Of a stretch of DNA of 64,000 bases, positions 1 through 64,000 are shown in pieces (within the stretch, counting starts at the first letter, position 1; the number at the start of each line of letters is the position of its first letter). The position numbers were made by a program, and so were the translations under genes. Source of the stretch: Halobacteriovorax marinus (GTDB taxonomy: Bacteria; Bdellovibrionota; Bacteriovoracia; Bacteriovoracales; Bacteriovoracaceae); contig MAAO01000006.1 in assembly GCA_002163155.1 (NCBI GenBank), positions 1,364,001 through 1,428,000 of the forward strand, read 5' to 3'. The notes beneath the pieces are model-generated. The model saw nothing but the letters and a program-made list of their open reading frames with translations. It did not search any database and was not told where the DNA came from.

Positions 1-1
1 T

Positions 2-382
2 TTAACTTTTGCCTCTCGGCATAACTATAAGAAGATACTTTCACTCATTATAAATCATCCTAATTTGGATATTAATATTTATGGTAAGCACGGGTGGACA
101 GCCTTAATGCATGCCTCATATATGGGCCACGTTGATATTATTAGAGAACTTCTTAGTCATGTTGAGCTGGACATAAATAAGCCAGGGATGAACCCTAAGA
201 AAACACCTCTTATGTTGGCATCGGGTAGAGGTCAATTAGAGGTTGTAGAACTTTTTCTTTCTAACTCGAAAATTAAAATTAATAAAAAAGATAGTGAAGG
301 CAATAGAGCGCTGTATCATGCTAGGTATCACTATCGACACGAAATAGAAAAAATATTATTAGAAGCTGGAGCGAAAGAATAA
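2..382 (+). CDS. Ankyrin-repeat protein, 3' part (5' end outside window)
   Basis: The reading frame is open from base 2, so this is the C-terminal part of a longer gene. About four ankyrin repeats are visible, including the typical TALMHASYMGHVDIIRELL and TPLMLASGRGQLEVVELFL. Ankyrin repeats form a helical stack that binds other proteins; the target is unknown. A secreted ankyrin-LRR protein at 25581 has similar short repeats ending in 'iniN', so this may be a related secreted protein, but its signal peptide would lie outside the window. A TTG at 65 could be read as a start, but the homology continues upstream of it. Confidence 0.8.
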   Translation, partial: LTFASRHNYKKILSLIINHPNLDINIYGKHGWTALMHASYMGHVDIIRELLSHVELDINKPGMNPKKTPLMLASGRGQLEVVELFLSNSKIKINKKDSEGNRALYHARYHYRHEIEKILLEAGAKE

Positions 383-481
383 AGCATTATGTTTTATTCT
401 TATTGTGTTATATCTATTATTTCCAACTCTGAGCTTCTCTTTTATTTTCCCATCATCGAAGTTGAAGGTGGTTATAATGAA

Positions 482-586
482 TAGTTATTCTTCGTTTTGA
501 ATATTCTAAAATGATTTTTAATTAATTTTTATAGAATTTGGTACATAGAGGTTTCTAGATATTGGTGGTTAATTCGTTCTATCCTT
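482..586 (+). repeat. Dispersed repeat R1 (left end decayed)
   Basis: Matches the family from the block like ttcttcgttttgaat through ggttaattcgttctatcctt. The first 30 or so bases are not recognisable. The last base, T586, is also part of the TGA stop of the minus-strand gene to the right. Confidence 0.75.
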
Positions 587-1236
587 CAAGCCTCTCTTAT
601 TTCACTAAACTCTTCCAACTCTTTCCAGATTTTATACGTTGAGGCTTTCGAGCTTTTAAGCTTTTTCATCGCACCATATGATTTGTCTACAAGCTTTAAA
701 TCTCTAAGTGTTGCTATATCTGCTCTAAGTCCAACGCCGAACACAAGTCTATTTCTGTACCAAGTGTTACTTTTGAGTAGTTTTGCTCTACTGATAAGTT
801 TTACTTTGTGTTGTTTTTGAAAAGGAATAGTATAAATTCCAAATTTAGATAGAATAGTATCTTTACCTTGGAGCTCTACTCTTTTTTCTGAGCTTAGAAA
901 ATAAGAGCTACCTTTTGATTGTTGTTTCAGCTTTTTTAAGAGCTTCTTATACGAAGCTCCATTGGCCTCAGGAAGCTGTTGAATAATTGCTGCTAAGAAT
1001 CCTGAGCTTAATTGATCTAGCTTGTCAGAGTAGTGAAATATCACCTCTAAGCGTAAGAAATTAGAATACTCATTCGTTGCGAGACATAAAAGAGAATAGT
1101 ATCTTCTAGAAGTTTGAAATTCTTTTAATTGAACAATGGATACAAGAGCCTCTTCAGGGGAGATTATTGTTTGCTTCGTCTTTACAGTAAAGGCAATTCC
1201 AAGAACTGATAGATATTCTTCAGTAGCATTTAACAT
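586..1236 (-). CDS. 216-aa partner protein of nucleotidyltransferase module, copy 1
   Basis: A soluble protein of 216 residues, about 65-70% identical by eye to the gene at 18894-19544. A GGAG ribosome site precedes the ATG. The C-terminus (VGLRADIATLRDLKLVDKSY then SSKASTYKIWKELEEF) looks like a helix-turn-helix region. In copy 2 the upstream gene is a nucleotidyltransferase-like protein, which suggests a two-gene toxin-antitoxin or abortive-infection type module. Here the nucleotidyltransferase partner is internally deleted, so this gene survives alone. The family is not one I can name. The function is inferred only from gene pairing. Confidence 0.7.
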   Translation of the reverse strand: MLNATEEYLSVLGIAFTVKTKQTIISPEEALVSIVQLKEFQTSRRYYSLLCLATNEYSNFLRLEVIFHYSDKLDQLSSGFLAAIIQQLPEANGASYKKLLKKLKQQSKGSSYFLSSEKRVELQGKDTILSKFGIYTIPFQKQHKVKLISRAKLLKSNTWYRNRLVFGVGLRADIATLRDLKLVDKSYGAMKKLKSSKASTYKIWKELEEFSEIREA

Positions 1237-1239
1237 AGA

Positions 1240-1372
1240 CTATTCTCCGAAACCTAGTTTTAGTCTAAGTTCATCTAGAATTGCTACTTTGCAATTAACT
1301 TGAAAAGCTTGTCAGGGAGTAGACGGCTGAGTTCTTTAAGTCCTGTATTAATAACTTTAAATCCAAGCTCAT
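1240..1372 (-). pseudogene. Nucleotidyltransferase remnant with internal deletion
   Basis: The first ~20 codons and the last ~25 codons of the gene at 19548-20101 are present, but about 420 bp between them is missing. The junction at 1318-1322 is AGTAG. In the intact relative, AGTAG occurs at both deletion ends, so the loss fits microhomology-mediated deletion. The remaining N-terminal part also carries a one-base insertion, leaving only a 25-codon stub from the ATG at 1372. Confidence 0.75.
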
Positions 1373-1435
1373 AACGACTCCTTTTGTTGAATCATACACT
1401 ATGGCTCTTTAAAAAGGCATACCGTTTTTTAGGTA

Positions 1436-1969
1436 GTTTTATCTGCGAACGGGGCTTTTTCGTTGTTTAAAGGTTTCAAATGTTAATTTTCTTTTTAATT
1501 TTAGAGACTTACTTGAGGATGGGAAAGTTGATGGCAAATGTACACCGTGGGTTTTCTTCTTTCATATGTGATTTTCCATTTAATTTGTTTTATTTTAAGT
1601 AGTTATAGCGCATTTTTTGGAGGGCGTAAATGGGGGATTTAGTCGTTTGGAGTTGAGGTTCTATGTGATTATAGAGGGTTGGGAGCGTGGTTTTTACGTG
1701 GTTTTTTATCTGTGTAGGTTTGGTGTTATTTGGTTTTATCTTTTTTTAATGGGCAACGGGACTTTTTCGGGACTATTTTATACTTTCATATGCCTTTCTT
1801 TTGCCATCTTAGGGTCTTAGATTGTTTTCATAAGAGATGAGTTCCAATGTGCATCGCTGAAGATAAATAGCGAAGTTTATTAAATATTTGTTCTCATCGT
1901 TCTCATCTTTGTTTTGAAGAGCATTGTTGGTGAGTGTGTTGAGTGGAGTTGTGCTCTAATTTCTGAATT
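1436..1969 (+). mobile_element. IS91-like non-autonomous remnant, copy A
   Basis: Starts with the block gcgaacggggctttttcg and keeps the element's upstream region: the cgtgggttttctt block, then ttttggagggcgtaaatg with its ribosome site. It ends with the same hairpin-containing terminal block (ggagttgtgctctaatttctg) that ends the complete element at 5394. The transposase gene is absent. An ORF at 1617-1820 lies in this sequence and is not considered real. R2 begins directly after its right end, as in copies B and C. Confidence 0.7.
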
Positions 1970-2108
1970 ATCTAAGAGAGTGGGAGAGTTCTTCCCCGTT
2001 TTGATTCTTTTAACATGGTTTTGATTTATATTTATATAAAATGATAGTTGTAGGGGAGATTGATACATTGAGACTTCTTGATAAATAGGGTTAATTTGTC
2101 CTATCCTT
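1970..2108 (+). repeat. Dispersed repeat R2
   Basis: Full-length copy from tatctaag to ctatcctt with the ggagagttcttcccc hairpin block, ttttaacatggttttg, taggggagattgat and a recognisable right end. It directly follows IS91-like remnant A. Confidence 0.9.
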
Positions 2109-2218
2109 ATAGTTTAAATGTACTAATATTTCAGTTTTTATTAAAATTAACATCTAGCTGACAATAACTTTTTCTATTTCGTTAATATATAAATGAGAAA
2201 TACTATATAAGGAATATT

Positions 2219-2722
2219 ATGATTCATCTAATATGTGGACCAATAGGTGCCGGAAAAACCACTCTTGCTCACGACATTGCAAAGGAGTACGGAGCAATTC
2301 GTTTCTCTGAAGATGAATGGCTTAGCGAGCTCTTCGTACCAAATGCACCAGAAAACTTAATGGAAGAGTCGATTCAAGTTATTGGAGAATGGGCCTCTGG
2401 AAAATATCAGCTCTGCCGAGTTCAAATTTGGCAAGTATGTGAACAGCTTCTCTCTAGAGGTGTCTCAATTGTCTTAGATGGAGCAGCAGCAAATAAAGAA
2501 CAAAGAGATTTAATAAGAAAGAAGGCCAAAAAGCACAACGTGGACTTTCAACTACACTTCATAAGCGCTGATAAGGAAGTTCGAAGGGAGAGAGTATTAG
2601 ATAGGAACTCTAAGAAAGGAAAAACTTATTCAATTGAAGTTAATCAAGAAATGTTTGATCATATGGAGGTCTTTTTTGAACCACCTAAACACAAAGAACT
2701 AAAAGGCGCCTTAAGATACTAA
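2219..2722 (+). CDS. AAA_33-type P-loop kinase
   Basis: A 167-residue ATP-binding protein with the Walker A motif GPIGAGKTT at residues 7-15. Its length and fold match the AAA_33 family of small P-loop kinases, related to zeta toxins, chloramphenicol phosphotransferase and polynucleotide kinases. The basic segment RRERVLDRN near residue 120 fits the lid region that binds phosphate in these kinases. It is the only gene between R2 and R3 and has a good AAGGA ribosome site. The substrate cannot be read from the sequence; a resistance or toxin-type kinase is possible. Confidence 0.8.
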   Translation: MIHLICGPIGAGKTTLAHDIAKEYGAIRFSEDEWLSELFVPNAPENLMEESIQVIGEWASGKYQLCRVQIWQVCEQLLSRGVSIVLDGAAANKEQRDLIRKKAKKHNVDFQLHFISADKEVRRERVLDRNSKKGKTYSIEVNQEMFDHMEVFFEPPKHKELKGALRY

Positions 2723-2751
2723 CCAGTATATTGATAGAGGTCCTTTGCTCA

Positions 2752-2889
2752 TACCTAAGAAGATTGGAGAGTTCTTCTCCGTTTGAATTATTTTAACATG
2801 GTTTTGTAATGTTTTATTTTTAAAATGTTATCTATAGGGGAGATTGATACTTTGAGATTTCTTGAATAATAGGACTTGTTTGACCTTCT
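2752..2889 (+). repeat. Dispersed repeat R3
   Basis: Full copy from tacctaagaagattgg. The right end is diverged (tttgaccttcta instead of tcgtcctatcctt). Confidence 0.85.
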
Positions 2890-2954
2890 ATGTGTACCGT
2901 CAAATTATATAATTAACTATTAGTAAGTTTCGAGTTCACAATAAGTGAGCCTTT

Positions 2955-3302
2955 TTAGGCCGCTTTACCTTTTAATATCTTATTTCTCATTTTAACAATT
3001 TTTTCTAGTTCTTTATTCGTAGTAACTCCATTTGGAAATAAAATAGATGACGGATGAAGGCCGATTGCAGCTGCTATCTTAGTCGCTGTTTGTACACCTA
3101 TATTTCTTTTGTCATTCTCAACTGCTGATAGGAAAGAAGTTTTTATACCTGTCATGTCTGATACATCTTTTTGAGTAAGACCTTGTGACTCTCTTCTCGC
3201 ACGTATGATTTGACCCGAAGATATATCCTCACCGATAAGATCGTCTAAGAAGTCTAGAGCGTTAATTTCATTTTTCATAATAACATCCTTAAGAATAGTC
3301 AT
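2955..3302 (-). CDS. higA: HigA-type antitoxin, XRE helix-turn-helix
   Basis: A 115-residue protein with an XRE/Cro helix-turn-helix at about residues 30-90 (ARRESQGLTQKDVSDMTGIK, then FLSAVENDKRNIGVQTATKI). It is encoded downstream of, and overlaps by 14 bp, a RelE-superfamily toxin. Toxin-first order is typical of higBA. The antitoxin neutralises the toxin and represses the operon through the palindrome at 3596-3632. Confidence 0.85.
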   Translation of the reverse strand: MTILKDVIMKNEINALDFLDDLIGEDISSGQIIRARRESQGLTQKDVSDMTGIKTSFLSAVENDKRNIGVQTATKIAAAIGLHPSSILFPNGVTTNKELEKIVKMRNKILKGKAA

Positions 3303-3585
3303 GATCAGTAGTTATCTTAATTACACTAATTTCAATTTTTGACTTCTTTATTCTATATATAATTCGTCCAGAGAAGCTAAAAGATGAAGATCTTTCGTCT
3401 TCTCTTGCTCCCGTAAGTTTGTGATCATTCCAATACTCACAAATTTGAATATACTCTGGTCCTAGCTTTACCATTTCATTAATCCAAGTTTTTATTATAA
3501 GTAGATCATCTTTTGAAATGAGATTTTCTTTTTTAAGCTTAGCTAGTGAGTTTGCGCATTTTTTTGTTAATGTTACTTTATACAC
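3289..3585 (-). CDS. higB: HigB/RelE-superfamily toxin
   Basis: A 98-residue basic protein. Features include MYKVTLTKKCANSLAKLKK at the start, the central K-L-x-G-A-R-x-D-E-R segment and the C-terminal RIIYRIKK..IEISVIKI strand. These match the RelE/HigB fold of ribosome-dependent mRNA interferases. It is first in the operon with the antitoxin. The cassette also contains the IS91-like element, between R3 and R4. Confidence 0.85.
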   Translation of the reverse strand: MYKVTLTKKCANSLAKLKKENLISKDDLLIIKTWINEMVKLGPEYIQICEYWNDHKLTGAREDERSSSFSFSGRIIYRIKKSKIEISVIKITTDHDYS

Positions 3586-3595
3586 TTTGTGCCTT

Positions 3596-3632
3596 AGTTA
3601 ACTATTAATATAACATAACTATATAGTTAACT
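3596..3632. promoter_or_regulatory. Palindromic operator upstream of higBA
   Basis: Inverted arms AGTTAACTAT (3596-3605) and ATAGTTAACT (3623-3632), with a perfect 12-bp palindrome AACTATATAGTT at 3617-3628 overlapping the right arm. The position just upstream of the minus-strand higB start fits an autoregulatory HigA site. This is an inference from position and symmetry. Confidence 0.6.
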
Positions 3633-3649
3633 CAATGCTAAGGATCTTT

Positions 3650-5394
3650 ATCTGTTTTTATCCGCTAACGGGACTTTTTCGTGACTATTGATAAGTAGGT
3701 ATTTAAAAGGTCTTTGTTATTAATAGGTTAGATAATGAACTAAGAATTGATGGCAAAAGTGCATCGTGGGTTTTCTTTTTTCATATAAAATTATCCGTTA
3801 AATTTGAATTATTTTAAGTAGTTATAGCGCATTTTTTGGAGGGCGTAAATGAGCGATTTAAATCGAAGCAATATTTTTAGTCGTGATTTCAAAGCCTTAT
3901 TCCACTTCTTTATGGGAAGCGTGTGCATTAGAAGCTTTTTGTGGAAGCAAGTTACAGAGATCCAACTAAAAGCGATTACTACTCAATTCTTATTAAAAAT
4001 TACCAGCAAGTCTTTTCTGAGAAAGAGTCTGCAGGAGTTTCTTTTCCTTATCACCTGAAGAAGGAGTTTAGGCGCTTTCTTAGTTGTGGCGTCATGGCAG
4101 AAGGTTTTGCTCGATTTCATTGTAGTGGGTGTCGTAGAGATAAGTTGGTGGCCTTCTCTTGTAAAGGTAGAAGCATTTGTCCCAGTTGTTCTGGTCGTCG
4201 TATGAATGATACCGCTATTCATCTTATGGATGAAGTCATTCCTGAAGTTCCTGTTCGGCAATGGGTTCTTTCTATGCCTTATTCCCATCGTTTTATTTTA
4301 AGTTCCAATAATGATCTTCTTAGAAAAACTTTAGCTATTTACCATAGAGTAATATCTAGCTTTTATACAAACACTGCAAAGAAACTAAATCTAAACTGTC
4401 CTAAGGTTGGTTCAATATGTGTCATTCAAAGATTTGGTGGTTCTATAAATCTTAATGTTCACTTTCATTCTCTATTTATGGATGGAGTGTACTTTGAAAA
4501 TTCTTTAGGTGAACAAGTCTTTAAAGAGATTATTCCAACTGATGAAGATATTCATAGGTTGGTGCATAAGATTAAAACTAGAGTGGATAGATGCTTCAAA
4601 AGGAGTGGAGTCCTTGAAGAGGATTCAAATGAAAAAGAGGAACTGCAGTTAAGTCTTATAAAGTCAGAGAGTATTCAAAACAGAGTGGATGCTTTTAATA
4701 AACCAGGTTTAATAGGTAAGTTGTATGATGCTCCGTATGAGGAGTTTGAGGGGAGGAAATGTTCATATGTTGAAGGCTTTTCACTGCATGCTAATGTAAA
4801 GATTTTAGCTCATCAAAGATCTTCTCTAGAGAGGTTGTGTAGATACGTTGCTAGAGGTCCTGTTGCTATGAGTAGAGTCTCTTTATCAAGGGATGGTTAT
4901 GTCTATTTGAAATTAAAAAATCCTTATAGAGACGGAACGTCACATCTTGAATTTACTCCAGAACAATTTATAAAGAGATTGATTAGTATAATACCTCCTA
5001 GGAGACAGAACTTTATAAGATACTTTGGAGTGTTTGGAGCAAGGCATAGAAATAGAAAGGAGATAACTTCTAAAGCGACTGGGGTTAAGGTAAAGAAAAA
5101 AACAAAGAAGTTGTATAGAACTCCATGGGCAGATTTACTTCGAAGAGTTTACTCAGTGGATGTGAGCAGTTGTTCTCGTTGTGGTTATAAACTTGAATTA
5201 ATTGCGACTATTACTAATCTTAGAGTTTGTAAGAAGATTTTGGATCACTTAAGAATCGATAGTGACTTAGTTGATGAATACTCACCGAGAGGGCCACCTG
5301 AATTAGATGATTCGTCTAATTTTGAAGAGAGTTTTTATAACCAAGAGCATTGCTGGTGAATGTATTGGGTGGAGCTATGCTCTAATTTCTGATT
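3650..5394 (+). mobile_element. IS91-family element, complete (copy B)
   Basis: About 1.74 kb: a left end with the ctaacgggactttttcg block, a 250-bp leader, one HUH transposase gene, and a right end with the hairpin GAGC-tat-GCTC then taatttctga. IS91-family elements move by rolling-circle transposition and have no terminal inverted repeats, and none are seen here. Comparison with copies A and C sets both ends. The right end touches R4 directly. Confidence 0.75.
3941..5359 (+). CDS. IS91/IS801-type HUH transposase
   Basis: 472 residues, the normal size. The N-terminal zinc-binding domain has C-x2-C pairs (HCSGCRRDKLVAFSCKGRSI then CPSCSGRR). The HUH motif is HFH in NLNVHFHSLFMDGVY. The Y2 region includes LCRYVARGPVAMSR and the typical RRQNFIRYFGVFGARHR. 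The C-terminus has WADLLRRVYSVDVSSCSRCG with a second zinc motif. The predicted start is GTG with no clear ribosome site. A strong site (ttggagggcg) instead serves an ATG at 3849 in another frame, whose short ORF overlaps the transposase start. Expression by frameshifting or coupling is therefore possible. Confidence 0.9.
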   Translation: MEASYRDPTKSDYYSILIKNYQQVFSEKESAGVSFPYHLKKEFRRFLSCGVMAEGFARFHCSGCRRDKLVAFSCKGRSICPSCSGRRMNDTAIHLMDEVIPEVPVRQWVLSMPYSHRFILSSNNDLLRKTLAIYHRVISSFYTNTAKKLNLNCPKVGSICVIQRFGGSINLNVHFHSLFMDGVYFENSLGEQVFKEIIPTDEDIHRLVHKIKTRVDRCFKRSGVLEEDSNEKEELQLSLIKSESIQNRVDAFNKPGLIGKLYDAPYEEFEGRKCSYVEGFSLHANVKILAHQRSSLERLCRYVARGPVAMSRVSLSRDGYVYLKLKNPYRDGTSHLEFTPEQFIKRLISIIPPRRQNFIRYFGVFGARHRNRKEITSKATGVKVKKKTKKLYRTPWADLLRRVYSVDVSSCSRCGYKLELIATITNLRVCKKILDHLRIDSDLVDEYSPRGPPELDDSSNFEESFYNQEHCW

Positions 5395-5535
5395 TACCTA
5401 AGAAGATTGGAGAGTCCTTCTCCTTTTTGATTATTTTAACATAATTCTGACTTATATTATTAATAAAAAGGTTAGTGGTAGGGGAGAGTGTTACTTTAAA
5501 TTTCTTGAATAAGGTGTTTAATTCGTCCTATCCTT
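5395..5535 (+). repeat. Dispersed repeat R4 (identical group)
   Basis: 141 bp, identical to R5, R6, R7 and R8. It lies between the IS91-like right end and a truncated tyrosine recombinase. Confidence 0.95.
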
Positions 5536-5540
5536 GAAGG

Positions 5541-5756
5541 ATTCAAAGGGCCTTAGAGAAGTTTCATAGGATCTATCCAAACCAAAAGCCGTGGAGGTGT
5601 CATGATCTAAGACATTCATATGCTTATCACTTTCTCAAAAATGGAGGTAATATGTACCAACTTCAAGCAATTCTAGGTCACAAGACTATAGGAATGACTA
5701 TTGACCTCTATGGGCAGCTGAGTGCTATTGATGTTGGGATGGTTGAGGTTTATTGA
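5541..5756 (+). pseudogene. Tyrosine recombinase, C-terminal catalytic fragment
   Basis: An open frame without a start, beginning a few bases after R4. It encodes the end of a phage-integrase catalytic domain: box II HDLRHSYAYHFLKNGG (catalytic H-x-x-R), LGHKT (second histidine) and MTIDLYGQLS (nucleophile tyrosine), then a stop at 5754-5756. The N-terminal two thirds of the protein, including the first arginine, are missing, so it cannot be active. It is cut at the repeat edge like other fragments in the array. Nothing in this part shows whether it was an integron integrase; it looks phage- or Xer-like. Confidence 0.85.
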
Positions 5757-6265
5757 TCAGCACTACAATTTTTTAAGTAGGTTTGTAGTTTAATATTCAA
5801 AGAGTCTAAGTATAATTCATTTTTATTGTTGGCATCCTGCAATCCTTTTTTATATGAATCAATTTTTTTAATATTTTCTTTCAAATTACTACATTTCATA
5901 GATTTAACTATATCTTGACCATCTCCAACTACAAGTTTCCATTCCCCATAAGCACTGAAATCAGAAACTACACCAGCAACAAGAAGAATAGAACAAAGAA
6001 GAAGAGCATTCTTGAAAAGGGATACTGCTACAATCACGTCATTATTAAAAGAATATTTACTTTGAAGCTTTCTTTCAACGAACGTATAGAAAATATATAA
6101 AGCAACTACAACTAAACCAATGGATAAGAGGTATGGATAGACCCCCATTTCAACATCTAGCTTATCTGCTGACCCTAATGAGATCAACAGAATAAACAGA
6201 AAGGGAGTAAGGAAATCCATTAACAATCTAGCTAGTTTAAAACAATTTCTTCCTTTAGATTTCAC
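5750..6265 (-). CDS. Membrane protein, candidate immunity to Rhs tip 1
   Basis: About 171 residues with three hydrophobic segments near the N-terminus ([44 protein letters not shown]) and a soluble C-terminal half. A GTG at 6265 with a GGAGG site just upstream is a better start than the GTG at 6295, which lies in the 27-bp repeats. Its start overlaps the end of the Rhs-tip gene by 11 bp, so translation is probably coupled. Position immediately after a polymorphic toxin tip suggests an immunity protein. A membrane location would fit a membrane-targeting toxin. This is inferred from context. Confidence 0.6.
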
Positions 6266-6677
6266 AATATCCTCCACCAATAGAACTTGATTCACTTATT
6301 TCACCAATAGAACTTGATTCACTTATTTCACCAATAGAACTTGATTCACTTATTTCATCTTCCTTTTTATCTCCAAAGAAATCAAACATATCCGTAAATT
6401 TATTAAATCCCTCTTTCAGTTCTTTTATCAACCTATCACCACTCTTTACAGCTCTTCTAATATTATCTCCCCATCCTTTTATACGCTTGAGGGCGTTACG
6501 AATTGAATTTGCTGCATCTTTTTTAGCTTTTTTGTAGATTTCTTCTACAGTCATCCCACCAGGATCCACAAAGTTAACAGGATCATTCAACACATATCTA
6601 TAAAGATTTGTATCTCCCCCACCAAACTGAATAGGATCTTTACTTAGCCATCTTCCGGTTTCAGGGTTGTATATCAA
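6255..6677 (-). CDS. Orphan Rhs C-terminal tip 1 (truncated Rhs core plus variable tip)
   Basis: Begins abruptly inside the Rhs core end ([20 protein letters not shown], then [19 protein letters not shown]). That conserved block precedes the variable toxin tip in Rhs polymorphic toxins. The tip is about 100 residues, mostly charged helices, and ends with three copies of EISESSSIG and a GGGYCEI tail. No full-length rhs gene is upstream, so this is a displaced tip, as known for orphan rhs-CT modules. The toxin activity is not recognisable. The first codon is TTG in a frame opened only from about 6711. Confidence 0.7.
6277..6357. repeat. Tandem repeat, 3 x 27 bp
   Basis: Three consecutive identical 27-bp units (each starting ccaatagaacttgattcac) inside the tip-1 gene, encoding EISESSSIG three times. 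The length is a multiple of three, so changes in copy number would keep the frame. Confidence 0.95.
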
Positions 6678-6737
6678 AATACAACTAAAAACAGTAATTC
6701 ATTCATACAGCTCCATAGGAGTATCTGAAAGAAAACT

Positions 6738-7253
6738 TTACTTAATATTATTTGTGTTATTGTCACGTATTGTTTTTATAAAACAAAATACCTGACTGTA
6801 AAAATATGCACCAAGTACATAATTTAAATAGACATCAATCCAGTCAAAGTCATTTAACTCTAAATCAAAGAGTGAACCAACCGAAAGAATCAGAAAAAAC
6901 ATAACCAAGTTGTAACTCAGTAATGCAATACTATACCTAAAGAAAAAAAAGAGAATTCCAATAAAAAATGAAATCAAAAAGTAAAAGCTTATTCTTTTCC
7001 TAGAACAAAGAATATATACTGGGAAAAGAAGAATCCATGAGAACCCCTTAATCCAAAGATACTGGTCATTCACGCTTTGATTTGACTCTACGTTTCCACC
7101 CAAGTAAGTAGCAATGCCAACCGAAATAACACTCATCAATATCAATAGAATTGAATTTCGGTTAAATCTACCCTTTAAAATAAAATCAAGTATCCAATCT
7201 ACACCATAAATGTATTTTAAAAAATTATTCACAAGAGTTTCCTTCTGCATCAT
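6738..7253 (-). CDS. Membrane protein, candidate immunity to Rhs tip 2
   Basis: 171 residues with about four hydrophobic segments ([60 protein letters not shown]). Its ATG overlaps the 3' end of the tip-2 gene by 29 bp. The same arrangement as the first tip/membrane-protein pair supports a toxin-immunity reading, but the two membrane proteins are not obviously similar in sequence. Confidence 0.6.
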
Positions 7254-7629
7254 TTAGGAGTGAACCAAATAGGCCTTCTCCGACATTAAACAAATCTGAT
7301 CCAAACTTAATATCTAAAGTCTCTGTTTCATCTTCATCAACAGGAAATATGTCACTATCATCTTTACTCTTTTCACAAAAGGTTGAATTTATTCTGCAAA
7401 TGGACTTCTCTCTCACGCCTTTGAGAAAGTCACCAAAATCGAAAAGACCTTTAATCTTATCTATAATAGATTTCTTTTTCCCCTCAGGATCCACAAAGTT
7501 AACAGGATCATTCAACACATACCTATAAAGGTTAGTATCTCCCCCACCAAACTGAATAGGATCCTTACTCAACCAACGACCAGTTTCAGGGTTGTAATCC
7601 CTTGCACCAAATCGAACTAAACCAGTTTT
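7225..7629 (-). pseudogene. Orphan Rhs C-terminal tip 2, cut at R5
   Basis: The frame opens at the left edge of R5 and reads [49 protein letters not shown] and then a variable tip of about 85 residues rich in acidic residues. The first in-frame codon on the repeat side is a TAG formed by the repeat end. The Rhs core is therefore cut where the repeat begins. An internal start would give the 115-residue form 7225-7572. Its core segment (7485-7600) is a near-identical direct repeat of 6557-6677 in tip 1. Confidence 0.75.
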
Positions 7630-7770
7630 TACCTAAGAAGATTGGAGAGTCCTTCTCCTTTTTGATTATTTTAACATAATTCTGACTTATATTATTAATA
7701 AAAAGGTTAGTGGTAGGGGAGAGTGTTACTTTAAATTTCTTGAATAAGGTGTTTAATTCGTCCTATCCTT
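7630..7770 (+). repeat. Dispersed repeat R5 (identical group)
   Basis: 141 bp, identical to R4, R6, R7 and R8. Left neighbour is a cut rhs tip; right neighbour is a cut glycine-rich gene. Confidence 0.95.
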
Positions 7771-7772
7771 GA

Positions 7773-8027
7773 ACTGACACAGGTGGAACAGGCTCAGGCG
7801 GAACGGACACAGGTGGAACAGGCTCAGGTGGAACTGACACAGGTACTGGAGAGAAGCCGAAACTTAACCCTCCTTGGCCTGTTACTGGAGATAAAGATAC
7901 AGATGAAAGAAATAAATCAATTTATTATTTGAATTCAGTCAACCCTCGTAGCCTTTGGTTGAGGTATGAAAAATTTGTACCTACAACAATTCAAGGTCCA
8001 AGAACTATTGGTCCTAGAGGAAGGTAA
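7773..8027 (+). pseudogene. Glycine/threonine-rich protein, 3' fragment (copy 1)
   Basis: An open frame of 84 codons that starts at the R5 edge (the codon before it is a TGA made by the repeat) and ends with TAA. It begins with a low-complexity GGTDTGGTGSGG repeat, then KPKLNPPWPVTGDKDTDERN and a C-terminus YLNSVNPRSLWLRYEKFVP. This is the end of a longer linker-rich protein of unknown family. Its stop overlaps the end of the minus-strand gene by 14 bases. Confidence 0.6.
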
Positions 8028-8520
8028 GGGTTTTCATTTGTTCATAACGTTGACAATCACCACTATTGCCAAAAGAGCAAGATTTTCTATCTAGGCTTGC
8101 TTGATCTCGTAAGATCTGTTGAATTTTAAGCTTACTAGTGTTTTGTCTTAATGCTATTATTAACTCTCTAAAGTTAATAGCAGCTAAGCCTACATAGCCT
8201 CTGTTCTTATTCTTTTTAAGTACTTCATTTGCAAAAGATTTAGCTGATTCAAAACTTCCCTGGTCCATCATTCTATAGATTGTTATAGAGCAGAGATCCT
8301 GATAATTAATTCTGCATACCTTTTTACTAACATTGATACTTTCTTCAAGATTACCAGAATCCTCTAACAGGTCCGTGTACTTCATACATGAAGATGTCAT
8401 TCCTTTGTCACAATCACTTGAAAATTTAACTAGATTTTCATGAAAACTGGCCGCATAAGAATTAATGGTAAAAAGAAAAATAAAAGAAGTAATTGCTATT
8501 TTAATCACTTTAGCCTCCAT
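8014..8520 (-). CDS. Secreted Sel1/TPR-like protein (copy 1)
   Basis: 168 residues with a signal peptide (IAITSFIFLFTINSYAAS) and helical repeat-like segments with paired cysteines (SSDCDKGMTSSCMKYTDLLE; KKVCRINYQDLC; KSCSFGNSGDCQRYEQM). The pattern 'C-x2-G-x3-SC' resembles Sel1-type repeats. It probably sits in the periplasm or is exported; the partner is unknown. An identical second copy lies at 8996-9502. Confidence 0.75.
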   Translation of the reverse strand: MEAKVIKIAITSFIFLFTINSYAASFHENLVKFSSDCDKGMTSSCMKYTDLLEDSGNLEESINVSKKVCRINYQDLCSITIYRMMDQGSFESAKSFANEVLKKNKNRGYVGLAAINFRELIIALRQNTSKLKIQQILRDQASLDRKSCSFGNSGDCQRYEQMKTLTFL

Positions 8521-8611
8521 GACTATCTGGATAATTGTATCTTCTACTGACGAGAAATAAAAGTGTGAAAGGTAAGCTTCTAGAACTTGGACGGGTTGGG
8601 TAATAATTGCT

Positions 8612-8752
8612 TACCTAAGAAGATTGGAGAGTCCTTCTCCTTTTTGATTATTTTAACATAATTCTGACTTATATTATTAATAAAAAGGTTAGTGGTAGGG
8701 GAGAGTGTTACTTTAAATTTCTTGAATAAGGTGTTTAATTCGTCCTATCCTT
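8612..8752 (+). repeat. Dispersed repeat R6 (identical group)
   Basis: 141 bp, identical to R4, R5, R7 and R8. It closes the first copy of the duplicated cassette. Confidence 0.95.
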
Positions 8753-8754
8753 GA

Positions 8755-9009
8755 ACTGACACAGGTGGAACAGGCTCAGGCGGAACGGACACAGGTGGAA
8801 CAGGCTCAGGTGGAACTGACACAGGTACTGGAGAGAAGCCGAAACTTAACCCTCCTTGGCCTGTTACTGGAGATAAAGATACAGATGAAAGAAATAAATC
8901 AATTTATTATTTGAATTCAGTCAACCCTCGTAGCCTTTGGTTGAGGTATGAAAAATTTGTACCTACAACAATTCAAGGTCCAAGAACTATTGGTCCTAGA
9001 GGAAGGTAA
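8755..9009 (+). pseudogene. Glycine/threonine-rich protein, 3' fragment (copy 2)
   Basis: Identical duplicate of 7773-8027, again starting directly at a repeat edge (R6). Confidence 0.6.
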
Positions 9010-9502
9010 GGGTTTTCATTTGTTCATAACGTTGACAATCACCACTATTGCCAAAAGAGCAAGATTTTCTATCTAGGCTTGCTTGATCTCGTAAGATCTG
9101 TTGAATTTTAAGCTTACTAGTGTTTTGTCTTAATGCTATTATTAACTCTCTAAAGTTAATAGCAGCTAAGCCTACATAGCCTCTGTTCTTATTCTTTTTA
9201 AGTACTTCATTTGCAAAAGATTTAGCTGATTCAAAACTTCCCTGGTCCATCATTCTATAGATTGTTATAGAGCAGAGATCCTGATAATTAATTCTGCATA
9301 CCTTTTTACTAACATTGATACTTTCTTCAAGATTACCAGAATCCTCTAACAGGTCCGTGTACTTCATACATGAAGATGTCATTCCTTTGTCACAATCACT
9401 TGAAAATTTAACTAGATTTTCATGAAAACTGGCCGCATAAGAATTAATGGTAAAAAGAAAAATAAAAGAAGTAATTGCTATTTTAATCACTTTAGCCTCC
9501 AT
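8996..9502 (-). CDS. Secreted Sel1/TPR-like protein (copy 2)
   Basis: Protein identical to the product of 8014-8520, with the same upstream region. No silent differences were noticed, so the duplication is recent or is kept uniform by recombination. Confidence 0.75.
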   Translation of the reverse strand: MEAKVIKIAITSFIFLFTINSYAASFHENLVKFSSDCDKGMTSSCMKYTDLLEDSGNLEESINVSKKVCRINYQDLCSITIYRMMDQGSFESAKSFANEVLKKNKNRGYVGLAAINFRELIIALRQNTSKLKIQQILRDQASLDRKSCSFGNSGDCQRYEQMKTLTFL

Positions 9503-9593
9503 GACTATCTGGATAATTGTATCTTCTACTGACGAGAAATAAAAGTGTGAAAGGTAAGCTTCTAGAACTTGGACGGGTTGGGTAATAATTGCT

Positions 9594-9734
9594 TACCTAA
9601 GAAGATTGGAGAGTCCTTCTCCTTTTTGATTATTTTAACATAATTCTGACTTATATTATTAATAAAAAGGTTAGTGGTAGGGGAGAGTGTTACTTTAAAT
9701 TTCTTGAATAAGGTGTTTAATTCGTCCTATCCTT
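9594..9734 (+). repeat. Dispersed repeat R7 (identical group)
   Basis: 141 bp, identical to R4, R5, R6 and R8. In the gap from 9788 to 9942 I see only the start region of the fragment below, an A6G7 homopolymer near 9835-9848, and the promoter region of the epimerase gene. Confidence 0.95.
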
Positions 9735-9787
9735 GCATTTGTACTAAGGCACATTAAAGTGGCCATTGTGATAGCTAATAATTTCAT
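9735..9787 (-). pseudogene. Signal-peptide fragment of a secreted protein, cut at R7
   Basis: A minus-strand ATG with a good AAGGGGAA ribosome site encodes MKLLAITMATLMCLSTNA, a complete signal peptide. The sequence then runs straight into the right end of R7. The rest of the gene is missing. This is a gene cut on its 3' side at a repeat edge. Confidence 0.7.
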
Positions 9788-9942
9788 AAAATTCCCCTTT
9801 CCTCTCATGTAACATACCAGCTATTTTTATTTAGAAAAAAGGGGGGGATTTGTAAAAAATATTCGGTTTATCGAATACGGAAAAATATGTCATTTTAGAT
9901 GCTTAGGTTGTGAGAGAAAGAGAAATTATTTAGAATAAAGGC

Positions 9943-10851
9943 ATGAAAAAAGAAATACTCATATTTGGTGGAACTCAGTACGTCGGGAAGGCGCTTATTA
10001 ATCTTCTACACGCAAAAGGTTACGATATAACCATTGCAACACGTGGAAGCTTTCCTATCCCTCTTGGAGAGAATGTAAAGCACGTAAAGCTTGATCGCTA
10101 CGATGTGAGTACTTTTCCGGAGAGTGTTGATAGAGAGTGGGACTTAGTTATTGATCAGCTTTCACTCTTTGGTGAGGACGCTAAGATCGTCGCTGACTTC
10201 TTTAAAAGGAAGGCCAAGCACTTTATCGTGATAAGTAGCTCGGCAGTCTATGATGAGTCGCTAGATGCTTCTGAAGAGCAATTCGATCCTATGACCTATA
10301 AGTTAAATTTAAAGCCTGACGAGGATAGACCCGAAGTCGTTCACGGCGGTGAGAGTTATAGAGAAGGTAAGAGGGCCACGGAAGCTTATTACATGCAAAA
10401 TGTAGAGAGTTGTACTCTTGTGCGTTTTCCGCAAATCTTTGGAATCAATGATCTCTCTAATAGACTCCTTGAAGTTATAATTTGTATTAAAAATGAAAAA
10501 GAAATTCCCACCACAAATGATACAAAGAAATGTTCTCTTATTCACTCAAGAGACGCTGCAAGATTTCTTTCATGGATTGTTGATCATCCCTTTCATGGGC
10601 CTATTAATGCTTCTTCACTAGGAAGTGAAGATATCTATAGTCTCGTAGAAAAGCTTGGGGGAAGTCGTGATCTTATTAAGAAGAATAAAGAGAAGGATCT
10701 CTCTATTTTTGTGGGTAATGAAGTGCTTTTAAATACTGATATGGCGAAGAAGAAGGGATTTATCTTTGAAGAGAATAGTATTTGGTTGGATGAGGTGAGT
10801 CGCATTTGGAGATACTACATAGGGTATATTCAAGATTTTAAAGAAGTATGA
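9943..10851 (+). CDS. NAD-dependent epimerase/dehydratase family protein
   Basis: 302 residues, extended SDR fold. The dinucleotide-binding motif GGTQYVGKAL is at residues 9-18, ISSSAVYD forms the catalytic-serine strand, and YREGK (about residue 139) matches the Y-x3-K active site. The C-terminal part fits substrate binding. The substrate is unknown; such short GGT-x-(F/Y)-VG proteins include sugar epimerases and reductases. It overlaps the following transporter gene by 4 bp (ATGA), so the two form an operon. Confidence 0.85.
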   Translation: MKKEILIFGGTQYVGKALINLLHAKGYDITIATRGSFPIPLGENVKHVKLDRYDVSTFPESVDREWDLVIDQLSLFGEDAKIVADFFKRKAKHFIVISSSAVYDESLDASEEQFDPMTYKLNLKPDEDRPEVVHGGESYREGKRATEAYYMQNVESCTLVRFPQIFGINDLSNRLLEVIICIKNEKEIPTTNDTKKCSLIHSRDAARFLSWIVDHPFHGPINASSLGSEDIYSLVEKLGGSRDLIKKNKEKDLSIFVGNEVLLNTDMAKKKGFIFEENSIWLDEVSRIWRYYIGYIQDFKEV

Positions 10852-12029
10852 ATAAAAAGAAATTAGAAAATAACATAAAGAAATTCTACCTTCACCGCAT
10901 TCTATCAGGGATGTTCTTTGCGGTGCCTATCATGGTGCTTTTTTGGCAAGAGAATGGGCTTTCACTAACTGAAGTCATGCTCTTGCAATCTCTCTTTGCT
11001 ATCGTGACAGTTGTTCTTGAAATTCCCACGGGATACTTTGCAGATGTGAAGGGAAGAAGAAAGACTCTCTTTTATTCAGCGGTCTCAACAAGTATCGCCA
11101 TATCAATTTATAGTTTCGCTGAGAGTTTTCTACACTTTGCCATAGGAGAAGTTTTCTTTGCCTTAGCCGTCTCTCTTTCCTCTGGGACATTGTCGGCCTT
11201 AGTGTTTGATTCTCTACAGGATTTAGGTCGAACCCACGAGTATCCAAAGATTTGGGGTAATTCCATCTTCTATGGAATGATCTCTCTCGCTCTATCAAAT
11301 GCTGTTGGAGGATTTATTGGAGAAGTGAATTTGAGGTATGCCCTCTTTGCTTCAGTTCCTGCTTTTCTGCTACTCATTCCCGTGGCTCTTTCCATGGAAG
11401 AGCCCAGAAAACATAAAGACATTGTGAAAGAAGGCTATACACAAGAGCTCATACGAATCATGAAATTCGCCTTGGTGGAAAATAAGAAACTTCGCTGGAT
11501 TATCATCTACTCAGGTATTGTCTATGCTTTCAATCAGTCTGCTCTTTGGTTGTATCAACCTTATTTTAAATTAACGGGACTTGAGGTCGCTCACTTTGGA
11601 ATAGTGTTTGCGAGTTTTCAATTGGTCTCAGGATTTTCCTCTAAGTATGCCCATAGTATTGAGAGGAAGTTGGGACAGAAGTATTCTCTCGCCATGCTCA
11701 TCATTCTTGTGTCAGCAAGTTACTTCCTAATGCATCACTTTGTTTATCTCTTTAGCTTTTCATTTTGCTTCATTCAGCAATTTGTAAGGGGATTCAAAAA
11801 AGCTGTTGTGAATGATTATATCAATCAACTTGCCACCTCAAATATTAGGGCGACGATACTTTCTCTAGAGAGTTTTGCCAGTAGACTTCTCTATGCTGCG
11901 ATTGTTCCTGTGGTGGGGTGGGTTGCTGATATTTATACTCTTTCACAGGCGCTTCTCATTTTAGGGAGTACTGCTCTTGTTTCTGGAATAGTTATCTTTG
12001 CCTTTCTACGTAAGTTTAAGATCTTTTAA
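10848..12029 (+). CDS. MFS transporter
   Basis: 393 residues with about 12 hydrophobic segments. The loop motif G-x3-D-x2-G-R-(R/K) typical of major facilitator proteins is present as GYFADVKGRRKTLFYS near residues 62-77. It resembles small drug/metabolite efflux MFS proteins. It is translationally coupled to the epimerase gene, so export of a modified metabolite is possible but not shown. Both genes look intact and are codon-typical, unlike the fragments around them. Confidence 0.88.
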   Translation: MNKKKLENNIKKFYLHRILSGMFFAVPIMVLFWQENGLSLTEVMLLQSLFAIVTVVLEIPTGYFADVKGRRKTLFYSAVSTSIAISIYSFAESFLHFAIGEVFFALAVSLSSGTLSALVFDSLQDLGRTHEYPKIWGNSIFYGMISLALSNAVGGFIGEVNLRYALFASVPAFLLLIPVALSMEEPRKHKDIVKEGYTQELIRIMKFALVENKKLRWIIIYSGIVYAFNQSALWLYQPYFKLTGLEVAHFGIVFASFQLVSGFSSKYAHSIERKLGQKYSLAMLIILVSASYFLMHHFVYLFSFSFCFIQQFVRGFKKAVVNDYINQLATSNIRATILSLESFASRLLYAAIVPVVGWVADIYTLSQALLILGSTALVSGIVIFAFLRKFKIF

Positions 12030-12097
12030 TTGCCTTTAACATCCCGAAATTATATAGATATTCGATAAATAATACATCTGTACTTAAATAATAGTAC

Positions 12098-12238
12098 TAC
12101 CTAAGAAGATTGGAGAGTCCTTCTCCTTTTTGATTATTTTAACATAATTCTGACTTATATTATTAATAAAAAGGTTAGTGGTAGGGGAGAGTGTTACTTT
12201 AAATTTCTTGAATAAGGTGTTTAATTCGTCCTATCCTT
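12098..12238 (+). repeat. Dispersed repeat R8 (identical group)
   Basis: 141 bp, identical to R4-R7, followed directly by a truncated ORF6N gene. Confidence 0.95.
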
Positions 12239-12240
12239 AA

Positions 12241-12594
12241 CGTTTTCCTGAGGACTTTATGTTCCGAATTAGTCCTGAGGAGCATGAATCTTTGAGGTCA
12301 CAGTTTGTGACCTCAAACGAGGGAAGAGGTGGTCGAAGGTACCAGCCTCATGTTTTTACAGAGAATGGAGTAGCAATGCTCTCCAGTATATTGAAAAGTG
12401 AGACCGCAATAGATGTAAATATCGCTATTATGAGGACTTTTACACAGCTTAGGAGCTTTATGATGCTGGAGAAGGAGCTTGTAACTAGAATGAGTAGTCT
12501 GGAGATGAATACTGCTGAAGTATTCAAAGTTGTATTTGAAAAACTTGATTCGTTGGATGAGCAATTACCTAGTTTTAAGAAGGATAGAGTTTAG
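12241..12594 (+). pseudogene. ORF6N-domain (phage antirepressor-like) protein, N-terminus missing
   Basis: Codons RFPEDFMFRISPEEHESL begin directly after a TAA formed by the end of R8. Then come YQPHVFTENGVAMLSSIL and ETAIDVNIAIMRTFTQLRSF, the typical body of the ORF6N domain, and a helical C-terminus. The conserved N-terminal ~60 residues of ORF6N are missing. An internal ATG at 12259 could start a 111-residue product, but half of the DNA-binding domain would be absent. Confidence 0.8.
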
Positions 12595-12757
12595 ATTGGT
12601 TTAGGGGGGGATGAGTAAGCTAAGATTGTTTTCTAGACAGTTTTATAGATTGATGGAAGAATTATTCCGAAGTTTATATTCACTTTAAAGGGGAAGTCCT
12701 AGTCAGATGGCTTAGCCTACATCATTTAGGAAAAGCTTGTGGAGATAGTTATTTGAT

Positions 12758-13519
12758 ATGAAACAATTAGTGATAGGAGTATTTATTGGTTTAGCTGTGG
12801 GTCTATATTTTGGACAAAAGTCCAGTCCAGTTATTCAGCCTAAAAATACAAGCCTAAAGGGTAATATTAAAAAAGAGATATTATCAAAACCTTCCAGAAA
12901 TTTACTTAAAGCGAAAACAAGAGAAGTCACTCTCTCTCAAGACCAACATCGCTTTGTCGAAGAAGATCATATAACTGCAGAATTGCAAAAAATCGATGAA
13001 GCTACTTCATCAGAATCATATGAGATATATAAAGATCTATACCGAAGCTATCCAAAGTCTAAGACTGTATTAGAGCAGTACTCTAGTTTCTTAGTAAGAT
13101 CTAAGAAATGGACAGAAGCAATCTCTACTCTTAAAAAATGTGTTAAAAACTATCCTTCTTCAGAAGTATGCCAAGCAAACTTAGTCAATACTCTTCAACA
13201 AAAAGGAAATAAGAAAGATCAGCTAGAGGCGATTGAGAATTGCCTTGATGTTAATCATAAGAATGTAGCATGTCTTAATTCTTATGCTAATTATTCTTTG
13301 AGGTACGGTGATTATAAAAATGCATTAAAATTTTTTAAAGAAATGTTTATAGTAAATGGTCAGGGGCTGATAACTTTTGAAGAGCGTTATATAGAATATG
13401 GAATGGGGTTATCTTATCGAGGGCTGGGAAAACTTGATCGGGCTAAAGATTATTTCAAATTATCATGTCAGTCGAATTTGCAAACAGCGTGTAGGGAATT
13501 AGAACAACTTGATTTGTAA
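12758..13519 (+). CDS. Membrane-anchored TPR protein
   Basis: 253 residues with an N-terminal transmembrane anchor (LVIGVFIGLAVGLYFG), a basic linker, and helical TPR-like repeats from about residue 85 (YEIYKDLYRSYPKSKTVLEQ, KWTEAISTLKKCVKNYPSSE, DYKNALKFFKEMF, GLGKLDRAKDYFKLSCQ). TPRs are scaffolds for protein contacts. It stands alone between two truncated genes in the R8-R9 unit. Confidence 0.75.
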   Translation: MKQLVIGVFIGLAVGLYFGQKSSPVIQPKNTSLKGNIKKEILSKPSRNLLKAKTREVTLSQDQHRFVEEDHITAELQKIDEATSSESYEIYKDLYRSYPKSKTVLEQYSSFLVRSKKWTEAISTLKKCVKNYPSSEVCQANLVNTLQQKGNKKDQLEAIENCLDVNHKNVACLNSYANYSLRYGDYKNALKFFKEMFIVNGQGLITFEERYIEYGMGLSYRGLGKLDRAKDYFKLSCQSNLQTACRELEQLDL

Positions 13520-13538
13520 AAAAATCCGCTAGGCTCAG

Positions 13539-13904
13539 TTATTGAACTACAAAATATAAAGAACTAAGAAGTAGACTCGCCATTAAAAAATTAAATCTCT
13601 TCAGCATTACCTGATTACTTAAAATTTTTCTGATTTGTTTTCCTAGAAGTACCCAAGTACTTACGGAAGGAAGATTCACAACTCCAAAAATGAGAGCGAC
13701 TTTTATGATCTCTTGAAAGGTATTTTCGGGAGCATATAAAGTTATAGCTGTTAGGGCCATAGTCCATGCCTTTGGATTTACCCACTGAAATAGGGCCGCT
13801 TGTTTGAATGTTAGTGGTTTTGTTCTAGTGGTATTGTCTTTGTTCGTAGATGTAGAGACTGCAATTTTGTAAGATAGGTAGACAAGGTAGCTAATGCTAA
13901 CTAT
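13539..13904 (-). pseudogene. LysE/RhtB-family exporter, C-terminal fragment cut at R9
   Basis: The minus-strand frame opens at the left end of R9 (its TAG is the first upstream stop) and encodes SYLVYLSYKIA, then FKQAALFQWVNPKAWTMALT. That is the hallmark block of LysE/RhtB amino-acid exporters. Two more membrane segments follow, and a stop at 13539. About 80 N-terminal residues are missing. The R8-R9 unit therefore carries a cut gene at both ends. Confidence 0.82.
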
Positions 13905-14041
13905 CTAAGATAGTGGGAGAGTTCTTCTCCAATTCATTCTAATTAAGATATTTTTTTATGATCTGTTATGAGTGTTGCTTCATATAGAGGAGTTTTGTAC
14001 TTTGGATTATTGGGGAAAGGTGGTTAATTCGTCCTATCCTT
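13902..14041 (+). repeat. Dispersed repeat R9
   Basis: Full length, with the central third diverged; the ends tatctaag and ggttaattcgtcctatcctt are well kept. From 14042 to 14228 I see nothing recognisable. Confidence 0.85.
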
Positions 14042-14229
14042 TTTGTTCTTATAGTTGGTTTTCATTATTTGTCCTCATATCGTGAAATTAATAATACGAA
14101 GGATATGTACGGTTGAAATTTTAAATTGTTTAGAAGAAAGTTACACGGGCATACGATTGTCATAAAATTAGCTAGTTACGCGCACTTTTGTAAGATGATT
14201 ATATCTAAGGCCAGCATAGACATAGAAAC

Positions 14230-14274
14230 TTTACATTTAAATAATAGCGTATATATGCTAGTATTCTAAGGAGG
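14230..14274 (+). promoter_or_regulatory. Probable promoter and ribosome site of the 14283 operon
   Basis: TTTACA (14230-14235), a 16-base spacer, then TATATG (14252-14257), followed by a strong AAGGAGG (14268-14274) eight bases before the ATG. Confidence 0.45.
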
Positions 14275-14282
14275 ACAAACTA

Positions 14283-14780
14283 ATGGAAAATGATCTTATT
14301 GCAATATTTAAAGAATTAGACAAATGGATAGAAGATATGAATGAGCAGTCTTTGACTGAAGGTTTCAACTTTAATCCTAATTGTAGCATTACGATCCTTG
14401 GTCAAATGGGCCTTCTTGTTGATGAGGAGATTGCTATTCAATTAAATCCTGTAGCTACTGTTGACCTTGATGCTTGGGTTAAAAGTGAGTCTAGTATTAC
14501 ACAAGAGCTTAAGTCTCTACTTTCAAAAAATGGACTAATCCTAGATGAGCTCAGTAATGAGATTTGGTTACCAGAAGAGTATGAAGTTGAAGACTTTTAT
14601 ATCTCAGATAGAATTACTTGCTTAAAAGTAAAACCATTATACCTTTTAGTAAGTAAGGCCATAAAAGCTAAAGAAAAAAATAGAATTCTAGTTAAAGAAG
14701 CAATTGGTATCTTTAAAGAAGAATTGGTTGATATGATAATAAAGTACGGTGGTGATCCTAGCTACTTTATCAATGGATAG
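14283..14780 (+). CDS. Nucleotidyltransferase-like protein, probable toxin-antitoxin partner
   Basis: 165 residues, acidic. The segment ILGQMGLLVDEEIAIQLNPV, followed by TVDLDAW, resembles the G-x-D-x-D core of DUF6036/AbiEii-like nucleotidyltransferase proteins. LKVKPLYLLVSKAIKAKEKN matches their C-terminal helix. It is followed after 3 bp by a ribbon-helix-helix protein, so the pair looks like an operon of toxin-antitoxin type. The assignment rests on short motifs. Confidence 0.55.
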   Translation: MENDLIAIFKELDKWIEDMNEQSLTEGFNFNPNCSITILGQMGLLVDEEIAIQLNPVATVDLDAWVKSESSITQELKSLLSKNGLILDELSNEIWLPEEYEVEDFYISDRITCLKVKPLYLLVSKAIKAKEKNRILVKEAIGIFKEELVDMIIKYGGDPSYFING

Positions 14781-14783
14781 GTT

Positions 14784-15317
14784 ATGGAAATTGACTACAA
14801 GAAGCTAGATAGAGATAGAAAGAAAATTGTAAAGATGAAAGAGTCTGATAGGTATCAGAATGTCTTATACTTTCTATATTCAAAAGGATTCTTTAAACTT
14901 GTTAATAAACCAAGGATCATTAGAAATAAGAAAATTGATATCTTAGACATACTCTGGGCTTCAAAAATTGAGCCTAGAATTCTGGAAGTTTTCCCTGCTG
15001 CCTTTATTCATTTTAAATCAAAATTTTCAAATATTGATGCTCTTCCAAAGGGGCTTGAAAAAATTATCAATCAAATTAAGACTAATTCTGATCTAGGACA
15101 TGACTATAAAGGAATTTCCTACATTGATATGAAGAGGTGGAGCAATATCAACCTCTCAGACAAACGCTCAAAGCCTGTTAATGATCAAAAACTTCTAAGA
15201 AGCTTTAAGCTTTCAAAAGAAGTTTTGGAGAAGTTAGAACTTCTTGCAAACGAGAATAAAACAACGAGAACTGAAGTTATTGAAAGCCTCATTATGTCAT
15301 ATAACAAAAGTAGTTAG
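14784..15317 (+). CDS. Protein with C-terminal ribbon-helix-helix domain
   Basis: 177 residues. The last 35 residues (RSFKLSKEVLEKLELLANEN then KTTRTEVIESLIMSY) fit a ribbon-helix-helix DNA-binding domain. The N-terminal 130 residues are basic and unrecognised. It lies 3 bp after the nucleotidyltransferase-like gene, so it may be the antitoxin or operon repressor. Confidence 0.65.
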   Translation: MEIDYKKLDRDRKKIVKMKESDRYQNVLYFLYSKGFFKLVNKPRIIRNKKIDILDILWASKIEPRILEVFPAAFIHFKSKFSNIDALPKGLEKIINQIKTNSDLGHDYKGISYIDMKRWSNINLSDKRSKPVNDQKLLRSFKLSKEVLEKLELLANENKTTRTEVIESLIMSYNKSS

Positions 15318-15458
15318 TTTCTACTTTTAATATCCTGATTTTGTATTTTTGTACAGGCCGTAAAAATATTCTAATAATTCCAAAAAACCTGATATCATTT
15401 TAATATGTTGAGTTGCTTTGATCGAGATAGGATTAGTTGTTATAGTGCTGAGCTTGAT

Positions 15459-15598
15459 TATCTAAGAAAGTGGGAGAGTTCTTCTCCGTTTTTAATATTT
15501 TAATATGGTTTGTAACGTTTTATTTTAAAAAAGGTTATCTGTAGGGGAGATTAATACTTTAGAATTCTTAAATAAGGTGTTTAATTCGTCCTATCTTT
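15459..15598 (+). repeat. Dispersed repeat R10
   Basis: Full length, well conserved (gtgggagagttcttctccg; ggttatctgtaggggagatt; right end ctatcttt). The gap 15318-15458 before it holds nothing recognisable. Confidence 0.92.
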
Positions 15599-15602
15599 TA
15601 GA

Positions 15603-15695
15603 CTCTATAAAGCAAAAGAAAAAGGCTTCTACGGTCTACAAGCATTTGAGGTAGGCCGTTACCTCTACTTAAAGATCTCTATGTTTTTGATCTAA
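15603..15695 (+). pseudogene. Short C-terminal gene fragment cut at R10
   Basis: A 30-codon frame that is open from the R10 edge: LYKAKEKGFYGLQAFEVGRY, then LYLKISMFLI and a stop. It reads like the end of a real protein, but the family is not recognised. Confidence 0.35.
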
Positions 15696-15725
15696 CTAAT
15701 CGTAATTGCATCTGGGATGCGTTGT

Positions 15726-15759
15726 TAACATGGTTTAATAAGACTTATTAACCATGTTA
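15726..15759. promoter_or_regulatory. Near-perfect inverted repeat upstream of fic
   Basis: Left arm TAACATGGTTTAATAAG and right arm CTTATTAACCATGTTA differ by one missing A. A third TAACATGGTT follows at about 15766-15775. It lies 84 bp before the fic start and could be an operator or a transcript hairpin. The same TAACATGGTT decamer occurs inside several copies of the dispersed repeat (R2, R3, R20). Confidence 0.6.
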
Positions 15760-15843
15760 CTGCTTTAACATGGTTTTATCTCTTCTTTGGACCAGCTTAT
15801 TGTGATAGTCTGAATTAGTAGGTTTTAAAAGAGGGTTATTGAA

Positions 15844-17130
15844 GTGAAGCTAGATGAATTAGCAGAAGAGCTTAGGCAACCATATACTCTGAAGAGAGGT
15901 TACGGTGTAACCAAACTTACCAACGCTGAGAGTGATTGGAGGAATATATACTTTGTCGTACCTAAACCTCCACCAAAAGAAATCAAATCCAAGCTACCAC
16001 ATGAACTTTTAAATGAAGCTCTCAAGGTCATTGGCGCCTTGCCAAGAGTGAATGAAATGTCTCAACTAGATAAATTAGTAAATTACTTACTTGTAAGAAG
16101 AGAGGTTGTGCAGTCTTCAAGGTTAGAGGGAACATGGTCGACTATTGATCACGCTTTAACTCCAGGAGATATTGCAGAAAATAATAAAGGAAAAAGTGAG
16201 CATCAAGCAGTCAGAAGTTATGCAAACTTGTTAGAAGAAATAATAGAGAAATCAATTACAAAGAAAGAAGGTATTTTTTCAAAGTCTTTTATCTGTAATA
16301 CTCAAAAACGAATTGTTGAAAATGATCCTCAATCAAGCGGGATACCTGGAAAATTGAGAACAGAAGGAGACCCCGGCGCAATTGTCACGATTGGTGGTGG
16401 TATACGAAAAGAGAATTCTATTTATAATCCAGCACCAGCTGCTGAGATAAACAAATGCTTAGAAGAGATTCTTGATTGGTTACAAGATGATGAGCTTGCT
16501 CAAATAGGAGATGCTGCTGCTGGAGGATTGAGTTTACCAATTAGACTCGCTGTAGCTCATGTTCATTTCGAAGCTGTTCATCCATTTACTGATGGTAATG
16601 GACGAGTAGGGCGCGCTTTATGGCCAATACAAATGGTATGTTCTGGATATATGCCTCTATATTTATCTGGATACGTTGAAGTAAATAAGTCCCAATATAT
16701 AGAATCATTAGAAGAGGCCCAGAAAAAACTAAACTATCTTCCAATGATTGAGTTTATTTGTAATGCGATTATCGAGAGTAGCTTAGAGAATAAAAAATCG
16801 AAAGAAGCTATAAATAATTTAGAGAATACATGGCAAGAGCGAGGTCGATTTAGGGCCAATTCAGGTCCAAGAAAAGCACTAAGTTTATTATTAACAAGGC
16901 CTATAGTATCAACAACGATATTAGAGAAAGAGCTTGGTATTTCTAAAACAGCCAGTGTTAATACGATAAATGCTCTTGTGAATTCAAAGATAATAAAAAT
17001 TAGATCTAAAGAAAGTAGACTTCGTATTTACGCTGCTGAGGAGTTAATTCAAATTCTCTCAAGGCCATTTGGCGAAGAGATTAAATTAGCACTAGAGAAG
17101 GCCCACTTACTTCTTGGCTTAGAAAAATAA
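15844..17130 (+). CDS. fic: Fic-domain protein (AMP-transferase type) with inhibitory helix
   Basis: 428 residues, GTG start. The Fic motif HPFTDGNGRVGR (about residues 246-257) is complete, including the catalytic histidine. An N-terminal SSRLEG at about residue 93 matches the (S/T)-x3-E-(G/N) inhibitory motif of class II Fic proteins, whose glutamate blocks ATP binding. The C-terminal ~90 residues look like a winged helix (ISKTASVNTINALVNSKIIK), the usual layout of the large Fic/DUF4172-like family. Such enzymes transfer AMP to target proteins; the target here is unknown. It is the only gene of the R10-R11 unit. Confidence 0.92.
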   Translation: MKLDELAEELRQPYTLKRGYGVTKLTNAESDWRNIYFVVPKPPPKEIKSKLPHELLNEALKVIGALPRVNEMSQLDKLVNYLLVRREVVQSSRLEGTWSTIDHALTPGDIAENNKGKSEHQAVRSYANLLEEIIEKSITKKEGIFSKSFICNTQKRIVENDPQSSGIPGKLRTEGDPGAIVTIGGGIRKENSIYNPAPAAEINKCLEEILDWLQDDELAQIGDAAAGGLSLPIRLAVAHVHFEAVHPFTDGNGRVGRALWPIQMVCSGYMPLYLSGYVEVNKSQYIESLEEAQKKLNYLPMIEFICNAIIESSLENKKSKEAINNLENTWQERGRFRANSGPRKALSLLLTRPIVSTTILEKELGISKTASVNTINALVNSKIIKIRSKESRLRIYAAEELIQILSRPFGEEIKLALEKAHLLLGLEK

Positions 17131-17158
17131 CTTTCATTGTTAGTAATAAATTATGAGA

Positions 17159-17297
17159 TATCTAAGAAGATTGGAGAGTTCTTCTCCGTTTGAATTATTT
17201 TAACATGATTTTGATTTATATTATTTAATAAGGCTAGGTGTAGTGGAGAATGATACTTTAGAATTCTTGAATAAGGTGTTTAATTCGTCCTATCCTT
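17159..17297 (+). repeat. Dispersed repeat R11
   Basis: Full length, high similarity to the R4-R8 group at both ends. Confidence 0.93.
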
Positions 17298-17399
17298 CTA
17301 TGGTGGGATAATGTTCACTTATCTAGCTATGGGCAGGAACTAATGGCAAAGAAAGTATTTGGTGAGATCCATTTGTTGGAGAACTCCCCTCTCCTTTGA
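17298..17399 (+). pseudogene. SGNH/GDSL hydrolase, last ~33 codons, cut at R11
   Basis: The frame is open from the last base of R11 and reads LWWDNVHLSSYGQELMAKKV, then FGEI and a stop. D-x2-HLS-x2-G-x2-L is the C-terminal catalytic block (Asp and His) of SGNH hydrolases. The rest of the gene is missing. Confidence 0.65.
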
Positions 17400-17496
17400 A
17401 TTAATATACAAATGTAACTCCTCTTAATCTCCACTAAAGAGGTAACCTCTCAACTAAAGCCACAAAGTCTCCCGTACCTTTAGGGGGTTTAGATAT

Positions 17497-17640
17497 TCAA
17501 TATTCCTCCAAGATATGTGTAAGCATAATCGCTAAATACAGAAGTATATTCCATATCCATTTAAGTGGCTTGTCACAAGAACGCTTTTCAATCCTCTGAA
17601 TATAAAACTCGAATACTTCGAGGTTTAGGAAGAAGCCCAT
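17497..17640 (-). CDS. Possible 47-aa membrane peptide
   Basis: A minus-strand ORF starting at an ATG and encoding one hydrophobic segment (WIWNILLYLAIMLTHIL) after an amphipathic start. There is no recognised family and no strong ribosome site. It could be a degraded fragment. The rest of 17400-17762 shows nothing else. Confidence 0.25.
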   Translation of the reverse strand: MGFFLNLEVFEFYIQRIEKRSCDKPLKWIWNILLYLAIMLTHILEEY

Positions 17641-17762
17641 ACGGACTATCTAAAAACATATTTTTTCGCAATGATTCAACATTCTTCATATCTTGATAAT
17701 AAATAAAGTTATCTAGTTGGAGAAGTATTATAGACTAAATAAGAATAGACAGGGGGAAGATC

Positions 17763-18686
17763 ATTAAACTATTTCTATCAAGTTGTATTATCGTGGCCCT
17801 ATGCTACTCTTCGATAACTAGAGCAGAAAATGTCATAGTTTTTGTAAGTAGCTATAGCAAAAGCCTAGAGGCTCAAAGAAAGATGTTCCCTCTTCTTATT
17901 AAAAACTTCAAGTTAAATTATAAAAAAAAGATTTTCTATTTAGACAGTAAAAAAAAGACCTTAAAAAAAACAATGTTAGATTCAATTCCTATATTAGAAA
18001 AAATTATAGAGATTAATCCAAAACTTGTTTTTCTTTCTGATGATAATGCTCTGAGAACTCTTGGTCCGCCATTGGTGCAGTATGGGGTTAAGATTGTCTC
18101 ATTGGGAATAAATGGAAACCCTCGAACATATTTCAATGCAAATGACTTTTTTAGCGTTTATGGTGTTTTGGAGAGACCTCTCTTTGTTAGAGGAATTGTC
18201 GAAATAAACAGAATAGTTGGTTATAGGCATAATATATTAATTCTATTTGATGACTCAGAGACATCTAAGTCTATTATAGAGAGCATCTTTCAAAATAAAA
18301 CTACAAAAGAAATCTTGAAATTTAGAATTAAGTACCAAATTGTTAGAAATTTAAATGAAATTAAAATGAAGATCAATAGTATCGATAAGAAAAATACTCA
18401 TCTCTTCTTAGGTCCTCTGCACACAATAAAGAGAAGTGCTAAAAATCTAGACGTGATGAATTATCAAGAAGTTTTAGGGAAGATTTCAAGTTATTATAAA
18501 TCTCATTATTATAGTTTTTGGAAAGATTACATTATTCCAAACGGAGCAAAAATCTCATATGGAGTAGACTTAGTGGATCACTCTAGTATCTCATTAGATA
18601 TTGCTTATAAAATAATAAACAATACAGCTCCAAAGTTAAGATTTGTGACTCCAGAGAATGGACGAATATTTAAATTAGATAAGTAG
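17763..18686 (+). CDS. Secreted substrate-binding-like protein (ABC_sub_bind type)
   Basis: About 307 residues. A GTG at 17793 would cut the signal peptide. Ten codons upstream, an ATT at 17763 follows an AGGGGGAAG ribosome site and gives the normal signal peptide KLFLSSCIIVALCYSSITRA. Start at ATT is therefore likely but unproven. The body (VIVFVSSYSKSLEAQRKMF; PKLVFLSDDNALRTLGPPLV; YGVKIVSLGINGNP) resembles periplasmic ABC_sub_bind proteins and sensor modules with two Rossmann-like lobes. No transporter gene is adjacent. Confidence 0.6.
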   Translation: MKLFLSSCIIVALCYSSITRAENVIVFVSSYSKSLEAQRKMFPLLIKNFKLNYKKKIFYLDSKKKTLKKTMLDSIPILEKIIEINPKLVFLSDDNALRTLGPPLVQYGVKIVSLGINGNPRTYFNANDFFSVYGVLERPLFVRGIVEINRIVGYRHNILILFDDSETSKSIIESIFQNKTTKEILKFRIKYQIVRNLNEIKMKINSIDKKNTHLFLGPLHTIKRSAKNLDVMNYQEVLGKISSYYKSHYYSFWKDYIIPNGAKISYGVDLVDHSSISLDIAYKIINNTAPKLRFVTPENGRIFKLDK

Positions 18687-18743
18687 TACAATTGATCAAG
18701 AAAAAGAAGGCCTTAGAGCTAGTCCTTAATAAGACATTTCTCT

Positions 18744-18882
18744 TACCTAAGAAGATTGGAGTCTTTTTCTCCGTTTTGATTATTTTAACATGATTTTGAT
18801 TTATTTTATCTGAAAAGATATTTGTAGGGGAGATTTGTACTTTTAGATTTCTTGAATAAGGTGTTTAATTCGTCCTATCCTT
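18744..18882 (+). repeat. Dispersed repeat R12
   Basis: Full length, close to consensus. Confidence 0.93.
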
Positions 18883-18893
18883 AATCAGTATTT

Positions 18894-19544
18894 TTACGCT
18901 TCTTTGATTCCGCTAAACTCTTCTAGTTCTTTCCATATCTTGTAAGTAGAGGCCTTTGAACTTTTAAGTTTTTTCATGGCACCGTATGACTTCTCAACTA
19001 TTTTAAGATCTCTTAGTGTTGCAATATCAGCTCTAAGGCCTACTCCAAACACAAGCCTGTTTCTGTACCATGTACTATTTGTTAGCAGTTGAGTCCTGCT
19101 TGCAAGCTTTGCTCTATGTTGCTTCTGGAATGGGGTGGTGTAGATTCCAAACTTCTCTAGGTTTGGATCTGTTCCTTGCAATTCAACGCGCTTTTCAGAA
19201 CTTAGGAAATAGTTATTTCCTTTTGCTTGGGACTTGAGTCTCTTAAGTAGTTTCTTGTGCCAAGCTCCAGATGCTCCAGGCAACTGTTGTACAATTGAAC
19301 CTAAGAAGCCTGAGCTTATTTGATCTAGACCCTCAGAGTAGTGATATATCACTTCTAAGCGTAAGAAGCTTGAGAACTCTGATATTGCCAAGCATAGTAA
19401 AGAATAATACCTTCTCGAACTGTGAAACTCATTTAACTGAACTAAAGAAACAAGAGCTTCTTCTGGAGATACGTTTGATTGGGATAACTTTTCTGTAAAA
19501 GCTATCCCGAGTATTGAAAGATTTTCTTCAGCTTGACTCAGCAT
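18894..19544 (-). CDS. 216-aa partner protein of nucleotidyltransferase module, copy 2
   Basis: Relative of the gene at 586-1236 with the same length and the same C-terminal HTH-like block (SSKASTYKIWKELEEFSGIK). Its ATG follows the nucleotidyltransferase stop codon by 3 bp, with the ribosome site inside the upstream gene, so the two are coupled. The pairing suggests the toxin-antitoxin or abortive-infection class in which a nucleotidyltransferase acts with a DNA-binding partner. Which one is the toxin cannot be decided here. Confidence 0.72.
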   Translation of the reverse strand: MLSQAEENLSILGIAFTEKLSQSNVSPEEALVSLVQLNEFHSSRRYYSLLCLAISEFSSFLRLEVIYHYSEGLDQISSGFLGSIVQQLPGASGAWHKKLLKRLKSQAKGNNYFLSSEKRVELQGTDPNLEKFGIYTTPFQKQHRAKLASRTQLLTNSTWYRNRLVFGVGLRADIATLRDLKIVEKSYGAMKKLKSSKASTYKIWKELEEFSGIKEA

Positions 19545-19547
19545 AAT

Positions 19548-20101
19548 CTATTCTCCAAATCCTAGCTTTACTCTAATTTCATTTAGAATGACTTCTTTAA
19601 AATTAACTTGAAAGAACTGATCAGGGAGTAGCATTACTTGTTTTGCAACCTTCTCGAACAATTCAGCGTTTCCTTTTGTCAGATCTTTTATATCTGTAAA
19701 GTCTTCCTCTCTATTAATCTCGGCCAATTTTTTTGAAATAAAATATCTTCATTATCAAAAACATAAATTTCAAGAGAAGGGTATGACTTTTCAAGAGTAG
19801 AGCGAAGCTTCCAATCTTTTGGAAGAGCTTGCTCCAGATTGTATGCTTGGCAAAAAGGATTAAGCCAGTTTTCTTCTAGGCCATCAATATTCTTTGCTAC
19901 AAGATTAATGAGTTCAGTAAGATCTTTGTCATCTTTTGGTAAAACAAAATCTATGTCATGAGTAACTGCGACTGAACGGATATTCCTAAGAATTAGGCTT
20001 GCTCCTCCGCAGATATAGATGGAGGCCTTAGTATTCTCTTTCTCCAGTAGTCGGCTTAGCTCGTTAAGTCCTGTTTCTATTAACTCTAAATCCAAGCTCA
20101 T
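19548..20101 (-). pseudogene. DUF6036-like nucleotidyltransferase, frameshifted
   Basis: The N-terminal 137 residues are in one frame, with YICGGASLILRNIRSVAVTH and then DIDFVLP. This is the G-G-x-A...D-x-D core of DUF6036-like nucleotidyltransferases. The frame is then lost in a run of seven A (coding strand, near 19730). Adding one A restores a reading frame (LAEINREEDFTDIKDLTKGN ... VILNEIRVKLGFGE) that ends at 19548 just before the partner gene. The cause may be a real mutation, slippage during expression, or a homopolymer sequencing error. Confidence 0.78.
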
Positions 20102-20130
20102 ATATATACTCCTTATATGAGATTATATGC

Positions 20131-20152
20131 TATGGCTTTTTAAAAAGCCATA
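20131..20152. promoter_or_regulatory. Perfect 22-bp palindrome upstream of nucleotidyltransferase module
   Basis: TATGGCTTTTT and its exact complement meet without a spacer, 30 bp before the minus-strand start. A decayed version is at 1393-1414 in copy 1. It could be an operator for the HTH-like partner or a short terminator. Confidence 0.6.
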
Positions 20153-20159
20153 GTGGCTT

Positions 20160-20734
20160 TTAGTTAGTTTTATCTACGAACGGGGCTTTTTCGTTGTTTA
20201 AAGGTTTCAAATGTTAATTTTCTTTATAATTTTAGAGACTTACTTGGGGATGGGAAAGTTGATGGCAAAAGTGCATCGTGGGCTTTCTTCTTTCATATAA
20301 AATTATGCGTTAAATTTGTTTTATTTTAAGTAGTTATAGCGCATTTTTTGGAGGGCGTAAATGGGGGATTGAGAAGGGTCTAGTGAGATGTTTATGTGAT
20401 TATAGTGAGCTGTGGACCCTGGTTTTGCGTGATTTTTTTTCTCTGCTTAGTTTTCAACTACTTCGGGGCGATTTCATTTTCTTGAAGAGCGGGGTTTTTT
20501 CGTGGTTAAAATGACACATTCAAACTGATTCTTTTTTGATTTTAAGGGGTTAATTCAGGGGGCGATATATAGTCTCCAATGTGCACCGCTGAAGATTCTG
20601 AGTGATGTTTATAATAGTTCTCTTAGTTCTCTTAGTTCTCTTAGTTCTCTTAGTTCTCTTTTTTATTTTGAAGAGTATTGTTGGTGAGTGTGTTGGATAG
20701 AGTGTTGGATAGAGTTGTGTTTTAATTTCTGAAT
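20160..20734 (+). mobile_element. IS91-like non-autonomous remnant, copy C
   Basis: Nearly identical to copy A over the first ~190 bp (gcgaacggggctttttcg-type block to ttttggagggcgtaaatg). Weaker sequence follows, including a second cggggttttttcg block near 20491 and four tandem gttctctta-type octets at 20620-20656. The shared right-end block (tgttggtgagtgtgttgga ... taatttctgaa) comes last. There is no transposase gene. R13 follows directly. Confidence 0.7.
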
Positions 20735-20859
20735 TGTCTAAGGTAGTGGATGATTTGTTCTGTGTTTAGTTTGATTAACGTATATTATAAATTTAATTTC
20801 TGATAAAAGCTCTCTGTAAGGGGATTTTTGAATATAGGTGGTTAATTTGTCTTATCCTT
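20735..20859 (+). repeat. Dispersed repeat R13 (diverged)
   Basis: Ends recognisable (tgtctaaggtagtgg; ggttaatttgtcttatcctt); centre diverged and shortened. The gap 20860-21002 contains a likely TATAAT-type -10 near 20940 for the following gene. Confidence 0.75.
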
Positions 20860-21002
20860 AAAGTTAATTACTTACATCCATTAATCATATGTGCCACATG
20901 AAAGATCCTCATTTGGTTATTTATTACATTTTTAATATGTTATAATTCGTCAACTTCACTAAAGAAGTGTTTTAACTATAGTTAGAGGCTTAGGAGATCA
21001 CA

Positions 21003-21248
21003 ATGTCACCCTTAATAAAAAAGTACGGGCTCAAGAGAAATGAGCCCTCTGTTTCTCAGGAACGAAAATGGTTAAAACTTGTTGAGAAGTTGATAGCTAG
21101 GGGCGTGGGAAGTGAAGAAGCTGGTAGGGCCTCTGCAACAGAAAATTTTAAGACATATAGGCTTACTGCTAAAATGAAAACCAATGCAAAGCATGAAGAT
21201 ACTGTGAATGATTTAGTGAAAGTTTTAAACGATAAGCAAAAGAAATAA
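21003..21248 (+). CDS. Small basic hypothetical protein, 81 aa
   Basis: A charged protein rich in Lys and Glu, without signal peptide or membrane segment, preceded by a GGAG-like site (aggagatcaca). It is the only gene between R13 and R14. The family is not recognised. Confidence 0.55.
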   Translation: MSPLIKKYGLKRNEPSVSQERKWLKLVEKLIARGVGSEEAGRASATENFKTYRLTAKMKTNAKHEDTVNDLVKVLNDKQKK

Positions 21249-21330
21249 AAATGCTACTTGTCTATAGACTGAAGATTTATATAGGAATCTTATAGTAGAG
21301 CACTTACTTATTGATTTTGTTTTTTCTTTC

Positions 21331-21490
21331 TATCTAAGCAAAGTAGGAGTTTTTTTCTTCGTTCAATTATTTTAAGATGATTTTGTTTTCTTCTTTTTAA
21401 ATTTGGAACAAAGAGAGTTTGAGACCTCTTGAATAACAGGTGTAACTTCTCCTCTCTTTTAGTTGTATAGTCAACTCTGGGTCTATCCTT
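21331..21490 (+). repeat. Dispersed repeat R14
   Basis: Left end tatctaagcaaagtaggag; the right end is apparently extended by about 20 bp (a first weak end near 21460 and a final gtctatcctt at 21481-21490). The last two bases, TT, form the TAA stop of the minus-strand gene to the right. Confidence 0.75.
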
Positions 21491-22109
21491 ATCTCTCTGG
21501 TAGTGCTACCCAGGTTCGAGACTGATCCAAGATTAGATGCCCACTATCTAGCGACGGTACATAGGCTCGCAAGAGGTTCTCTCTCTTTGCAATAACTAAA
21601 ATTAGGTGTAGTTCCGGCGAATACAATTCTATATGTTCCTCTTTCGGGCTAATCTTTAATTTTGGCAAATCCCTAATGGGGGACTTTACTTTGACGAGCG
21701 AGTTTCGACTCTCAAATAATTTTCCTCTTAGTTCATTTTTTTTAAATAGCAATTTATCAATTAGCTCTCTTTGTGTGTGATTTGAAATCCAGATCTTCAT
21801 GACATTTTTTTCGTAGGGAATCCACAAAGCAAAAACCTCTAATTGATCACCTTCTCTGTAATCAGTAGGTTTTGTATCTTGAAGCTCTTCTTGCTCCTGT
21901 TCAGCCTTTACGTTCTCTTTATATTTTTTTATTGGACTGGGTCCCTGATAACGATAGACATCACTTGCTAGAATAACTAACTCTTTTCTCTTGGTCTTCA
22001 CTCTTAATCTTCCAAATGCTAGAACCTCAAGAATTAGCCCTTTTTCATCCTTTTTCTTTGTTAGTTGAAAGCTAATCGAACCTCCAACCTTGTATCTCAG
22101 TTGATTCAT
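21489..22109 (-). CDS. Hypothetical cytoplasmic protein, 206 aa
   Basis: Soluble, basic and strand-rich, with no signal peptide. The N-terminal part (KVGGSISFQLTKK ... VLAFGRLRVKTKRKELVILA) looks like two small beta-barrel modules, and the C-terminus also looks beta-rich (HIELYSPELHLILVIAKREN). It is not recognised. Its stop overlaps the end of R14. Confidence 0.6.
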   Translation of the reverse strand: MNQLRYKVGGSISFQLTKKKDEKGLILEVLAFGRLRVKTKRKELVILASDVYRYQGPSPIKKYKENVKAEQEQEELQDTKPTDYREGDQLEVFALWIPYEKNVMKIWISNHTQRELIDKLLFKKNELRGKLFESRNSLVKVKSPIRDLPKLKISPKEEHIELYSPELHLILVIAKRENLLRAYVPSLDSGHLILDQSRTWVALPER

Positions 22110-22230
22110 ATCTCTCCCTTAGGAAGACTTTGGTGCCCTATGTTGAGACATCTCTATGTTAAAGGTTTGCTCTGGTAGATGCAATTAAATATTTTGTTTC
22201 AGGAGACCTCGGGCTAGTGTCCAATCAGAC

Positions 22231-22285
22231 TTTGGGTGAGAGTCTTTCTCCGTTTTGAATATTTTAATATGGTTTTATTTTATTA
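22231..22285 (+). repeat. Dispersed repeat R15 (left half only)
   Basis: gggtgagagtctttctccg then ttttgaatattttaatatgg matches the left half of the family. The right half has been replaced by a terminator hairpin. Confidence 0.6.
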
Positions 22286-22298
22286 TCTTTGAAAAATA

Positions 22299-22328
22299 AT
22301 AAAAGCCTGTCTATAATAAACAGGCTTT
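22299..22328. terminator. Hairpin terminator
   Basis: AAAAGCCTGT and ACAGGCTTTT form a 10-bp stem with a 9-base loop; it has A/T tails on both sides. It serves the minus-strand gene ending at 22350. Confidence 0.7.
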
Positions 22329-22349
22329 TGAATATATAAACTGTTTTTT

Positions 22350-22775
22350 CTATCTACAAAGGTATTGGGTAGTTTGTAAAAGTCGTTTTACTTGTGTTAC
22401 AGCGTTCCTATTTTCCAACCAAAGTACTAATCGATTAGTCTTGTCTTCTCTACCTCTATGAATGTCAAAGACAATATTTGAATCAAGCATCATTGCAATA
22501 TAATTTGGACCTGCCTTCATTTTTAAGATTTGATTTGGATTAATGTCAGATACAGCTCCATAAAATTTTGATCCTTTGTCCGAGTAAATATTTAATGTAC
22601 ATTCACTAGAGGAACTAATGCTGCTGTTAATATCGTCACTGAAGTTTACTGCAGCTAATTGTTTAAGCTTATTAACAGCGTTATCAAACTTGAGACTTTC
22701 AGAGCTATTAAGTTCGCCATTTGCAGAACTATGAAATGTGATACAAGCTGAAAATATAATTATTAATGTTTTCAA
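22350..22775 (-). CDS. Small secreted protein with shared C-terminal module
   Basis: 141 residues with a signal peptide (IIIFSACITFHSSANGE). The mature part (SECTLNIYSDKGSKFYGAV ... NRNAVTQVKRLLQTTQYLC) has a pattern similar to modules in the secreted proteins at 25581 and 28945: a cysteine strand, then a last helix with N/E-x-V-x2-(V/T)-(K/I)-(R/K) and a final cysteine. The function is unknown. Confidence 0.65.
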   Translation of the reverse strand: MKTLIIIFSACITFHSSANGELNSSESLKFDNAVNKLKQLAAVNFSDDINSSISSSSECTLNIYSDKGSKFYGAVSDINPNQILKMKAGPNYIAMMLDSNIVFDIHRGREDKTNRLVLWLENRNAVTQVKRLLQTTQYLCR

Positions 22776-22886
22776 ATCGATACCTACCTATAATTAATTG
22801 TAATATTAAATACTTCTACTTCAGTTGAAAAATATAACAAGGACTTAGTCATAATATTGTCCGACTTTTAAATCAGCCTTTTCGTT

Positions 22887-24110
22887 CTAATTTCTAGCAA
22901 AGTCTATATCAAGGTTATAAGTTGTGAGTTCGCTTCCCGTACCAGTAACCTTAACAAAATATTCACCATTAGTATTATCAAAAGTTAGTGTTTCGTTTCC
23001 AACTTCTTTAGACATGGATGCAACGACTTCACCGGACTTATTTGTGATCTCTAGCTTGATACTTGCTGACTCTTGCCGCCCTCTTTGAATAGTAATAGCA
23101 AGTTTCGTTTTTACACTTGTTCCTAGTTTATAAAAATCAATGTCACCAATTTTTTCAATATTATTTTGAGTCGAGTACATTCGTGGAACTTCAATCGCTT
23201 TTTCAATAGTGTCATTATCTGGAGTATCAAAACGGTGAGAAGCAATATAGGCAGATATAAATTCTCTCATATCTTCTCGTTCAGGTTGCAATTGGTTTCT
23301 CAATAAAGTTAGAACCATTTCCATTCTTCTGCTTTGTTGATCGTAATGCTCTCTTAGCGCCCTAGTGTTTGGTCCATCGTAAACAGCAAACAAAGCAAAA
23401 TCTAAAGCATTGGCCTTTGATTCGTCATTAAAGGTTACAAATTGATCAATGCTGCTCGATGCCCTTAAAATTGAATGAAACATCCCAAGATTGACATGGT
23501 CAATTGCAGAAATCAAAGGTGAATGTAGTTGCATATGTGCTTCAAGAGCAGGGTCTTCATTGAGTGAGATAAGATACTCAACATAATCTCTATTATTTTC
23601 TTTTGCCGCGTAATAAAATGGATGTAATGAATGTTTCGCTGACAAAATATTATAGCCATAAGACTTTACTTCTCGTGCCAATGTAACATTTCCAATAGTT
23701 GCTAGTGTTGCACCAATACTTTCAACCTTAGTTTCAAACTCTGATTTTCTTTTAAGTATTAAGTTTAATGAAGATTGATCTATATCTCGATTATTTGCTG
23801 CAGGAAGTGAGTAGTTGCTTGAGCAATCATTAACAATGATTTTCCAACCTCTAATCGCTGATTCAAAATTCTTAATTGCAGACTTATTCCACTTCTTCGC
23901 TAGATTGAGTAAATCTATTCCTTCTAAGAATTCTGTATCCGATTTAGAGGTCATGAGATTCACTTTATCAAGTAGGTCTCTTGATCTTGAACTCTCGCCC
24001 TTTGCTTTTTCTGCATCCCTTATAGCATCTGACCAATATTCATTACAACTTCTTGCAAGAATATTTGATGATAGTAATAACAGTAAGTTTATGAGAATGA
24101 GTTTTTTCAT
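22887..24110 (-). CDS. Secreted ankyrin-like protein with C-terminal PPC-type domain
   Basis: 407 residues. Signal peptide ILINLLLLLSSNILARS; a helical N-terminal region; ankyrin-like repeats around residues 150-220 (HPFYYAAKENNRDYVEYLIS; SPLISAIDHVNLGMFHSIL); and a C-terminal beta-sandwich (IGDIDFYKLGTSVKTKLAIT ... GEYFVKVTGTGSELTTYNLD). The last part is typical of bacterial pre-peptidase C-terminal domains. It is probably exported or surface-exposed, with a protein-binding role. It shares the R15-R16 unit with the 141-aa secreted protein. Confidence 0.75.
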   Translation of the reverse strand: MKKLILINLLLLLSSNILARSCNEYWSDAIRDAEKAKGESSRSRDLLDKVNLMTSKSDTEFLEGIDLLNLAKKWNKSAIKNFESAIRGWKIIVNDCSSNYSLPAANNRDIDQSSLNLILKRKSEFETKVESIGATLATIGNVTLAREVKSYGYNILSAKHSLHPFYYAAKENNRDYVEYLISLNEDPALEAHMQLHSPLISAIDHVNLGMFHSILRASSSIDQFVTFNDESKANALDFALFAVYDGPNTRALREHYDQQSRRMEMVLTLLRNQLQPEREDMREFISAYIASHRFDTPDNDTIEKAIEVPRMYSTQNNIEKIGDIDFYKLGTSVKTKLAITIQRGRQESASIKLEITNKSGEVVASMSKEVGNETLTFDNTNGEYFVKVTGTGSELTTYNLDIDFARN

Positions 24111-24246
24111 TTCGTTCCTAGATTAAGTAATGTATTTAATATTTCTTATCAAGAATTAGTATTTAAATGAAGTAAAGTGAATTTATTCTAGAGTAACATC
24201 TTTAGTAAGTTGTTAATATTATGATTGTGGTAAGAAAACTTTTATC

Positions 24247-24384
24247 TATTTAAGTAAACTAGGTTAGCCTTCTCGGATTTGATTACTTTAGAGTCATTTT
24301 GGTTTATAGCTTTTTACAAGTTATTTGTAGGGGAGATTGTAATTTTAGAATTCTTGAATAAGGAGCTTAATTACTTCTATCCTT
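24247..24384 (+). repeat. Dispersed repeat R16
   Basis: Full length, moderately diverged (left end tatttaagtaaactagg; right half taggggagattgtaatttt ... tctatcctt). Confidence 0.85.
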
Positions 24385-24399
24385 GTATCAAAGTAAATT

Positions 24400-24425
24400 A
24401 AGGCCCATGTTGAGGGCCTTTTTTA
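24400..24425. terminator. Hairpin terminator
   Basis: AAGGCCC and GGGCCTT arms around a short loop, followed by a run of T on the plus strand. It lies between R16 and the stop of the minus-strand gene, so it can end transcripts from either side. Confidence 0.7.
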
Positions 24426-24845
24426 TTATTCACAATTATTATTAAAATAGCTTAAAACACTGTAGTCTTCGTCGAGATAGTACTCAATACCAAAGTTAGC
24501 CTCCATTACACGATCGTGATGAATCCGTGAATTACGAATGCTTTGAATATTATTACAAACTGTGTAATCAGCTTCGTTAAACTTGTCCATAGCTTTAGTG
24601 TAATAAGTAGAAGCATCGTTATAGAGCTCCAGAGTATTAACTGCAATAGAACATGCCTTATCAAAATTATGGGCACGAACTTCATCCTGACCTTTTATCC
24701 AACGGACCCTTGCTTTTTCAGCAAAATCATTGCCTTTAATGCCAAGTTTTTGTCCCTTTTTCAAAATTCTTTTACATTTACCTCTTTCTGCAAAAGCTGG
24801 ATTACTAAGAACGCTCAAAAGAACGAGTGATAGAAATAGTTTCAT
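24426..24845 (-). CDS. Small secreted helical protein, 139 aa
   Basis: Signal peptide FLSLVLLSVLSNPAFAERG, then a charged helical mature part with four cysteines (GKCKRILKK; KACSIAVNTLELYNDASTYY; YTVCNNIQ; NNNCE). It resembles other small exported helical proteins in this window, and no family is recognised. It is the only gene of the R16-R17 unit. Confidence 0.65.
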   Translation of the reverse strand: MKLFLSLVLLSVLSNPAFAERGKCKRILKKGQKLGIKGNDFAEKARVRWIKGQDEVRAHNFDKACSIAVNTLELYNDASTYYTKAMDKFNEADYTVCNNIQSIRNSRIHHDRVMEANFGIEYYLDEDYSVLSYFNNNCE

Positions 24846-25013
24846 ACTGACTCCTAAATAAAAAAAAAATGGTTATTTTTTGGCACTCTACACTTTGTGG
24901 AAATCATTTCAATAAGAAAAATGAGAATTGTAAAAGTTCATAAGTCTACGCATTGACAACAGTTAAACACTGTCAACCAAGGGGATGAATATAGAGAGAA
25001 ATATCCACAAACC

Positions 25014-25127
25014 TACCTAAAGAAGATAGGAGGGGTCTTCTCCGTTCAAGTTATTTCGAAATTTTTCATGGGAGGAAGTTGGTTCTTCAAGATTTCTTGA
25101 GTAATGCGTTTGAGTTGTAGTATCCTT
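25014..25127 (+). repeat. Dispersed repeat R17 (central deletion)
   Basis: Left part tacctaaagaagatagg and right part gatttcttgagtaatgcg to tatcctt are present; the middle is about 25 bp shorter than consensus. The R17-R18 interval (25128-25232) holds no gene, so this is an empty unit. Confidence 0.75.
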
Positions 25128-25232
25128 TATCCTTTTTTCAACATTTTAGTTTTCCTCGTCGTTGTTTATGATATTTATATATATATCCAAAAGAATTATT
25201 CTCTGTAAGAACTTTTGTAAAAAATAATCTGT

Positions 25233-25301
25233 TATCTAGGTAAAGTAAGAGAGTTATTTTTCATTTAAATTAAATTTATGATTTTAATTTGTTCTATTCT
25301 T
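25233..25301 (+). repeat. Dispersed repeat R18 (strongly shortened)
   Basis: 69 bp: left end tatctaggtaaagtaagag and a right end ttttaatttgttctattctt, with the middle missing. Confidence 0.6.
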
Positions 25302-25353
25302 CTATGGTTCTTGAAATTTAAGTCGATATAAATAATTAAATGAACTAAAAATA

Positions 25354-25476
25354 TTAACTTTTATTAAACTGTGCCAACTTCCTCGCCTCATCTAAGTTGA
25401 TTTCGTAATTAACAAAGAGTCTGTAAAAGTAATTTTTCTTCACTTTAAAGAAAGGAACGTCTGTATTTAAATTTGT
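25354..25476 (-). pseudogene. Short gene fragment, possibly SPOR-like
   Basis: Forty codons without a start: VPFFKVKKNYFYRLFVNYEI then NLDEARKLAQFNKS. The pattern Y-R-x-F-V-x-Y-x7-EARKLA resembles the end of a SPOR domain, but this is a weak call. The rest of the gap 24846-25580 has only R17, R18 and AT-rich sequence. Confidence 0.3.
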
Positions 25477-25580
25477 CTACCTAAAATATTTCACTATCTA
25501 GAAATGTTGTTTGATGAATAAAGCCGTATGAGATATAAGTCGACTGAAATATTATGCATTAACAAATACAAAGGACCAAT

Positions 25581-28151
25581 ATGATCTACCTAAAAGTCAT
25601 CTCAGCTTTTATATTATTATCTATAAGTGCATCTCAAGCATCATCAATAAATACACAAGCGGAATTTAAGCAACATTGCAAAGAAGGTCAAAATCTTGAT
25701 GCTTTAGAGGCAGTTATTAAATCAGGAACGTTTGGTATTAATCAAATTCTAGATGGAAGAACATGCTTACAAGTTGCTTCTTGGTTTGGCAAAGTCGAGG
25801 TAGTCAAGTTACTTATGTCTATGCCCGGTTTAAATATCAATGTAACCAATGGTGCTAGAATGTCTTCATTAGCTTTAGCTGCAACATCTGGAAAAGGAAA
25901 AGGTAAAGTGATAACAGAATTACTTACTCATCCATCTATAGATGTAAACAATAGAGATCTAGCCGGGAACACTTGTCTAAATTCTGGAGCAGGACATGAA
26001 AATAGTGAAGTGTTGAGAGCTCTCCTTACTAGTTCTAAAATTAATGTTAACAATGCAAACGGATATGGCTGGACTCCTCTAATATCAGCAGTAAATAGTA
26101 ATAGGCTTGAAAACGTAAAACTTCTACTTTCGAATCCAGAAGTAAAAACTGATCCTAAGAATAGAGATGGTGAAACTGCGCTGGATATTGCGAGAAGAAA
26201 AGGCTTCACTAGTATCGTTGAGTTTATGACTGCTCCAGTTGACGTTAGTGATGTTCTTAGTCCAAACTTTGGAAATGGCCCTTTTCTTTTTTCAAAATAT
26301 CAAAGAGTAGAGTCAGCTAATTGCTCAAGGTCATTATATTACCGCTTCTTTAGGTCAACATATACTGAGCCACGTTTCACAAAAAAGCATTACTTACGTA
26401 TTAAGAATGAAGAGAGCTCACAGTCTCAAAAAAGCCTTCAAATTGAAAGAAGCACTAATGGGTTAGGTATTTATAAGTTTAAATATGAAAATGGCATTAC
26501 TTACTTTAGTGATATAAATACCCAGGAGGAATCACTTAACGTTAATGGCTGTAACTATATACTGCCGCGACCTGAAAGACTCAATTTAACACCAGAACTT
26601 GATACCAGCATTAAGAGTTTCAATGATGCTATGACAAAAGTTAAAGAAATAACTCTTGGAAGTGGTGAAGCATACAAAGTTAAATTCTCCAATTTTGAAG
26701 TCGCTAAGAATGCAAACCATTGTACTTTCAATATTGCTTATGAGTGTCAAGGTGAGAGCTGTTCAAGCGACGTGAAGAAGACCAATATTCAGTTTAACTT
26801 TCAAAAAGGTATTGGTTGGAGTAAACCAAAAGAAGGCAATCTTGAATTGGTGGTAGATACAGAAGGTAATTCGGCTACAACGTTTAATTCTGAGAATAGG
26901 GCAGAAACTAACAAAGTTAAGAGTATCTTTTTTGAATCTCAAGAAGAAGCAATGAAAGTAAGAAATGCATTTAATGATGTTATCAATAAGCGATGCTCTG
27001 ATGAATATGTAAACATTTGTGATCGAGGACGTATTGCTGATGCATTTTATAGAACTCTTGATGGGTGGACCTGTAAAAAAGTTGTAAGATCAGAATTCTC
27101 TAAAACTACAGAAATTTATAAAGACTTCAGATATGACCGTAACCTTACGAAATTTCCAAAGTTTGCAGAGAACGCTTTTGATGGTTTCATAAATGTTAAA
27201 AAAGTTCATATCCTCTTCCATCCATTCAATAAAATCCCTGAAGGAGCATTGGATGATTTAAAGAGTGTTGAGATGATGACTTTCAGAGGAGGTAACCTCC
27301 AAAAGATAAGTGCTAATACGTTTAGTAAATTAGAAAATGTTAAAGAATTAAAATTCTCTCTAAATAGAATTAACAAAATTGGAACCGGTGCATTTACAAA
27401 CTTGGAAAAACTCATAAAGTTAGATCTAGAAGAAAATAAAATTACAAAAATTGATGCCTCGGCTTTTTCAGGTCTATACTCTCTTGAGAAGCTATTTTTA
27501 GGAGAAAATATTGAAAAAATTGAAAGAGGTCTTTTTGGCGACCTTATAAGTTTAAAAGAATTAACTATTGTAGGTACTTTTACATCAATTCCGGACTTCC
27601 TTTTTGGAAGCATGCTGAACCTTGAGATCTTGGGGATACATGGAGAAGTAGAGAGCTTAAGCTTTAAATCAATGAATGGTTTACTTAATTTAAAGAGATT
27701 AAATTTAAACGGTAATAAACTTACTGAATTATCGAATGATCTTTTTACAAGCTCACCAAATATTACAAATCTGCAAATGCAGAATAACAGAATAAGTAAA
27801 ATTGGTGATAAGACATTTAAAAATCTACCTAACCTGACTTGGCTTGAGATAGATGAGAATAAGCTTACAAAAATTAACTCCAAAGTATTCAGCTCTCTGT
27901 CAAAGCTTACAAGCTTGGATCTTAGAAAAAATAATATCAGTAAGATATCTCGTGGTGCCTTTTCAGGAATGAAGAGTATGGAGGCGTTCAGGCTATCTAA
28001 TAATGATATCTCAAGCTTTCCAAGAAATACGTTCAAAGGGCTCAATTTTCTGGAGTACATCTACATGGAAAATAATCCAATGAGAAGATTCTCTAGATCA
28101 AAGCTTGGTATGAGAGCAGAAGCATATATGTTTGATGTTGAAGAAATCTAA
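25581..28151 (+). CDS. Secreted ankyrin plus leucine-rich-repeat protein
   Basis: 856 residues. Signal peptide (KVISAFILLSISASQASS); five or so ankyrin repeats at about residues 25-220 (RTCLQVASWFGKVEVVKLLM; TPLISAVNSNRLENVKLLLS); a cysteine-containing middle region (230-480) with a module shared with two neighbours; then about a dozen LRRs from residue 530 to 845 (LENVKELKFSLNRINKIGTG; LTSLDLRKNNISKISRGAFS) of the typical x-L-x2-L-x-L-x2-N-x-I type. Both repeat types bind proteins, so an exported adhesin or host/prey-contact protein is plausible. Such an ANK-LRR fusion is uncommon in bacteria. Confidence 0.9.
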   Translation: MIYLKVISAFILLSISASQASSINTQAEFKQHCKEGQNLDALEAVIKSGTFGINQILDGRTCLQVASWFGKVEVVKLLMSMPGLNINVTNGARMSSLALAATSGKGKGKVITELLTHPSIDVNNRDLAGNTCLNSGAGHENSEVLRALLTSSKINVNNANGYGWTPLISAVNSNRLENVKLLLSNPEVKTDPKNRDGETALDIARRKGFTSIVEFMTAPVDVSDVLSPNFGNGPFLFSKYQRVESANCSRSLYYRFFRSTYTEPRFTKKHYLRIKNEESSQSQKSLQIERSTNGLGIYKFKYENGITYFSDINTQEESLNVNGCNYILPRPERLNLTPELDTSIKSFNDAMTKVKEITLGSGEAYKVKFSNFEVAKNANHCTFNIAYECQGESCSSDVKKTNIQFNFQKGIGWSKPKEGNLELVVDTEGNSATTFNSENRAETNKVKSIFFESQEEAMKVRNAFNDVINKRCSDEYVNICDRGRIADAFYRTLDGWTCKKVVRSEFSKTTEIYKDFRYDRNLTKFPKFAENAFDGFINVKKVHILFHPFNKIPEGALDDLKSVEMMTFRGGNLQKISANTFSKLENVKELKFSLNRINKIGTGAFTNLEKLIKLDLEENKITKIDASAFSGLYSLEKLFLGENIEKIERGLFGDLISLKELTIVGTFTSIPDFLFGSMLNLEILGIHGEVESLSFKSMNGLLNLKRLNLNGNKLTELSNDLFTSSPNITNLQMQNNRISKIGDKTFKNLPNLTWLEIDENKLTKINSKVFSSLSKLTSLDLRKNNISKISRGAFSGMKSMEAFRLSNNDISSFPRNTFKGLNFLEYIYMENNPMRRFSRSKLGMRAEAYMFDVEEI

Positions 28152-28162
28152 AATGATTCGAA

Positions 28163-28187
28163 TGGGCCCTGTACAAAGACAGGGCCA
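28163..28187. terminator. Terminator after ankyrin-LRR gene
   Basis: GC-rich hairpin TGGGCCCTGT / ACAGGGCCA with a 6-base loop, 12 bp after the stop codon, followed by an AT-rich tail. Confidence 0.8.
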
Positions 28188-28202
28188 TTTATAACTTAAC
28201 TA

Positions 28203-28545
28203 AATTATTCACCCTCATTTTAATTTCTTTAAAAGGAACTCGATTTTAAATGCAGCTAAAGATCGTGTTCAAGTGGATACCTGTCTTAATGCTAATGATG
28301 CTGATAAAATTCTCAAAGAGCTAAAGTATGACCTTCTTGTAACAGATATTATAATGCCTGGGAGATCGGGGGTCGAGTTAATACGTTGGGTAAGAGAAAG
28401 TGGAAATGATATACAGATTTGTGTTTACTCTTCAATTAGAGATAAGGAAACTATAGATGAGTTCGAACTATTAAATGTTAGTTTACTTGTTATGAAGCCG
28501 GGGATAGTGCCTGAAGTTGCTAAGGAGCTCTTGACCCTTGTTTAA
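28203..28545 (+). pseudogene. Response-regulator receiver domain, N-terminus missing
   Basis: Open frame from a TAA at about 28200 to the stop at 28545. It encodes DKILKELKYDLLVTDIIMPG with the phospho-acceptor aspartate, then IQICVYSSI and a conserved lysine (MKPGIVPE). The first strand and the acidic pocket residues of the receiver are missing. An internal start at 28273 would give 90 residues that cannot fold as a full receiver. Confidence 0.7.
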
Positions 28546-28614
28546 GTATACTTCTAATACGTGTATAACCGATGAGCAGTGCTAAGCTCATTATCACTAA
28601 AAAACTATATTCTA

Positions 28615-28911
28615 CTATCTATTACTTTGTTGAGTTGGCCATAAAAAACTACTTCCGATTAAAAAACTAGCACCAGAGTAATCAAAGTATTTTCGCGACT
28701 TTTCATCCATTAACATTGTTCTTGCAGTTGAAGCAATGATCATAGATGCCACATTGCCCCTACATCACCGACTATTCACTCTAGGGTCACTTGGTACCTT
28801 TTGAATTATGTTGTGTCTCAAAGGGAGCCACGTACCTAAAAATTGACTAAAGTTTAAACAATCCCCATGTTTACTTGTAAATTCTTCAACAATAAAGTAT
28901 CTACGTTTGTC
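28615..28911 (-). pseudogene. Unrecognised gene fragment with one nonsense codon
   Basis: Ninety-eight codons in one minus-strand frame broken by a single TGA: FIVEEFTSKHGDCLNFSQFL, GTWLPLRHNIIQKVPSDPRV, stop, then GNVASMIIASTARTMLMDEK and GASFLIGSSFLWPTQQSNR. The composition is protein-like throughout. No start codon or family is recognised. The surrounding 28546-28944 has nothing else. Confidence 0.45.
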
Positions 28912-28944
28912 TTAAGTTATTATTAAAGAAAACAGGAGCTTATA

Positions 28945-30192
28945 ATGAAAAAAATTTTTAGTATTCTAATTCTATTGTCCGTTTCACTCACTGCTACAGC
29001 ATTTGATGACTGGGATGATGATGACTGGGATGATGAGTATACAGAAATTTTTGATAGGAGTAGAGAGTCATTACGTATGAGTGATCTTTCTAATATTCCT
29101 CCTCTTGTTCTTGAAAAGGCACCGGGCCAATCAAATAACGATGTAATACGAGCGGACAAACTATTGTCTTCAGTTCTTGTAATGAGTCTTCACTTAAATA
29201 ACGAGCACAATCTTAGAAGTGATACTGGTGAAATACAAAGGATAAAGGAATTAACTCCATTCACAAAATTTGATTTAGAAGAAGGGGGAGGTGGAAGATT
29301 CTCCGATATGAATCTATATATGGATGATATTGAAAATTCTAAACTGTATAAAAATCTTCATGCATTAAATGAAAGAATAAGAACAATGAATAATAGGTGT
29401 TCTTTAGAAAATAAAGTGATGAAAGGCGAATTGCCTGATTCGGCCATAGATGAAAATAATAGAATTATGCCTCTTTTTACTGAAGTACTAGAGCATGTTG
29501 GAGTTGGAACACAGCATCACTATGGGCTCAAATCAGTGATCATTGGTGACCTTAATAACTTTGGATATAATAATAGTGAATCAAGTCGTCCATATAATTT
29601 TTGCCAAGATAATATGAGCTTCGACCATTTAGATAATTTGTCATCTAGAGATGCTCATATGAAAACACCTTTATACGAATTAAATACTCTCTACTGTGAA
29701 GAGTTCAATAAACTTCATGCTTGTACTATCGATTACATGAGTCGTTTTAGAAATCGTAATACTGGAAGAACAATTGATACTCGCAAAAGAATGGAAAGCT
29801 TGAAGGTATTAGCTGAGTCTTTAAAGAGTGTGACTACTGTCTATTCAGAAAGTATATCGAAGGTTTCTAATCTTGTAGTTAAGGAAATAATCATCAACGA
29901 AAATACAATGTGTAATGTTGAGGCCGTTTTCTGTAAAGAGAATGACAAGAGTTGTTCCAAAGCATCCTATCATTTAAACTTTATGTTTGATAATAATGTA
30001 GTACTTAAGGAAAGTCGTTCTTCTCGTGAGTTAAGTATCGATAACGAAGCGACTCATTCAAACCTAATCAAGATTATGAGTAGTGGACCGATGAAAATGG
30101 ATTTTATGAGTAGAATAAAATTTTCTAATCGTGAAGATGTAAAACGTACGATTAAGGCCTTTAATACTCTGAATAGAGAATGTAAACTTTAG
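28945..30192 (+). CDS. Secreted protein with shared C-terminal module, 415 aa
   Basis: Signal peptide (IFSILILLSVSLTATAF) followed by a very acidic stretch with DDWDDDDWDDEY, then a mostly helical body. The last 120 residues (VKEIIINENTMCNVEAVFC ... NREDVKRTIKAFNTLNREC) show the same strand/cysteine/helix pattern as the middle of the ankyrin-LRR protein and the end of the 141-aa protein at 22350. An AGGAG ribosome site precedes the ATG. The acidic segment may bind metal ions such as Ca2+. The function is unknown. Confidence 0.7.
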   Translation: MKKIFSILILLSVSLTATAFDDWDDDDWDDEYTEIFDRSRESLRMSDLSNIPPLVLEKAPGQSNNDVIRADKLLSSVLVMSLHLNNEHNLRSDTGEIQRIKELTPFTKFDLEEGGGGRFSDMNLYMDDIENSKLYKNLHALNERIRTMNNRCSLENKVMKGELPDSAIDENNRIMPLFTEVLEHVGVGTQHHYGLKSVIIGDLNNFGYNNSESSRPYNFCQDNMSFDHLDNLSSRDAHMKTPLYELNTLYCEEFNKLHACTIDYMSRFRNRNTGRTIDTRKRMESLKVLAESLKSVTTVYSESISKVSNLVVKEIIINENTMCNVEAVFCKENDKSCSKASYHLNFMFDNNVVLKESRSSRELSIDNEATHSNLIKIMSSGPMKMDFMSRIKFSNREDVKRTIKAFNTLNRECKL

Positions 30193-30204
30193 AATCAAAT
30201 AAAT

Positions 30205-30225
30205 GGCCTTGAGCTAATCAAGGCC
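30205..30225. terminator. Terminator after 415-aa secreted protein gene
   Basis: GGCCTTGA / TCAAGGCC stem with a 5-base loop, 13 bp after the stop codon. Confidence 0.7.
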
Positions 30226-30234
30226 TTATGTATC

Positions 30235-30282
30235 TATCTAAGTAAACTAGGGGAGTCCTTCTCCAAGGTTTAATCTATCCTT
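30235..30282 (+). repeat. Dispersed repeat R19 (ends only)
   Basis: 48 bp: tatctaagtaaactagggg, agtccttctcc and the right end ctatcctt. About 90 bp of the middle is deleted. Confidence 0.65.
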
Positions 30283-30389
30283 TCCTATAACGTAACTCCT
30301 TAATATCTTGAATGTTCTCTCTTGTTTTTTTTACAAAAGGATGGATATCAATCTTCATTATTGGTAGTAAATACTTAAGGAGCCTTTAA

Positions 30390-31460
30390 ATGAAGAAGCT
30401 ATTAATCATTCTGCCTTTACTATTTTCACAGTTCACTATGGCCAATTGTGAAATGGATTTAGCACAAACTGTAAGCTGGTTAAATGATAGCTTCCCAAGT
30501 GATTCTCCTTTTACAGAACTATCGATTAAAAGTGCTACCTATTTAGATTTAGGTAACAAGTGTATACTAGATAAAGAACTTTCGAATCTATGTTCCCTAA
30601 CACATATACAATCTCTTGATCTCTACAATGATCACTGTTCTGAAAAGTTAGACGGTACAGGATTAAAAGATTTATTGGCCCTAAAGAATTTAACGTCTTT
30701 GGATTTAGACTATAACGACATAGAACTTTCAAAATTAAGAGACTTAAAAAATATAAGTCACCTAAAGTTGTTAGGAAATAAATTAAATGAAAAAGATCTT
30801 TCTATTCTTACAGAACTAAAAGGCTTAAAAGATTTAAATCTTGCTGATAATAATTTAACACATAAGAGTATTAAGCAACTTAAAGGACTTACTACAAGAT
30901 TTTTAAATCTTGGAAACAATGCCTTTTCTGATGAAGACTTTGATGGTTTATCGAAACTTAATATATTAGAACTTGCGCTTGCTCCTTATTCTAAAAATAA
31001 CAAACTAGAAGCAACAATTGGTGATACGTTCTGGCAAGAGCTAGATAAAATGCAAATTCATTCTTTAGGACTTACAATAGAACAGGCCTCTTCAAAAATA
31101 CCTACAAACTTAAAGCTCGATAACCTAAAAAGTATTTCAATTAGTAGAGGTATTTTTTCCAATTCAAACTTTGAAAGTTTTAAAAAATATAATAAGATTA
31201 CTTTATTCATCTTTGATTTTGTTCCATTTAGTCCAAGGGCCAGAGTTAAGGCGCAAAGTTGGATTATTAATCAAGACTCTTTCACTAAATTGAACTTAAG
31301 TTCATTCAAGTTGGATTTTGGAATTGATTTTCTAAAAGAAATAGCGAATAAGAAAGTTGTTAATGAAGTGACTATTAATAAAAGTCTTGCAGAGAGAATT
31401 GGTCATCAGGCTCTCTTTGAATTAGCCAAAAGTTTCGAAGATTTTAAAATATCTTTCTAA
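30390..31460 (+). CDS. Secreted leucine-rich-repeat protein, 356 aa
   Basis: Signal peptide (LLIILPLLFSQFTMANC), a capping region, then about seven LRRs between residues 60 and 190 (ALKNLTSLDLDYNDIELSKL; GLKDLNLADNNLTHKSIKQL), and a C-terminal beta/alpha region that looks like decayed LRRs. It probably acts as an exported protein-binding scaffold. An AAGGAG site precedes the ATG. A separate family from the ankyrin-LRR protein by repeat spacing. Confidence 0.85.
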   Translation: MKKLLIILPLLFSQFTMANCEMDLAQTVSWLNDSFPSDSPFTELSIKSATYLDLGNKCILDKELSNLCSLTHIQSLDLYNDHCSEKLDGTGLKDLLALKNLTSLDLDYNDIELSKLRDLKNISHLKLLGNKLNEKDLSILTELKGLKDLNLADNNLTHKSIKQLKGLTTRFLNLGNNAFSDEDFDGLSKLNILELALAPYSKNNKLEATIGDTFWQELDKMQIHSLGLTIEQASSKIPTNLKLDNLKSISISRGIFSNSNFESFKKYNKITLFIFDFVPFSPRARVKAQSWIINQDSFTKLNLSSFKLDFGIDFLKEIANKKVVNEVTINKSLAERIGHQALFELAKSFEDFKISF

Positions 31461-31483
31461 ATTATCTCTTGTTTGATGAGAGT

Positions 31484-31509
31484 AATGAAGTCGTCTCCAT
31501 GACTTCATT
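31484..31509. terminator. Terminator after LRR gene
   Basis: AATGAAGTC / GACTTCATT stem with an 8-base loop, followed by an AT-rich tail. Confidence 0.7.
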
Positions 31510-31544
31510 ATACAATACAAGAGCTTATTAAACGATTATTCTAA

Positions 31545-31836
31545 TTAGAAATTCTTAATTCTATTAACCAGATTAGGATAATCAATAAAGGGATTTCGAT
31601 TTCCCTGTAATCTCATAATTCGATCGTTTAGTTCTGTGTCAATTCTTCTTACAGGGTTTTCCTTGTGCCATTTTCTTAAAAAGTATTCTTGAGTGTCATT
31701 TATTTTCTTATGATATCTTGTTGAAAATAAAACAGAGCTCTTGCAATCTTTCCTCTATTTTTTTTTGGTGGTTGATAGTGATTATTTGAGCTTCTAATGA
31801 CATCCTGTGGAGTATTCACTAGAAGTCCAAGACCTG
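31545..31836 (-). pseudogene. Endonuclease I family, C-terminal fragment with frameshift, cut at R20
   Basis: The frame opens at the left edge of R20 and reads LLVNTPQDVIRSSNNHYQPP, then RGKIARALFYF, typical of endonuclease I (Endonuclease_1). After a one-base frameshift it continues with TRYHKKINDTQEYFLRKWHK, ENPVRRIDTELNDRIMRLQG and NRNPFIDYPNLVNRI, then a stop. The catalytic N-terminal half is missing. Secreted endonuclease I proteins degrade DNA and are common in bacterial predators. Confidence 0.85.
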
Positions 31837-31977
31837 CATTTAAGAAGATTGGAGAGTTCTTCTCCGTTTGAATTATTTTAACATGGTTTTGATTTATCTC
31901 ATTGAATAAATGAATGTCTGTAGGGGAGGTTAATACTTTAGAATTCTTGAATAAGGTGGTTAATTCGCCCTATCCTT
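31837..31977 (+). repeat. Dispersed repeat R20
   Basis: 141 bp, close to consensus except the left end (catttaag instead of tatctaag). It ends at the stop codon of the RelA/SpoT gene. Confidence 0.93.
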
Positions 31978-32979
31978 CTATAGCTGATCAAGAACAATTT
32001 GAGATAAGATTTTTAATAGATTTCTAGTATCCAAGAAATAATTAGGATAGGATTTTTGAATCTTTTCGACATCTTCAATATTAACAAAAACAATATTCTT
32101 AAATTCATTGTCTTTGTAATTTAACTCTTTCTCTGTATAGATTTTGATAGCTTTTGTAACGTTCTTTTTAGTGTACACGTCGATAGTTGTCGTTTTTTCT
32201 TTTAAGTCTAGTTCTAGGATCGCATACTTTCCCATTCTTCCTGTTTCATTTTGTTTATTAACTATAACCTGGATACTATTTGTTGTAGCGTTCAACCTTT
32301 CTATGACTTTTAAATCTTTAATTATTTTTTTTAATTGAGTTTTAAGTTTCTTCTTACTGAGTTTTAAGTGAATATCCAAAGGAGTAGAATTCTCTAGAAT
32401 TGCAAAATAAGAGCTAAGAAGACTGAAGAAGTCTTTCCATTGCTTATCACCTTCTCCCGTTTTAAAAGAAGTATTTTGCAGCTCTCCATATGTCTCTACT
32501 GCTGTGGCCCAGATGTGCTGTAAATCAGTCCTTAACTGAACCTCTATCAAGTCAGACTTCTTATTTTGATAGATTAAGTGAACTCCTCTATATCCATCAT
32601 TTTTTGGTGCACTGGTATAGTTGTCTAGCTTTTTTAATGTATGTTTATCTGGCAATATTCGTAGAGCAGTGAGGGCTTCATCCAAGGCATTTTTACTTTT
32701 TACCACAACTCTTAAGCCTGCTATGTCTTGGAGTGTACTTAATCTCATTGTTTTAAATCTTTTAAGTTTTATTTTTATAGAATCGATTCTTTTTAGCCTT
32801 CTAGATAATGTGACCCTTTCTTTCTCATCAGTCTTGATGGAGATCTTTTTGAAATAATAGTCAAGAGTGGTCGAGAAGCCGTCTCTCCATTGGAGTAGCT
32901 GCGCTAACTCCTCAGAATTTAGATTCTTTTCTGCCTTTAGTTTTTCTCCAATTCTGTCAATTCTCTTTTTAGAAATCAT
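31978..32979 (-). CDS. RelA/SpoT-domain nucleotide synthetase (small alarmone synthetase type)
   Basis: 333 residues. The synthetase domain is at about 60-190: LQDIAGLRVVV, DGYRGVHLIYQ (the Y-x-G-x-H region) and EVQLRTDLQHIWA with the catalytic-region glutamate. No HD hydrolase, TGS or ACT domain is present. The C-terminal ~130 residues are unassigned. Such single-domain enzymes make (p)ppGpp or, in toxSAS proteins, modify nucleotides or tRNA to stop growth, usually beside an antitoxin. No antitoxin gene is adjacent here. It is alone in the R20-R21 unit and its stop touches R20. Confidence 0.85.
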   Translation of the reverse strand: MISKKRIDRIGEKLKAEKNLNSEELAQLLQWRDGFSTTLDYYFKKISIKTDEKERVTLSRRLKRIDSIKIKLKRFKTMRLSTLQDIAGLRVVVKSKNALDEALTALRILPDKHTLKKLDNYTSAPKNDGYRGVHLIYQNKKSDLIEVQLRTDLQHIWATAVETYGELQNTSFKTGEGDKQWKDFFSLLSSYFAILENSTPLDIHLKLSKKKLKTQLKKIIKDLKVIERLNATTNSIQVIVNKQNETGRMGKYAILELDLKEKTTTIDVYTKKNVTKAIKIYTEKELNYKDNEFKNIVFVNIEDVEKIQKSYPNYFLDTRNLLKILSQIVLDQL

Positions 32980-33090
32980 TTAATAATGATATCATTATTA
33001 AGATTTTATCTATAGAAAAAAAAGTAATAGTAGCTGTAACTGGCTGAAATTTCATCAATTATCTTTCTGGCTCTTTTTGTGGACTGTTTT

Positions 33091-33227
33091 TATCTAAGGA
33101 AATTGGAGAGTTTTCTCCATTTTAATTGTTTAGATATGTTTTTGTTCATATTATTAAAACCTATGAATCTGTAAGGAGAATTCTACTTTAGAAGTTTTGA
33201 ATAAGGTGCTTAATTTGTCCTATCTTT
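33091..33227 (+). repeat. Dispersed repeat R21
   Basis: Full length, moderately conserved (tatctaaggaaattggag; ataaggtgcttaatttgtcc; tatcttt). The rest of the gap 32980-33412 holds only the hairpin at 33353. Confidence 0.88.
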
Positions 33228-33352
33228 TAGAGAGTTGAACTCTTTGGATTTATAACAAATGGATTTGACGAAGAAAAATTAATGTACTTATAGAAAATAT
33301 ATTAAATCGAATTCGCTTATAATATTAGAAATGATTGAAAACCTTCAAAAGT

Positions 33353-33394
33353 TTTGCTCCAGGGCACGATCTACGACAAGGACTCTGGAGCAAA
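33353..33394. terminator. Hairpin after the 187-aa secreted protein gene
   Basis: TTTGCTCCAG / CTGGAGCAAA, a perfect 10-bp stem with a 22-base loop, about 20 bp downstream of the minus-strand stop. Confidence 0.5.
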
Positions 33395-33412
33395 CACTAT
33401 GTTATAAAGTAA

Positions 33413-33976
33413 CTATTTAAACTTCTTACCAATCTTACACTCAAAATAGACTTCACTTTGTGGTTCATGGTCTTCGTCTCCCCAAGCGTGGTGAATCATA
33501 TTTCCAACACCACAACCGAAGAACATACCGCTATCATTTGATCTCTTAATAATTGAAATCATATTTGGTGTTTCATAAAGACCATTTTTATTTGCAGCGA
33601 TTACATCAAACTCTCTTTGGTATTCAAGTAGAATTGTTTTCTCACCATTTAGTGGAACTCTAATTCTTCCACCAATAGGAAGATGAATATCATGTTCATC
33701 TGAAAAAAAACGTGAAACTCTAGCAGAAATATATAATTCGACCTCAACAAGTCCGTCCGCAATTTCATAACCTACAGCTGCTGATAAATCAGAAGGGATA
33801 ATGGGCATATGAAGGTCTACCGTATAGTAAGTGTTTTTAAGAGCAGAGTGAAGAGTTGAGTCCATTTCGGAGACTTTGGTATCTACTATGTCATATAAGA
33901 ATAAGTTCTCTTCAGCTAAAGTATTAGCACTAGACAGCACCATACTGGCACATAAAAGTAATAATGATTTCTTCAT
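33413..33976 (-). CDS. Secreted protein, 187 aa
   Basis: Signal peptide (LLLLCASMVLSSANTLAEE). The mature part is beta-rich (VGYEIADGLVEVELYISARV; GGRIRVPLNGEKTILLEYQR) with a histidine/acidic loop HHAWGDEDHEPQ near the end. The alternating pattern could fit a small beta-barrel or periplasmic binding protein. No family is recognised. Confidence 0.6.
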   Translation of the reverse strand: MKKSLLLLCASMVLSSANTLAEENLFLYDIVDTKVSEMDSTLHSALKNTYYTVDLHMPIIPSDLSAAVGYEIADGLVEVELYISARVSRFFSDEHDIHLPIGGRIRVPLNGEKTILLEYQREFDVIAANKNGLYETPNMISIIKRSNDSGMFFGCGVGNMIHHAWGDEDHEPQSEVYFECKIGKKFK

Positions 33977-34327
33977 TTTGGCTCCTAAGTAGTTATCAAA
34001 TAGTTAGTTTAGTTTACCAACTTTTTGCAAGTTCTTGAGATTACTAGAAACAATTACATACGTGTACAAGAGTTAGTCACTTTTTCATTCTTGTGGCTTT
34101 GTATCAGTATCCTTTATATGTTGGTAAGTTCTATGGGTCTATATCTATCTTATCCTTTAACTACGCTTGCTCTGAAAACTTTTTCTTTTCATAATAAAAC
34201 GTTAAGTTGGCTAAATTCTCGCAAGGAATGTGTTCATACTACCTATGGCCAAAGAGAAATATAATCTTTTCTTGAGCTTACTGCAAACTAGTATTAAGAT
34301 TTTTTTTTATGTTATTATTTGATTGTA

Positions 34328-35197
34328 ATGAGAAAAATTTTTAATTTTACTACTTTTATTGTCATCCTACTAAGCAGTCTTTTTTGCCCCGAAATTATTA
34401 TGGGAAAAACCTTAACTATCGCGGCATGGGACTTTTGCCCCAGTCACTGTTATGACAAAAATAAAAAAAGTCTTATCAAAGAAGCACCTGGCTTTGTTAT
34501 TGAAATCTATCAAGCAATCTTCAAGGATGTTCAAATTGTCAATCTTCCTTTTAATCGTGGTATGCAAGAAACTGATGTAGGGCGTTTCGATGCAGTTAGT
34601 CTACCTTTAAAATTTTCAAAAGCTGAGCTTAAAGACAAAATTCGTCAACTGCCTAGAATGGGTCCTATTTATACTAGGCTAATCTACACTGAAAAAGCTG
34701 TGGCTCCTTACAACGCTTCATGCTTTTTTGTTAATTCTGATTCGAATTGGAAATATAAAGGAATAGATTCGATTAAAGGAAATAGGCTTGGCACCACAAT
34801 GGATTATGAATATGGAAAAAAACTAAATGCTTTTTTTGAAAAGGTAAGAAGTCGTGGAGATAAAGTTACCCTACAAGAATTAACCGGTTCTAATATCCCT
34901 GAAAGAAATTTATTAAAATTAAAATCTAATAGAGTTGATTTGGTTATGGGAGACAAAAATGGTTATCAATATGTTATTAAACAAATGGAAAAAAATAAAA
35001 TAATCCCAAAGGGCTCCTTAAAATTGTCCAGTTGTGTTCCTAATAGTAAAACTCTTTTGTATATTGGATTCACATCGAGACGTCCCAAAGAATCCAAAAG
35101 AAACTCACATTTATTTGACCTAGGAATTGAGAGACTTCGAAAATCTGGTAAACTTCAAGAAATCCTGCTCAAGTATGATATACAGGATTGGGAATAG
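34328..35197 (+). CDS. Orphan family-3 solute-binding protein A
   Basis: About 289 residues from the ATG at 34328; the TTG at 34319 is a weaker start. Signal peptide (FIVILLSSLFCPEIIMGK), then LTIAAWDFCPSHCY, APGFVIEIYQAIF and GRFDAVSLPLKFS. The end is LFDLGIERLRKSGKLQEILL then KYDIQDWE. This is the bilobed SBP_bac_3 layout used for amino acids and similar ligands. A close layout relative is at 45794 (same C-terminal KSGKLxxILxKYxxxDW). No permease or ATPase gene is near. The region 33977-34327 upstream has no other convincing gene. Confidence 0.8.
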   Translation: MRKIFNFTTFIVILLSSLFCPEIIMGKTLTIAAWDFCPSHCYDKNKKSLIKEAPGFVIEIYQAIFKDVQIVNLPFNRGMQETDVGRFDAVSLPLKFSKAELKDKIRQLPRMGPIYTRLIYTEKAVAPYNASCFFVNSDSNWKYKGIDSIKGNRLGTTMDYEYGKKLNAFFEKVRSRGDKVTLQELTGSNIPERNLLKLKSNRVDLVMGDKNGYQYVIKQMEKNKIIPKGSLKLSSCVPNSKTLLYIGFTSRRPKESKRNSHLFDLGIERLRKSGKLQEILLKYDIQDWE

Positions 35198-35300
35198 TAA
35201 GCATTAATTGTCATCACAAAAAGTATCACCTCTATTTTTAAAGAAAGTATTTTTGTACTTTAATTTAGCCGGACGAAAACGCGAATACCTGCAATTTTAA

Positions 35301-35362
<62 letters not shown>

Positions 35363-35391
35363 TGATAAAAAATCAGAACACATTTTAATTT

Positions 35392-35799
35392 CTATCTATA
35401 GGCACCAGCGGAAGATAAAATGTAAGTAATATCGTTGAGACTTTTAAATCTTGCCATCTCTAGAGCTGTTTCGTAATTAGTATTTGTTGCTGAAGAGGCT
35501 AGGTGATTTACATCAATTCTACGGTGCCGTAGAAAAGCACGTCCAGAACAAAGAACACTTCCATATATTTTTGAACCTCCAGTGATGTTTGAACTTTCAC
35601 AAATACTAACATTTGGTCCAATAAAGAGATCGGCAGTATTAGAATCATCTACATAAGCATTGCTAGAAACAAAGCCACCTATGGTTGGATTTCGATGTCT
35701 ATTATTAATAAAATACGCTCCCTCTTCTCCATTACAATTAGCAAAAGAAGAAATAGGTATAGCAGATAAACAAAATAGAAAAATGAATGTAGATTTCAT
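35392..35799 (-). CDS. Small secreted protein with hexapeptide-like repeats, 135 aa
   Basis: Signal peptide (FIFLFCLSAIPISSFANC). The central part (VSSNAYVDDSNTADLFIGPN; SICESSNITGGSKIYGSVLC) has the spacing of a short left-handed or right-handed beta-helix. A paired-cysteine mature domain is present. The C-terminal segment ARFKSLNDITYILSSAG is helical. Function unknown. Confidence 0.6.
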   Translation of the reverse strand: MKSTFIFLFCLSAIPISSFANCNGEEGAYFINNRHRNPTIGGFVSSNAYVDDSNTADLFIGPNVSICESSNITGGSKIYGSVLCSGRAFLRHRRIDVNHLASSATNTNYETALEMARFKSLNDITYILSSAGAYR

Positions 35800-36086
35800 T
35801 AGACCTCCAAAAAATGACCTATATGTTAAAGATTATTAAATTATAGTTGCTTCTACCGCTAGACAATTGGCTTTTGAAATTCATTCCATTGTGTGTGTGT
35901 ATTAATTTTTTACACTTTAAAGAGCTACCAATTAGTCCCTTGTCTTCAGGGATATAGCGAGTAAACCGCCTTTTTAAAATACCCGATGTATAGAGCTCCA
36001 GGGCAAAGCTTATCAGTAGTGTAAAACTAGTCAAGAGCAACACTTAGTACAGAAATAGACTTGTATTCGGTGTTGGTCTTAGAGAT

Positions 36087-36226
36087 TATCTAAGTAAGTG
36101 GGAGAGTTCATCTCTGTTTCAATTATTTTAAAAAATTTTTGATTTATTTCTTTTGAAAGGTTGGAGTTAGGGGAGATCTAATACTTTTGGATTTCTTGAT
36201 TAATGGGGTTAAATTGTCTTATCTTT
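36087..36226 (+). repeat. Dispersed repeat R22
   Basis: Full length, moderately diverged (tatctaagtaagtgggag; taggggagatctaatactttt; gtcttatcttt). In the remaining gap 35800-36086 there is only a weak TTG-started minus ORF (35819-36043), not called. Confidence 0.85.
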
Positions 36227-36256
36227 TGTTCTTTTATTTCAAATCCAAATAAATAG

Positions 36257-36280
36257 AACCTGTGAAATTAATCACAGGTT
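36257..36280. terminator. Terminator of the 295-aa secreted protein gene
   Basis: AACCTGTG / CACAGGTT stem with an 8-base loop, about 20 bp beyond the minus-strand stop. Confidence 0.7.
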
Positions 36281-36298
36281 CATTTTTAAAATGAAATA

Positions 36299-37186
36299 TT
36301 AATCGTTAAACGTTTGAGTAAGTTCAGTGTTAAGAATAACTTGCATGTTGTGAGCAGAGTTAATTCTAAAGTTTGATTTCTTAGTTTCTTTGAAAGAGTA
36401 TCTGATAACACATTTCTTAGGACCAACAATACTAGCGTTAGTTACGATAGGAACTTCAGAGAAGTAAAAAGCAGCATCATTTGCAATTGATGAAAAGGTA
36501 GTAGTTGCTTCTGAAGTACGAGCTGCACCATTATCATCAGTAGTACATACAATTTGTGCTTTAGTCTCAAGACCTGAAAGAAGTTTATAATCTTTTAAAC
36601 CATTTGTACCACGAGCAGAAAGATCAGTAAAAGTTGCAGTTGCACTAGCAAGAACTTCAGTTATAGAACCTTCGTGACCGCCCCATACATTTTCTTTTGG
36701 ACCATCGTAACAGATGTCAACAAAGTACTCTGCACCGTAAAGTTCAGAACTTAATTCCATATGAAGAGACGTAAGAGCAAGAGGGTTACCATTTGCACTT
36801 CTGTGAGCAGTAGACTTCATTGCATTAGGCCAATAATATGCACCGGAATCGGCAGAAGCTAAAACAAATGTATTAGTTCCATCAGCTGCTCTATGTCCAG
36901 TTGTTGAAGATAAACGAGCATAGTTATTGTCTTCGTCTAATTCAGTAAGACCGTAAAAGAAACCATTTTTAGTGAAAGTTCCTGGAGTAGTCGCTGTAGT
37001 AGAACCGTTACCGGCGTCGTAACCTACAGTGTTTGTGTTTTCTAGGAGTCTAATTCCAGCATTACATGCATAGATGTTTGGTCCTGATGAATAAACTTTA
37101 AAGCTAAAAGTGTTCTCAATTGCTTGAGCAGAAAAAGATGTTGCAACAACTGCTGCACCAATTAGGGCTTTTTTAACTACGTTCAT
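36299..37186 (-). CDS. Secreted protein, probably abundant, 295 aa
   Basis: Signal peptide (ALIGAAVVATSFSAQAIEN). The mature part is rich in Thr, Ser, Ala, Asn and beta-strand patterns, with cysteines spread along it (YACNAGIRLLEN; VDICYDG; AQIVCTTDDNG; PKKCVIRYSF). A strong AGGAG ribosome site, a good terminator and more regular codon use than its neighbours suggest high expression. It is the only gene of the R22-R23 unit. A surface or envelope protein is likely; the family is unknown. Confidence 0.7.
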   Translation of the reverse strand: MNVVKKALIGAAVVATSFSAQAIENTFSFKVYSSGPNIYACNAGIRLLENTNTVGYDAGNGSTTATTPGTFTKNGFFYGLTELDEDNNYARLSSTTGHRAADGTNTFVLASADSGAYYWPNAMKSTAHRSANGNPLALTSLHMELSSELYGAEYFVDICYDGPKENVWGGHEGSITEVLASATATFTDLSARGTNGLKDYKLLSGLETKAQIVCTTDDNGAARTSEATTTFSSIANDAAFYFSEVPIVTNASIVGPKKCVIRYSFKETKKSNFRINSAHNMQVILNTELTQTFND

Positions 37187-37514
37187 TTAGTTCTCCTTAA
37201 AAAGCGGTTTATATCAAATTTGAAATTTGAATTAGTAATTTTTTATTATTGAGTTAATAGGAAGTTTTTCAAATATAGTCAATAGAGATTTTGATTACAT
37301 GTAAAAAAGATTACCTTCTAAAGTATTGAAATTAATATTATCTTAAGATCGGCGTGTTGACGCGGGGCGCGGGAACGGTTTAGCTAGTTGTTCGATTGAA
37401 ATATGAAAAGATTAAGGGATATTCCACTTCACGAAGAGGTACCGTCTTGTATTTGTTCTATCTAGGTCTGTGACGCCATTATTAAAAATAATGATTTCGA
37501 AGTAATACCTTTCT

Positions 37515-37630
37515 TATTTAGGCTAGTGGGTGAGTTCTTCAAATGTTGAATATATTTAGTTGATATTGATTTACTTTTCTTTAAAGCTTATATTTGGTAT
37601 TTAAATCGGTACGAGTAGGTATTCCCTAAC
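37515..37630 (+). repeat. Dispersed repeat R23 (strongly decayed)
   Basis: Only the left end (tatttaggctagtgggtgag) and scattered later blocks match. The gap 37187-37514 contains a short GC-rich patch at 37349-37380 but no gene. Confidence 0.5.
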
Positions 37631-37640
37631 ATAGTAAAGT

Positions 37641-38339
37641 TTAGTATTTTGGAAAGTAAGCAGTCACTAAAGTACCACTAGAGCCTTCATCTATATTCGA
37701 TTTTATTTCAAGTCTGCCGTTGTGCTTGATGAGAAAATTATTTGCAATGACGGCTCCAAGACCATAACCTTTCTCATTTTCAGTGCCGTTAGTCGAGTGT
37801 GCATCATTTTTAAACACCGACTCAATTTGTTCGCAACTCATTCCTACTCCAGCATCCTGAACGTAAATGGCCACTTCGGTATCATTGGCAATATAAGAAC
37901 CAATCTTTATAGTTGATGACCTATTAGAAAATTTAATCGCATTGGTAAGAAAATTTCCAAGAATAGATAAAGATATATTTTGTAGATCTCCAAGTATCGT
38001 TACATCCTGAATATCAGTTTCAAGTTTAATATTCTTTGAAACGATCATTTCATTATTAAGAATAATAGAATTTTGAATAAGATCATTTGTAGAAATAGGG
38101 CTGGTCTGAACGATTCGTTTATTGGCAATCAAGCATCTTTGAGACATATCTACACAATGCTTAATCGACTCGATACTTCGATCAATAATTGAGTAATAGT
38201 TATTTATTTTTTCTAGAGAAAGGTTCTTTGGTTTTTTTAAGATTCGGGTGCAGTTTGAAAGTAACGAAACGGAGTTAGATATATCATGAGCTATAATTCT
38301 TAATACTAGCTCTTGTTCATCACATTTTTGAATATCCAT
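37641..38339 (-). CDS. Cytoplasmic histidine kinase
   Basis: 232 residues, no membrane segment. A HisKA-like H-box IIAHDISNSVSLLSN is near residue 15. The ATPase domain has NFLTNAIKFSN (N box), VQDAGVGMS (G1) and GYGLGAVIANNFLIKHNG (G2). It lacks an input domain, so the signal may come from the upstream FIST-like protein. Last gene of a three-gene cluster with 38429 and 39069. Confidence 0.85.
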   Translation of the reverse strand: MDIQKCDEQELVLRIIAHDISNSVSLLSNCTRILKKPKNLSLEKINNYYSIIDRSIESIKHCVDMSQRCLIANKRIVQTSPISTNDLIQNSIILNNEMIVSKNIKLETDIQDVTILGDLQNISLSILGNFLTNAIKFSNRSSTIKIGSYIANDTEVAIYVQDAGVGMSCEQIESVFKNDAHSTNGTENEKGYGLGAVIANNFLIKHNGRLEIKSNIDEGSSGTLVTAYFPKY

Positions 38340-38428
38340 CGTTGCTCTTACCTATTGTCAATAACTGAAGCAAGTACAATATAAACCATAAGGGGAGCAA
38401 AAGGCAACTATAAGAGAAGATATAGTTG

Positions 38429-39091
38429 TTATTTCAGAAGCAAACGAACACCTACTCTTTTCTTACTTTCGAGTATTGTATTGAAAATAGGTACTTTTCT
38501 TCTTAGTTTTAGGATCAGGTGTTTGTATCCATCAGGAAGTTCGGTTGTCTTGACGTGACAGTTAGCATTTTTGACTAGAATTGTAAGTAGGGTCATTTCT
38601 AGAGGTGTTAGAGGGTAGTTTGTGTTATCAGTTATAATTAGCCTATTTACGAGGTCTAAAGTTAATTCTTCGAACTTAAATATATTTTTTGAATCATGAA
38701 AGTTTATGGCATTTTTGAATAAGTCTTTTCCAATATTCATTTGCTCTATAAGTGGTTTTATTAAAACTTTCTCTAAAGTTAAGAATTTTTCACTTTCAGA
38801 CTGCATACCTCTTTCTTGAGCATCTCGATTCATTAAACTAAAGCTACTTAGCCCCGCATTGATATGCTTGTTATTAGTAATATTATTTATTATTGAACTA
38901 AACTCCTGTTTTAGATAGGCATCTTTAGTATTTTTTGCACGTAAACTTCTCATCTCGACTATAAGAGACTCTGTAAAAAGCTTCAATTTACGCGCGTGAT
39001 TCTCTAACTCTTGGGGGTCGCTTATTTTGCTTTCATCAATTTTTAAAAGTGGGTTATTTAAATTCATTTTAGCTGCGCTCTTTAATTCCAA
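38429..39091 (-). CDS. Winged-helix regulator without receiver domain
   Basis: 220 residues. Residues ~155-220 (LTPLEMTLLTILVKNANCHV; LILKLRRKVPIFNTILESKK; RVGVRLLL) follow the OmpR/Trans_reg_C winged-helix pattern. The N-terminal 150 residues are helical and contain no phospho-acceptor aspartate motif. It overlaps the end of the FIST-like gene by 23 bp, so translation is coupled. It probably acts as the DNA-binding output of this cluster. Confidence 0.65.
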   Translation of the reverse strand: MELKSAAKMNLNNPLLKIDESKISDPQELENHARKLKLFTESLIVEMRSLRAKNTKDAYLKQEFSSIINNITNNKHINAGLSSFSLMNRDAQERGMQSESEKFLTLEKVLIKPLIEQMNIGKDLFKNAINFHDSKNIFKFEELTLDLVNRLIITDNTNYPLTPLEMTLLTILVKNANCHVKTTELPDGYKHLILKLRRKVPIFNTILESKKRVGVRLLLK

Positions 39092-40094
39092 GCATTCCTA
39101 GTAAGTGTGATTGATACTTGAATTCATTACCTCTTCCATAAAATATTTTTTTTGATCCAAATCCGAATCCTTCTTTGCCAGAACCTTCAAAATATTTTGT
39201 TTTTGTCTCTTCCAGGTCTACTAGATGGTTTGCCTCAATCATCGCATTAAGTCTTGTTAAACAAGTGATTATTAAGTTCTGGTCATATTCATTGGCCACT
39301 TCTTTAGACAAATCTAAAAATTCATTTTTAAATGTAACGCCATGTTTGGCGATAATTTGAACCTTATCACCAGCTTTAATACAAGAATTAGTAGACAACT
39401 CATTCTTTGAAACTAACTGAACTTCGTTCAATTCACTATTTATTAGAATTGCGATTTCATTGGGAGTATAGCTCATAAAATAAGAATGAAAAGTATTGAA
39501 GGCGCTATCTTCGCTGAATTCGGTAATATGACCATTCTCGGCTTTACTAACAGTGAACTCTTCACTCATTTTGGAATCATGAATGTTGGTGATAAATGGT
39601 TTACAGGCTATTTTCTCTTTATAATCCACGAGAAGAATTTCTTGTTCTGATCGATCTTGAAAAAGAAGACTGTGATTTGCACCATAGAAGTTTGTATCAG
39701 CATAAGTCTTACTAAGACATCCAACTAACTTAGAAATCTCTTTATTTTTTAATGAGGAATGAATAAAGCAAAAATCACTAAGATTTAAATGTTGTGATTC
39801 ATCTTCAAGGTTGGACATTGTTAGCTTGTGAATGACTGGAGTATTATTAAAGGCCAGAAAGAGTACCCCTGTTTGAACATACTGCTTTACATAATCACCG
39901 ACACCACCAACTGTACCTGTTATCATTATTACATCTGGGAACTTGTCGTGCATTATCGCGATGAGCTCGACGATATCTATTTCTTCAGTGGGAAAAATAT
40001 GTAATGACTTAAAAGAATTATCCTGACTTAATTCATAAATTGCTTCTTTTGCAATTGATGTTATTGAAGTGCCATAAATCATTTTATAGTACAT
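39069..40094 (-). CDS. FIST-like sensor protein
   Basis: 341 residues, soluble. The N-terminal Rossmann-like part (FPDVIMITGTVGGVGDYVKQ; TGVLFLAFNN) and the C-terminal part (GDKVQIIAKHGVTFKNEFLD) fit the FIST/FIST_C arrangement of small-ligand sensors linked to signal transduction. The match is by layout and short motifs only. An AAGGA site precedes the ATG. First gene of the cluster with a winged-helix regulator and a histidine kinase. Confidence 0.55.
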   Translation of the reverse strand: MYYKMIYGTSITSIAKEAIYELSQDNSFKSLHIFPTEEIDIVELIAIMHDKFPDVIMITGTVGGVGDYVKQYVQTGVLFLAFNNTPVIHKLTMSNLEDESQHLNLSDFCFIHSSLKNKEISKLVGCLSKTYADTNFYGANHSLLFQDRSEQEILLVDYKEKIACKPFITNIHDSKMSEEFTVSKAENGHITEFSEDSAFNTFHSYFMSYTPNEIAILINSELNEVQLVSKNELSTNSCIKAGDKVQIIAKHGVTFKNEFLDLSKEVANEYDQNLIITCLTRLNAMIEANHLVDLEETKTKYFEGSGKEGFGFGSKKIFYGRGNEFKYQSHLLGMLGIKERS

Positions 40095-40328
40095 ATAGAA
40101 TCCTTAAATGATGTAATGTTATCTAAGCTTATAGTTTAATATGTCATAAACTATTCTATGTATCAATTCTTGAATTATTATGAATTTATTTTCTATTTAC
40201 TATGCTTTCTAGAGTTGTCATTGTTAAAAATTTGTACCGGTACTTCTTTAAGTGTTTAATAATAGGTAAGGTAAGGCAAGGTAAGGAGAGGACAATTTCC
40301 TCCTATTCTTCAAGAGACCCAAGGAATC

Positions 40329-40467
40329 TATCTAAGAAGATGTGAGGGTCATTCTTGGTTATTAATATTTCGACATGATTTGATTTATATTATTTAAATA
40401 AAGGTTATCTGCAGGGGGAGTGATGCTTTAGATTCCTTGAATAAGGTGATTCATTTGTCTTGTCCTT
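40329..40467 (+). repeat. Dispersed repeat R24
   Basis: Full length, somewhat diverged (tatctaagaagatgtgagg; aaggttatctgcagggggag; cttgtcctt). Before it, at 40266-40290, there are three short tandem ggtaa units. The rest of 40095-40539 has only a hairpin near 40495-40516 that may terminate the gene to the right. Confidence 0.85.
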
Positions 40468-40539
40468 TCCGTTTTAAAAACTTTGCAAGAAAAAAGGAGC
40501 GACTATTGTCACTCCTATATTTAATATTTTCTTTTAATC

Positions 40540-41484
40540 TTATTTGTAAATTTGAGTCTCTACTAGAGAAGTAATTACTGGCACAAACCTTACTTCACCA
40601 TCTCGTAGCTTTTTATTATCTTCTAACTTAAGTTTATATTCGCCATCAGTATCAACTGTAAGAGATGAAGATCCAATATATTTAACACCAGGGTACTCTG
40701 GGTAGAAGACATGGTACACAATAGTAATTGCTAATCTAAAATGTCCATTCGAGTTGTTATTTATAGTAAACACCTCTGTATCTTGGTTATATATTAAAGA
40801 AACTGGTCCACCTTGTGATTGGTAATAAAGCTCTCCTGATGAAGGGCCAGCCTGACTAACTGTTCTTACGGCCTTACTTTCTAAATTATCATTCCAGTCA
40901 ACACTTTCTGGGATACCATCACCATCAGCATCTATTGCAGCACAACCTGTTTCATCAACACCTGCTAGAGTCTTTAATTCATCTAAACATTGGTCTTCGC
41001 TATCAATTACACCATCAGCATCAGTATCTACTAATAGGTGTTTTAGTGCGATGTTCGCTGAAATTCTTTTTGCGGCCATACAAGTGATAAATACACCTTC
41101 AGCTTTTCTCTCTATTATAGAGTTTAACTTTGCTGTTTTTGCATGAAAGTTATTTCTATTCATATTTTTCTTATATGTGCTTAATGCTTGTGACCTACAT
41201 TGCGTGTTTGCAACAGTGGCCTCTACATTATTTAAAGTCTCACATAGTGCTGAATTATATCCTGAGTCTTCATTTACAGGAGTACCTTCTGATAAAATTT
41301 GCTTTTTAGATCTGAGCATCACACATGCACCATCTTTAAATGTAACCTTTCCGTTTACATTGTAATCATAGCTTTTAACAACGCCCTTATTATTAAGGTA
41401 AGTAGGATTACTAATCCCTAGTGCGAATGTTGAAAGTGAGAATACTGCAGAAGTTGCAATTGTGAATAGTTTGATCTTGTTCAT
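40540..41484 (-). CDS. Secreted protein with calcium-binding TSP3-type repeats
   Basis: 314 residues. Signal peptide (LFTIATSAVFSLSTFALG); an N-terminal helical, cysteine-containing domain; and two aspartate-rich segments at about residues 150-185 (DTDADGVIDSEDQC; DADGDGIPESVDW) of the thrombospondin type 3 kind that bind Ca2+. A C-terminal beta-sandwich-like domain follows. Probably surface-located. It is the only intact gene of the R24-R25 unit. Confidence 0.78.
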   Translation of the reverse strand: MNKIKLFTIATSAVFSLSTFALGISNPTYLNNKGVVKSYDYNVNGKVTFKDGACVMLRSKKQILSEGTPVNEDSGYNSALCETLNNVEATVANTQCRSQALSTYKKNMNRNNFHAKTAKLNSIIERKAEGVFITCMAAKRISANIALKHLLVDTDADGVIDSEDQCLDELKTLAGVDETGCAAIDADGDGIPESVDWNDNLESKAVRTVSQAGPSSGELYYQSQGGPVSLIYNQDTEVFTINNNSNGHFRLAITIVYHVFYPEYPGVKYIGSSSLTVDTDGEYKLKLEDNKKLRDGEVRFVPVITSLVETQIYK

Positions 41485-41695
41485 GGATTCCCCTTATAAA
41501 TGTTTGTTCTTGGGATATATAGTTGCATGGACTGTGCCAATTACTAAGATAGTGGGATTTTATTTGATTGCTGTGTTTTCGGTGAGATAGAGGGGCTAGG
41601 TGTTTGATAATAGTGTTTAAATATTTACCTATGCTTAAAATTTAGACATTTATTGTAATAAGTTCATATTTTTTTATTGGTGATGCTACTCAATG

Positions 41696-41868
41696 AGCCT
41701 AGCTTCCTTTTTCATGTCCCTAACTATGGCTTCTGCTTGAAGGGTATGAGCAATCTCTTCAATGTCCGATAAAGTGCTTTACCAAGGTCCTTTCTGATCC
41801 GATTTTTGATACATATACAGCCATTATATAATTATCCTGTATAGAACTAAAGCCAGCAGATTGATGGT
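41696..41868 (-). pseudogene. Unrecognised frameshifted gene fragment next to R25
   Basis: Two minus-strand frames join across a frameshift: QNHQSAGFSSIQDNYIMAVY then VSKIGSERTLVKHF, followed by SDIEEIAHTLQAEAIVRDMK and KEARLIE with a stop. Protein-like composition, no start, family unknown. The rest of 41485-41875 shows nothing else. Confidence 0.45.
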
Positions 41869-41875
41869 TTTGAAT

Positions 41876-42005
41876 TACTTGAAATATTTTTCTCCATTTT
41901 GTTTATGTGACATAATTTTGACTTATATCATTTATAAAAAGGTTGTCTGTAGGGGGAGTGATGCTTTAGATTCCTTGATTAAGCAGCTTGGTTCGTCCTA
42001 TCCTT
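41876..42005 (+). repeat. Dispersed repeat R25
   Basis: Left end decayed (tacttgaaatatttttctcc); the rest is well conserved (aaggttgtctgtagggggag; ttcgtcctatcctt). Confidence 0.82.
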
Positions 42006-42055
42006 ATTCTTTACAATTTTTAAAAATTCTTTACTAGATTCAATGCGTGGTCGAT

Positions 42056-42388
42056 TTATTTCTCTCTGTCAGATCTTTTGAATACAAAGTAAGCCATTCC
42101 AATAAAGACTAATTGAACAAAAAGCCTAACCATCGCAGCTTCCTTACTTCCTATTGCGGGAACATCTTTTAAAAGATCCCATATATGAATAGGAAAAAAT
42201 ACTAGCATTAAAGCTATGAAGCATGCAGAACCTAATGCCCTCCATTTTGTTCTAATGATAAGAATACCGATAATGAGCTCAATTACTGAAAAAAGGTAAT
42301 TCACTGCAAGTTTAGGAAGGAAGTTAGGGATGAAGCCATTATAAAATTCTGGATTGGAGACATGATTATAAGCACCAAAAATCATCAT
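42056..42388 (-). CDS. DoxX-like membrane protein
   Basis: 110 residues with four membrane segments (YLFSVIELIIGILIIR, ALGSACFIALMLVFFP, MVRLFVQLVFIGMAYFVF, plus the N-terminal one). DoxX-like small membrane proteins are the best match. The frame stays open for 20 codons upstream (NIFATFFLATMM), where an AAGGA site precedes ATA/ATC codons but no ATG or GTG. The real start may be a rare one near 42448, or the first helix may be incomplete. Confidence 0.65.
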   Translation of the reverse strand: MMIFGAYNHVSNPEFYNGFIPNFLPKLAVNYLFSVIELIIGILIIRTKWRALGSACFIALMLVFFPIHIWDLLKDVPAIGSKEAAMVRLFVQLVFIGMAYFVFKRSDREK

Positions 42389-42482
42389 TGTTGCAAGGAA
42401 AAATGTCGCGAATATATTGAGGTATTTAGTTAGTGTATTTATGATTATTCCTTTCTGCAGAGCTTTTTTAAGTTTAGCATAT

Positions 42483-42854
42483 TTATTTAAACTTGTTATT
42501 CATATAGTCCTCAAAAGTCATAGACTCTTGCTCGTCAGATTCAATTTTGGCCTCTTTTTCTTTGATTGTATCTTTTAGTTTATTTCCTGCTTGTGAAGAG
42601 ACTATCTTCGGAGTGCTTACTTGTTTTTCTGGAGCAGTTACAGTGATAATCTTCTCTAAGTTATAGTCTAAATACAGATGATACCCATCTAGCCTAATGA
42701 TGACTTCATGTTCTGAGCGCTCTTCATATTCACCATGTTGAAGGATTTTTATGAGTTGCAGATCAGTGACATTCCTCTCTATTTGTCTTTGTTTAGCATG
42801 GTAGGTTTTGAGGATACCCATGATCTTTTTTTTATTAAAACGTTTTTTTTGCAT
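42483..42854 (-). CDS. DUF4258-like protein
   Basis: 123 residues. Residues 18-75 (YHAKQRQIERNVTDLQLIKI, LQHGEYEE, HLYLDYNLEKIITV) match the pattern of DUF4258: H-x3-R-x-x-E-R, a short helix, then three strands. DUF4258 is distantly related to RelE-type toxins. The C-terminal 45 residues are charged and helical. It has no partner antitoxin nearby. Confidence 0.55.
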   Translation of the reverse strand: MQKKRFNKKKIMGILKTYHAKQRQIERNVTDLQLIKILQHGEYEERSEHEVIIRLDGYHLYLDYNLEKIITVTAPEKQVSTPKIVSSQAGNKLKDTIKEKEAKIESDEQESMTFEDYMNNKFK

Positions 42855-43038
42855 ACACTAAAATAGCACAAATAAATGTATCAGAAAACAAATTGAGCCA
42901 TTTAGTATAATCTCTATATAGGCGACTTGTTCAATAGTGTTATTTGTATCTTCTATTGATTCGCAAGCGATCGGATTAACAAATAACTCCTAGATAAGTA
43001 TCTCTATATTATTAAGTGATTAAAGCTGAAAGTGTTTT

Positions 43039-43152
43039 TATCTAAATAAATAAATAAATAAGTAAGGAGAGTCTTTCTCCGTTTTTATAATTTGGACATG
43101 ATTTTGATACTTTGAGAACTCTTGAATAATGGGTCTAGTTTGTCCTATCCTT
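43039..43152 (+). repeat. Dispersed repeat R26 with tetranucleotide expansion
   Basis: Left end tatctaaataaataaat with five tandem taaa units, then agtaaggagagtctttctcc, a central deletion, and the right end gtttgtcctatcctt. Confidence 0.8.
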
Positions 43153-43258
43153 TGAAATAATTATGTTAAATAATTGATACCTACTTGAGAAGAGATTCAT
43201 TCTAAAGTAGGTAGCAAGTTAAAATTTAAAAATTTTTCTTATAAGTATTTATATCTGA

Positions 43259-43402
43259 AAAAAGTATATTCCCTCTAGATCTATTGGACCAAGTGGAGGT
43301 TCAGGAGGCAAGACAGACGCTTGTCTGAAGCATAAGACCGCGGTTAAGGCCTGTAATAGCTTGCCTGGGTTCTTGGCCAGTTACGGCTCGATTACAGTTT
43401 AA
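43259..43402 (+). pseudogene. Short cysteine-containing C-terminal fragment
   Basis: A frame without a start: IGPSGGSGGKTDACLKHKTA then VKACNSLPGFLASYGSITV and a stop. It is richer in G+C than its surroundings. It may be the end of a small secreted protein. The remainder of 42855-43441 holds only R26. Confidence 0.35.
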
Positions 43403-43441
43403 GTGTTCTCTAAATCTTTAAGAAGCTCTGTGAGGATGAAT

Positions 43442-45490
43442 TTACTTTCTCAAATACAGAACACCATCAATAGATAACCTCTTCGCGGTTAGGATGTACT
43501 TAGATATAATATCTTTAGATTTATCCACGAAACTCTTCTTGCCATTTGAGTGAGTCGTTATTGTGTGTTTATAAGTGAAGATGATTTTCTCCTTGGCCGC
43601 GTCCCAATTAAAGTCAGTCTCAGCGGAGGATTGCTTCTTTTTCTTTATGAGTTTTCCCGTACCAGTATTATTAAAGATAAAGGTGCTCCTTCCATCAGTT
43701 GATACCCATTTTCCCTCTAGAGTAGGAGCACTTGGAGCACTAGCAGCTGGGTTTCTACTATCATACATACTCTTAGCGGAGAGGGAGTTTTGCAAAAGGC
43801 CTGAGGCGCTAGTGTTGGTTGTAAATTTTCCACTCGTCAAACTAGAGGCCTTCCCCATGAGGGCGCCTCCTGGAATTTTACTTTGCACTTGGCTTATAAG
43901 TCCTCCAACAACTGGAACAAAGCTTAAGAAGCTGGCAAATCCAGCACCACCGCCACCACTCGACTTCTGTTGCTGCGCTCTTTGTTGCTGCAATTGTTGT
44001 TTTCGTCTTTCTTCTTGTTGAATCGCAAGCACTTCATTTCTCTTTGTATTTTCTGTCACCTGATCCATTGTTAAGATCATGGCAGAGGTGATCTTCACTT
44101 TCTTTAACCACTTAATCTCACGCTTAGTTAGTGTGGGGTAGAGACCTTTTGAATTACCAATCAGATCGATGACAATGGACTCAGGAGTTTTATCTCTTAC
44201 AAGATCTACAATTTTTCCAATAGTGAGACTCTTTGGACCTTTTGTGACTAAGTAGGTACTTGGCGGGAAGTACTGGTGATCATCTTCATGATAGAGATAG
44301 AGTTTGTAGACAAGATTTTGCCCGTTCTCTTTCGCTCTTAATAACTTTATGATCTTTCTAAACATCTCACTTCTATACTTTGGCTCTGATACTGATTGCA
44401 GCATGGCCAGATAGCCCGCTATAGAATTCTCTTTTCTCATTTGTGGTATGGCGCGTGCTAAGAATTCTTTTCTTCCTTTGATGAGTAGCTTGTATAGTTT
44501 CTTATAATTCTTTTCTTTGGCGATTTGATAGATTGTCTTTCCTATTTTCTTTTTGACTACAGGGGCTTTCTTCTTTGGCTTTATTCCTGACACTATTGAG
44601 AAGAGATTCATGCTCATTCCTGCTTGCGCCTTTAGAGTTTCGATATCAAGTTTCCCATTTAAAAAAAATAGGGGGGGGTATTTCTGGTTGGGATCAGCTC
44701 CCACTGAGAGCGCTATCTCTACGGTTCTTTCTAAGATTTTACTCATTTCTCCTTTCTTTCTATGAGTGGAGGCGAGTATTTTTGCCAGACTACCTAGATA
44801 GTAGGGGTTCTTAACGGTAATTATTCTTGAACCATGCTTTTTCAAGAGCTGAGCCGTCTTAAAAAGGCTGTTGAACCAGTCTTTCTTTTTTATATTCATT
44901 GTTTTAAAATCAGACTCTTTAACATCTAAGGTTAAGAAATGTATGACAGAACCTATGGGATCAGATTGAATCACAAAGGTTTTTTCCATTATTTTCCAAG
45001 AGGTACCAAATTTCACTTTTTGCTTGTCGATATAGGCTTTTGATATTTGTTTCTTTAAGAAGACTTTGGGATCACCACCTTTATCGATGATATATTTAAC
45101 GATGTCATATCTGTAAGGACAATATGTACCCACATTGTAGAGAACTGTATGCCCTGGAAGAATTTCACTGGGATCCGTAAGCCAACCAGTGGAGTTAATA
45201 GCAGCACCCTTTTCTTCAATTAACCACTTTATTAGAAGAAACGTCTTATCGAGCTCCTCTGGCTTCTTATGGACACAACCAGCAGTTCCTAACGCCGATC
45301 CTGAAACATGTTCAGTACCTTTGTAGAGGACGACCTTCTTGTTCACATCGATACCAGGTTTATCAATCCATTTAGAAATAGAGGCTCTGTCGTTAGATTT
45401 TACCGCTTGGAATTCTGGTGTAGGTTTAGGAATGAAAGCTGAGCAGCCAACAAGAATAATAAGTAATAAGCAGAAGAGCGATTTTTTCAT
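43442..45490 (-). CDS. Large lipoprotein with ankyrin-like repeats, 682 aa
   Basis: Lipobox LVGCS at residues 13-17. Ankyrin-like repeats at about 30-160 and 330-350 (FQAVKSNDRASISKWIDKPG; TIYQIAKEKNYKKLYKLLIK). A Q/R-rich coiled segment (QEERRKQQLQQQRAQQQKSS), a glycine-rich hinge, and a C-terminal beta-domain (GKWVSTDGRSTFIFNNTGTG) of lipocalin-like type. The coding strand has T8 and C8 runs near 44661-44678, a possible site for phase-variable frameshifts. Only gene of the R26-R27 unit. Confidence 0.82.
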   Translation of the reverse strand: MKKSLFCLLLIILVGCSAFIPKPTPEFQAVKSNDRASISKWIDKPGIDVNKKVVLYKGTEHVSGSALGTAGCVHKKPEELDKTFLLIKWLIEEKGAAINSTGWLTDPSEILPGHTVLYNVGTYCPYRYDIVKYIIDKGGDPKVFLKKQISKAYIDKQKVKFGTSWKIMEKTFVIQSDPIGSVIHFLTLDVKESDFKTMNIKKKDWFNSLFKTAQLLKKHGSRIITVKNPYYLGSLAKILASTHRKKGEMSKILERTVEIALSVGADPNQKYPPLFFLNGKLDIETLKAQAGMSMNLFSIVSGIKPKKKAPVVKKKIGKTIYQIAKEKNYKKLYKLLIKGRKEFLARAIPQMRKENSIAGYLAMLQSVSEPKYRSEMFRKIIKLLRAKENGQNLVYKLYLYHEDDHQYFPPSTYLVTKGPKSLTIGKIVDLVRDKTPESIVIDLIGNSKGLYPTLTKREIKWLKKVKITSAMILTMDQVTENTKRNEVLAIQQEERRKQQLQQQRAQQQKSSGGGGAGFASFLSFVPVVGGLISQVQSKIPGGALMGKASSLTSGKFTTNTSASGLLQNSLSAKSMYDSRNPAASAPSAPTLEGKWVSTDGRSTFIFNNTGTGKLIKKKKQSSAETDFNWDAAKEKIIFTYKHTITTHSNGKKSFVDKSKDIISKYILTAKRLSIDGVLYLRK

Positions 45491-45671
45491 CTCAACCTCA
45501 TGATTATTTTGACTAATTATTTAGGTGTTAAATTATATCATGTTAGATAGTGGCAAAACTTAAAGGGTGATAAATTGGCTTTTATTTAAGTTTCTCTCTC
45601 TAGCTATAGGAAAATACTTGGAAAGCATCTATTCTTTTTGTTCGAAATTACAGGCCATGATAAAATAATTT

Positions 45672-45794
45672 TACCTAAGAAGATTGTAGAGTCCTCTCCG
45701 TTTTGTATTTTAACATGATTTTGAATAAAAGTAGGCATAGAGGAGATTGGTACTTTGAGGTTTGTGAAAAAAAGGGGTAATTCTTCGTATCCTT
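45672..45794 (+). repeat. Dispersed repeat R27
   Basis: Full ends with a shortened centre. Its last T is shared with the TAA stop of the minus-strand gene at 45794. The rest of 45491-45671 shows no gene. Confidence 0.85.
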
Positions 45795-46573
45795 TACTCA
45801 TCCTTCTTCCAATCTTTGAGATTATATTTTTCGAGTATTTTTTCTAGCTTGCCTGACTTTCTAATCTTGTTCATACCATCAGATAAGAGCTTGGCATTCT
45901 TTTTATCATAAAAGGAAATATATAGCTTTTTTGCCGCTATATTACTGCCAGGGCGACCAACACTTTTAAAAATTTTTGAGTCAACATTAAGTTCTTTAAC
46001 CTTATACCAAAAAACAGACTTATCATCAGTTAATAAGTTAATTCTCCCCATTTTTAAAAGTTGAATAAGCTTAGGCATTGCTTTTGCACCGTATGATGAA
46101 TAGATATGTTTAGGATTTTTTTTAATAAATTGATCCACTTCATCAGCATAACCATATCCAGCAACAATTCCTAACTTTAGGTTATATTTTTTAATGTCAG
46201 AGATTTTTGTAATTTTCCATTTAACATTTTTTTTCGCGAAATAATGGCCATCCAGAATACCTTGCTCATTACTTGGCATGAAAAGGCCTTTAGACTCTGA
46301 ATCAACAGCTCCAATTATTCCATCAATCTGATTTTGCTGTGCCATCGACATTGCTCTTTTCCAAGGGCGTAATTTATAAATTACCTTACGATCTTTAAAA
46401 ACTTCCCTTGCTATTTCTACCATATAGCCAGGTTTTTTCGAATTGGGAATGCAATTATATGGACACCACTCGTCAGCAGCGAGCACCAATTCTTTTGAAC
46501 TATTGGTCGCTGCTTCTAACGGTGATGAGCTAAAGATACAAAATATAAGCTGTGACATCATGAAGAGTTTCAT
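45794..46573 (-). CDS. Orphan family-3 solute-binding protein B
   Basis: 259 residues. Signal peptide (LIFCIFSSSPLEAATNS), then LVLAADEWCPYNCIPNSKKP, GYMVEIAREVF, RPWKRAMSMAQQNQIDGIIG and GIVAGYGYADEVDQF. The end KSGKLEKILEKYNLKDW matches protein A. An SBP_bac_3 protein of normal length with no transport genes nearby. It may feed a distant transporter or act as a sensor. Confidence 0.85.
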   Translation of the reverse strand: MKLFMMSQLIFCIFSSSPLEAATNSSKELVLAADEWCPYNCIPNSKKPGYMVEIAREVFKDRKVIYKLRPWKRAMSMAQQNQIDGIIGAVDSESKGLFMPSNEQGILDGHYFAKKNVKWKITKISDIKKYNLKLGIVAGYGYADEVDQFIKKNPKHIYSSYGAKAMPKLIQLLKMGRINLLTDDKSVFWYKVKELNVDSKIFKSVGRPGSNIAAKKLYISFYDKKNAKLLSDGMNKIRKSGKLEKILEKYNLKDWKKDE

Positions 46574-46779
46574 TTATTACCCACATTTTTAAAAACAAGT
46601 TATACAGATATTATATTACAAGAACTAAGGCAATTCAAACGCCCATAGTGAGGGTCTTATATATTATTACAAGAGTAATTGTATTTTTTGTTAAGGCTTA
46701 TTACTCAAGATTATCTAGACCGTACAGATCAGGTTATCAATCATCCTCATATTATTAATACTCGATAGAAAAATATTTC

Positions 46780-46904
46780 AATCTAAGTAAATTAGGAGAT
46801 TCATTGTTTTATCAAGACTTAGTTTTATTACTTTTAAAAGTCTACTGTAGGGGAGAATGGTGCTTTGAGATTTCTTAAACAATAGGGTTGGTTCCCCTAT
46901 CCTT
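46780..46904 (+). repeat. Dispersed repeat R28
   Basis: Left half diverged (caatctaagtaaattaggag), right half good (ctgtaggggagaatggtgc; ccctatcctt). The rest of 46574-47036 has no gene. Confidence 0.78.
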
Positions 46905-47036
46905 TAGAGATTAGATTTTTTCTCAGGAATTATGAACAATAGATTTTAACTAAATCTATTTGGTTTTTATCCGATAATATACTAAAGGACTTTACTAGAA
47001 AATTACATAATATCAAAATTTGATAATGGAGATGAA

Positions 47037-47285
47037 ATGAAAAAAACGATGTTATTGGGTAGTATCCTTTTTGGAGCACTATTTTCAGTCCAAGCATTTG
47101 CTGATGAGCCAGAGTTTAAACAAGAAGAGGGAATTATAGTCATTACAAACCTCCCTTGGAGAATTGAATATTTTATAGATACGAGATCCGGAATTTGTAC
47201 TCAGTGGAAGAAACCCTCACTTGCGACTGTTCCTTGTGAGAGTTTGAAGAAGGGTTATCCTGGACTACTTAAGCTTTGGAAGTAA
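47037..47285 (+). CDS. Small secreted protein, 82 aa
   Basis: Signal peptide (LLGSILFGALFSVQAFADE). A 60-residue mature part with two cysteines (DTRSGICTQWKKPSLATVPC) and several aromatic residues. A GGAG ribosome site precedes the ATG. No known family; possibly a small disulfide-bonded exported protein. Confidence 0.6.
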   Translation: MKKTMLLGSILFGALFSVQAFADEPEFKQEEGIIVITNLPWRIEYFIDTRSGICTQWKKPSLATVPCESLKKGYPGLLKLWK

Positions 47286-47331
47286 GAGTAGGAGATTATT
47301 TCTTTGTTTTATTTAATTTCTTGTTCTGTTT

Positions 47332-47586
47332 CTATCTATTTTTAAAAACAAATTTCTTTATAAAGATATATAATGGAACTGTTGAAAAAATTGAAACAGG
47401 AATAAATGTTAGAGGAGGAATGAGGTAGTATAGTCCCAATTCAAATAAAGCTACTCCTCCATAGATCGAAAAAAGTGCTTCAGATGAGATTGCTACTATA
47501 GCGCAATCAATACCGTAGTTCTTTGAGAGATTGGATATTCTGAATTTTTTAGAAGTAGTTTTTATCATACCTTGTCGATTGTACAA
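47332..47586 (-). CDS. Small membrane protein, 84 aa
   Basis: Two hydrophobic segments (CAIVAISSEALFSIYGGVAL; LYYLIPPLTFIPVSIFSTVP) and a basic C-terminus. The TTG start at 47586 has no clear ribosome site, and the ATG at 47568 is an alternative. Convergent with the 82-aa gene. Function unknown. Confidence 0.45.
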   Translation of the reverse strand: MYNRQGMIKTTSKKFRISNLSKNYGIDCAIVAISSEALFSIYGGVALFELGLYYLIPPLTFIPVSIFSTVPLYIFIKKFVFKNR

Positions 47587-47907
47587 GAACTCAAGTTTTA
47601 ATTAGCATTTTAATTTTTTTATAAATGTTCTCCATATTTCCAGTACTTTAAGATAAGTGCTTAGCTGGATGATTTATTTTTTATCCTAAACAGTGCCAGT
47701 TTTTTGTGTAATTCCAAATCTTAGTGATATGTATAGGAGATAGGTACGAAAAACTTAAAGTGATAAGAGTTAGATTGTTTAATATTTTAAAGTTAAGCTT
47801 AAGAGGATGGTCCACTTTTTTGATTTTAAAATCGAAAGAAATCTCTTCCTGATAACATGTTGCTTCTTCCAAGGTGCCTTTGCAGAACGACTTCTTAATA
47901 TTTCAGC

Positions 47908-47960
47908 TGCCTAGGAAAGTAGGAGAGATCTACTCCGTTATGAGTTCCTTCCTACCTAAC
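47908..47960 (+). repeat. Dispersed repeat R29 (left half only)
   Basis: tgcctaggaaagtaggagag and ctactccgttatgag match the left part. The right part is missing. A minus ORF at 47681-47872 in the gap before it is not convincing. Confidence 0.5.
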
Positions 47961-48000
47961 TTCCTGAAGAGTATAAAGCTCATCTAGGGAAAGTATTTAT

Positions 48001-48029
48001 TTCCAAGAGCGATAAAAGCGCTCTTGGAA
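48001..48029. terminator. Hairpin terminator of the 48046 gene
   Basis: TTCCAAGAGCG / CGCTCTTGGAA, a perfect 11-bp stem with a 7-base loop, 17 bp downstream of the minus-strand stop. Confidence 0.75.
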
Positions 48030-48045
48030 GAACTTTGTGTTTTGA

Positions 48046-48546
48046 TTAAATATTATCTTTAAACAGATCTAAATGACCTAAGACTTCTTCAATCTCATCA
48101 TTGATCTGAGTTCTCTGATCTTTACTTAGTTTATAATTTTTAGAAATAACTATAACCGTAGCTGGGTGAACAATAAGCTCCTTAGCTTCAAAGCATAGGT
48201 CATCGGCCTTAGGAAGAGCTGAACCTTCATGATATTGTTCTTCAATTTGCTCAAGTGTTAAAAGCCCCATTTTCTTATCTGAGTTCATGATTGCCGTTAA
48301 GAGTTCTGAGCATTGAGGATTTTTATTTTTAAATGCTATTAAGATAGGCTTCGCTTTTGCGATCAAGTCATTTGCATTTTTAATAATCGTATTTTTGCGA
48401 GACTTCTGGTTATTATTTTCTAAAAGTGTTTTAGCTGATGATTCATATTCGCTCACTAATTTATTTAAGTCTGAATTTGAGTTCTTCGTTGTGCTTGAAC
48501 ATGAAAATAAAAGAGAAAGTGCAATCGTCGATAATAAGAATTTCAT
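48046..48546 (-). CDS. Small helical lipoprotein
   Basis: About 166 residues from the ATG at 48546, chosen because it places the lipoprotein signal directly at the start (LLSTIALSLLFSCSST, lipobox LFSC) and has an AAAGG site. The mature part is mainly helical (LNKLVSEYESSAKTLLENNN; TQINDEIEEVLGHLDLF) with two cysteines. No family is recognised. Confidence 0.7.
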   Translation of the reverse strand: MKFLLSTIALSLLFSCSSTTKNSNSDLNKLVSEYESSAKTLLENNNQKSRKNTIIKNANDLIAKAKPILIAFKNKNPQCSELLTAIMNSDKKMGLLTLEQIEEQYHEGSALPKADDLCFEAKELIVHPATVIVISKNYKLSKDQRTQINDEIEEVLGHLDLFKDNI

Positions 48547-48689
48547 TAAGAGTACCTTTGTTTGAGTTGTCAAACAAGTTTAGTAGCAAAGTCCTTAACT
48601 GTAAAGCACTGAATTGATCTTAAATCGATCATAATTAAGTTTCAGTTGTAGTTGAAATGACACCTAATTAAGAATCAAACATTGTAGAA

Positions 48690-48756
48690 AAGTAGGGCGA
48701 AGGAAGGTTAATATTTTAAGGCTTTTAAGTATTGGTGTTTGATTATTCCTATCCTT
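48690..48756 (+). repeat. Dispersed repeat R30 (right half only)
   Basis: aaagtagggcgaaggaagg, ttttaagtattggtgtttg and cctatcctt match the right half; the left half is absent. Confidence 0.5.
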
Positions 48757-48786
48757 TTGTCAGACTTTTAGAGATTAAAGGCTGGA

Positions 48787-49842
48787 TTATCGATTAAAAG
48801 CATTACCAATAAAACTAAGAATAGAATTCGTGCAACTCTCAATATAGAGCTTGGGCCTATACTTCTTAAAATTCTTGTAATACTTCTCACTTTTTATGGC
48901 GTGATACTGCCATGAAGTAGAGCCGTAGGCATATGGGTCTCCCACCTTTACTCCATCAAATTTAGCTTTATAAGCATTTTTAAGCGTACGTGCCATGAAG
49001 AGCTCTTCTGGCATAATTCCTCCCACACTATCATTAGGAGGACGACTTAATAGAAAGTAGGGGTCACTGTGCTCGGAGAGGAGTTTTAAGCTCTCTTGAA
49101 AACCATTCATATTACTTTTGATATAAGAAATCTGGTGAGAGTTTGAGAGGTAGACATTCTTAATCTTGATATCCATCTCTTGTGCTTCACCAATGATTTT
49201 TTTAAAAAGTTTAGGATCATTATTAAGTCCAGAAATAATCTTCACTTGGTCATTTCTAAACATATCTCTTACATGAATAAAATCTTCACTGTTTGAGAGA
49301 AATGTACGTAACTCTTTTTCTATAAATAGGACTTTTAGATTTTCAAATAGACTCTTTTGATTAGTCTTTGAAATTTCATTTAGGTGATTAATTATCTTAG
49401 AATCTGAATAGTATTTTGAAATAAGTTTGTTCATGGACTCTTCACTGGAGAATATTTCTGTAAACTCTTCAGGTGTTGTTACGTCAAAAAATGCGGCCCT
49501 ATAGATAAGGTGAAGTAAACTTACTTTTGGATTATAATCAATAAGCCAAGCGAAGCCCGCTTTTGATGAGGCCATCATGTGAAAGTTTTGCTCAGCACCG
49601 ACTCCAATATAACCTCCAAATTCATCACTCTCTTTAAATATCGTTGCAAATCTCTCATGGTAGGTTTCGTTGGTTTTAAGATATTGTACAGTGTCGCTGC
49701 CAGCTCTTTTTAGGATGGAGTCAACGGTTTGTTCATCTATGATATTTGCATCAACGTTAGCGGGAGTTCTGAGATTATTGAACTTAGCGCAGCTGATAGT
49801 GAGTAGTAATAATATAAAATGGACTTTAGGAGCTAGATTCAT
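48787..49842 (-). CDS. Lipoprotein resembling LIC_10091-type proteins
   Basis: 351 residues with a lipobox at about residue 18 (LLLLTISC). The segment EFGGYIGVGAEQNFHMMASS then KAGFAWLIDYNPKVS is characteristic of a family of proteins with a methyltransferase-like fold (LIC_10091 type, 'GVG-x-(D/E)-QN ... (A/I)-D-(Y)-P') found in spirochaetes and predatory bacteria. Whether the enzyme site is active is unknown. Only gene of the R30-R31 unit. A G7 run lies just upstream of the start (49861). Confidence 0.65.
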   Translation of the reverse strand: MNLAPKVHFILLLLTISCAKFNNLRTPANVDANIIDEQTVDSILKRAGSDTVQYLKTNETYHERFATIFKESDEFGGYIGVGAEQNFHMMASSKAGFAWLIDYNPKVSLLHLIYRAAFFDVTTPEEFTEIFSSEESMNKLISKYYSDSKIINHLNEISKTNQKSLFENLKVLFIEKELRTFLSNSEDFIHVRDMFRNDQVKIISGLNNDPKLFKKIIGEAQEMDIKIKNVYLSNSHQISYIKSNMNGFQESLKLLSEHSDPYFLLSRPPNDSVGGIMPEELFMARTLKNAYKAKFDGVKVGDPYAYGSTSWQYHAIKSEKYYKNFKKYRPKLYIESCTNSILSFIGNAFNR

Positions 49843-49938
49843 AACGACTTATCGGTGATCGGGGGGGAATTCTTATAAAAAAATGAGTTTTCAAATGTAG
49901 GAAAAGGCTGACAGTTGCAAGGGTTGATAGGGGTCTTT

Positions 49939-50024
49939 TATCTAAGTAAGGTAGGAGAGTCTTTCTCCTTTTTGATTATATTTTTAAGTTTGTAGTTCGT
50001 TGAGGACTAATTAGCCCTATCCTT
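49939..50024 (+). repeat. Dispersed repeat R31 (shortened)
   Basis: 86 bp: the left end with the ggagagtctttctcc hairpin is complete, then a deletion to ggactaattagccctatcctt. Confidence 0.8.
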
Positions 50025-50115
50025 CTCATTGTTCGTATATATCACAAAAAAACACACAATATTAAAATATCAATCCATTTTTATTGAAAAAAATTAAAGA
50101 AACGTAAGATAAAGT

Positions 50116-50589
50116 TTATTCAAGAATATTCTTACAATTTAATGTTGTTATTTTTGTAACACCACCTTTTCTTTTCTCGATTTTATGTCCAATAGAGGAA
50201 TCTTTATTTACATTAAATATAACAGACCTAAGATTAGCATTAGGAGAATTACGCTTAATAATTGAGAGTTTATACTTGTTATCTGAAATAGAATAATTTT
50301 GATTATCTAAAAAGATCATCTGGCCTGTACTAGTGGAACCATATACATGATCTGTAGGGTAACCTCTAGCTGCTTTAACTCTAAGTCCGGAAGCAATTCT
50401 ATATTTTGTCTTCTCATTATTTGAAAAAAAACAAAAATCTTCCCTTTCATCCCTAACTTCAATTGTAGAGCATATATGTCTCAGTTCAAGGTCTTGACCA
50501 ACATATTGTTGTTGTGATTGACAAAAGTCATCACTAGCATAAGAAGAAGATGAGGCGATTAGTAAAAGTCCAATAAGTAATTTGCACAT
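50116..50589 (-). CDS. Secreted protein, 157 aa
   Basis: Signal peptide (LLIGLLLIASSSSYASDD) followed by a beta-rich, disulfide-capable mature domain (LRHICSTIEVRDEREDFCFF; KITTLNCKNILE). No family is recognised. Confidence 0.6.
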   Translation of the reverse strand: MCKLLIGLLLIASSSSYASDDFCQSQQQYVGQDLELRHICSTIEVRDEREDFCFFSNNEKTKYRIASGLRVKAARGYPTDHVYGSTSTGQMIFLDNQNYSISDNKYKLSIIKRNSPNANLRSVIFNVNKDSSIGHKIEKRKGGVTKITTLNCKNILE

Positions 50590-50702
50590 AAAAAATACCT
50601 TTCATAAAGTTTAAGAAATGCACTTTGACAGAAATAAATAATATATGTGAGAAAAGCATAAGTTTTGAACTAATTACATGATTTATTGTTGCTGTTGTTT
50701 GT

Positions 50703-50760
50703 TAAGTTAGGTTTAGGGAAGGGCGGTGCTTTGAGAACTTAGGTATTAAGCTATGATGTT
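50703..50760 (+). repeat. Possible dispersed repeat R32 (right half, decayed)
   Basis: ttaggtttagggaagggcgg, tgctttgagaac and aggtattaagc align with the right half. The left half and the final tatcctt are not visible. Confidence 0.35.
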
Positions 50761-50823
50761 GATTTCAATAAATCGAACTAACTTACTCGACTAATTTAAA
50801 ATTATGTGTAAATATTTATTTAA

Positions 50824-51099
50824 ATGAAAAGATTTTTATCCTCAATACTTTTATTTTCACTACTTTTGATTCAGGTTCATGGACTTGAGCATTCCTTTTC
50901 TGATAGTCACGATCAGTCTCACAATTGTACCATTTGTAAGATACAACATGATCAAGATGATGTCATACCAAGTGCTGCTCCAGTTTCCTTGGTCACAAGA
51001 ATACTCTTAGATGAGAATTCTTCAAAATTAGTTAGTAATTTTCTATTTAATTCAATACTTTCAAAAAATTCTCGCCCGCGAGCACCTCCTCTTTCTTAA
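50824..51099 (+). CDS. Small exported His/Cys-rich protein (DUF2946-like)
   Basis: 91 residues: signal peptide (LLFSLLLIQVHGLEH), then HSFSDSHDQSHNCTICKIQH, a histidine- and C-x2-C-containing metal-ligand cluster, and a C-terminal SRPRAPPLS tail typical of DUF2946-like proteins. It opens a zinc/manganese-type uptake operon (51188, 52230, 53131), so a periplasmic metal role is likely. Confidence 0.65.
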   Translation: MKRFLSSILLFSLLLIQVHGLEHSFSDSHDQSHNCTICKIQHDQDDVIPSAAPVSLVTRILLDENSSKLVSNFLFNSILSKNSRPRAPPLS

Positions 51100-51187
51100 A
51101 TAAAATATATTCAAAACATTTTTAAGGTTTGCAGTTATGTATCTGTAGATCTGTACTATTTATATTTAAAATAATTGGAGAATTGAA

Positions 51188-52219
51188 ATGAAATTTTTAT
51201 GCATAGTTATGTCCTTACTGCTAACTTCTACAAGTTATGCCAAGCAAACAAAATCTAGAGGTAATTCTTTTAACCCAGATATTGGGATTAATATTCTTTT
51301 TTTAAATCAGGAATCTAGTCGAGATAAGGCCGAAGATGGAATGAAGTTTCAGGAGGCAGAACTTCAATTCAGTTCAGACGTAGATACTTACTTTAGTGCC
51401 AAAGCGCTCTTTGCCATAGCAGAAGAGGGAGGAGAGTTTGGTATAGAGCCTGAAGAGGCCTATGTTGAAACGATCTCACTTCCACATGTCATTGTTAAGA
51501 TTGGTAAATCCAAAATGCCAATTGGAAAGCATAATGAGCTGCACGCCCATGCCTTTCCCTTTATTAATGCTCCATTAATTAATGAGACAATATTAGGTGA
51601 TGAAGGACTAAATGAAATTGGGGTTGGTGTCAGTGGACTTATTCCTCTACCTTGGTTTAGTGAACTCACTTTCAATTACACTCAAGGAGATCACGCTGAT
51701 CTGTTTAACGGAGGTAGTAAGGATAATAAAGCGATCATTACTAGGTTTAAAAATCTGTGGGACTTATCATCTTCGACAACTTTAGAATTAGGATTTTCTG
51801 GAGCAAAAGGAAAAAACTCTGATCAACAAGATACAAGTCTCTATGGAGCTGATTTAACTTTAAAGTGGAGACCTTCAAAAAGTTCAAGTAACCGTTCATT
51901 TGAGTGGACTGCTGAATTTTTAGAGAAAGATAGAAAGGGCGCAGCTGACGGAAAACTATCTGGAATTGTAACTCACTTTAAGTATCAGTTAGCAAAGAGA
52001 TGGTATGGACAATATCGTCATGATTACCTTGGTTTAAATGACTCAAAGTCTATCGCTTCTAGTAAGAGACACACTGGACTCATTGCTTTTTTACCATCTG
52101 AATTTAGTTCTGTTCGTTTACAGTATGAAACAATCGATGATGGGCAAGTTAAAGATGAGAAAAGACTCAGCCTTCAGTTAAATATAAGTATTGGTGCACA
52201 TCCTGCGCATACTTATTAA
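51188..52219 (+). CDS. Outer-membrane beta-barrel protein, metal-uptake operon
   Basis: 343 residues. Signal peptide (IVMSLLLTSTSYAKQ) and alternating amphipathic strands throughout (FQEAELQFSSDVDTYFSAKA; SSVRLQYETIDDGQ ... LSLQLNISIGAH). Sequences such as KMPIGKHNELHAHAFPFINA are histidine-rich. The layout fits a porin-like barrel (phosphate-selective/OprP-like). Position before a metal-binding ABC substrate protein suggests zinc entry across the outer membrane. Confidence 0.7.
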   Translation: MKFLCIVMSLLLTSTSYAKQTKSRGNSFNPDIGINILFLNQESSRDKAEDGMKFQEAELQFSSDVDTYFSAKALFAIAEEGGEFGIEPEEAYVETISLPHVIVKIGKSKMPIGKHNELHAHAFPFINAPLINETILGDEGLNEIGVGVSGLIPLPWFSELTFNYTQGDHADLFNGGSKDNKAIITRFKNLWDLSSSTTLELGFSGAKGKNSDQQDTSLYGADLTLKWRPSKSSSNRSFEWTAEFLEKDRKGAADGKLSGIVTHFKYQLAKRWYGQYRHDYLGLNDSKSIASSKRHTGLIAFLPSEFSSVRLQYETIDDGQVKDEKRLSLQLNISIGAHPAHTY

Positions 52220-52229
52220 GGAGGAGAGT

Positions 52230-53129
52230 ATGAAAATAAATTTGAGAAAAATTATCATTTTTATTACATTTATGCTGTCTTTTGTTAGTCATGGGAAATT
52301 AAATGTCGTAACCACAACGACCAATCTTAAAAGTTTGGTCAAAGTGATTGGAGGAGAGAAGGTAGATGCTTTTTCCTTTAGTAAGGGCACACAGGATCCT
52401 CATTACTTGGAGGCAAAGCCTTCTTATATGATTAAGGCCTCAAGGGCGGATCTCATAGTTTCTGTTGGTTTAGATTTAGAAATTGGTTGGCTTCCTCTTG
52501 TTATAAGAGGGGCCCGTAACCCTAAATTAAGACCTGGTGCTATAGGAAGTTTTGTCGCTGGTGACTTTATTGATACTTTGGAAAAACCCAAAGGGAAATT
52601 AACACGAGCTGATGGAGATGTTCACCCCGAAGGTAATCCGCATTTTCTTCTAGACCCACTTAATGCAATAAAAATAGCTAAAGAGATAATGAAGAAGCTT
52701 AGTGAATTAGACAGTAAGAATAAATCATTTTATGAGAATAACTTTAAGAAGTTTTCTAGTGAAGTAGAAGAACAATTAGTCATTTGGAAAAAAATGATTC
52801 CTAAGAATGTTCAGGTAATTACTTATCATAAGACATTGAGTTATTTCTATAATCGACTTGATATTGAGAATGTTGCCTACCTTGAACCAAAGCCTGGAGT
52901 TCCTCCTACAGCGAAGCATATTCTAAGCGTGATAAAGATTGCTAAAGAAAAAAATATAAAATTAGCAATTGTTGAGAATTACTTTGATCCTACAGTTGCG
53001 AATAGAGTGGCCAAGGATGTATCTAGCTTAAAAGTTGTAACTGTTCCTGTTACGGTTGAAGGGGAGGAAGACATTAAAAACTTGATTGACCTTTATGCAA
53101 AACTTTTAGAAATATTTAAGGGAGGGTAA
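52230..53129 (+). CDS. ZnuA/MntA-type metal-binding protein
   Basis: About 299 residues from the ATG at 52230, which has an AAGGAGGAG site; an earlier ATG at 52191 overlaps the upstream gene. Signal peptide (IIIFITFMLSFVSHGK), then LNVVTTTTNLKSLVKVIGGE, GTQDPHYLEAKPSYM (first ligand His), GNPHFLLDP (second His), ITYHKTLSYF (third His) and IVENYFDP (final acidic ligand region). These are the conserved ligands of cluster 9 (SBP_bac_9/ZnuA) proteins. Spacing to the permease gene is 1 bp. Confidence 0.9.
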   Translation: MKINLRKIIIFITFMLSFVSHGKLNVVTTTTNLKSLVKVIGGEKVDAFSFSKGTQDPHYLEAKPSYMIKASRADLIVSVGLDLEIGWLPLVIRGARNPKLRPGAIGSFVAGDFIDTLEKPKGKLTRADGDVHPEGNPHFLLDPLNAIKIAKEIMKKLSELDSKNKSFYENNFKKFSSEVEEQLVIWKKMIPKNVQVITYHKTLSYFYNRLDIENVAYLEPKPGVPPTAKHILSVIKIAKEKNIKLAIVENYFDPTVANRVAKDVSSLKVVTVPVTVEGEEDIKNLIDLYAKLLEIFKGG

Positions 53130-53130
53130 G

Positions 53131-53934
53131 ATGGATGTCCTAATTTTTTTTCTTGCTCCTTTTTGCATGTGTTTAATCCTTGTAGGAATACACTGCTATA
53201 TGGGACTTCATGTTCTTAAGAGAGGAGTTATCTTCGTAGACCTAAGTCTTGCCCAAGTGGCAGGTCTTGGTTCAACTGTTGCCTTACTCTTTCACGTAGA
53301 ACACCACTCTACTGCGAGTTACCTTATTTCGTTACTTCACACATTTGCAGCAGCTTCCTTATTTGCATGGGGACGAAAGGTGGAGGATAAAATTTCTCAA
53401 GAGGTTCTAATAGGTATTGTCTATGCTCTTGCATCTGCTTTAGTTATTCTGGTTGTTCAAAAACTAACTCATGGTTCAGAACACATCAAAGAAATTTTAA
53501 TTGGAAGGATTCTCTGGGTTTCTTGGGATGATGTGATTAAAACGTCGATTATTTACTCGATTGTTGCAGGAGTACACTACTACTTTAGAAAGCAACTTCT
53601 AGGTGTTAGTTCAGGAAAGCAAATAGAAAATAAGGCCTTTTGGGATTTCCTATTTTATGCTCTCTTTGGTGTAGTTATCACTTCTTCAGTAGGTGTTGCG
53701 GGAATATTACTAGTCTTTTCATTTCTCATTGTTCCGGCCCTAGTAAGTACATTTTTTTACAAAGGGTTAAAGCAACGATTGATTTTTGGTTGGGTTTTAG
53801 GCTTACTTGTTTGCACGCTTGGAATGTTTCTGAGTTATATCTTAGATTTACCAGCTGGAGCCATTTTAGTTGTTTGCTTTACTGTAATACCAATTTTGTT
53901 ACTACCTTTTTTAAGTAAATTTAAGGCGGCTTAA
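53131..53934 (+). CDS. ZnuB/MntB-type metal ABC permease
   Basis: 267 residues with seven or eight membrane helices: LGLHVLKRG-type start (YMGLHVLKRGVIFVDLSLAQ, the conserved FxxLALAQ-like segment), GVAGILLVFSFLIVPALVST and a C-terminal LDLPAGAILVVCFTVIPILL. This is the ABC-3 permease family. The gene for the partner ATPase (ZnuC type) is absent from the operon and from the window. Confidence 0.9.
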   Translation: MDVLIFFLAPFCMCLILVGIHCYMGLHVLKRGVIFVDLSLAQVAGLGSTVALLFHVEHHSTASYLISLLHTFAAASLFAWGRKVEDKISQEVLIGIVYALASALVILVVQKLTHGSEHIKEILIGRILWVSWDDVIKTSIIYSIVAGVHYYFRKQLLGVSSGKQIENKAFWDFLFYALFGVVITSSVGVAGILLVFSFLIVPALVSTFFYKGLKQRLIFGWVLGLLVCTLGMFLSYILDLPAGAILVVCFTVIPILLLPFLSKFKAA

Positions 53935-53941
53935 GTATCTG

Positions 53942-53961
53942 GGGGTCTATTTCTAGGCCCC
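53942..53961. terminator. Terminator of metal-uptake operon
   Basis: GGGGTCTA / TAGGCCCC hairpin (one G-T pair) with a 4-base loop, directly after the permease stop. Confidence 0.7.
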
Positions 53962-53975
53962 TTAAGTGATGATTT

Positions 53976-54111
53976 TATCTAAGCAAAGTAGGAGAGTCCT
54001 TCTCCGTTATAAGTATTTTAACATTGCGTATATATTTTTTTAAAAGCTAGTTGTAGGTGAGACTGATACTTTGAAATTTCTTGAAGAGTGGGGTTAGTTT
54101 GTACTATTTTT
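53976..54111 (+). repeat. Dispersed repeat R33
   Basis: Full length, moderately conserved (tatctaagcaaagtaggag; gtgagactgatactttg; right end diverged to gtactattttt). Confidence 0.85.
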
Positions 54112-54191
54112 TAAGAAGTTAACTGATAAATCCTTTTTAAATCTAAGAATTGTAAGTCATACGAAAGGTCTTGTTGAAGGGAACTTTTAAC

Positions 54192-55037
54192 TTATCTTTT
54201 ATCTTTCAAATATATTTTTTTATAATATTCTTTTAATATACTCCGCTCTTCTTTGCTGTACCAACGAATACGATGATCTATATAGCGGGAGTTTCTGCTC
54301 TCTTTAACTAAAAAATTGTTTATCTTGTTGATCACTCTTTTTCCCCAAGCATTTTTAGGACATGCCACATGCACTAGAGTATATTTTTGATCTTTAATTT
54401 CTTTAATATTATAGACTTTATAAATATCTTCTCTATTTTCTTTATGAGACAGATAGCGAACAATTGGTGAGTATTGAATAATGACATCCACTCTACCAAG
54501 AAATAGCATTTTGATAAGATTCACATAATCGTTATTAATAAAAACGTTAGATTTTTTTAAATACCTTTTTGTTATTTTATTTAGTTTAGTTGTGTAAGAG
54601 TCTGGACTGATACCTATTGTTATTCCTTTCATATTAAGAACATCAATTAGGCTCATGGTTTTATTTCGCTTTTCAATCAGTTTTGAGACTTCATTTCGAA
54701 CAATCAGCTTATGTGGAAGGAGAATACTGTTAACTTTAGAAAGTAGGGCATCAGTGTCTGGAAGTACTGAGGGATGACAAATCTTTTCCCCCATTTTCAT
54801 TTGTTTTCTGGCCCTAAGAGTATTCATTTTGACTTTATGATGTTTGTACTCAGGTAGTTCCAAGGATACCTGTTCTATAAAGCCATCATACAAACCCTTT
54901 TCATTACTTGTTGGGTTAGTAATATAGAACGGAGGCCAATCAACTACCCTCCAGGTAATATTATCACTGGGTCCTGTCTTCTTTGCGGAAAGGTTACAGC
55001 AGTATAGAAGTAAAAATAAAAACATAATTTTATTCAA
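54192..55037 (-). CDS. Orphan solute-binding protein C (TIGR02285-like)
   Basis: 281 residues. TTG start with an AAGG site. Signal peptide (IMFLFLLLYCCNLSAKK), then ITWRVVDWPPFYI, KGLYDGFIEQVS and LFLGRVDVIIQYSPIVRYL. A periplasmic-binding-protein fold related to family 3, but closer to the TIGR02285 type (WxVxDWPPF motif). The conserved WP-P-F start fits. Again no permease gene is adjacent. Confidence 0.72.
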   Translation of the reverse strand: MNKIMFLFLLLYCCNLSAKKTGPSDNITWRVVDWPPFYITNPTSNEKGLYDGFIEQVSLELPEYKHHKVKMNTLRARKQMKMGEKICHPSVLPDTDALLSKVNSILLPHKLIVRNEVSKLIEKRNKTMSLIDVLNMKGITIGISPDSYTTKLNKITKRYLKKSNVFINNDYVNLIKMLFLGRVDVIIQYSPIVRYLSHKENREDIYKVYNIKEIKDQKYTLVHVACPKNAWGKRVINKINNFLVKESRNSRYIDHRIRWYSKEERSILKEYYKKIYLKDKR

Positions 55038-55132
55038 TTCTTTGCCTTCTATAAAAAAAGTTTAGTCATGATAATATTATATGTTATTCTCCCTCCGTAA
55101 TACAATCTATTTAATTTTTGATGGAGTAAATC

Positions 55133-56110
55133 TTGAAAATTCAATTACTAGTTCTATTTGTGTCCACTATTAGCAGTACTTTTCTCTTAGCTGACAGTAA
55201 TGGCTGGACTAAAGTTTTTGATAAGGCCTGTGAGTTTACTGAAGGGCCTGCTCTGGCTCCTAATGGTGAGATTTACCTCTCGGATATAACATTTAGTAGT
55301 AAATGCTCGAATAAATATGGACAGATGACAGGAAGGGTTTGGGCTTATAATCCGCTAACTAAAAAAAGTCGAATAGTTAGGCAAAACTCTGGGCAATCTA
55401 ATGGGCTATACTTTACTAAAGAAGGTCATTTAATTGCCGCTGAGGGCGCTTCATATGGTGGAAGACGCATATCGTGGTTTAACCCGAAAACTAATGAATA
55501 TCGAGTCATTGTTGATAGCTATAAGGGAAGAAAGTTTAATTCTCCTAATGATCTTGTTATTGACAAAAAAGGTCGAATTTATTTTACCGACCCAAGGTAT
55601 GTGGGTCATGAAATGCTACAAATCCCAATCATGGGGGTTTATAGAGTTGATGGCCCAGGAAAGGTAACTAGAATTATTTCCAGTATTCTAAGACCAAACG
55701 GCATCGTTATATCTCCAAATAATAAAACTCTCTATGTGGCCGTTGCCGATAACGGAGGGATCAATTGGCTTGATATTGGAGCTACTAAAATAGATCCATG
55801 GGGACAGGGTGGAATTATTTCATACGATCTTAAATCATCAGGAGAAGTAGAAAATCCTCGTATATTTGTCGACCTGAAAAAACAAGGAGGAGTTGATGGA
55901 ATGACTATCGACAAAAAGGGAAATATTTACGCAACTGTAGGAGTTAAAAAGAGACCAGGTATTTACGTATACTCACCAAAGGGGAAACTCATAAAAGTTA
56001 TAGACACTCCTAACAAAGCGCATCCAACTAATGTGATTTTTGGCAAAGATGGAAAAATCATTTATCTTACGATTGATGGAACTAGCATGTGGGCAAAAAA
56101 GATATATTAA
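55133..56110 (+). CDS. Secreted SMP-30/gluconolactonase-family protein
   Basis: 325 residues, TTG start with a GGAG site. Signal peptide (LLVLFVSTISSTFLLAD). A six-bladed beta-propeller pattern with the family's metal ligands: FTEGPALAPNGEIYLSD (Glu), SPNDLVIDKKGRIYFTDP (Asn/Asp) and GVDGMTIDKKGNIYAT (Asp). These enzymes hydrolyse lactones such as gluconolactone with a bound Ca2+ or Zn2+. Divergent from protein C at 54192 with about 95 bp between them. Confidence 0.88.
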   Translation: MKIQLLVLFVSTISSTFLLADSNGWTKVFDKACEFTEGPALAPNGEIYLSDITFSSKCSNKYGQMTGRVWAYNPLTKKSRIVRQNSGQSNGLYFTKEGHLIAAEGASYGGRRISWFNPKTNEYRVIVDSYKGRKFNSPNDLVIDKKGRIYFTDPRYVGHEMLQIPIMGVYRVDGPGKVTRIISSILRPNGIVISPNNKTLYVAVADNGGINWLDIGATKIDPWGQGGIISYDLKSSGEVENPRIFVDLKKQGGVDGMTIDKKGNIYATVGVKKRPGIYVYSPKGKLIKVIDTPNKAHPTNVIFGKDGKIIYLTIDGTSMWAKKIY

Positions 56111-56211
56111 GAACTGTAGTTTTATTTGTTTTGGAAAAATGTATATTACCTATGCTATGCCAAGCAAGTTAGAAGACAAATTATAGCACTGACTTCTAGC
56201 TCTATTGATTT

Positions 56212-57285
56212 TTACAGGCACCGCTCTGGTTTTTTATGAAAATAACGAACTTGTTTACCAAGCTTTATAGACAGTAGGTCTACTTTCCAATCTGGAATAT
56301 CTTTTTGATAAAGCTTTTCATAAATATAAGCAAGGGCACCAACTCTATTTCCGTTTCCAATTATACTTTGAGTGAGATATCCCCAGAAATGGTATTGATA
56401 TCCAGGAATATCGTTACCTTCAACAAGTCTCTCAATCTTGTATGAGGCAACTGATGATGTTCCACGATTAACTGTCAGAGCGTCTCCACTCATTACCCAA
56501 GGAATGACTCCAAGTGCAACCATTGGGTCTTCATAGATCTCTAAGGCCTTCTCAAAAAGTCTCTCAGGAGAAATAGAAAAGTCCTCTTGCTCAAGAAGCC
56601 ATAGAAAAAGAGGCGTAGAGAAGTGATTATACTTCTGAGTCTCTGTTACAAACTGATCATATTTCTTATGTTCAGGTTTTCCAATAGCTAGTGTAAAGCG
56701 GTGCTTTTCTTTAATACCTGCACGGTTATGCTTTATAGCGACTCCATTCTCATCAAGGTAAGGATAAGAGTTGTTAGCAACATTAGGTAAGTGATCTTCA
56801 ATTTGTCCTAGTAAGTCTTCTTCATTTCTTAATTTAAATTTTGGTGATTCCATATTCAAGTAAGAGACGTGCCTCTTTCTCGCTAAGTGAATAAATGAAG
56901 CAAAGTAATTATCAACTGGTTCTTTAAGCTCTAATTTAGGGTTACCGTATAACATAAAAGCATTTTGAAGATAGTACTCTGATCTACTCATTGGAAAACC
57001 AGGCATTCCTGTGATTCTTTCAATATATCTTGGTAGTGAGATTCCTGCAGCAATTGGGAGAGCATTAACCCAAGGGTTAATTTCATTTCTTAAGATTTTC
57101 TGAATCTCTTTTTTGAAATCTCGTTTTGATTTCTCTGGATAAGCTTCTTTAATAGAACGTGAAATTGTACAAGCAAAACGGTTTACACGATCTGCAGAGA
57201 AGTAAACACTTACTGCCTGTGTTGGAACACTTGTAAGTACTATTAGAGTAGAAATGAGTAATCTCTTTATAAAAGTAGAATTCAT
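56212..57285 (-). CDS. Secreted protein of unknown family, about 357 aa
   Basis: Signal peptide (LLISTLIVLTSVPTQAVS). The mature part is helical with many aromatic and charged residues (NRFACTISRSIKEAYPEKSK; DDNFASFIH-type segment; GYQYHFWGYLTQSIIGNGNR), and it has only two cysteines. The ATG at 57285 is preferred because the GTG at 57294 has its AAGG site too close. Function unknown. Confidence 0.65.
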   Translation of the reverse strand: MNSTFIKRLLISTLIVLTSVPTQAVSVYFSADRVNRFACTISRSIKEAYPEKSKRDFKKEIQKILRNEINPWVNALPIAAGISLPRYIERITGMPGFPMSRSEYYLQNAFMLYGNPKLELKEPVDNYFASFIHLARKRHVSYLNMESPKFKLRNEEDLLGQIEDHLPNVANNSYPYLDENGVAIKHNRAGIKEKHRFTLAIGKPEHKKYDQFVTETQKYNHFSTPLFLWLLEQEDFSISPERLFEKALEIYEDPMVALGVIPWVMSGDALTVNRGTSSVASYKIERLVEGNDIPGYQYHFWGYLTQSIIGNGNRVGALAYIYEKLYQKDIPDWKVDLLSIKLGKQVRYFHKKPERCL

Positions 57286-57511
57286 ATCGTTCACTATCCT
57301 TAATAAGTTTTATTAAGCAAAAGTAACACTGTTTACGCGCTGCGTCGTTAGTGACGTTCATTATTGTATTATTTACACACCTTTGAATAAGGCAAGGGTC
57401 TGAAGTTAGGAAGCTCACTGCTATCTCGTACAATTCCAGCTGATTGTTAAATGAACACCCTTGTTCTAAATTGTTAGTTCTTGGGGGGATGACTCGTTTG
57501 CCCGTTGTCTA

Positions 57512-57642
57512 TATCTAAGTAAGGTAGGAGAGTCTTTTCCGTTTTGAATGTTTTTATCATAATTGAGAATTACTATTCTGTAAAAGTTAGCTGTAGGGCA
57601 GATTGGTACTTTGAGGTTTCTTGGTTCATTCGTCCTATGCCT
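57512..57642 (+). repeat. Dispersed repeat R34
   Basis: Full length except a few missing bases on the right (tatctaagtaaggtaggag; tgtagggcagattggtactt; cgtcctatgcct). The flanking 57295-57511 and 57643-57787 hold no gene. Confidence 0.85.
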
Positions 57643-57787
57643 CCACTTAATAATTCATTGGAATACATTTATTCTACATTAGGTGGTATGTAAGAAATCT
57701 ATTTATTATGGAGAAATGTTAAAAAGTGAACTACTGTTGTGGTGTTAGAACTATGTCTAAATATTTCATCAACTTTAGAAATAAAAA

Positions 57788-57809
57788 AAGGAGATCTTTC
57801 GATCTCCTT
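57788..57809. terminator. Terminator of cold-shock gene
   Basis: AAGGAGATC / GATCTCCTT stem, 4-base loop, flanked by A and T runs. Confidence 0.85.
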
Positions 57810-57837
57810 CTCTTAATTCAATATAAATTTTAAAGTT

Positions 57838-58032
57838 CTACTTGCGAGATACATTTACTGCACAAGGACCTTTTTGGCCTTCACCAACTTCGAAATCTAC
57901 TGCGTCATCTTCATTAAGAGGACCTGATTGAATACCAGTGATGTGAACAAAAATGTCCTTTCCACCATTGTCTGGAGTGATGAATCCAAAACCTTTTTCT
58001 TGATCAAAAAACTTTACTTTACCTGTTTCCAT
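57838..58032 (-). CDS. csp: Cold-shock domain protein
   Basis: 64 residues from the ATG at 58032; the usual CspA start [18 protein letters not shown] defines it, so the longer frame to 58074 is not used. RNP1 KGFGFI and RNP2 DIFVH are present. It binds single-stranded RNA/DNA and acts as an RNA chaperone. An AGGA site precedes the ATG. Confidence 0.95.
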
Positions 58033-58154
58033 TATAAATCCTAAACGTGTTGTTGATGCTAAATAAGAGAGCATCTAATTATTGTATAAACCTTATAGTA
58101 TCATATAGCTATGATTGCAATGATACATATAAAGATTTCTCGTTTCTTATCTCT

Positions 58155-58296
58155 TATCTGTGTAAAAAGGGTGAGTTCTTCTACACTTTAGCTATTTTAA
58201 CTTGATTTTGACCTAATTATCTTTAAAAAATAAGGCATTAGGGGATATTGATACTTTGAGGATTGTAGTTCTCTGGGGTTGTTTCGTCTTGTTCTT
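58155..58296 (+). repeat. Dispersed repeat R35 (diverged)
   Basis: tatctgtgtaaaaagggtgag, ttttaacttgattttgacc, aggggatattgatactttg; right end poor. The flanking 58297-58456 holds no gene. Confidence 0.7.
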
Positions 58297-58456
58297 ATCT
58301 TAAGCTTTGCTAGAAAGGGTGAGATAGGAGTTGGTTGATCGGCTTTCAGAAGCTTAAAAGGAGCTGATGACTACTAAAAGACTATCCAGAAATATCAATA
58401 GTAAGATGATTCATATTAGTTCTTTATATGAAATTCTCCAAATACAACTTCTGAAG

Positions 58457-60145
58457 CTATTTATTTCTTATTTCAAAGAGAATGTAGTAATGAAAAGAGA
58501 TAAATCTCTTAAATGGATATGTCATAAAATCTAGCAGTTTTGCAATTTTTGTTAGAGAACTCTTATTTCTTAGAAGAAAAGAAAATACCCCTATATACTC
58601 AGATTTAAGTAGTTTTATTGCAGGATTGTTTGAAAGAGTAAGACTTTCATTTATTACAAAATCTTCATAGAGCTTGTATTTATTTTCAGAAATATTGCCA
58701 CTGATAAACTTATTCAATACTGTTGGTGCACTTCCTATGAGACTAATAGATTTCCGTTTTTCAAAATCTTCACATGCAAGATCTAAAATATCTTCAAGAG
58801 AAAAGCCAAAACCATAATTATGACTAATATTAATCGAATTTTCTAAAGGTAAATATTTAGAGTGAATTTGGTTTAAATGTATTTGTTCAAAGAGAGGTAA
58901 ACTCTCTTTACTCTTAAAGCTTAGAACATTAAAAATCCACTCACGGGTTAAATCAAACTCCTTGTAGTATTCTATTAGACTTTTTCGCTTAAAGAAGTTA
59001 TCCAACTCCTCACTCTTCTCTATTCTGTGACATAGATCTCTCTGCCAAATCCTGACAGAATCTTCTAACAATGGAGCTTTTTTTAGATTTATAAGGACTT
59101 TAGTAAATTGTTCAAAATAAACGGGGTCAGCATAGGAACTAATAACTTCAAGAGCTTCATCAACTAGTTTAATGAGAGAGATTCGATCAAGAGTCAATGG
59201 AGACATAAGTCCCGAGAGGCCTGTATCATGACAAATATTTACATTATATTTAAGTTTATAGTGATAGAGAAACTTTAAGAATTCAGTAATATTTAAAAGA
59301 GTTGGAGTGGTAAGAGTAATGGCAAATTCTTGCATACTCTTATTCATTGAATATTCTAAATTTTGAATGAACTTATTCCACTTAAGTCCATCTCTTATGA
59401 ATTCAACACTCTTCCCTTCAGCATCTATGCTAACGATGAGTTCTACTTTTTTGAATTGAGAAAATTTCAAAAAGTATTTCTTCATAAGATCTAAGGGAAG
59501 TGACAAATTTGTATGATAGGCCATAGTCATATTCTTGGCCATATCAGATTCGATACAGCAATCTATGATTTGCCAAAATTCTTTTTGAAGAACACCTTCA
59601 CCTGAGGCGAAGTATAGTTTACTCACTTCCCCAGATTCAATTGCTCTAATAATTTCAGGAATAATAGAGATAATATTTTTATTTTTCTTCGCTATTAGTT
59701 TTTCTTTTTCCTCTTCACTTGTAGAAGAGATCGTCATCACTCCCTTCTCAATTTTAGATGAGGCCTCGGCGCAACACATGCGACAACTTAAATTACATGC
59801 ATTATCAATTCTGTAATCATAGTAGAATGGTTTTTGAGAAAATGTTCCATCCGAATCTGTTTGAGAGATTAGTTCTTCCTCAAGATGAGAAAATTCCTTA
59901 AACAACTCTAGTGGTTTAGCGCTACCTAAATTAGAGTTTACACAGATATCACAGAACTCTACAGGGGCCGTACCTTCCATCATAAGCTTTCGAGCATTCT
60001 TTAGATGGTCACTATTCCAAAACTCATCCAGAGAAAGATCTTTATGCCTATCAGAAACTTTAGACTGACAACATAGGGCCCTATTCCCGGTCATATCAAC
60101 ATGAGAGTATATCCAAGGGGCTAAACAAAAAATCTTACTTTCCAT
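58457..60145 (-). CDS. Radical SAM protein (Twitch/SPASM type)
   Basis: 562 residues. The N-terminus FCLAPWIYSHVDMTGNRALC with CC, and a later FCDICVN, fit an auxiliary cluster-binding region. The radical SAM motif is NACNLSCRMCC (C-x3-C-x2-C, about residues 115-123). The order is unusual: auxiliary cysteines first, then the SAM core. This matches the 'twitch domain-containing radical SAM' family, often linked to peptide or glycan modification. No precursor peptide gene is visible nearby. Confidence 0.85.
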   Translation of the reverse strand: MESKIFCLAPWIYSHVDMTGNRALCCQSKVSDRHKDLSLDEFWNSDHLKNARKLMMEGTAPVEFCDICVNSNLGSAKPLELFKEFSHLEEELISQTDSDGTFSQKPFYYDYRIDNACNLSCRMCCAEASSKIEKGVMTISSTSEEEKEKLIAKKNKNIISIIPEIIRAIESGEVSKLYFASGEGVLQKEFWQIIDCCIESDMAKNMTMAYHTNLSLPLDLMKKYFLKFSQFKKVELIVSIDAEGKSVEFIRDGLKWNKFIQNLEYSMNKSMQEFAITLTTPTLLNITEFLKFLYHYKLKYNVNICHDTGLSGLMSPLTLDRISLIKLVDEALEVISSYADPVYFEQFTKVLINLKKAPLLEDSVRIWQRDLCHRIEKSEELDNFFKRKSLIEYYKEFDLTREWIFNVLSFKSKESLPLFEQIHLNQIHSKYLPLENSINISHNYGFGFSLEDILDLACEDFEKRKSISLIGSAPTVLNKFISGNISENKYKLYEDFVINESLTLSNNPAIKLLKSEYIGVFSFLLRNKSSLTKIAKLLDFMTYPFKRFISFHYYILFEIRNK

Positions 60146-60267
60146 AGGGAAATTATATGTTATTTATTGATACTATAGTAAATTACTTTATACTTTTGAC
60201 AATAAAATCCGCGAACACATAAATTTACGAACAGGGTCAGTCTCAATAACTATTCTAAAAGGCCTTT

Positions 60268-60340
60268 TATTTAAGGTAATGGGAGAGAATTCTGCATTGA
60301 AATTTTCGAGGTTTAATACTTTTCATCGTTTTGTTCTTCT
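60268..60340 (+). repeat. Dispersed repeat R36 (decayed, last copy)
   Basis: Left end tatttaaggtaatgggagag and traces of the right end (catcgttttgttcttcttt). No further copies are seen to 64000. Confidence 0.45.
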
Positions 60341-60577
60341 TTATCCAATTAGAAGATACTCCTTCTTGTGGCCTGGAACCTGTCGACTAATCGTAGTTGC
60401 AAATCCTCTATCGTAAAATATATCTTCAAATTCGTTAAATAGCCATTTTGAAATCTTCTAAGTTTATTTCACCATGATTTTTTTGTAGAGAATCAACTAA
60501 CTCTTTAAGTTCATTAATTAGGTTATTATTGAAAATTTCATTTAATTCACATTCAATTAATAAAGTATTCTGGGAAA
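60341..60577 (-). pseudogene. Frameshifted gene fragment next to R36
   Basis: Two frames join across a shift: LLIECELNEIFNNNLINELK, ELVDSLQKNHGEINLEDFKM, then FNEFEDIFYDRGFATTISRQ and VPGHKKEYLLIG with a TAA at 60341. The first part resembles an EF-hand-like helix pair (GEINLEDF). No start is seen. The stop again lies at the repeat edge. Confidence 0.4.
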
Positions 60578-60590
60578 CCGATATATACCT

Positions 60591-61661
60591 GTGAGAATAA
60601 TTCTATATATAACTTTATTTACCCTTCTTGGATGTGAGAATTTTCCACTTCTATCAAGCACAAATTCTAAAGTAGGCGAAATGAGTCGCGACGATGTGGA
60701 TACCACTCAAGCAACACTCAATGTGTCCAATAAAATAAAAGATGATACAGGTCTTACTTTTAACGACTTAACAGGGCAAGGGATCTCCTCTTTCATAGAT
60801 AAACAACTTAGTCCAGAGGTAGACTGTCTTAACATTTCAGATGATTCGAGGCCTTCTCCTAGAGCTTCACAAGAAATGCTCACAGAATCCTCTGGTAATG
60901 AAGACTTTTCTGGAAAGAGAAAAGAGCTCTTTAATAATTTCACAAAGCTAGGCGGTGATCCTGTGGCCTTTAAGCAGGCGCTTTGCTTCTTTGATGAGAA
61001 TAAAGATAACAAGTTTCAAAAGAAGACAAAGGGAAAGTTTAAGGGGACGACTCAAATCAAAAATAAGAAATTTATGGTTATTCAAGATTTTAATCAACCC
61101 TCATCTAAGAAGAGACTTCTTCTTTTAAATCTAGAAACAAATGAAGTTCAGGCATTTTATTCGGCACATGGGGTTGGAACACCGGATCGTCCTTGGAACC
61201 CTAGGAATGATTCGTTAACAGTTAAGAACTTTAGCAATAAGAAAGGATCTAACCTAACTCCTAGAGGATTTTTTATAACAGGTGAGAGATCGCCTTCTTC
61301 AAAAGCCTGGAAGTGGCATATGAAACTCGATGGTGTGCAAAGAGATATTAATGATAATGCAAGGGACAGAGCTATAGTCTTTCATCAAGGAGTGAGATCA
61401 AAGGATTGGAATGAAAGGCTTGTTTGGCCTGGCAGGACTTCTTCTAATGAAGACTCACCAGAGCTCTATGAGAAGTATGAAAGTGGAAGAGATAGGGTAT
61501 ATAAGGCACAGAATATGACTTGGGGTTGTACCGCTGTGGCCAGAGAGTACGCTGAAGAAATCTATGATAAGACCAAAGGTGGGGCTGTCTATTATAATTA
61601 TTCGCCCAAGGAGAAAGAACTTGGTGCGCAGTACTGTGGGAATAACCTTTTGAAGAAGTAG
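60591..61661 (+). CDS. Lipoprotein with L,D-transpeptidase (YkuD_2-type) domain
   Basis: 356 residues, GTG start, lipobox LLGCEN at about residues 12-17. The catalytic domain is at ~150-345: IVFHQGVRSKDWNER (His) and NMTWGCTAVAREYAEE with the catalytic cysteine, as in the murein L,D-transpeptidase catalytic-domain family. These enzymes form 3-3 crosslinks or exchange residues in peptidoglycan; in Bdellovibrio, L,D-transpeptidases modify the wall during predation. The linker before the domain is Ser/Asp-rich. Confidence 0.85.
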   Translation: MRIILYITLFTLLGCENFPLLSSTNSKVGEMSRDDVDTTQATLNVSNKIKDDTGLTFNDLTGQGISSFIDKQLSPEVDCLNISDDSRPSPRASQEMLTESSGNEDFSGKRKELFNNFTKLGGDPVAFKQALCFFDENKDNKFQKKTKGKFKGTTQIKNKKFMVIQDFNQPSSKKRLLLLNLETNEVQAFYSAHGVGTPDRPWNPRNDSLTVKNFSNKKGSNLTPRGFFITGERSPSSKAWKWHMKLDGVQRDINDNARDRAIVFHQGVRSKDWNERLVWPGRTSSNEDSPELYEKYESGRDRVYKAQNMTWGCTAVAREYAEEIYDKTKGGAVYYNYSPKEKELGAQYCGNNLLKK

Positions 61662-61798
61662 TTTATTTATTGTAGAGAATATATTTTCTAATTACACCAA
61701 GTAGTTGTTGCTTTCTTCTAGGGCAACTAGACATAGTCACAATGATATCAATATAACTGTTAGAGATTAGAACAAAGAATAGGAAAAGTATAATAAGA

Positions 61799-64000
61799 CT
61801 AGGCGACTTTTGCGTCTTCTTTTATTGTAAAAATTGACTCTATCTCAGAGAAGATTTTCTTTTTAGAAAAAGGTTTATGTACTATCGAATGAACTAGGGA
61901 ATCCAAATCATCAGGATTATTGCTTTCGCTAAATTTTACGGCACCAGTCATGATGATAATTTCAGGCTGAATAATTTCAGTATTCTCTCTTATTTTTCTA
62001 ATGAATTGAGACCCAGACATTTGAGACATCTGCATGTCTGTGAGGATTAGTTCGTATAGGCCAGGATTTATAACATATTCATTGTAAGCATCATTAGCGT
62101 TATCGAATACTCTTACATTTATATCTATTGTCTCAAACATTAATTTTAAAATTTCTAAAATTTCTTTTTCGTCATCAACAATAATCATGTTCCTTAATAT
62201 AGGTTTCTTTGAAATTGATAAAGATGAGCTTTTAATGTTTTCTACAGTTTCAAGGTCTTCCTTTATTTGATTTAGTTTAAGATCATACTCCTCTCGTGTA
62301 TATTTTTTTATTGGAAAAGTCACAGAAAAAAGTGATCCAATATCTAAATCAGATTCAACTTCGATTTTTCCATGAAATTCTTTAACAATGTTTGTGGCTA
62401 GAGCAAGTCCTATCCCTGTTCCTTTATTTATATCTTTTGTTGTAAAGAAAGATTCGAATATCTTTTCTTTTATAGCTTTTGGTATACCTTTCCCGTTATC
62501 TTCTATACATACTTTAAAATTGTCTTCAGAAGAACTATTTGAAATATGTATATTCTTCTCTTCGTTATCTTCAATTGCGTCTTTGGCATTTGAGAGTAAG
62601 TTGATAATTACTTGTTGAAACTTTCCTCTGTTAGCATGAACTTCATAAATATGGTTTTCATCAGCGCAATCGTATGTGATATTGATACCTTTTTTAGTAT
62701 AAATATCATCAACCATTATAAGAATTTCATCGACACTATCTTGTATGTCAAAGTACTCTACATGATCAACATCAGATCTTGAAAACGAACGAAGTCCTTT
62801 AACTATATTGGCTATTCTTTTTACAGCGAGAGTACACTTGTGAATATAGGCCTTATACTTTTCATCAATACCTGGGATTTTCTCGAATTTCTTCCTTAAT
62901 ATACTTAAGTTACCTTGAATTATCGCCAAAGGATTATTAATCTCATGTCCAACACCAGCTGCAAGTTCTCCTATCGAAGCAAGCTTAGCGTTATGAGCAT
63001 TGATCCTTGTGAGTTCAATATTTTCGCTATTTTGTTTTGTTATTTTATCTAGCATATCATCTATAGATTTAGAAAGATCACCAATTTCATTCTTATTATT
63101 TAGATTACATCTTGTATCATAATTACCAAAGCTCACATCTCTAGATGTTTTGACTATTTGATCTAGTGGTCTTAGTAAGAAATGGATAATGAAGAAGAAT
63201 GCTAAAAGAGAAACTGTAATAACTAGAGCAATAATGGTAAGTACTACTTTATTTGTTGCATTTAATTCCTTTATCAGAGACGTCACGTTCACATATACTT
63301 GTAGTTTAGCACCTTCTCCAATTAGAGAGCTGGGTAGATTGATTGTCCTTTTTTTTATTAATTTATCTTCATATTCGATCAAGTCCCTGTTCTTTAATTT
63401 TGATACCTTATTAATGAACTCACTATCTTCATCGAGAGTAATGATATTTTCATCAAAAGTAAGTACTGAAGTATATTTCACTGAGTGGTTAAATTCTTTA
63501 AGAATTGATCGAGTATCTACAAAGTAGCTAATGTAGAAAGTCTCTTCATTTTCCTCATGCTCTACTGGCATTATTACAATGAATTTTCGTTCAAGGTTTC
63601 CATTTTGATAAAAACCTGAAGTTATTGCATCATCATCTTTTGCTTTAAGTAATAATGCTCTAAAGCCTTCGTTATGAATTATGTCTCCCTTAAGGTTTCT
63701 CTCTACGTTGTAAATGGAGATTGGTCTTAAATTTTCGTTGTGGGCTACAATTCTTTCAACTCCAAACTTAATTGAGATTTGATTTCCAATTCCAAGAAGG
63801 CCTTGTTCCCATCTTTCTCTTTGTGTTTTAATTTCAGTTAGGGGATTAAGGTTTTTATCTATTAACCAAGGTCTTACCCAAGAAATCAGTCCCTCTCTCT
63901 GATGATGAATGATTGATTCAAATAAATTTATCTGTTCAAGAATATTTTTCTTTTCGAATGTCTTTATTGTTCTATTTTCAACTTCTTTAGAAATATACGG
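61799..64000 (-). CDS. Hybrid sensor histidine kinase, 5' end outside window
   Basis: The frame is open to the window end, so the visible part is about 733 residues. Order: periplasmic sensor region; membrane helix (VVLTIIALVITVSLLAFFFI); HAMP-like segment (RPLDQIVKTSRDVSFGNYDT); HisKA with GELAAGVGHEINNPLAII; HATPase with VIINLLSNAKDAIEDNEEKN, IEDNGKGIPK and GTGIGLALATNIVKEFHGKI; and a C-terminal receiver (MIIVDDEKEILEIL, ELILTDMQMSQMSG, VHKPFSKKK). An ATG inside the frame at 63571 would remove most of the sensor and is not the start. Confidence 0.92.
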   Translation of the reverse strand, partial: PYISKEVENRTIKTFEKKNILEQINLFESIIHHQREGLISWVRPWLIDKNLNPLTEIKTQRERWEQGLLGIGNQISIKFGVERIVAHNENLRPISIYNVERNLKGDIIHNEGFRALLLKAKDDDAITSGFYQNGNLERKFIVIMPVEHEENEETFYISYFVDTRSILKEFNHSVKYTSVLTFDENIITLDEDSEFINKVSKLKNRDLIEYEDKLIKKRTINLPSSLIGEGAKLQVYVNVTSLIKELNATNKVVLTIIALVITVSLLAFFFIIHFLLRPLDQIVKTSRDVSFGNYDTRCNLNNKNEIGDLSKSIDDMLDKITKQNSENIELTRINAHNAKLASIGELAAGVGHEINNPLAIIQGNLSILRKKFEKIPGIDEKYKAYIHKCTLAVKRIANIVKGLRSFSRSDVDHVEYFDIQDSVDEILIMVDDIYTKKGINITYDCADENHIYEVHANRGKFQQVIINLLSNAKDAIEDNEEKNIHISNSSSEDNFKVCIEDNGKGIPKAIKEKIFESFFTTKDINKGTGIGLALATNIVKEFHGKIEVESDLDIGSLFSVTFPIKKYTREEYDLKLNQIKEDLETVENIKSSSLSISKKPILRNMIIVDDEKEILEILKLMFETIDINVRVFDNANDAYNEYVINPGLYELILTDMQMSQMSGSQFIRKIRENTEIIQPEIIIMTGAVKFSESNNPDDLDSLVHSIVHKPFSKKKIFSEIESIFTIKEDAKVA

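Follow-up and report, generated by a model that had tools for sequence, protein, structure and literature searches.

A perfect tandem duplication in a putative ISCR-type, integron-like cassette array of Halobacteriovorax marinus

The window analyzed here is a stretch of 64,000 nucleotides from Halobacteriovorax marinus (contig MAAO01000006.1, positions 1,364,001 to 1,428,000), within which all positions are counted from its first letter. With a probability that we put at about two in three, it represents most of a ~68-kb array of the ISCR type, organized in the manner of an integron, in which cassettes of foreign DNA each end on their right in an oriIS-like unit. One of these cassettes is present twice in direct succession, without a single difference between the copies.

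Repeat units and the tandem duplication

The repeat on which the array is built is ~140–142 bases long and was found in about 30–35 copies by profile search, a number that varies with the profile threshold; the significant copies all lie on the + strand (Table 1). Together they span about 68–70 kb (C1:1360563-1429044), which in window coordinates is about −3437 to 65044. A whole-genome search showed that this one chromosomal locus holds all of them; on another contig, a lone stretch of 23 bp (L217:3864-3886, G000:C8:22864) matches the right end, but the rest of the unit is absent there. The five units R4 to R8 show no differences over 141 bases, and the remaining repeats are 72–88% identical to them; in the window genome, the identity of units declines weakly with their distance from the transposase gene (rho −0.42, p 0.054). 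Comparison of the copies reveals that, in each lineage, the unit is sharply bounded on its left (about TTAAnTAAGA) as well as on its right, with variable sequence in the right flanks. An IS91-type target tetranucleotide was not recognized beside the right end; the final four bases of the unit are lineage-specific, but may be just a part of the end.

The array adjoins prfC, and in a second species of the genus (G002) three copies of the repeat lie beside its own prfC. This gene is the attachment gene of SXT-type elements, and we considered the ends of prfC-type islands as the origin of the repeats, but rejected it. The 5′ end of prfC (its first ~13 codons) has been copied together with its upstream region into the array (1528-1641, 3747-3860 and 20259-20370; also at L030:12842-12952), and the copies at 1528, 3747 and 20259 form a separate repeat. 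In another genome (G004), a region with two tyrosine recombinases is located about 20 kb upstream of prfC.

Table 1. Features of the array in window coordinates
Feature	Position	Strand	Basis or remark
Right-end unit, degenerate	483..586	+	profile search
Old cassette, full-length paralogue of 18883-20859	587..2108		
Right-end unit, transposase-gene 3′-end remnant before it	1969..2108	+	profile search
Right-end unit, right end damaged	2752..2886	+	profile search
ISCR/IS91-family HUH transposase, 472 aa	3941..5359	+	Pfam, NCBIfam, alignment
R4, directly downstream of transposase gene	5395..5535	+	
5′-truncated tyrosine recombinase fragment, cut at R4 right end	5541..5756	+	Phage_integrase 1.1e-9
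R5, identical to R4	7630..7770	+	
Cassette copy 1 (837-bp spacer and R6)	7771..8752	+	identical to 8753-9734
168-aa secreted-type protein gene, copy 1	8014..8520	-	ORF, Pfam/NCBIfam search
R6, identical to R4	8612..8752	+	
Cassette copy 2 (837-bp spacer and R7)	8753..9734	+	identical to 7771-8752
168-aa gene, copy 2	8996..9502	-	ORF
R7, identical to R4	9594..9734	+	
R8, identical to R4	12098..12238	+	
5′-truncated ORF6N gene, cut at R8 right end	12259..12594	+	profile positions 44-86 of 86 only
Right-end unit	13902..14041	+	profile search
Right-end unit	15459..15598	+	profile search
Right-end unit	17159..17297	+	profile search
Right-end unit	18744..18882	+	profile search
Old cassette, paralogue of 587-2108	18883..20859		
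Right-end unit, transposase remnant before it	20737..20859	+	profile search
Right-end unit	31840..31977	+	profile search
Right-end unit	36087..36225	+	profile search
Right-end unit	40329..40467	+	profile search
Right-end unit	53976..54107	+	profile search
Further degenerate units	21331, 24268, 25015, 33091, 41888, 45672, 46782, 57512, 58166, plus outside window		profile search

A preliminary description of this DNA had reported a 982-bp unit occurring twice without differences, and a self-comparison of the window bears this out: 7771-8752 and 8753-9734 agree at 982 of 982 bases, which is not a matter of chance. At an offset of 982, identity is unbroken over 7629 to 8753 (1125 positions), and the duplication consists of repeat, 837-bp spacer, repeat, spacer and repeat. 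The borders, which had been set exactly at the right ends of R5, R6 and R7, are validly placed there, yet this is one of about 143 equivalent placements: since the three repeats are identical, the duplication alone leaves the border unfixed and the breakpoint may lie anywhere inside the ~142-base repeat. A truncated coding fragment occupies the left end of the spacer, which also contains the gene for a 168-aa protein. The start of this protein resembles a signal peptide, and searches against Pfam and NCBIfam gave no family matches.

Excision of a circle and its re-insertion is a candidate origin of the duplication, and the sequence would look no different after unequal recombination of identical repeats; judged from the letters, a transposase, RecA crossing-over and, with lower likelihood, misassembly would be indistinguishable as its source. 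A stronger proposal is that RecA recombination between long identical direct repeats made both the duplication and most of the change in the array, the transposase being irrelevant to the duplication. We give this proposal slightly less than an even chance. The identity of R5 to R7 over 141 bp suffices for homologous recombination and the breakpoint ambiguity spans the whole repeat, but the proposal leaves the origin of the array, its uniform orientation and the like clusters in other families of the phylum unaccounted for. For the 982-bp duplication itself, a RecA origin is fully open and is compatible with the ISCR-type reading of the array. That the second copy was produced by the assembly is improbable. 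Although the copies are perfectly identical, five identical 141-bp repeats with differing spacers were kept in order within a 1.45-Mb contig, and the array contains a separate, old cassette duplication.

The transposase and the identity of the right end

The transposase gene, 35 bp to the left of R4, is the sole intact gene of its kind in the genome. Its product matches the Pfam families Y2_Tnp (5.5e-29) and Zn_Tnp_IS91 (5.5e-17); the best match in NCBIfam is ISCR_clade_Ia (4.6e-89, 299 bits, which is below the exception cut-off of 925), and the NCBIfam IS91 model gives 113 bits against a cut-off of 125. In an alignment with its relatives, the HFH motif (His174, His176) and Tyr302 are invariant, and the CRY motif has a single tyrosine rather than two. 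An AlphaFold model of the protein had a pLDDT of 48 and was left out of the analysis.

Relatives in other genera have a similar terminus, typically CTAATnnGTCCTATCCTT, some 60–350 bp downstream of their transposase genes. ISCR2 (ISVsa3) has the right end GGGCGTTTATTCTTCCTATACGT, which is homologous to that of the window unit, GGTGTTTAATTCGTCCTATCCTT; the last 14 bases agree at 11 positions, and 0.02% of window positions match the ISCR2 end equally well. The ISCR2 end was placed where the matches in plasmid records stop: 1577 of 2980 records contain under 80% of the query and, among the matches listed, the four partial ones starting at position 1 all stop at 235. We take the repeat to be the right (oriIS-like) end of a transposon of the ISCR/IS91 family. 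A common left end (terIS) was not recognized upstream of the transposase genes of the window and its relatives. An exact-pattern scan of GTDB genomes for the right end of the window lineage returned one match, a lone end.

The association of transposase and units recurs across the Bdellovibrionota. Transposase relatives with 35–59% identity are followed downstream by a like right end and accompanied by clusters, in the same orientation, of their own units; these are 120–170 bases long, 88–100% identical, homologous to the ISCR2 end and spaced 1–11 kb apart, and these copies lack the transposase. There are three units in G074, and five near the gene in G084, where about 10 more, one of them inverted, are located on another contig. 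Own-unit copies beside the transposase and in the same orientation are found in G023, G069, G068 and G099, and such copies are also present in five genomes of other families (G303, G058, G271, G165, G261) and on plasmid pBdHAGR1 of Bdellovibrio sp. HAGR004. They lie mainly downstream of the transposase, with one copy upstream in each of G303 and G058. Whole-genome searches of two near-complete genomes showed that every unit found in G165 belongs to one same-strand cluster downstream of the transposase, and that G271 has four units downstream of it and two more in a second same-strand cluster. No transposase was detected with the arrays of G002, G009, G095 and G083, and no second unit was found in G153, G187 and G214 within the stretch compared; several of the neighbour genomes are fragmented assemblies. 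Open-licence titles and abstracts on IS91, Halobacteriovorax and Bdellovibrio superintegrons contained no description of such arrays, a search that could have missed an earlier one.

We also considered whether an IS91 element had inserted beside older repeats. This is disfavoured because the transposases of relatives in several families bring like right ends and copies of their own units with them.

The confinement of the repeats to a single locus and one orientation, together with mostly small and varied genes that include toxin-antitoxin-like and defence-like ones, would also fit a chromosomal integron or CALIN, whose repeats would be attC sites moved by an integron integrase. We regard this as very improbable, given that the right end is matched by the ISCR2 end, and we rejected an attC identity of the repeat: three units, folded as single-stranded DNA on both strands (six folds), fold no better than shuffles (z −0.96 to 0.81), and an Rfam search of the repeat yielded zero matches. 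Further, the tyrosine recombinases of the genome are all encoded outside the array, bar one truncated fragment directly to the right of R4. The array has no intact integrase, an absence that by itself is compatible with a CALIN.

Cassettes as units of duplication and sharing

Cassettes have a median size of about 1.6 kb including the repeat and often carry one gene. Those at 587-1963 and 18883-20714, which are 17 kb apart and not in tandem, are homologous over their full repeat-to-repeat length, with 73–75% identity. In G083 and G084, two species of a related genus, a two-gene module with its unit is 94% identical and has unrelated flanks, and another cassette gene beside a unit is 97% identical in a different setting. 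The backbone common to both genomes averages 78.5% identity but reaches 93.5% locally, next to the array, and the 94–97% identity of these blocks is therefore by itself no proof of transfer; it is the differing flanks, rather than the identity, that argue for mobility. The homology of the adjoining host gene ends at an identical point in the two genomes. Both the old paralogous pair and the block common to unrelated flanks in G083 and G084 lend independent support to the proposal, made earlier from the tandem duplication, that the segment between repeats acts as a unit.

The right flanks of R4, R7 and R8 begin within truncated genes, indicating that the captured pieces are not neatly gene-sized. 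The genes cut at these units give way to unrelated DNA across the unit, which argues against the units being miniature IS91-type elements, comparable to the right-end minis of IS801, that were inserted singly into ordinary chromosomal DNA. IS801 does give rise to right-end minis of 229–679 nt at high frequency (PMC3189936), and in every lineage the unit is clearly delimited on its left and on its right. Yet such minis would be expected to be scattered in both orientations, whereas a cluster in one orientation is observed. Moreover, removal of the unit restored an open frame in none of 30 cases, which shows that the units did not simply insert into genes, albeit by a test that is blind to intergenic insertions. 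We consider single insertion of minis unlikely.

Among the array genes that match toxin-antitoxin systems or defence candidates are a HipB/HigA-like pair (2955-3585), a Fic gene (SoFic model, 15844-17130), a RelA/SpoT-like gene (PDC-S33, 31978-32979) and the truncated ORF6N gene (PDC-S05, 12259-12594). The segment 5541-7625, cut by repeats on both sides, comprises the truncated tyrosine recombinase along with a pair of orphan RHS-type tails, both of which adjoin a small membrane-protein-like gene of their own. Close to where one RHS tail gene ends, a short sequence of about 26 bp occurs in three tandem copies (6286-6358). The first cassette next to the ISCR-like transposase of G074 contains a FloR/CmlA-family efflux gene and a chloramphenicol phosphotransferase-like gene (L160:10460-12325).

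Proposed mechanism and known systems

In the mechanism we propose for the ISCR-type array, the HUH transposase would nick a unit at its right end, on the bottom strand, and carry a single strand leftwards across the unit and the DNA beside it as far as the next right end. This would yield one cassette with one unit, which would then enter a resident unit at its right end, by insertion or by recombination, and cassettes would in this way accumulate in one orientation beside the transposase. R4 to R8 would be identical because they were recently copied from the unit of the resident transposase. In the 982-bp duplication, one cassette might have been doubled, whether through a rolling-circle dimer, through re-insertion or through a RecA crossover of identical repeats. 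This model does not account for the sharpness of the unit's left end or for the joining of new DNA there.

A bolder reading, which we advance tentatively and would not bet on, is that the Bdellovibrionota possess a second, independently evolved kind of integron. In its fixed-locus arrays, the 120–170-bp unit, defined at its left and right ends, would serve an HUH rolling-circle transposase as the site where cassettes attach, and ISCR elements carrying one or two copies of oriIS would be reduced relatives of such platforms.

ISCR elements have been associated with the dissemination of resistance genes. Their transposition is so far without experimental demonstration (PMC13393415), and a natural array with many copies, which has transposase, ends and captured genes together, could serve as a test bed for it. 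The array would also show that gene collecting of the integron kind is feasible on another enzyme. How a cassette acquires its end, a question that is open for integrons too, would become comparable across many lineages.

Chromosomal integrons and superintegrons resemble the window in having cassettes at a fixed locus, with a similar repeat at one end and in one orientation, and in having the most similar repeats near the enzyme gene. Unlike them, the window array has an HUH transposase and oriIS-like ends, and lacks an integron integrase and the attC hairpin. With ISCR elements of the IS91 family (ISCR2/ISVsa3, ISCR28), it has in common the HUH transposase, a homologous right end on the oriIS side and neighbouring genes that are mobilized, the last presumably so in the array. 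The described ISCR cases, however, have one or two ends and are found on plasmids or islands, whereas in the window it is the right end alone that recurs, some tens of times and without further copies of the transposase, in an array fixed in the chromosome. In ISCR28, a gene located between two successive oriIS copies has been termed a ‘sandwich’ (PMC12772301). For IS801, also of the IS91 family, the right end is essential and short right-end derivatives move by one-ended transposition (PMC3189936); its minis are separate single insertions, whereas the ends in the window are cassette ends within one array. One-ended transposition of IS801 and the ‘sandwich’ of ISCR28 are the nearest precedents for the proposed mechanism.
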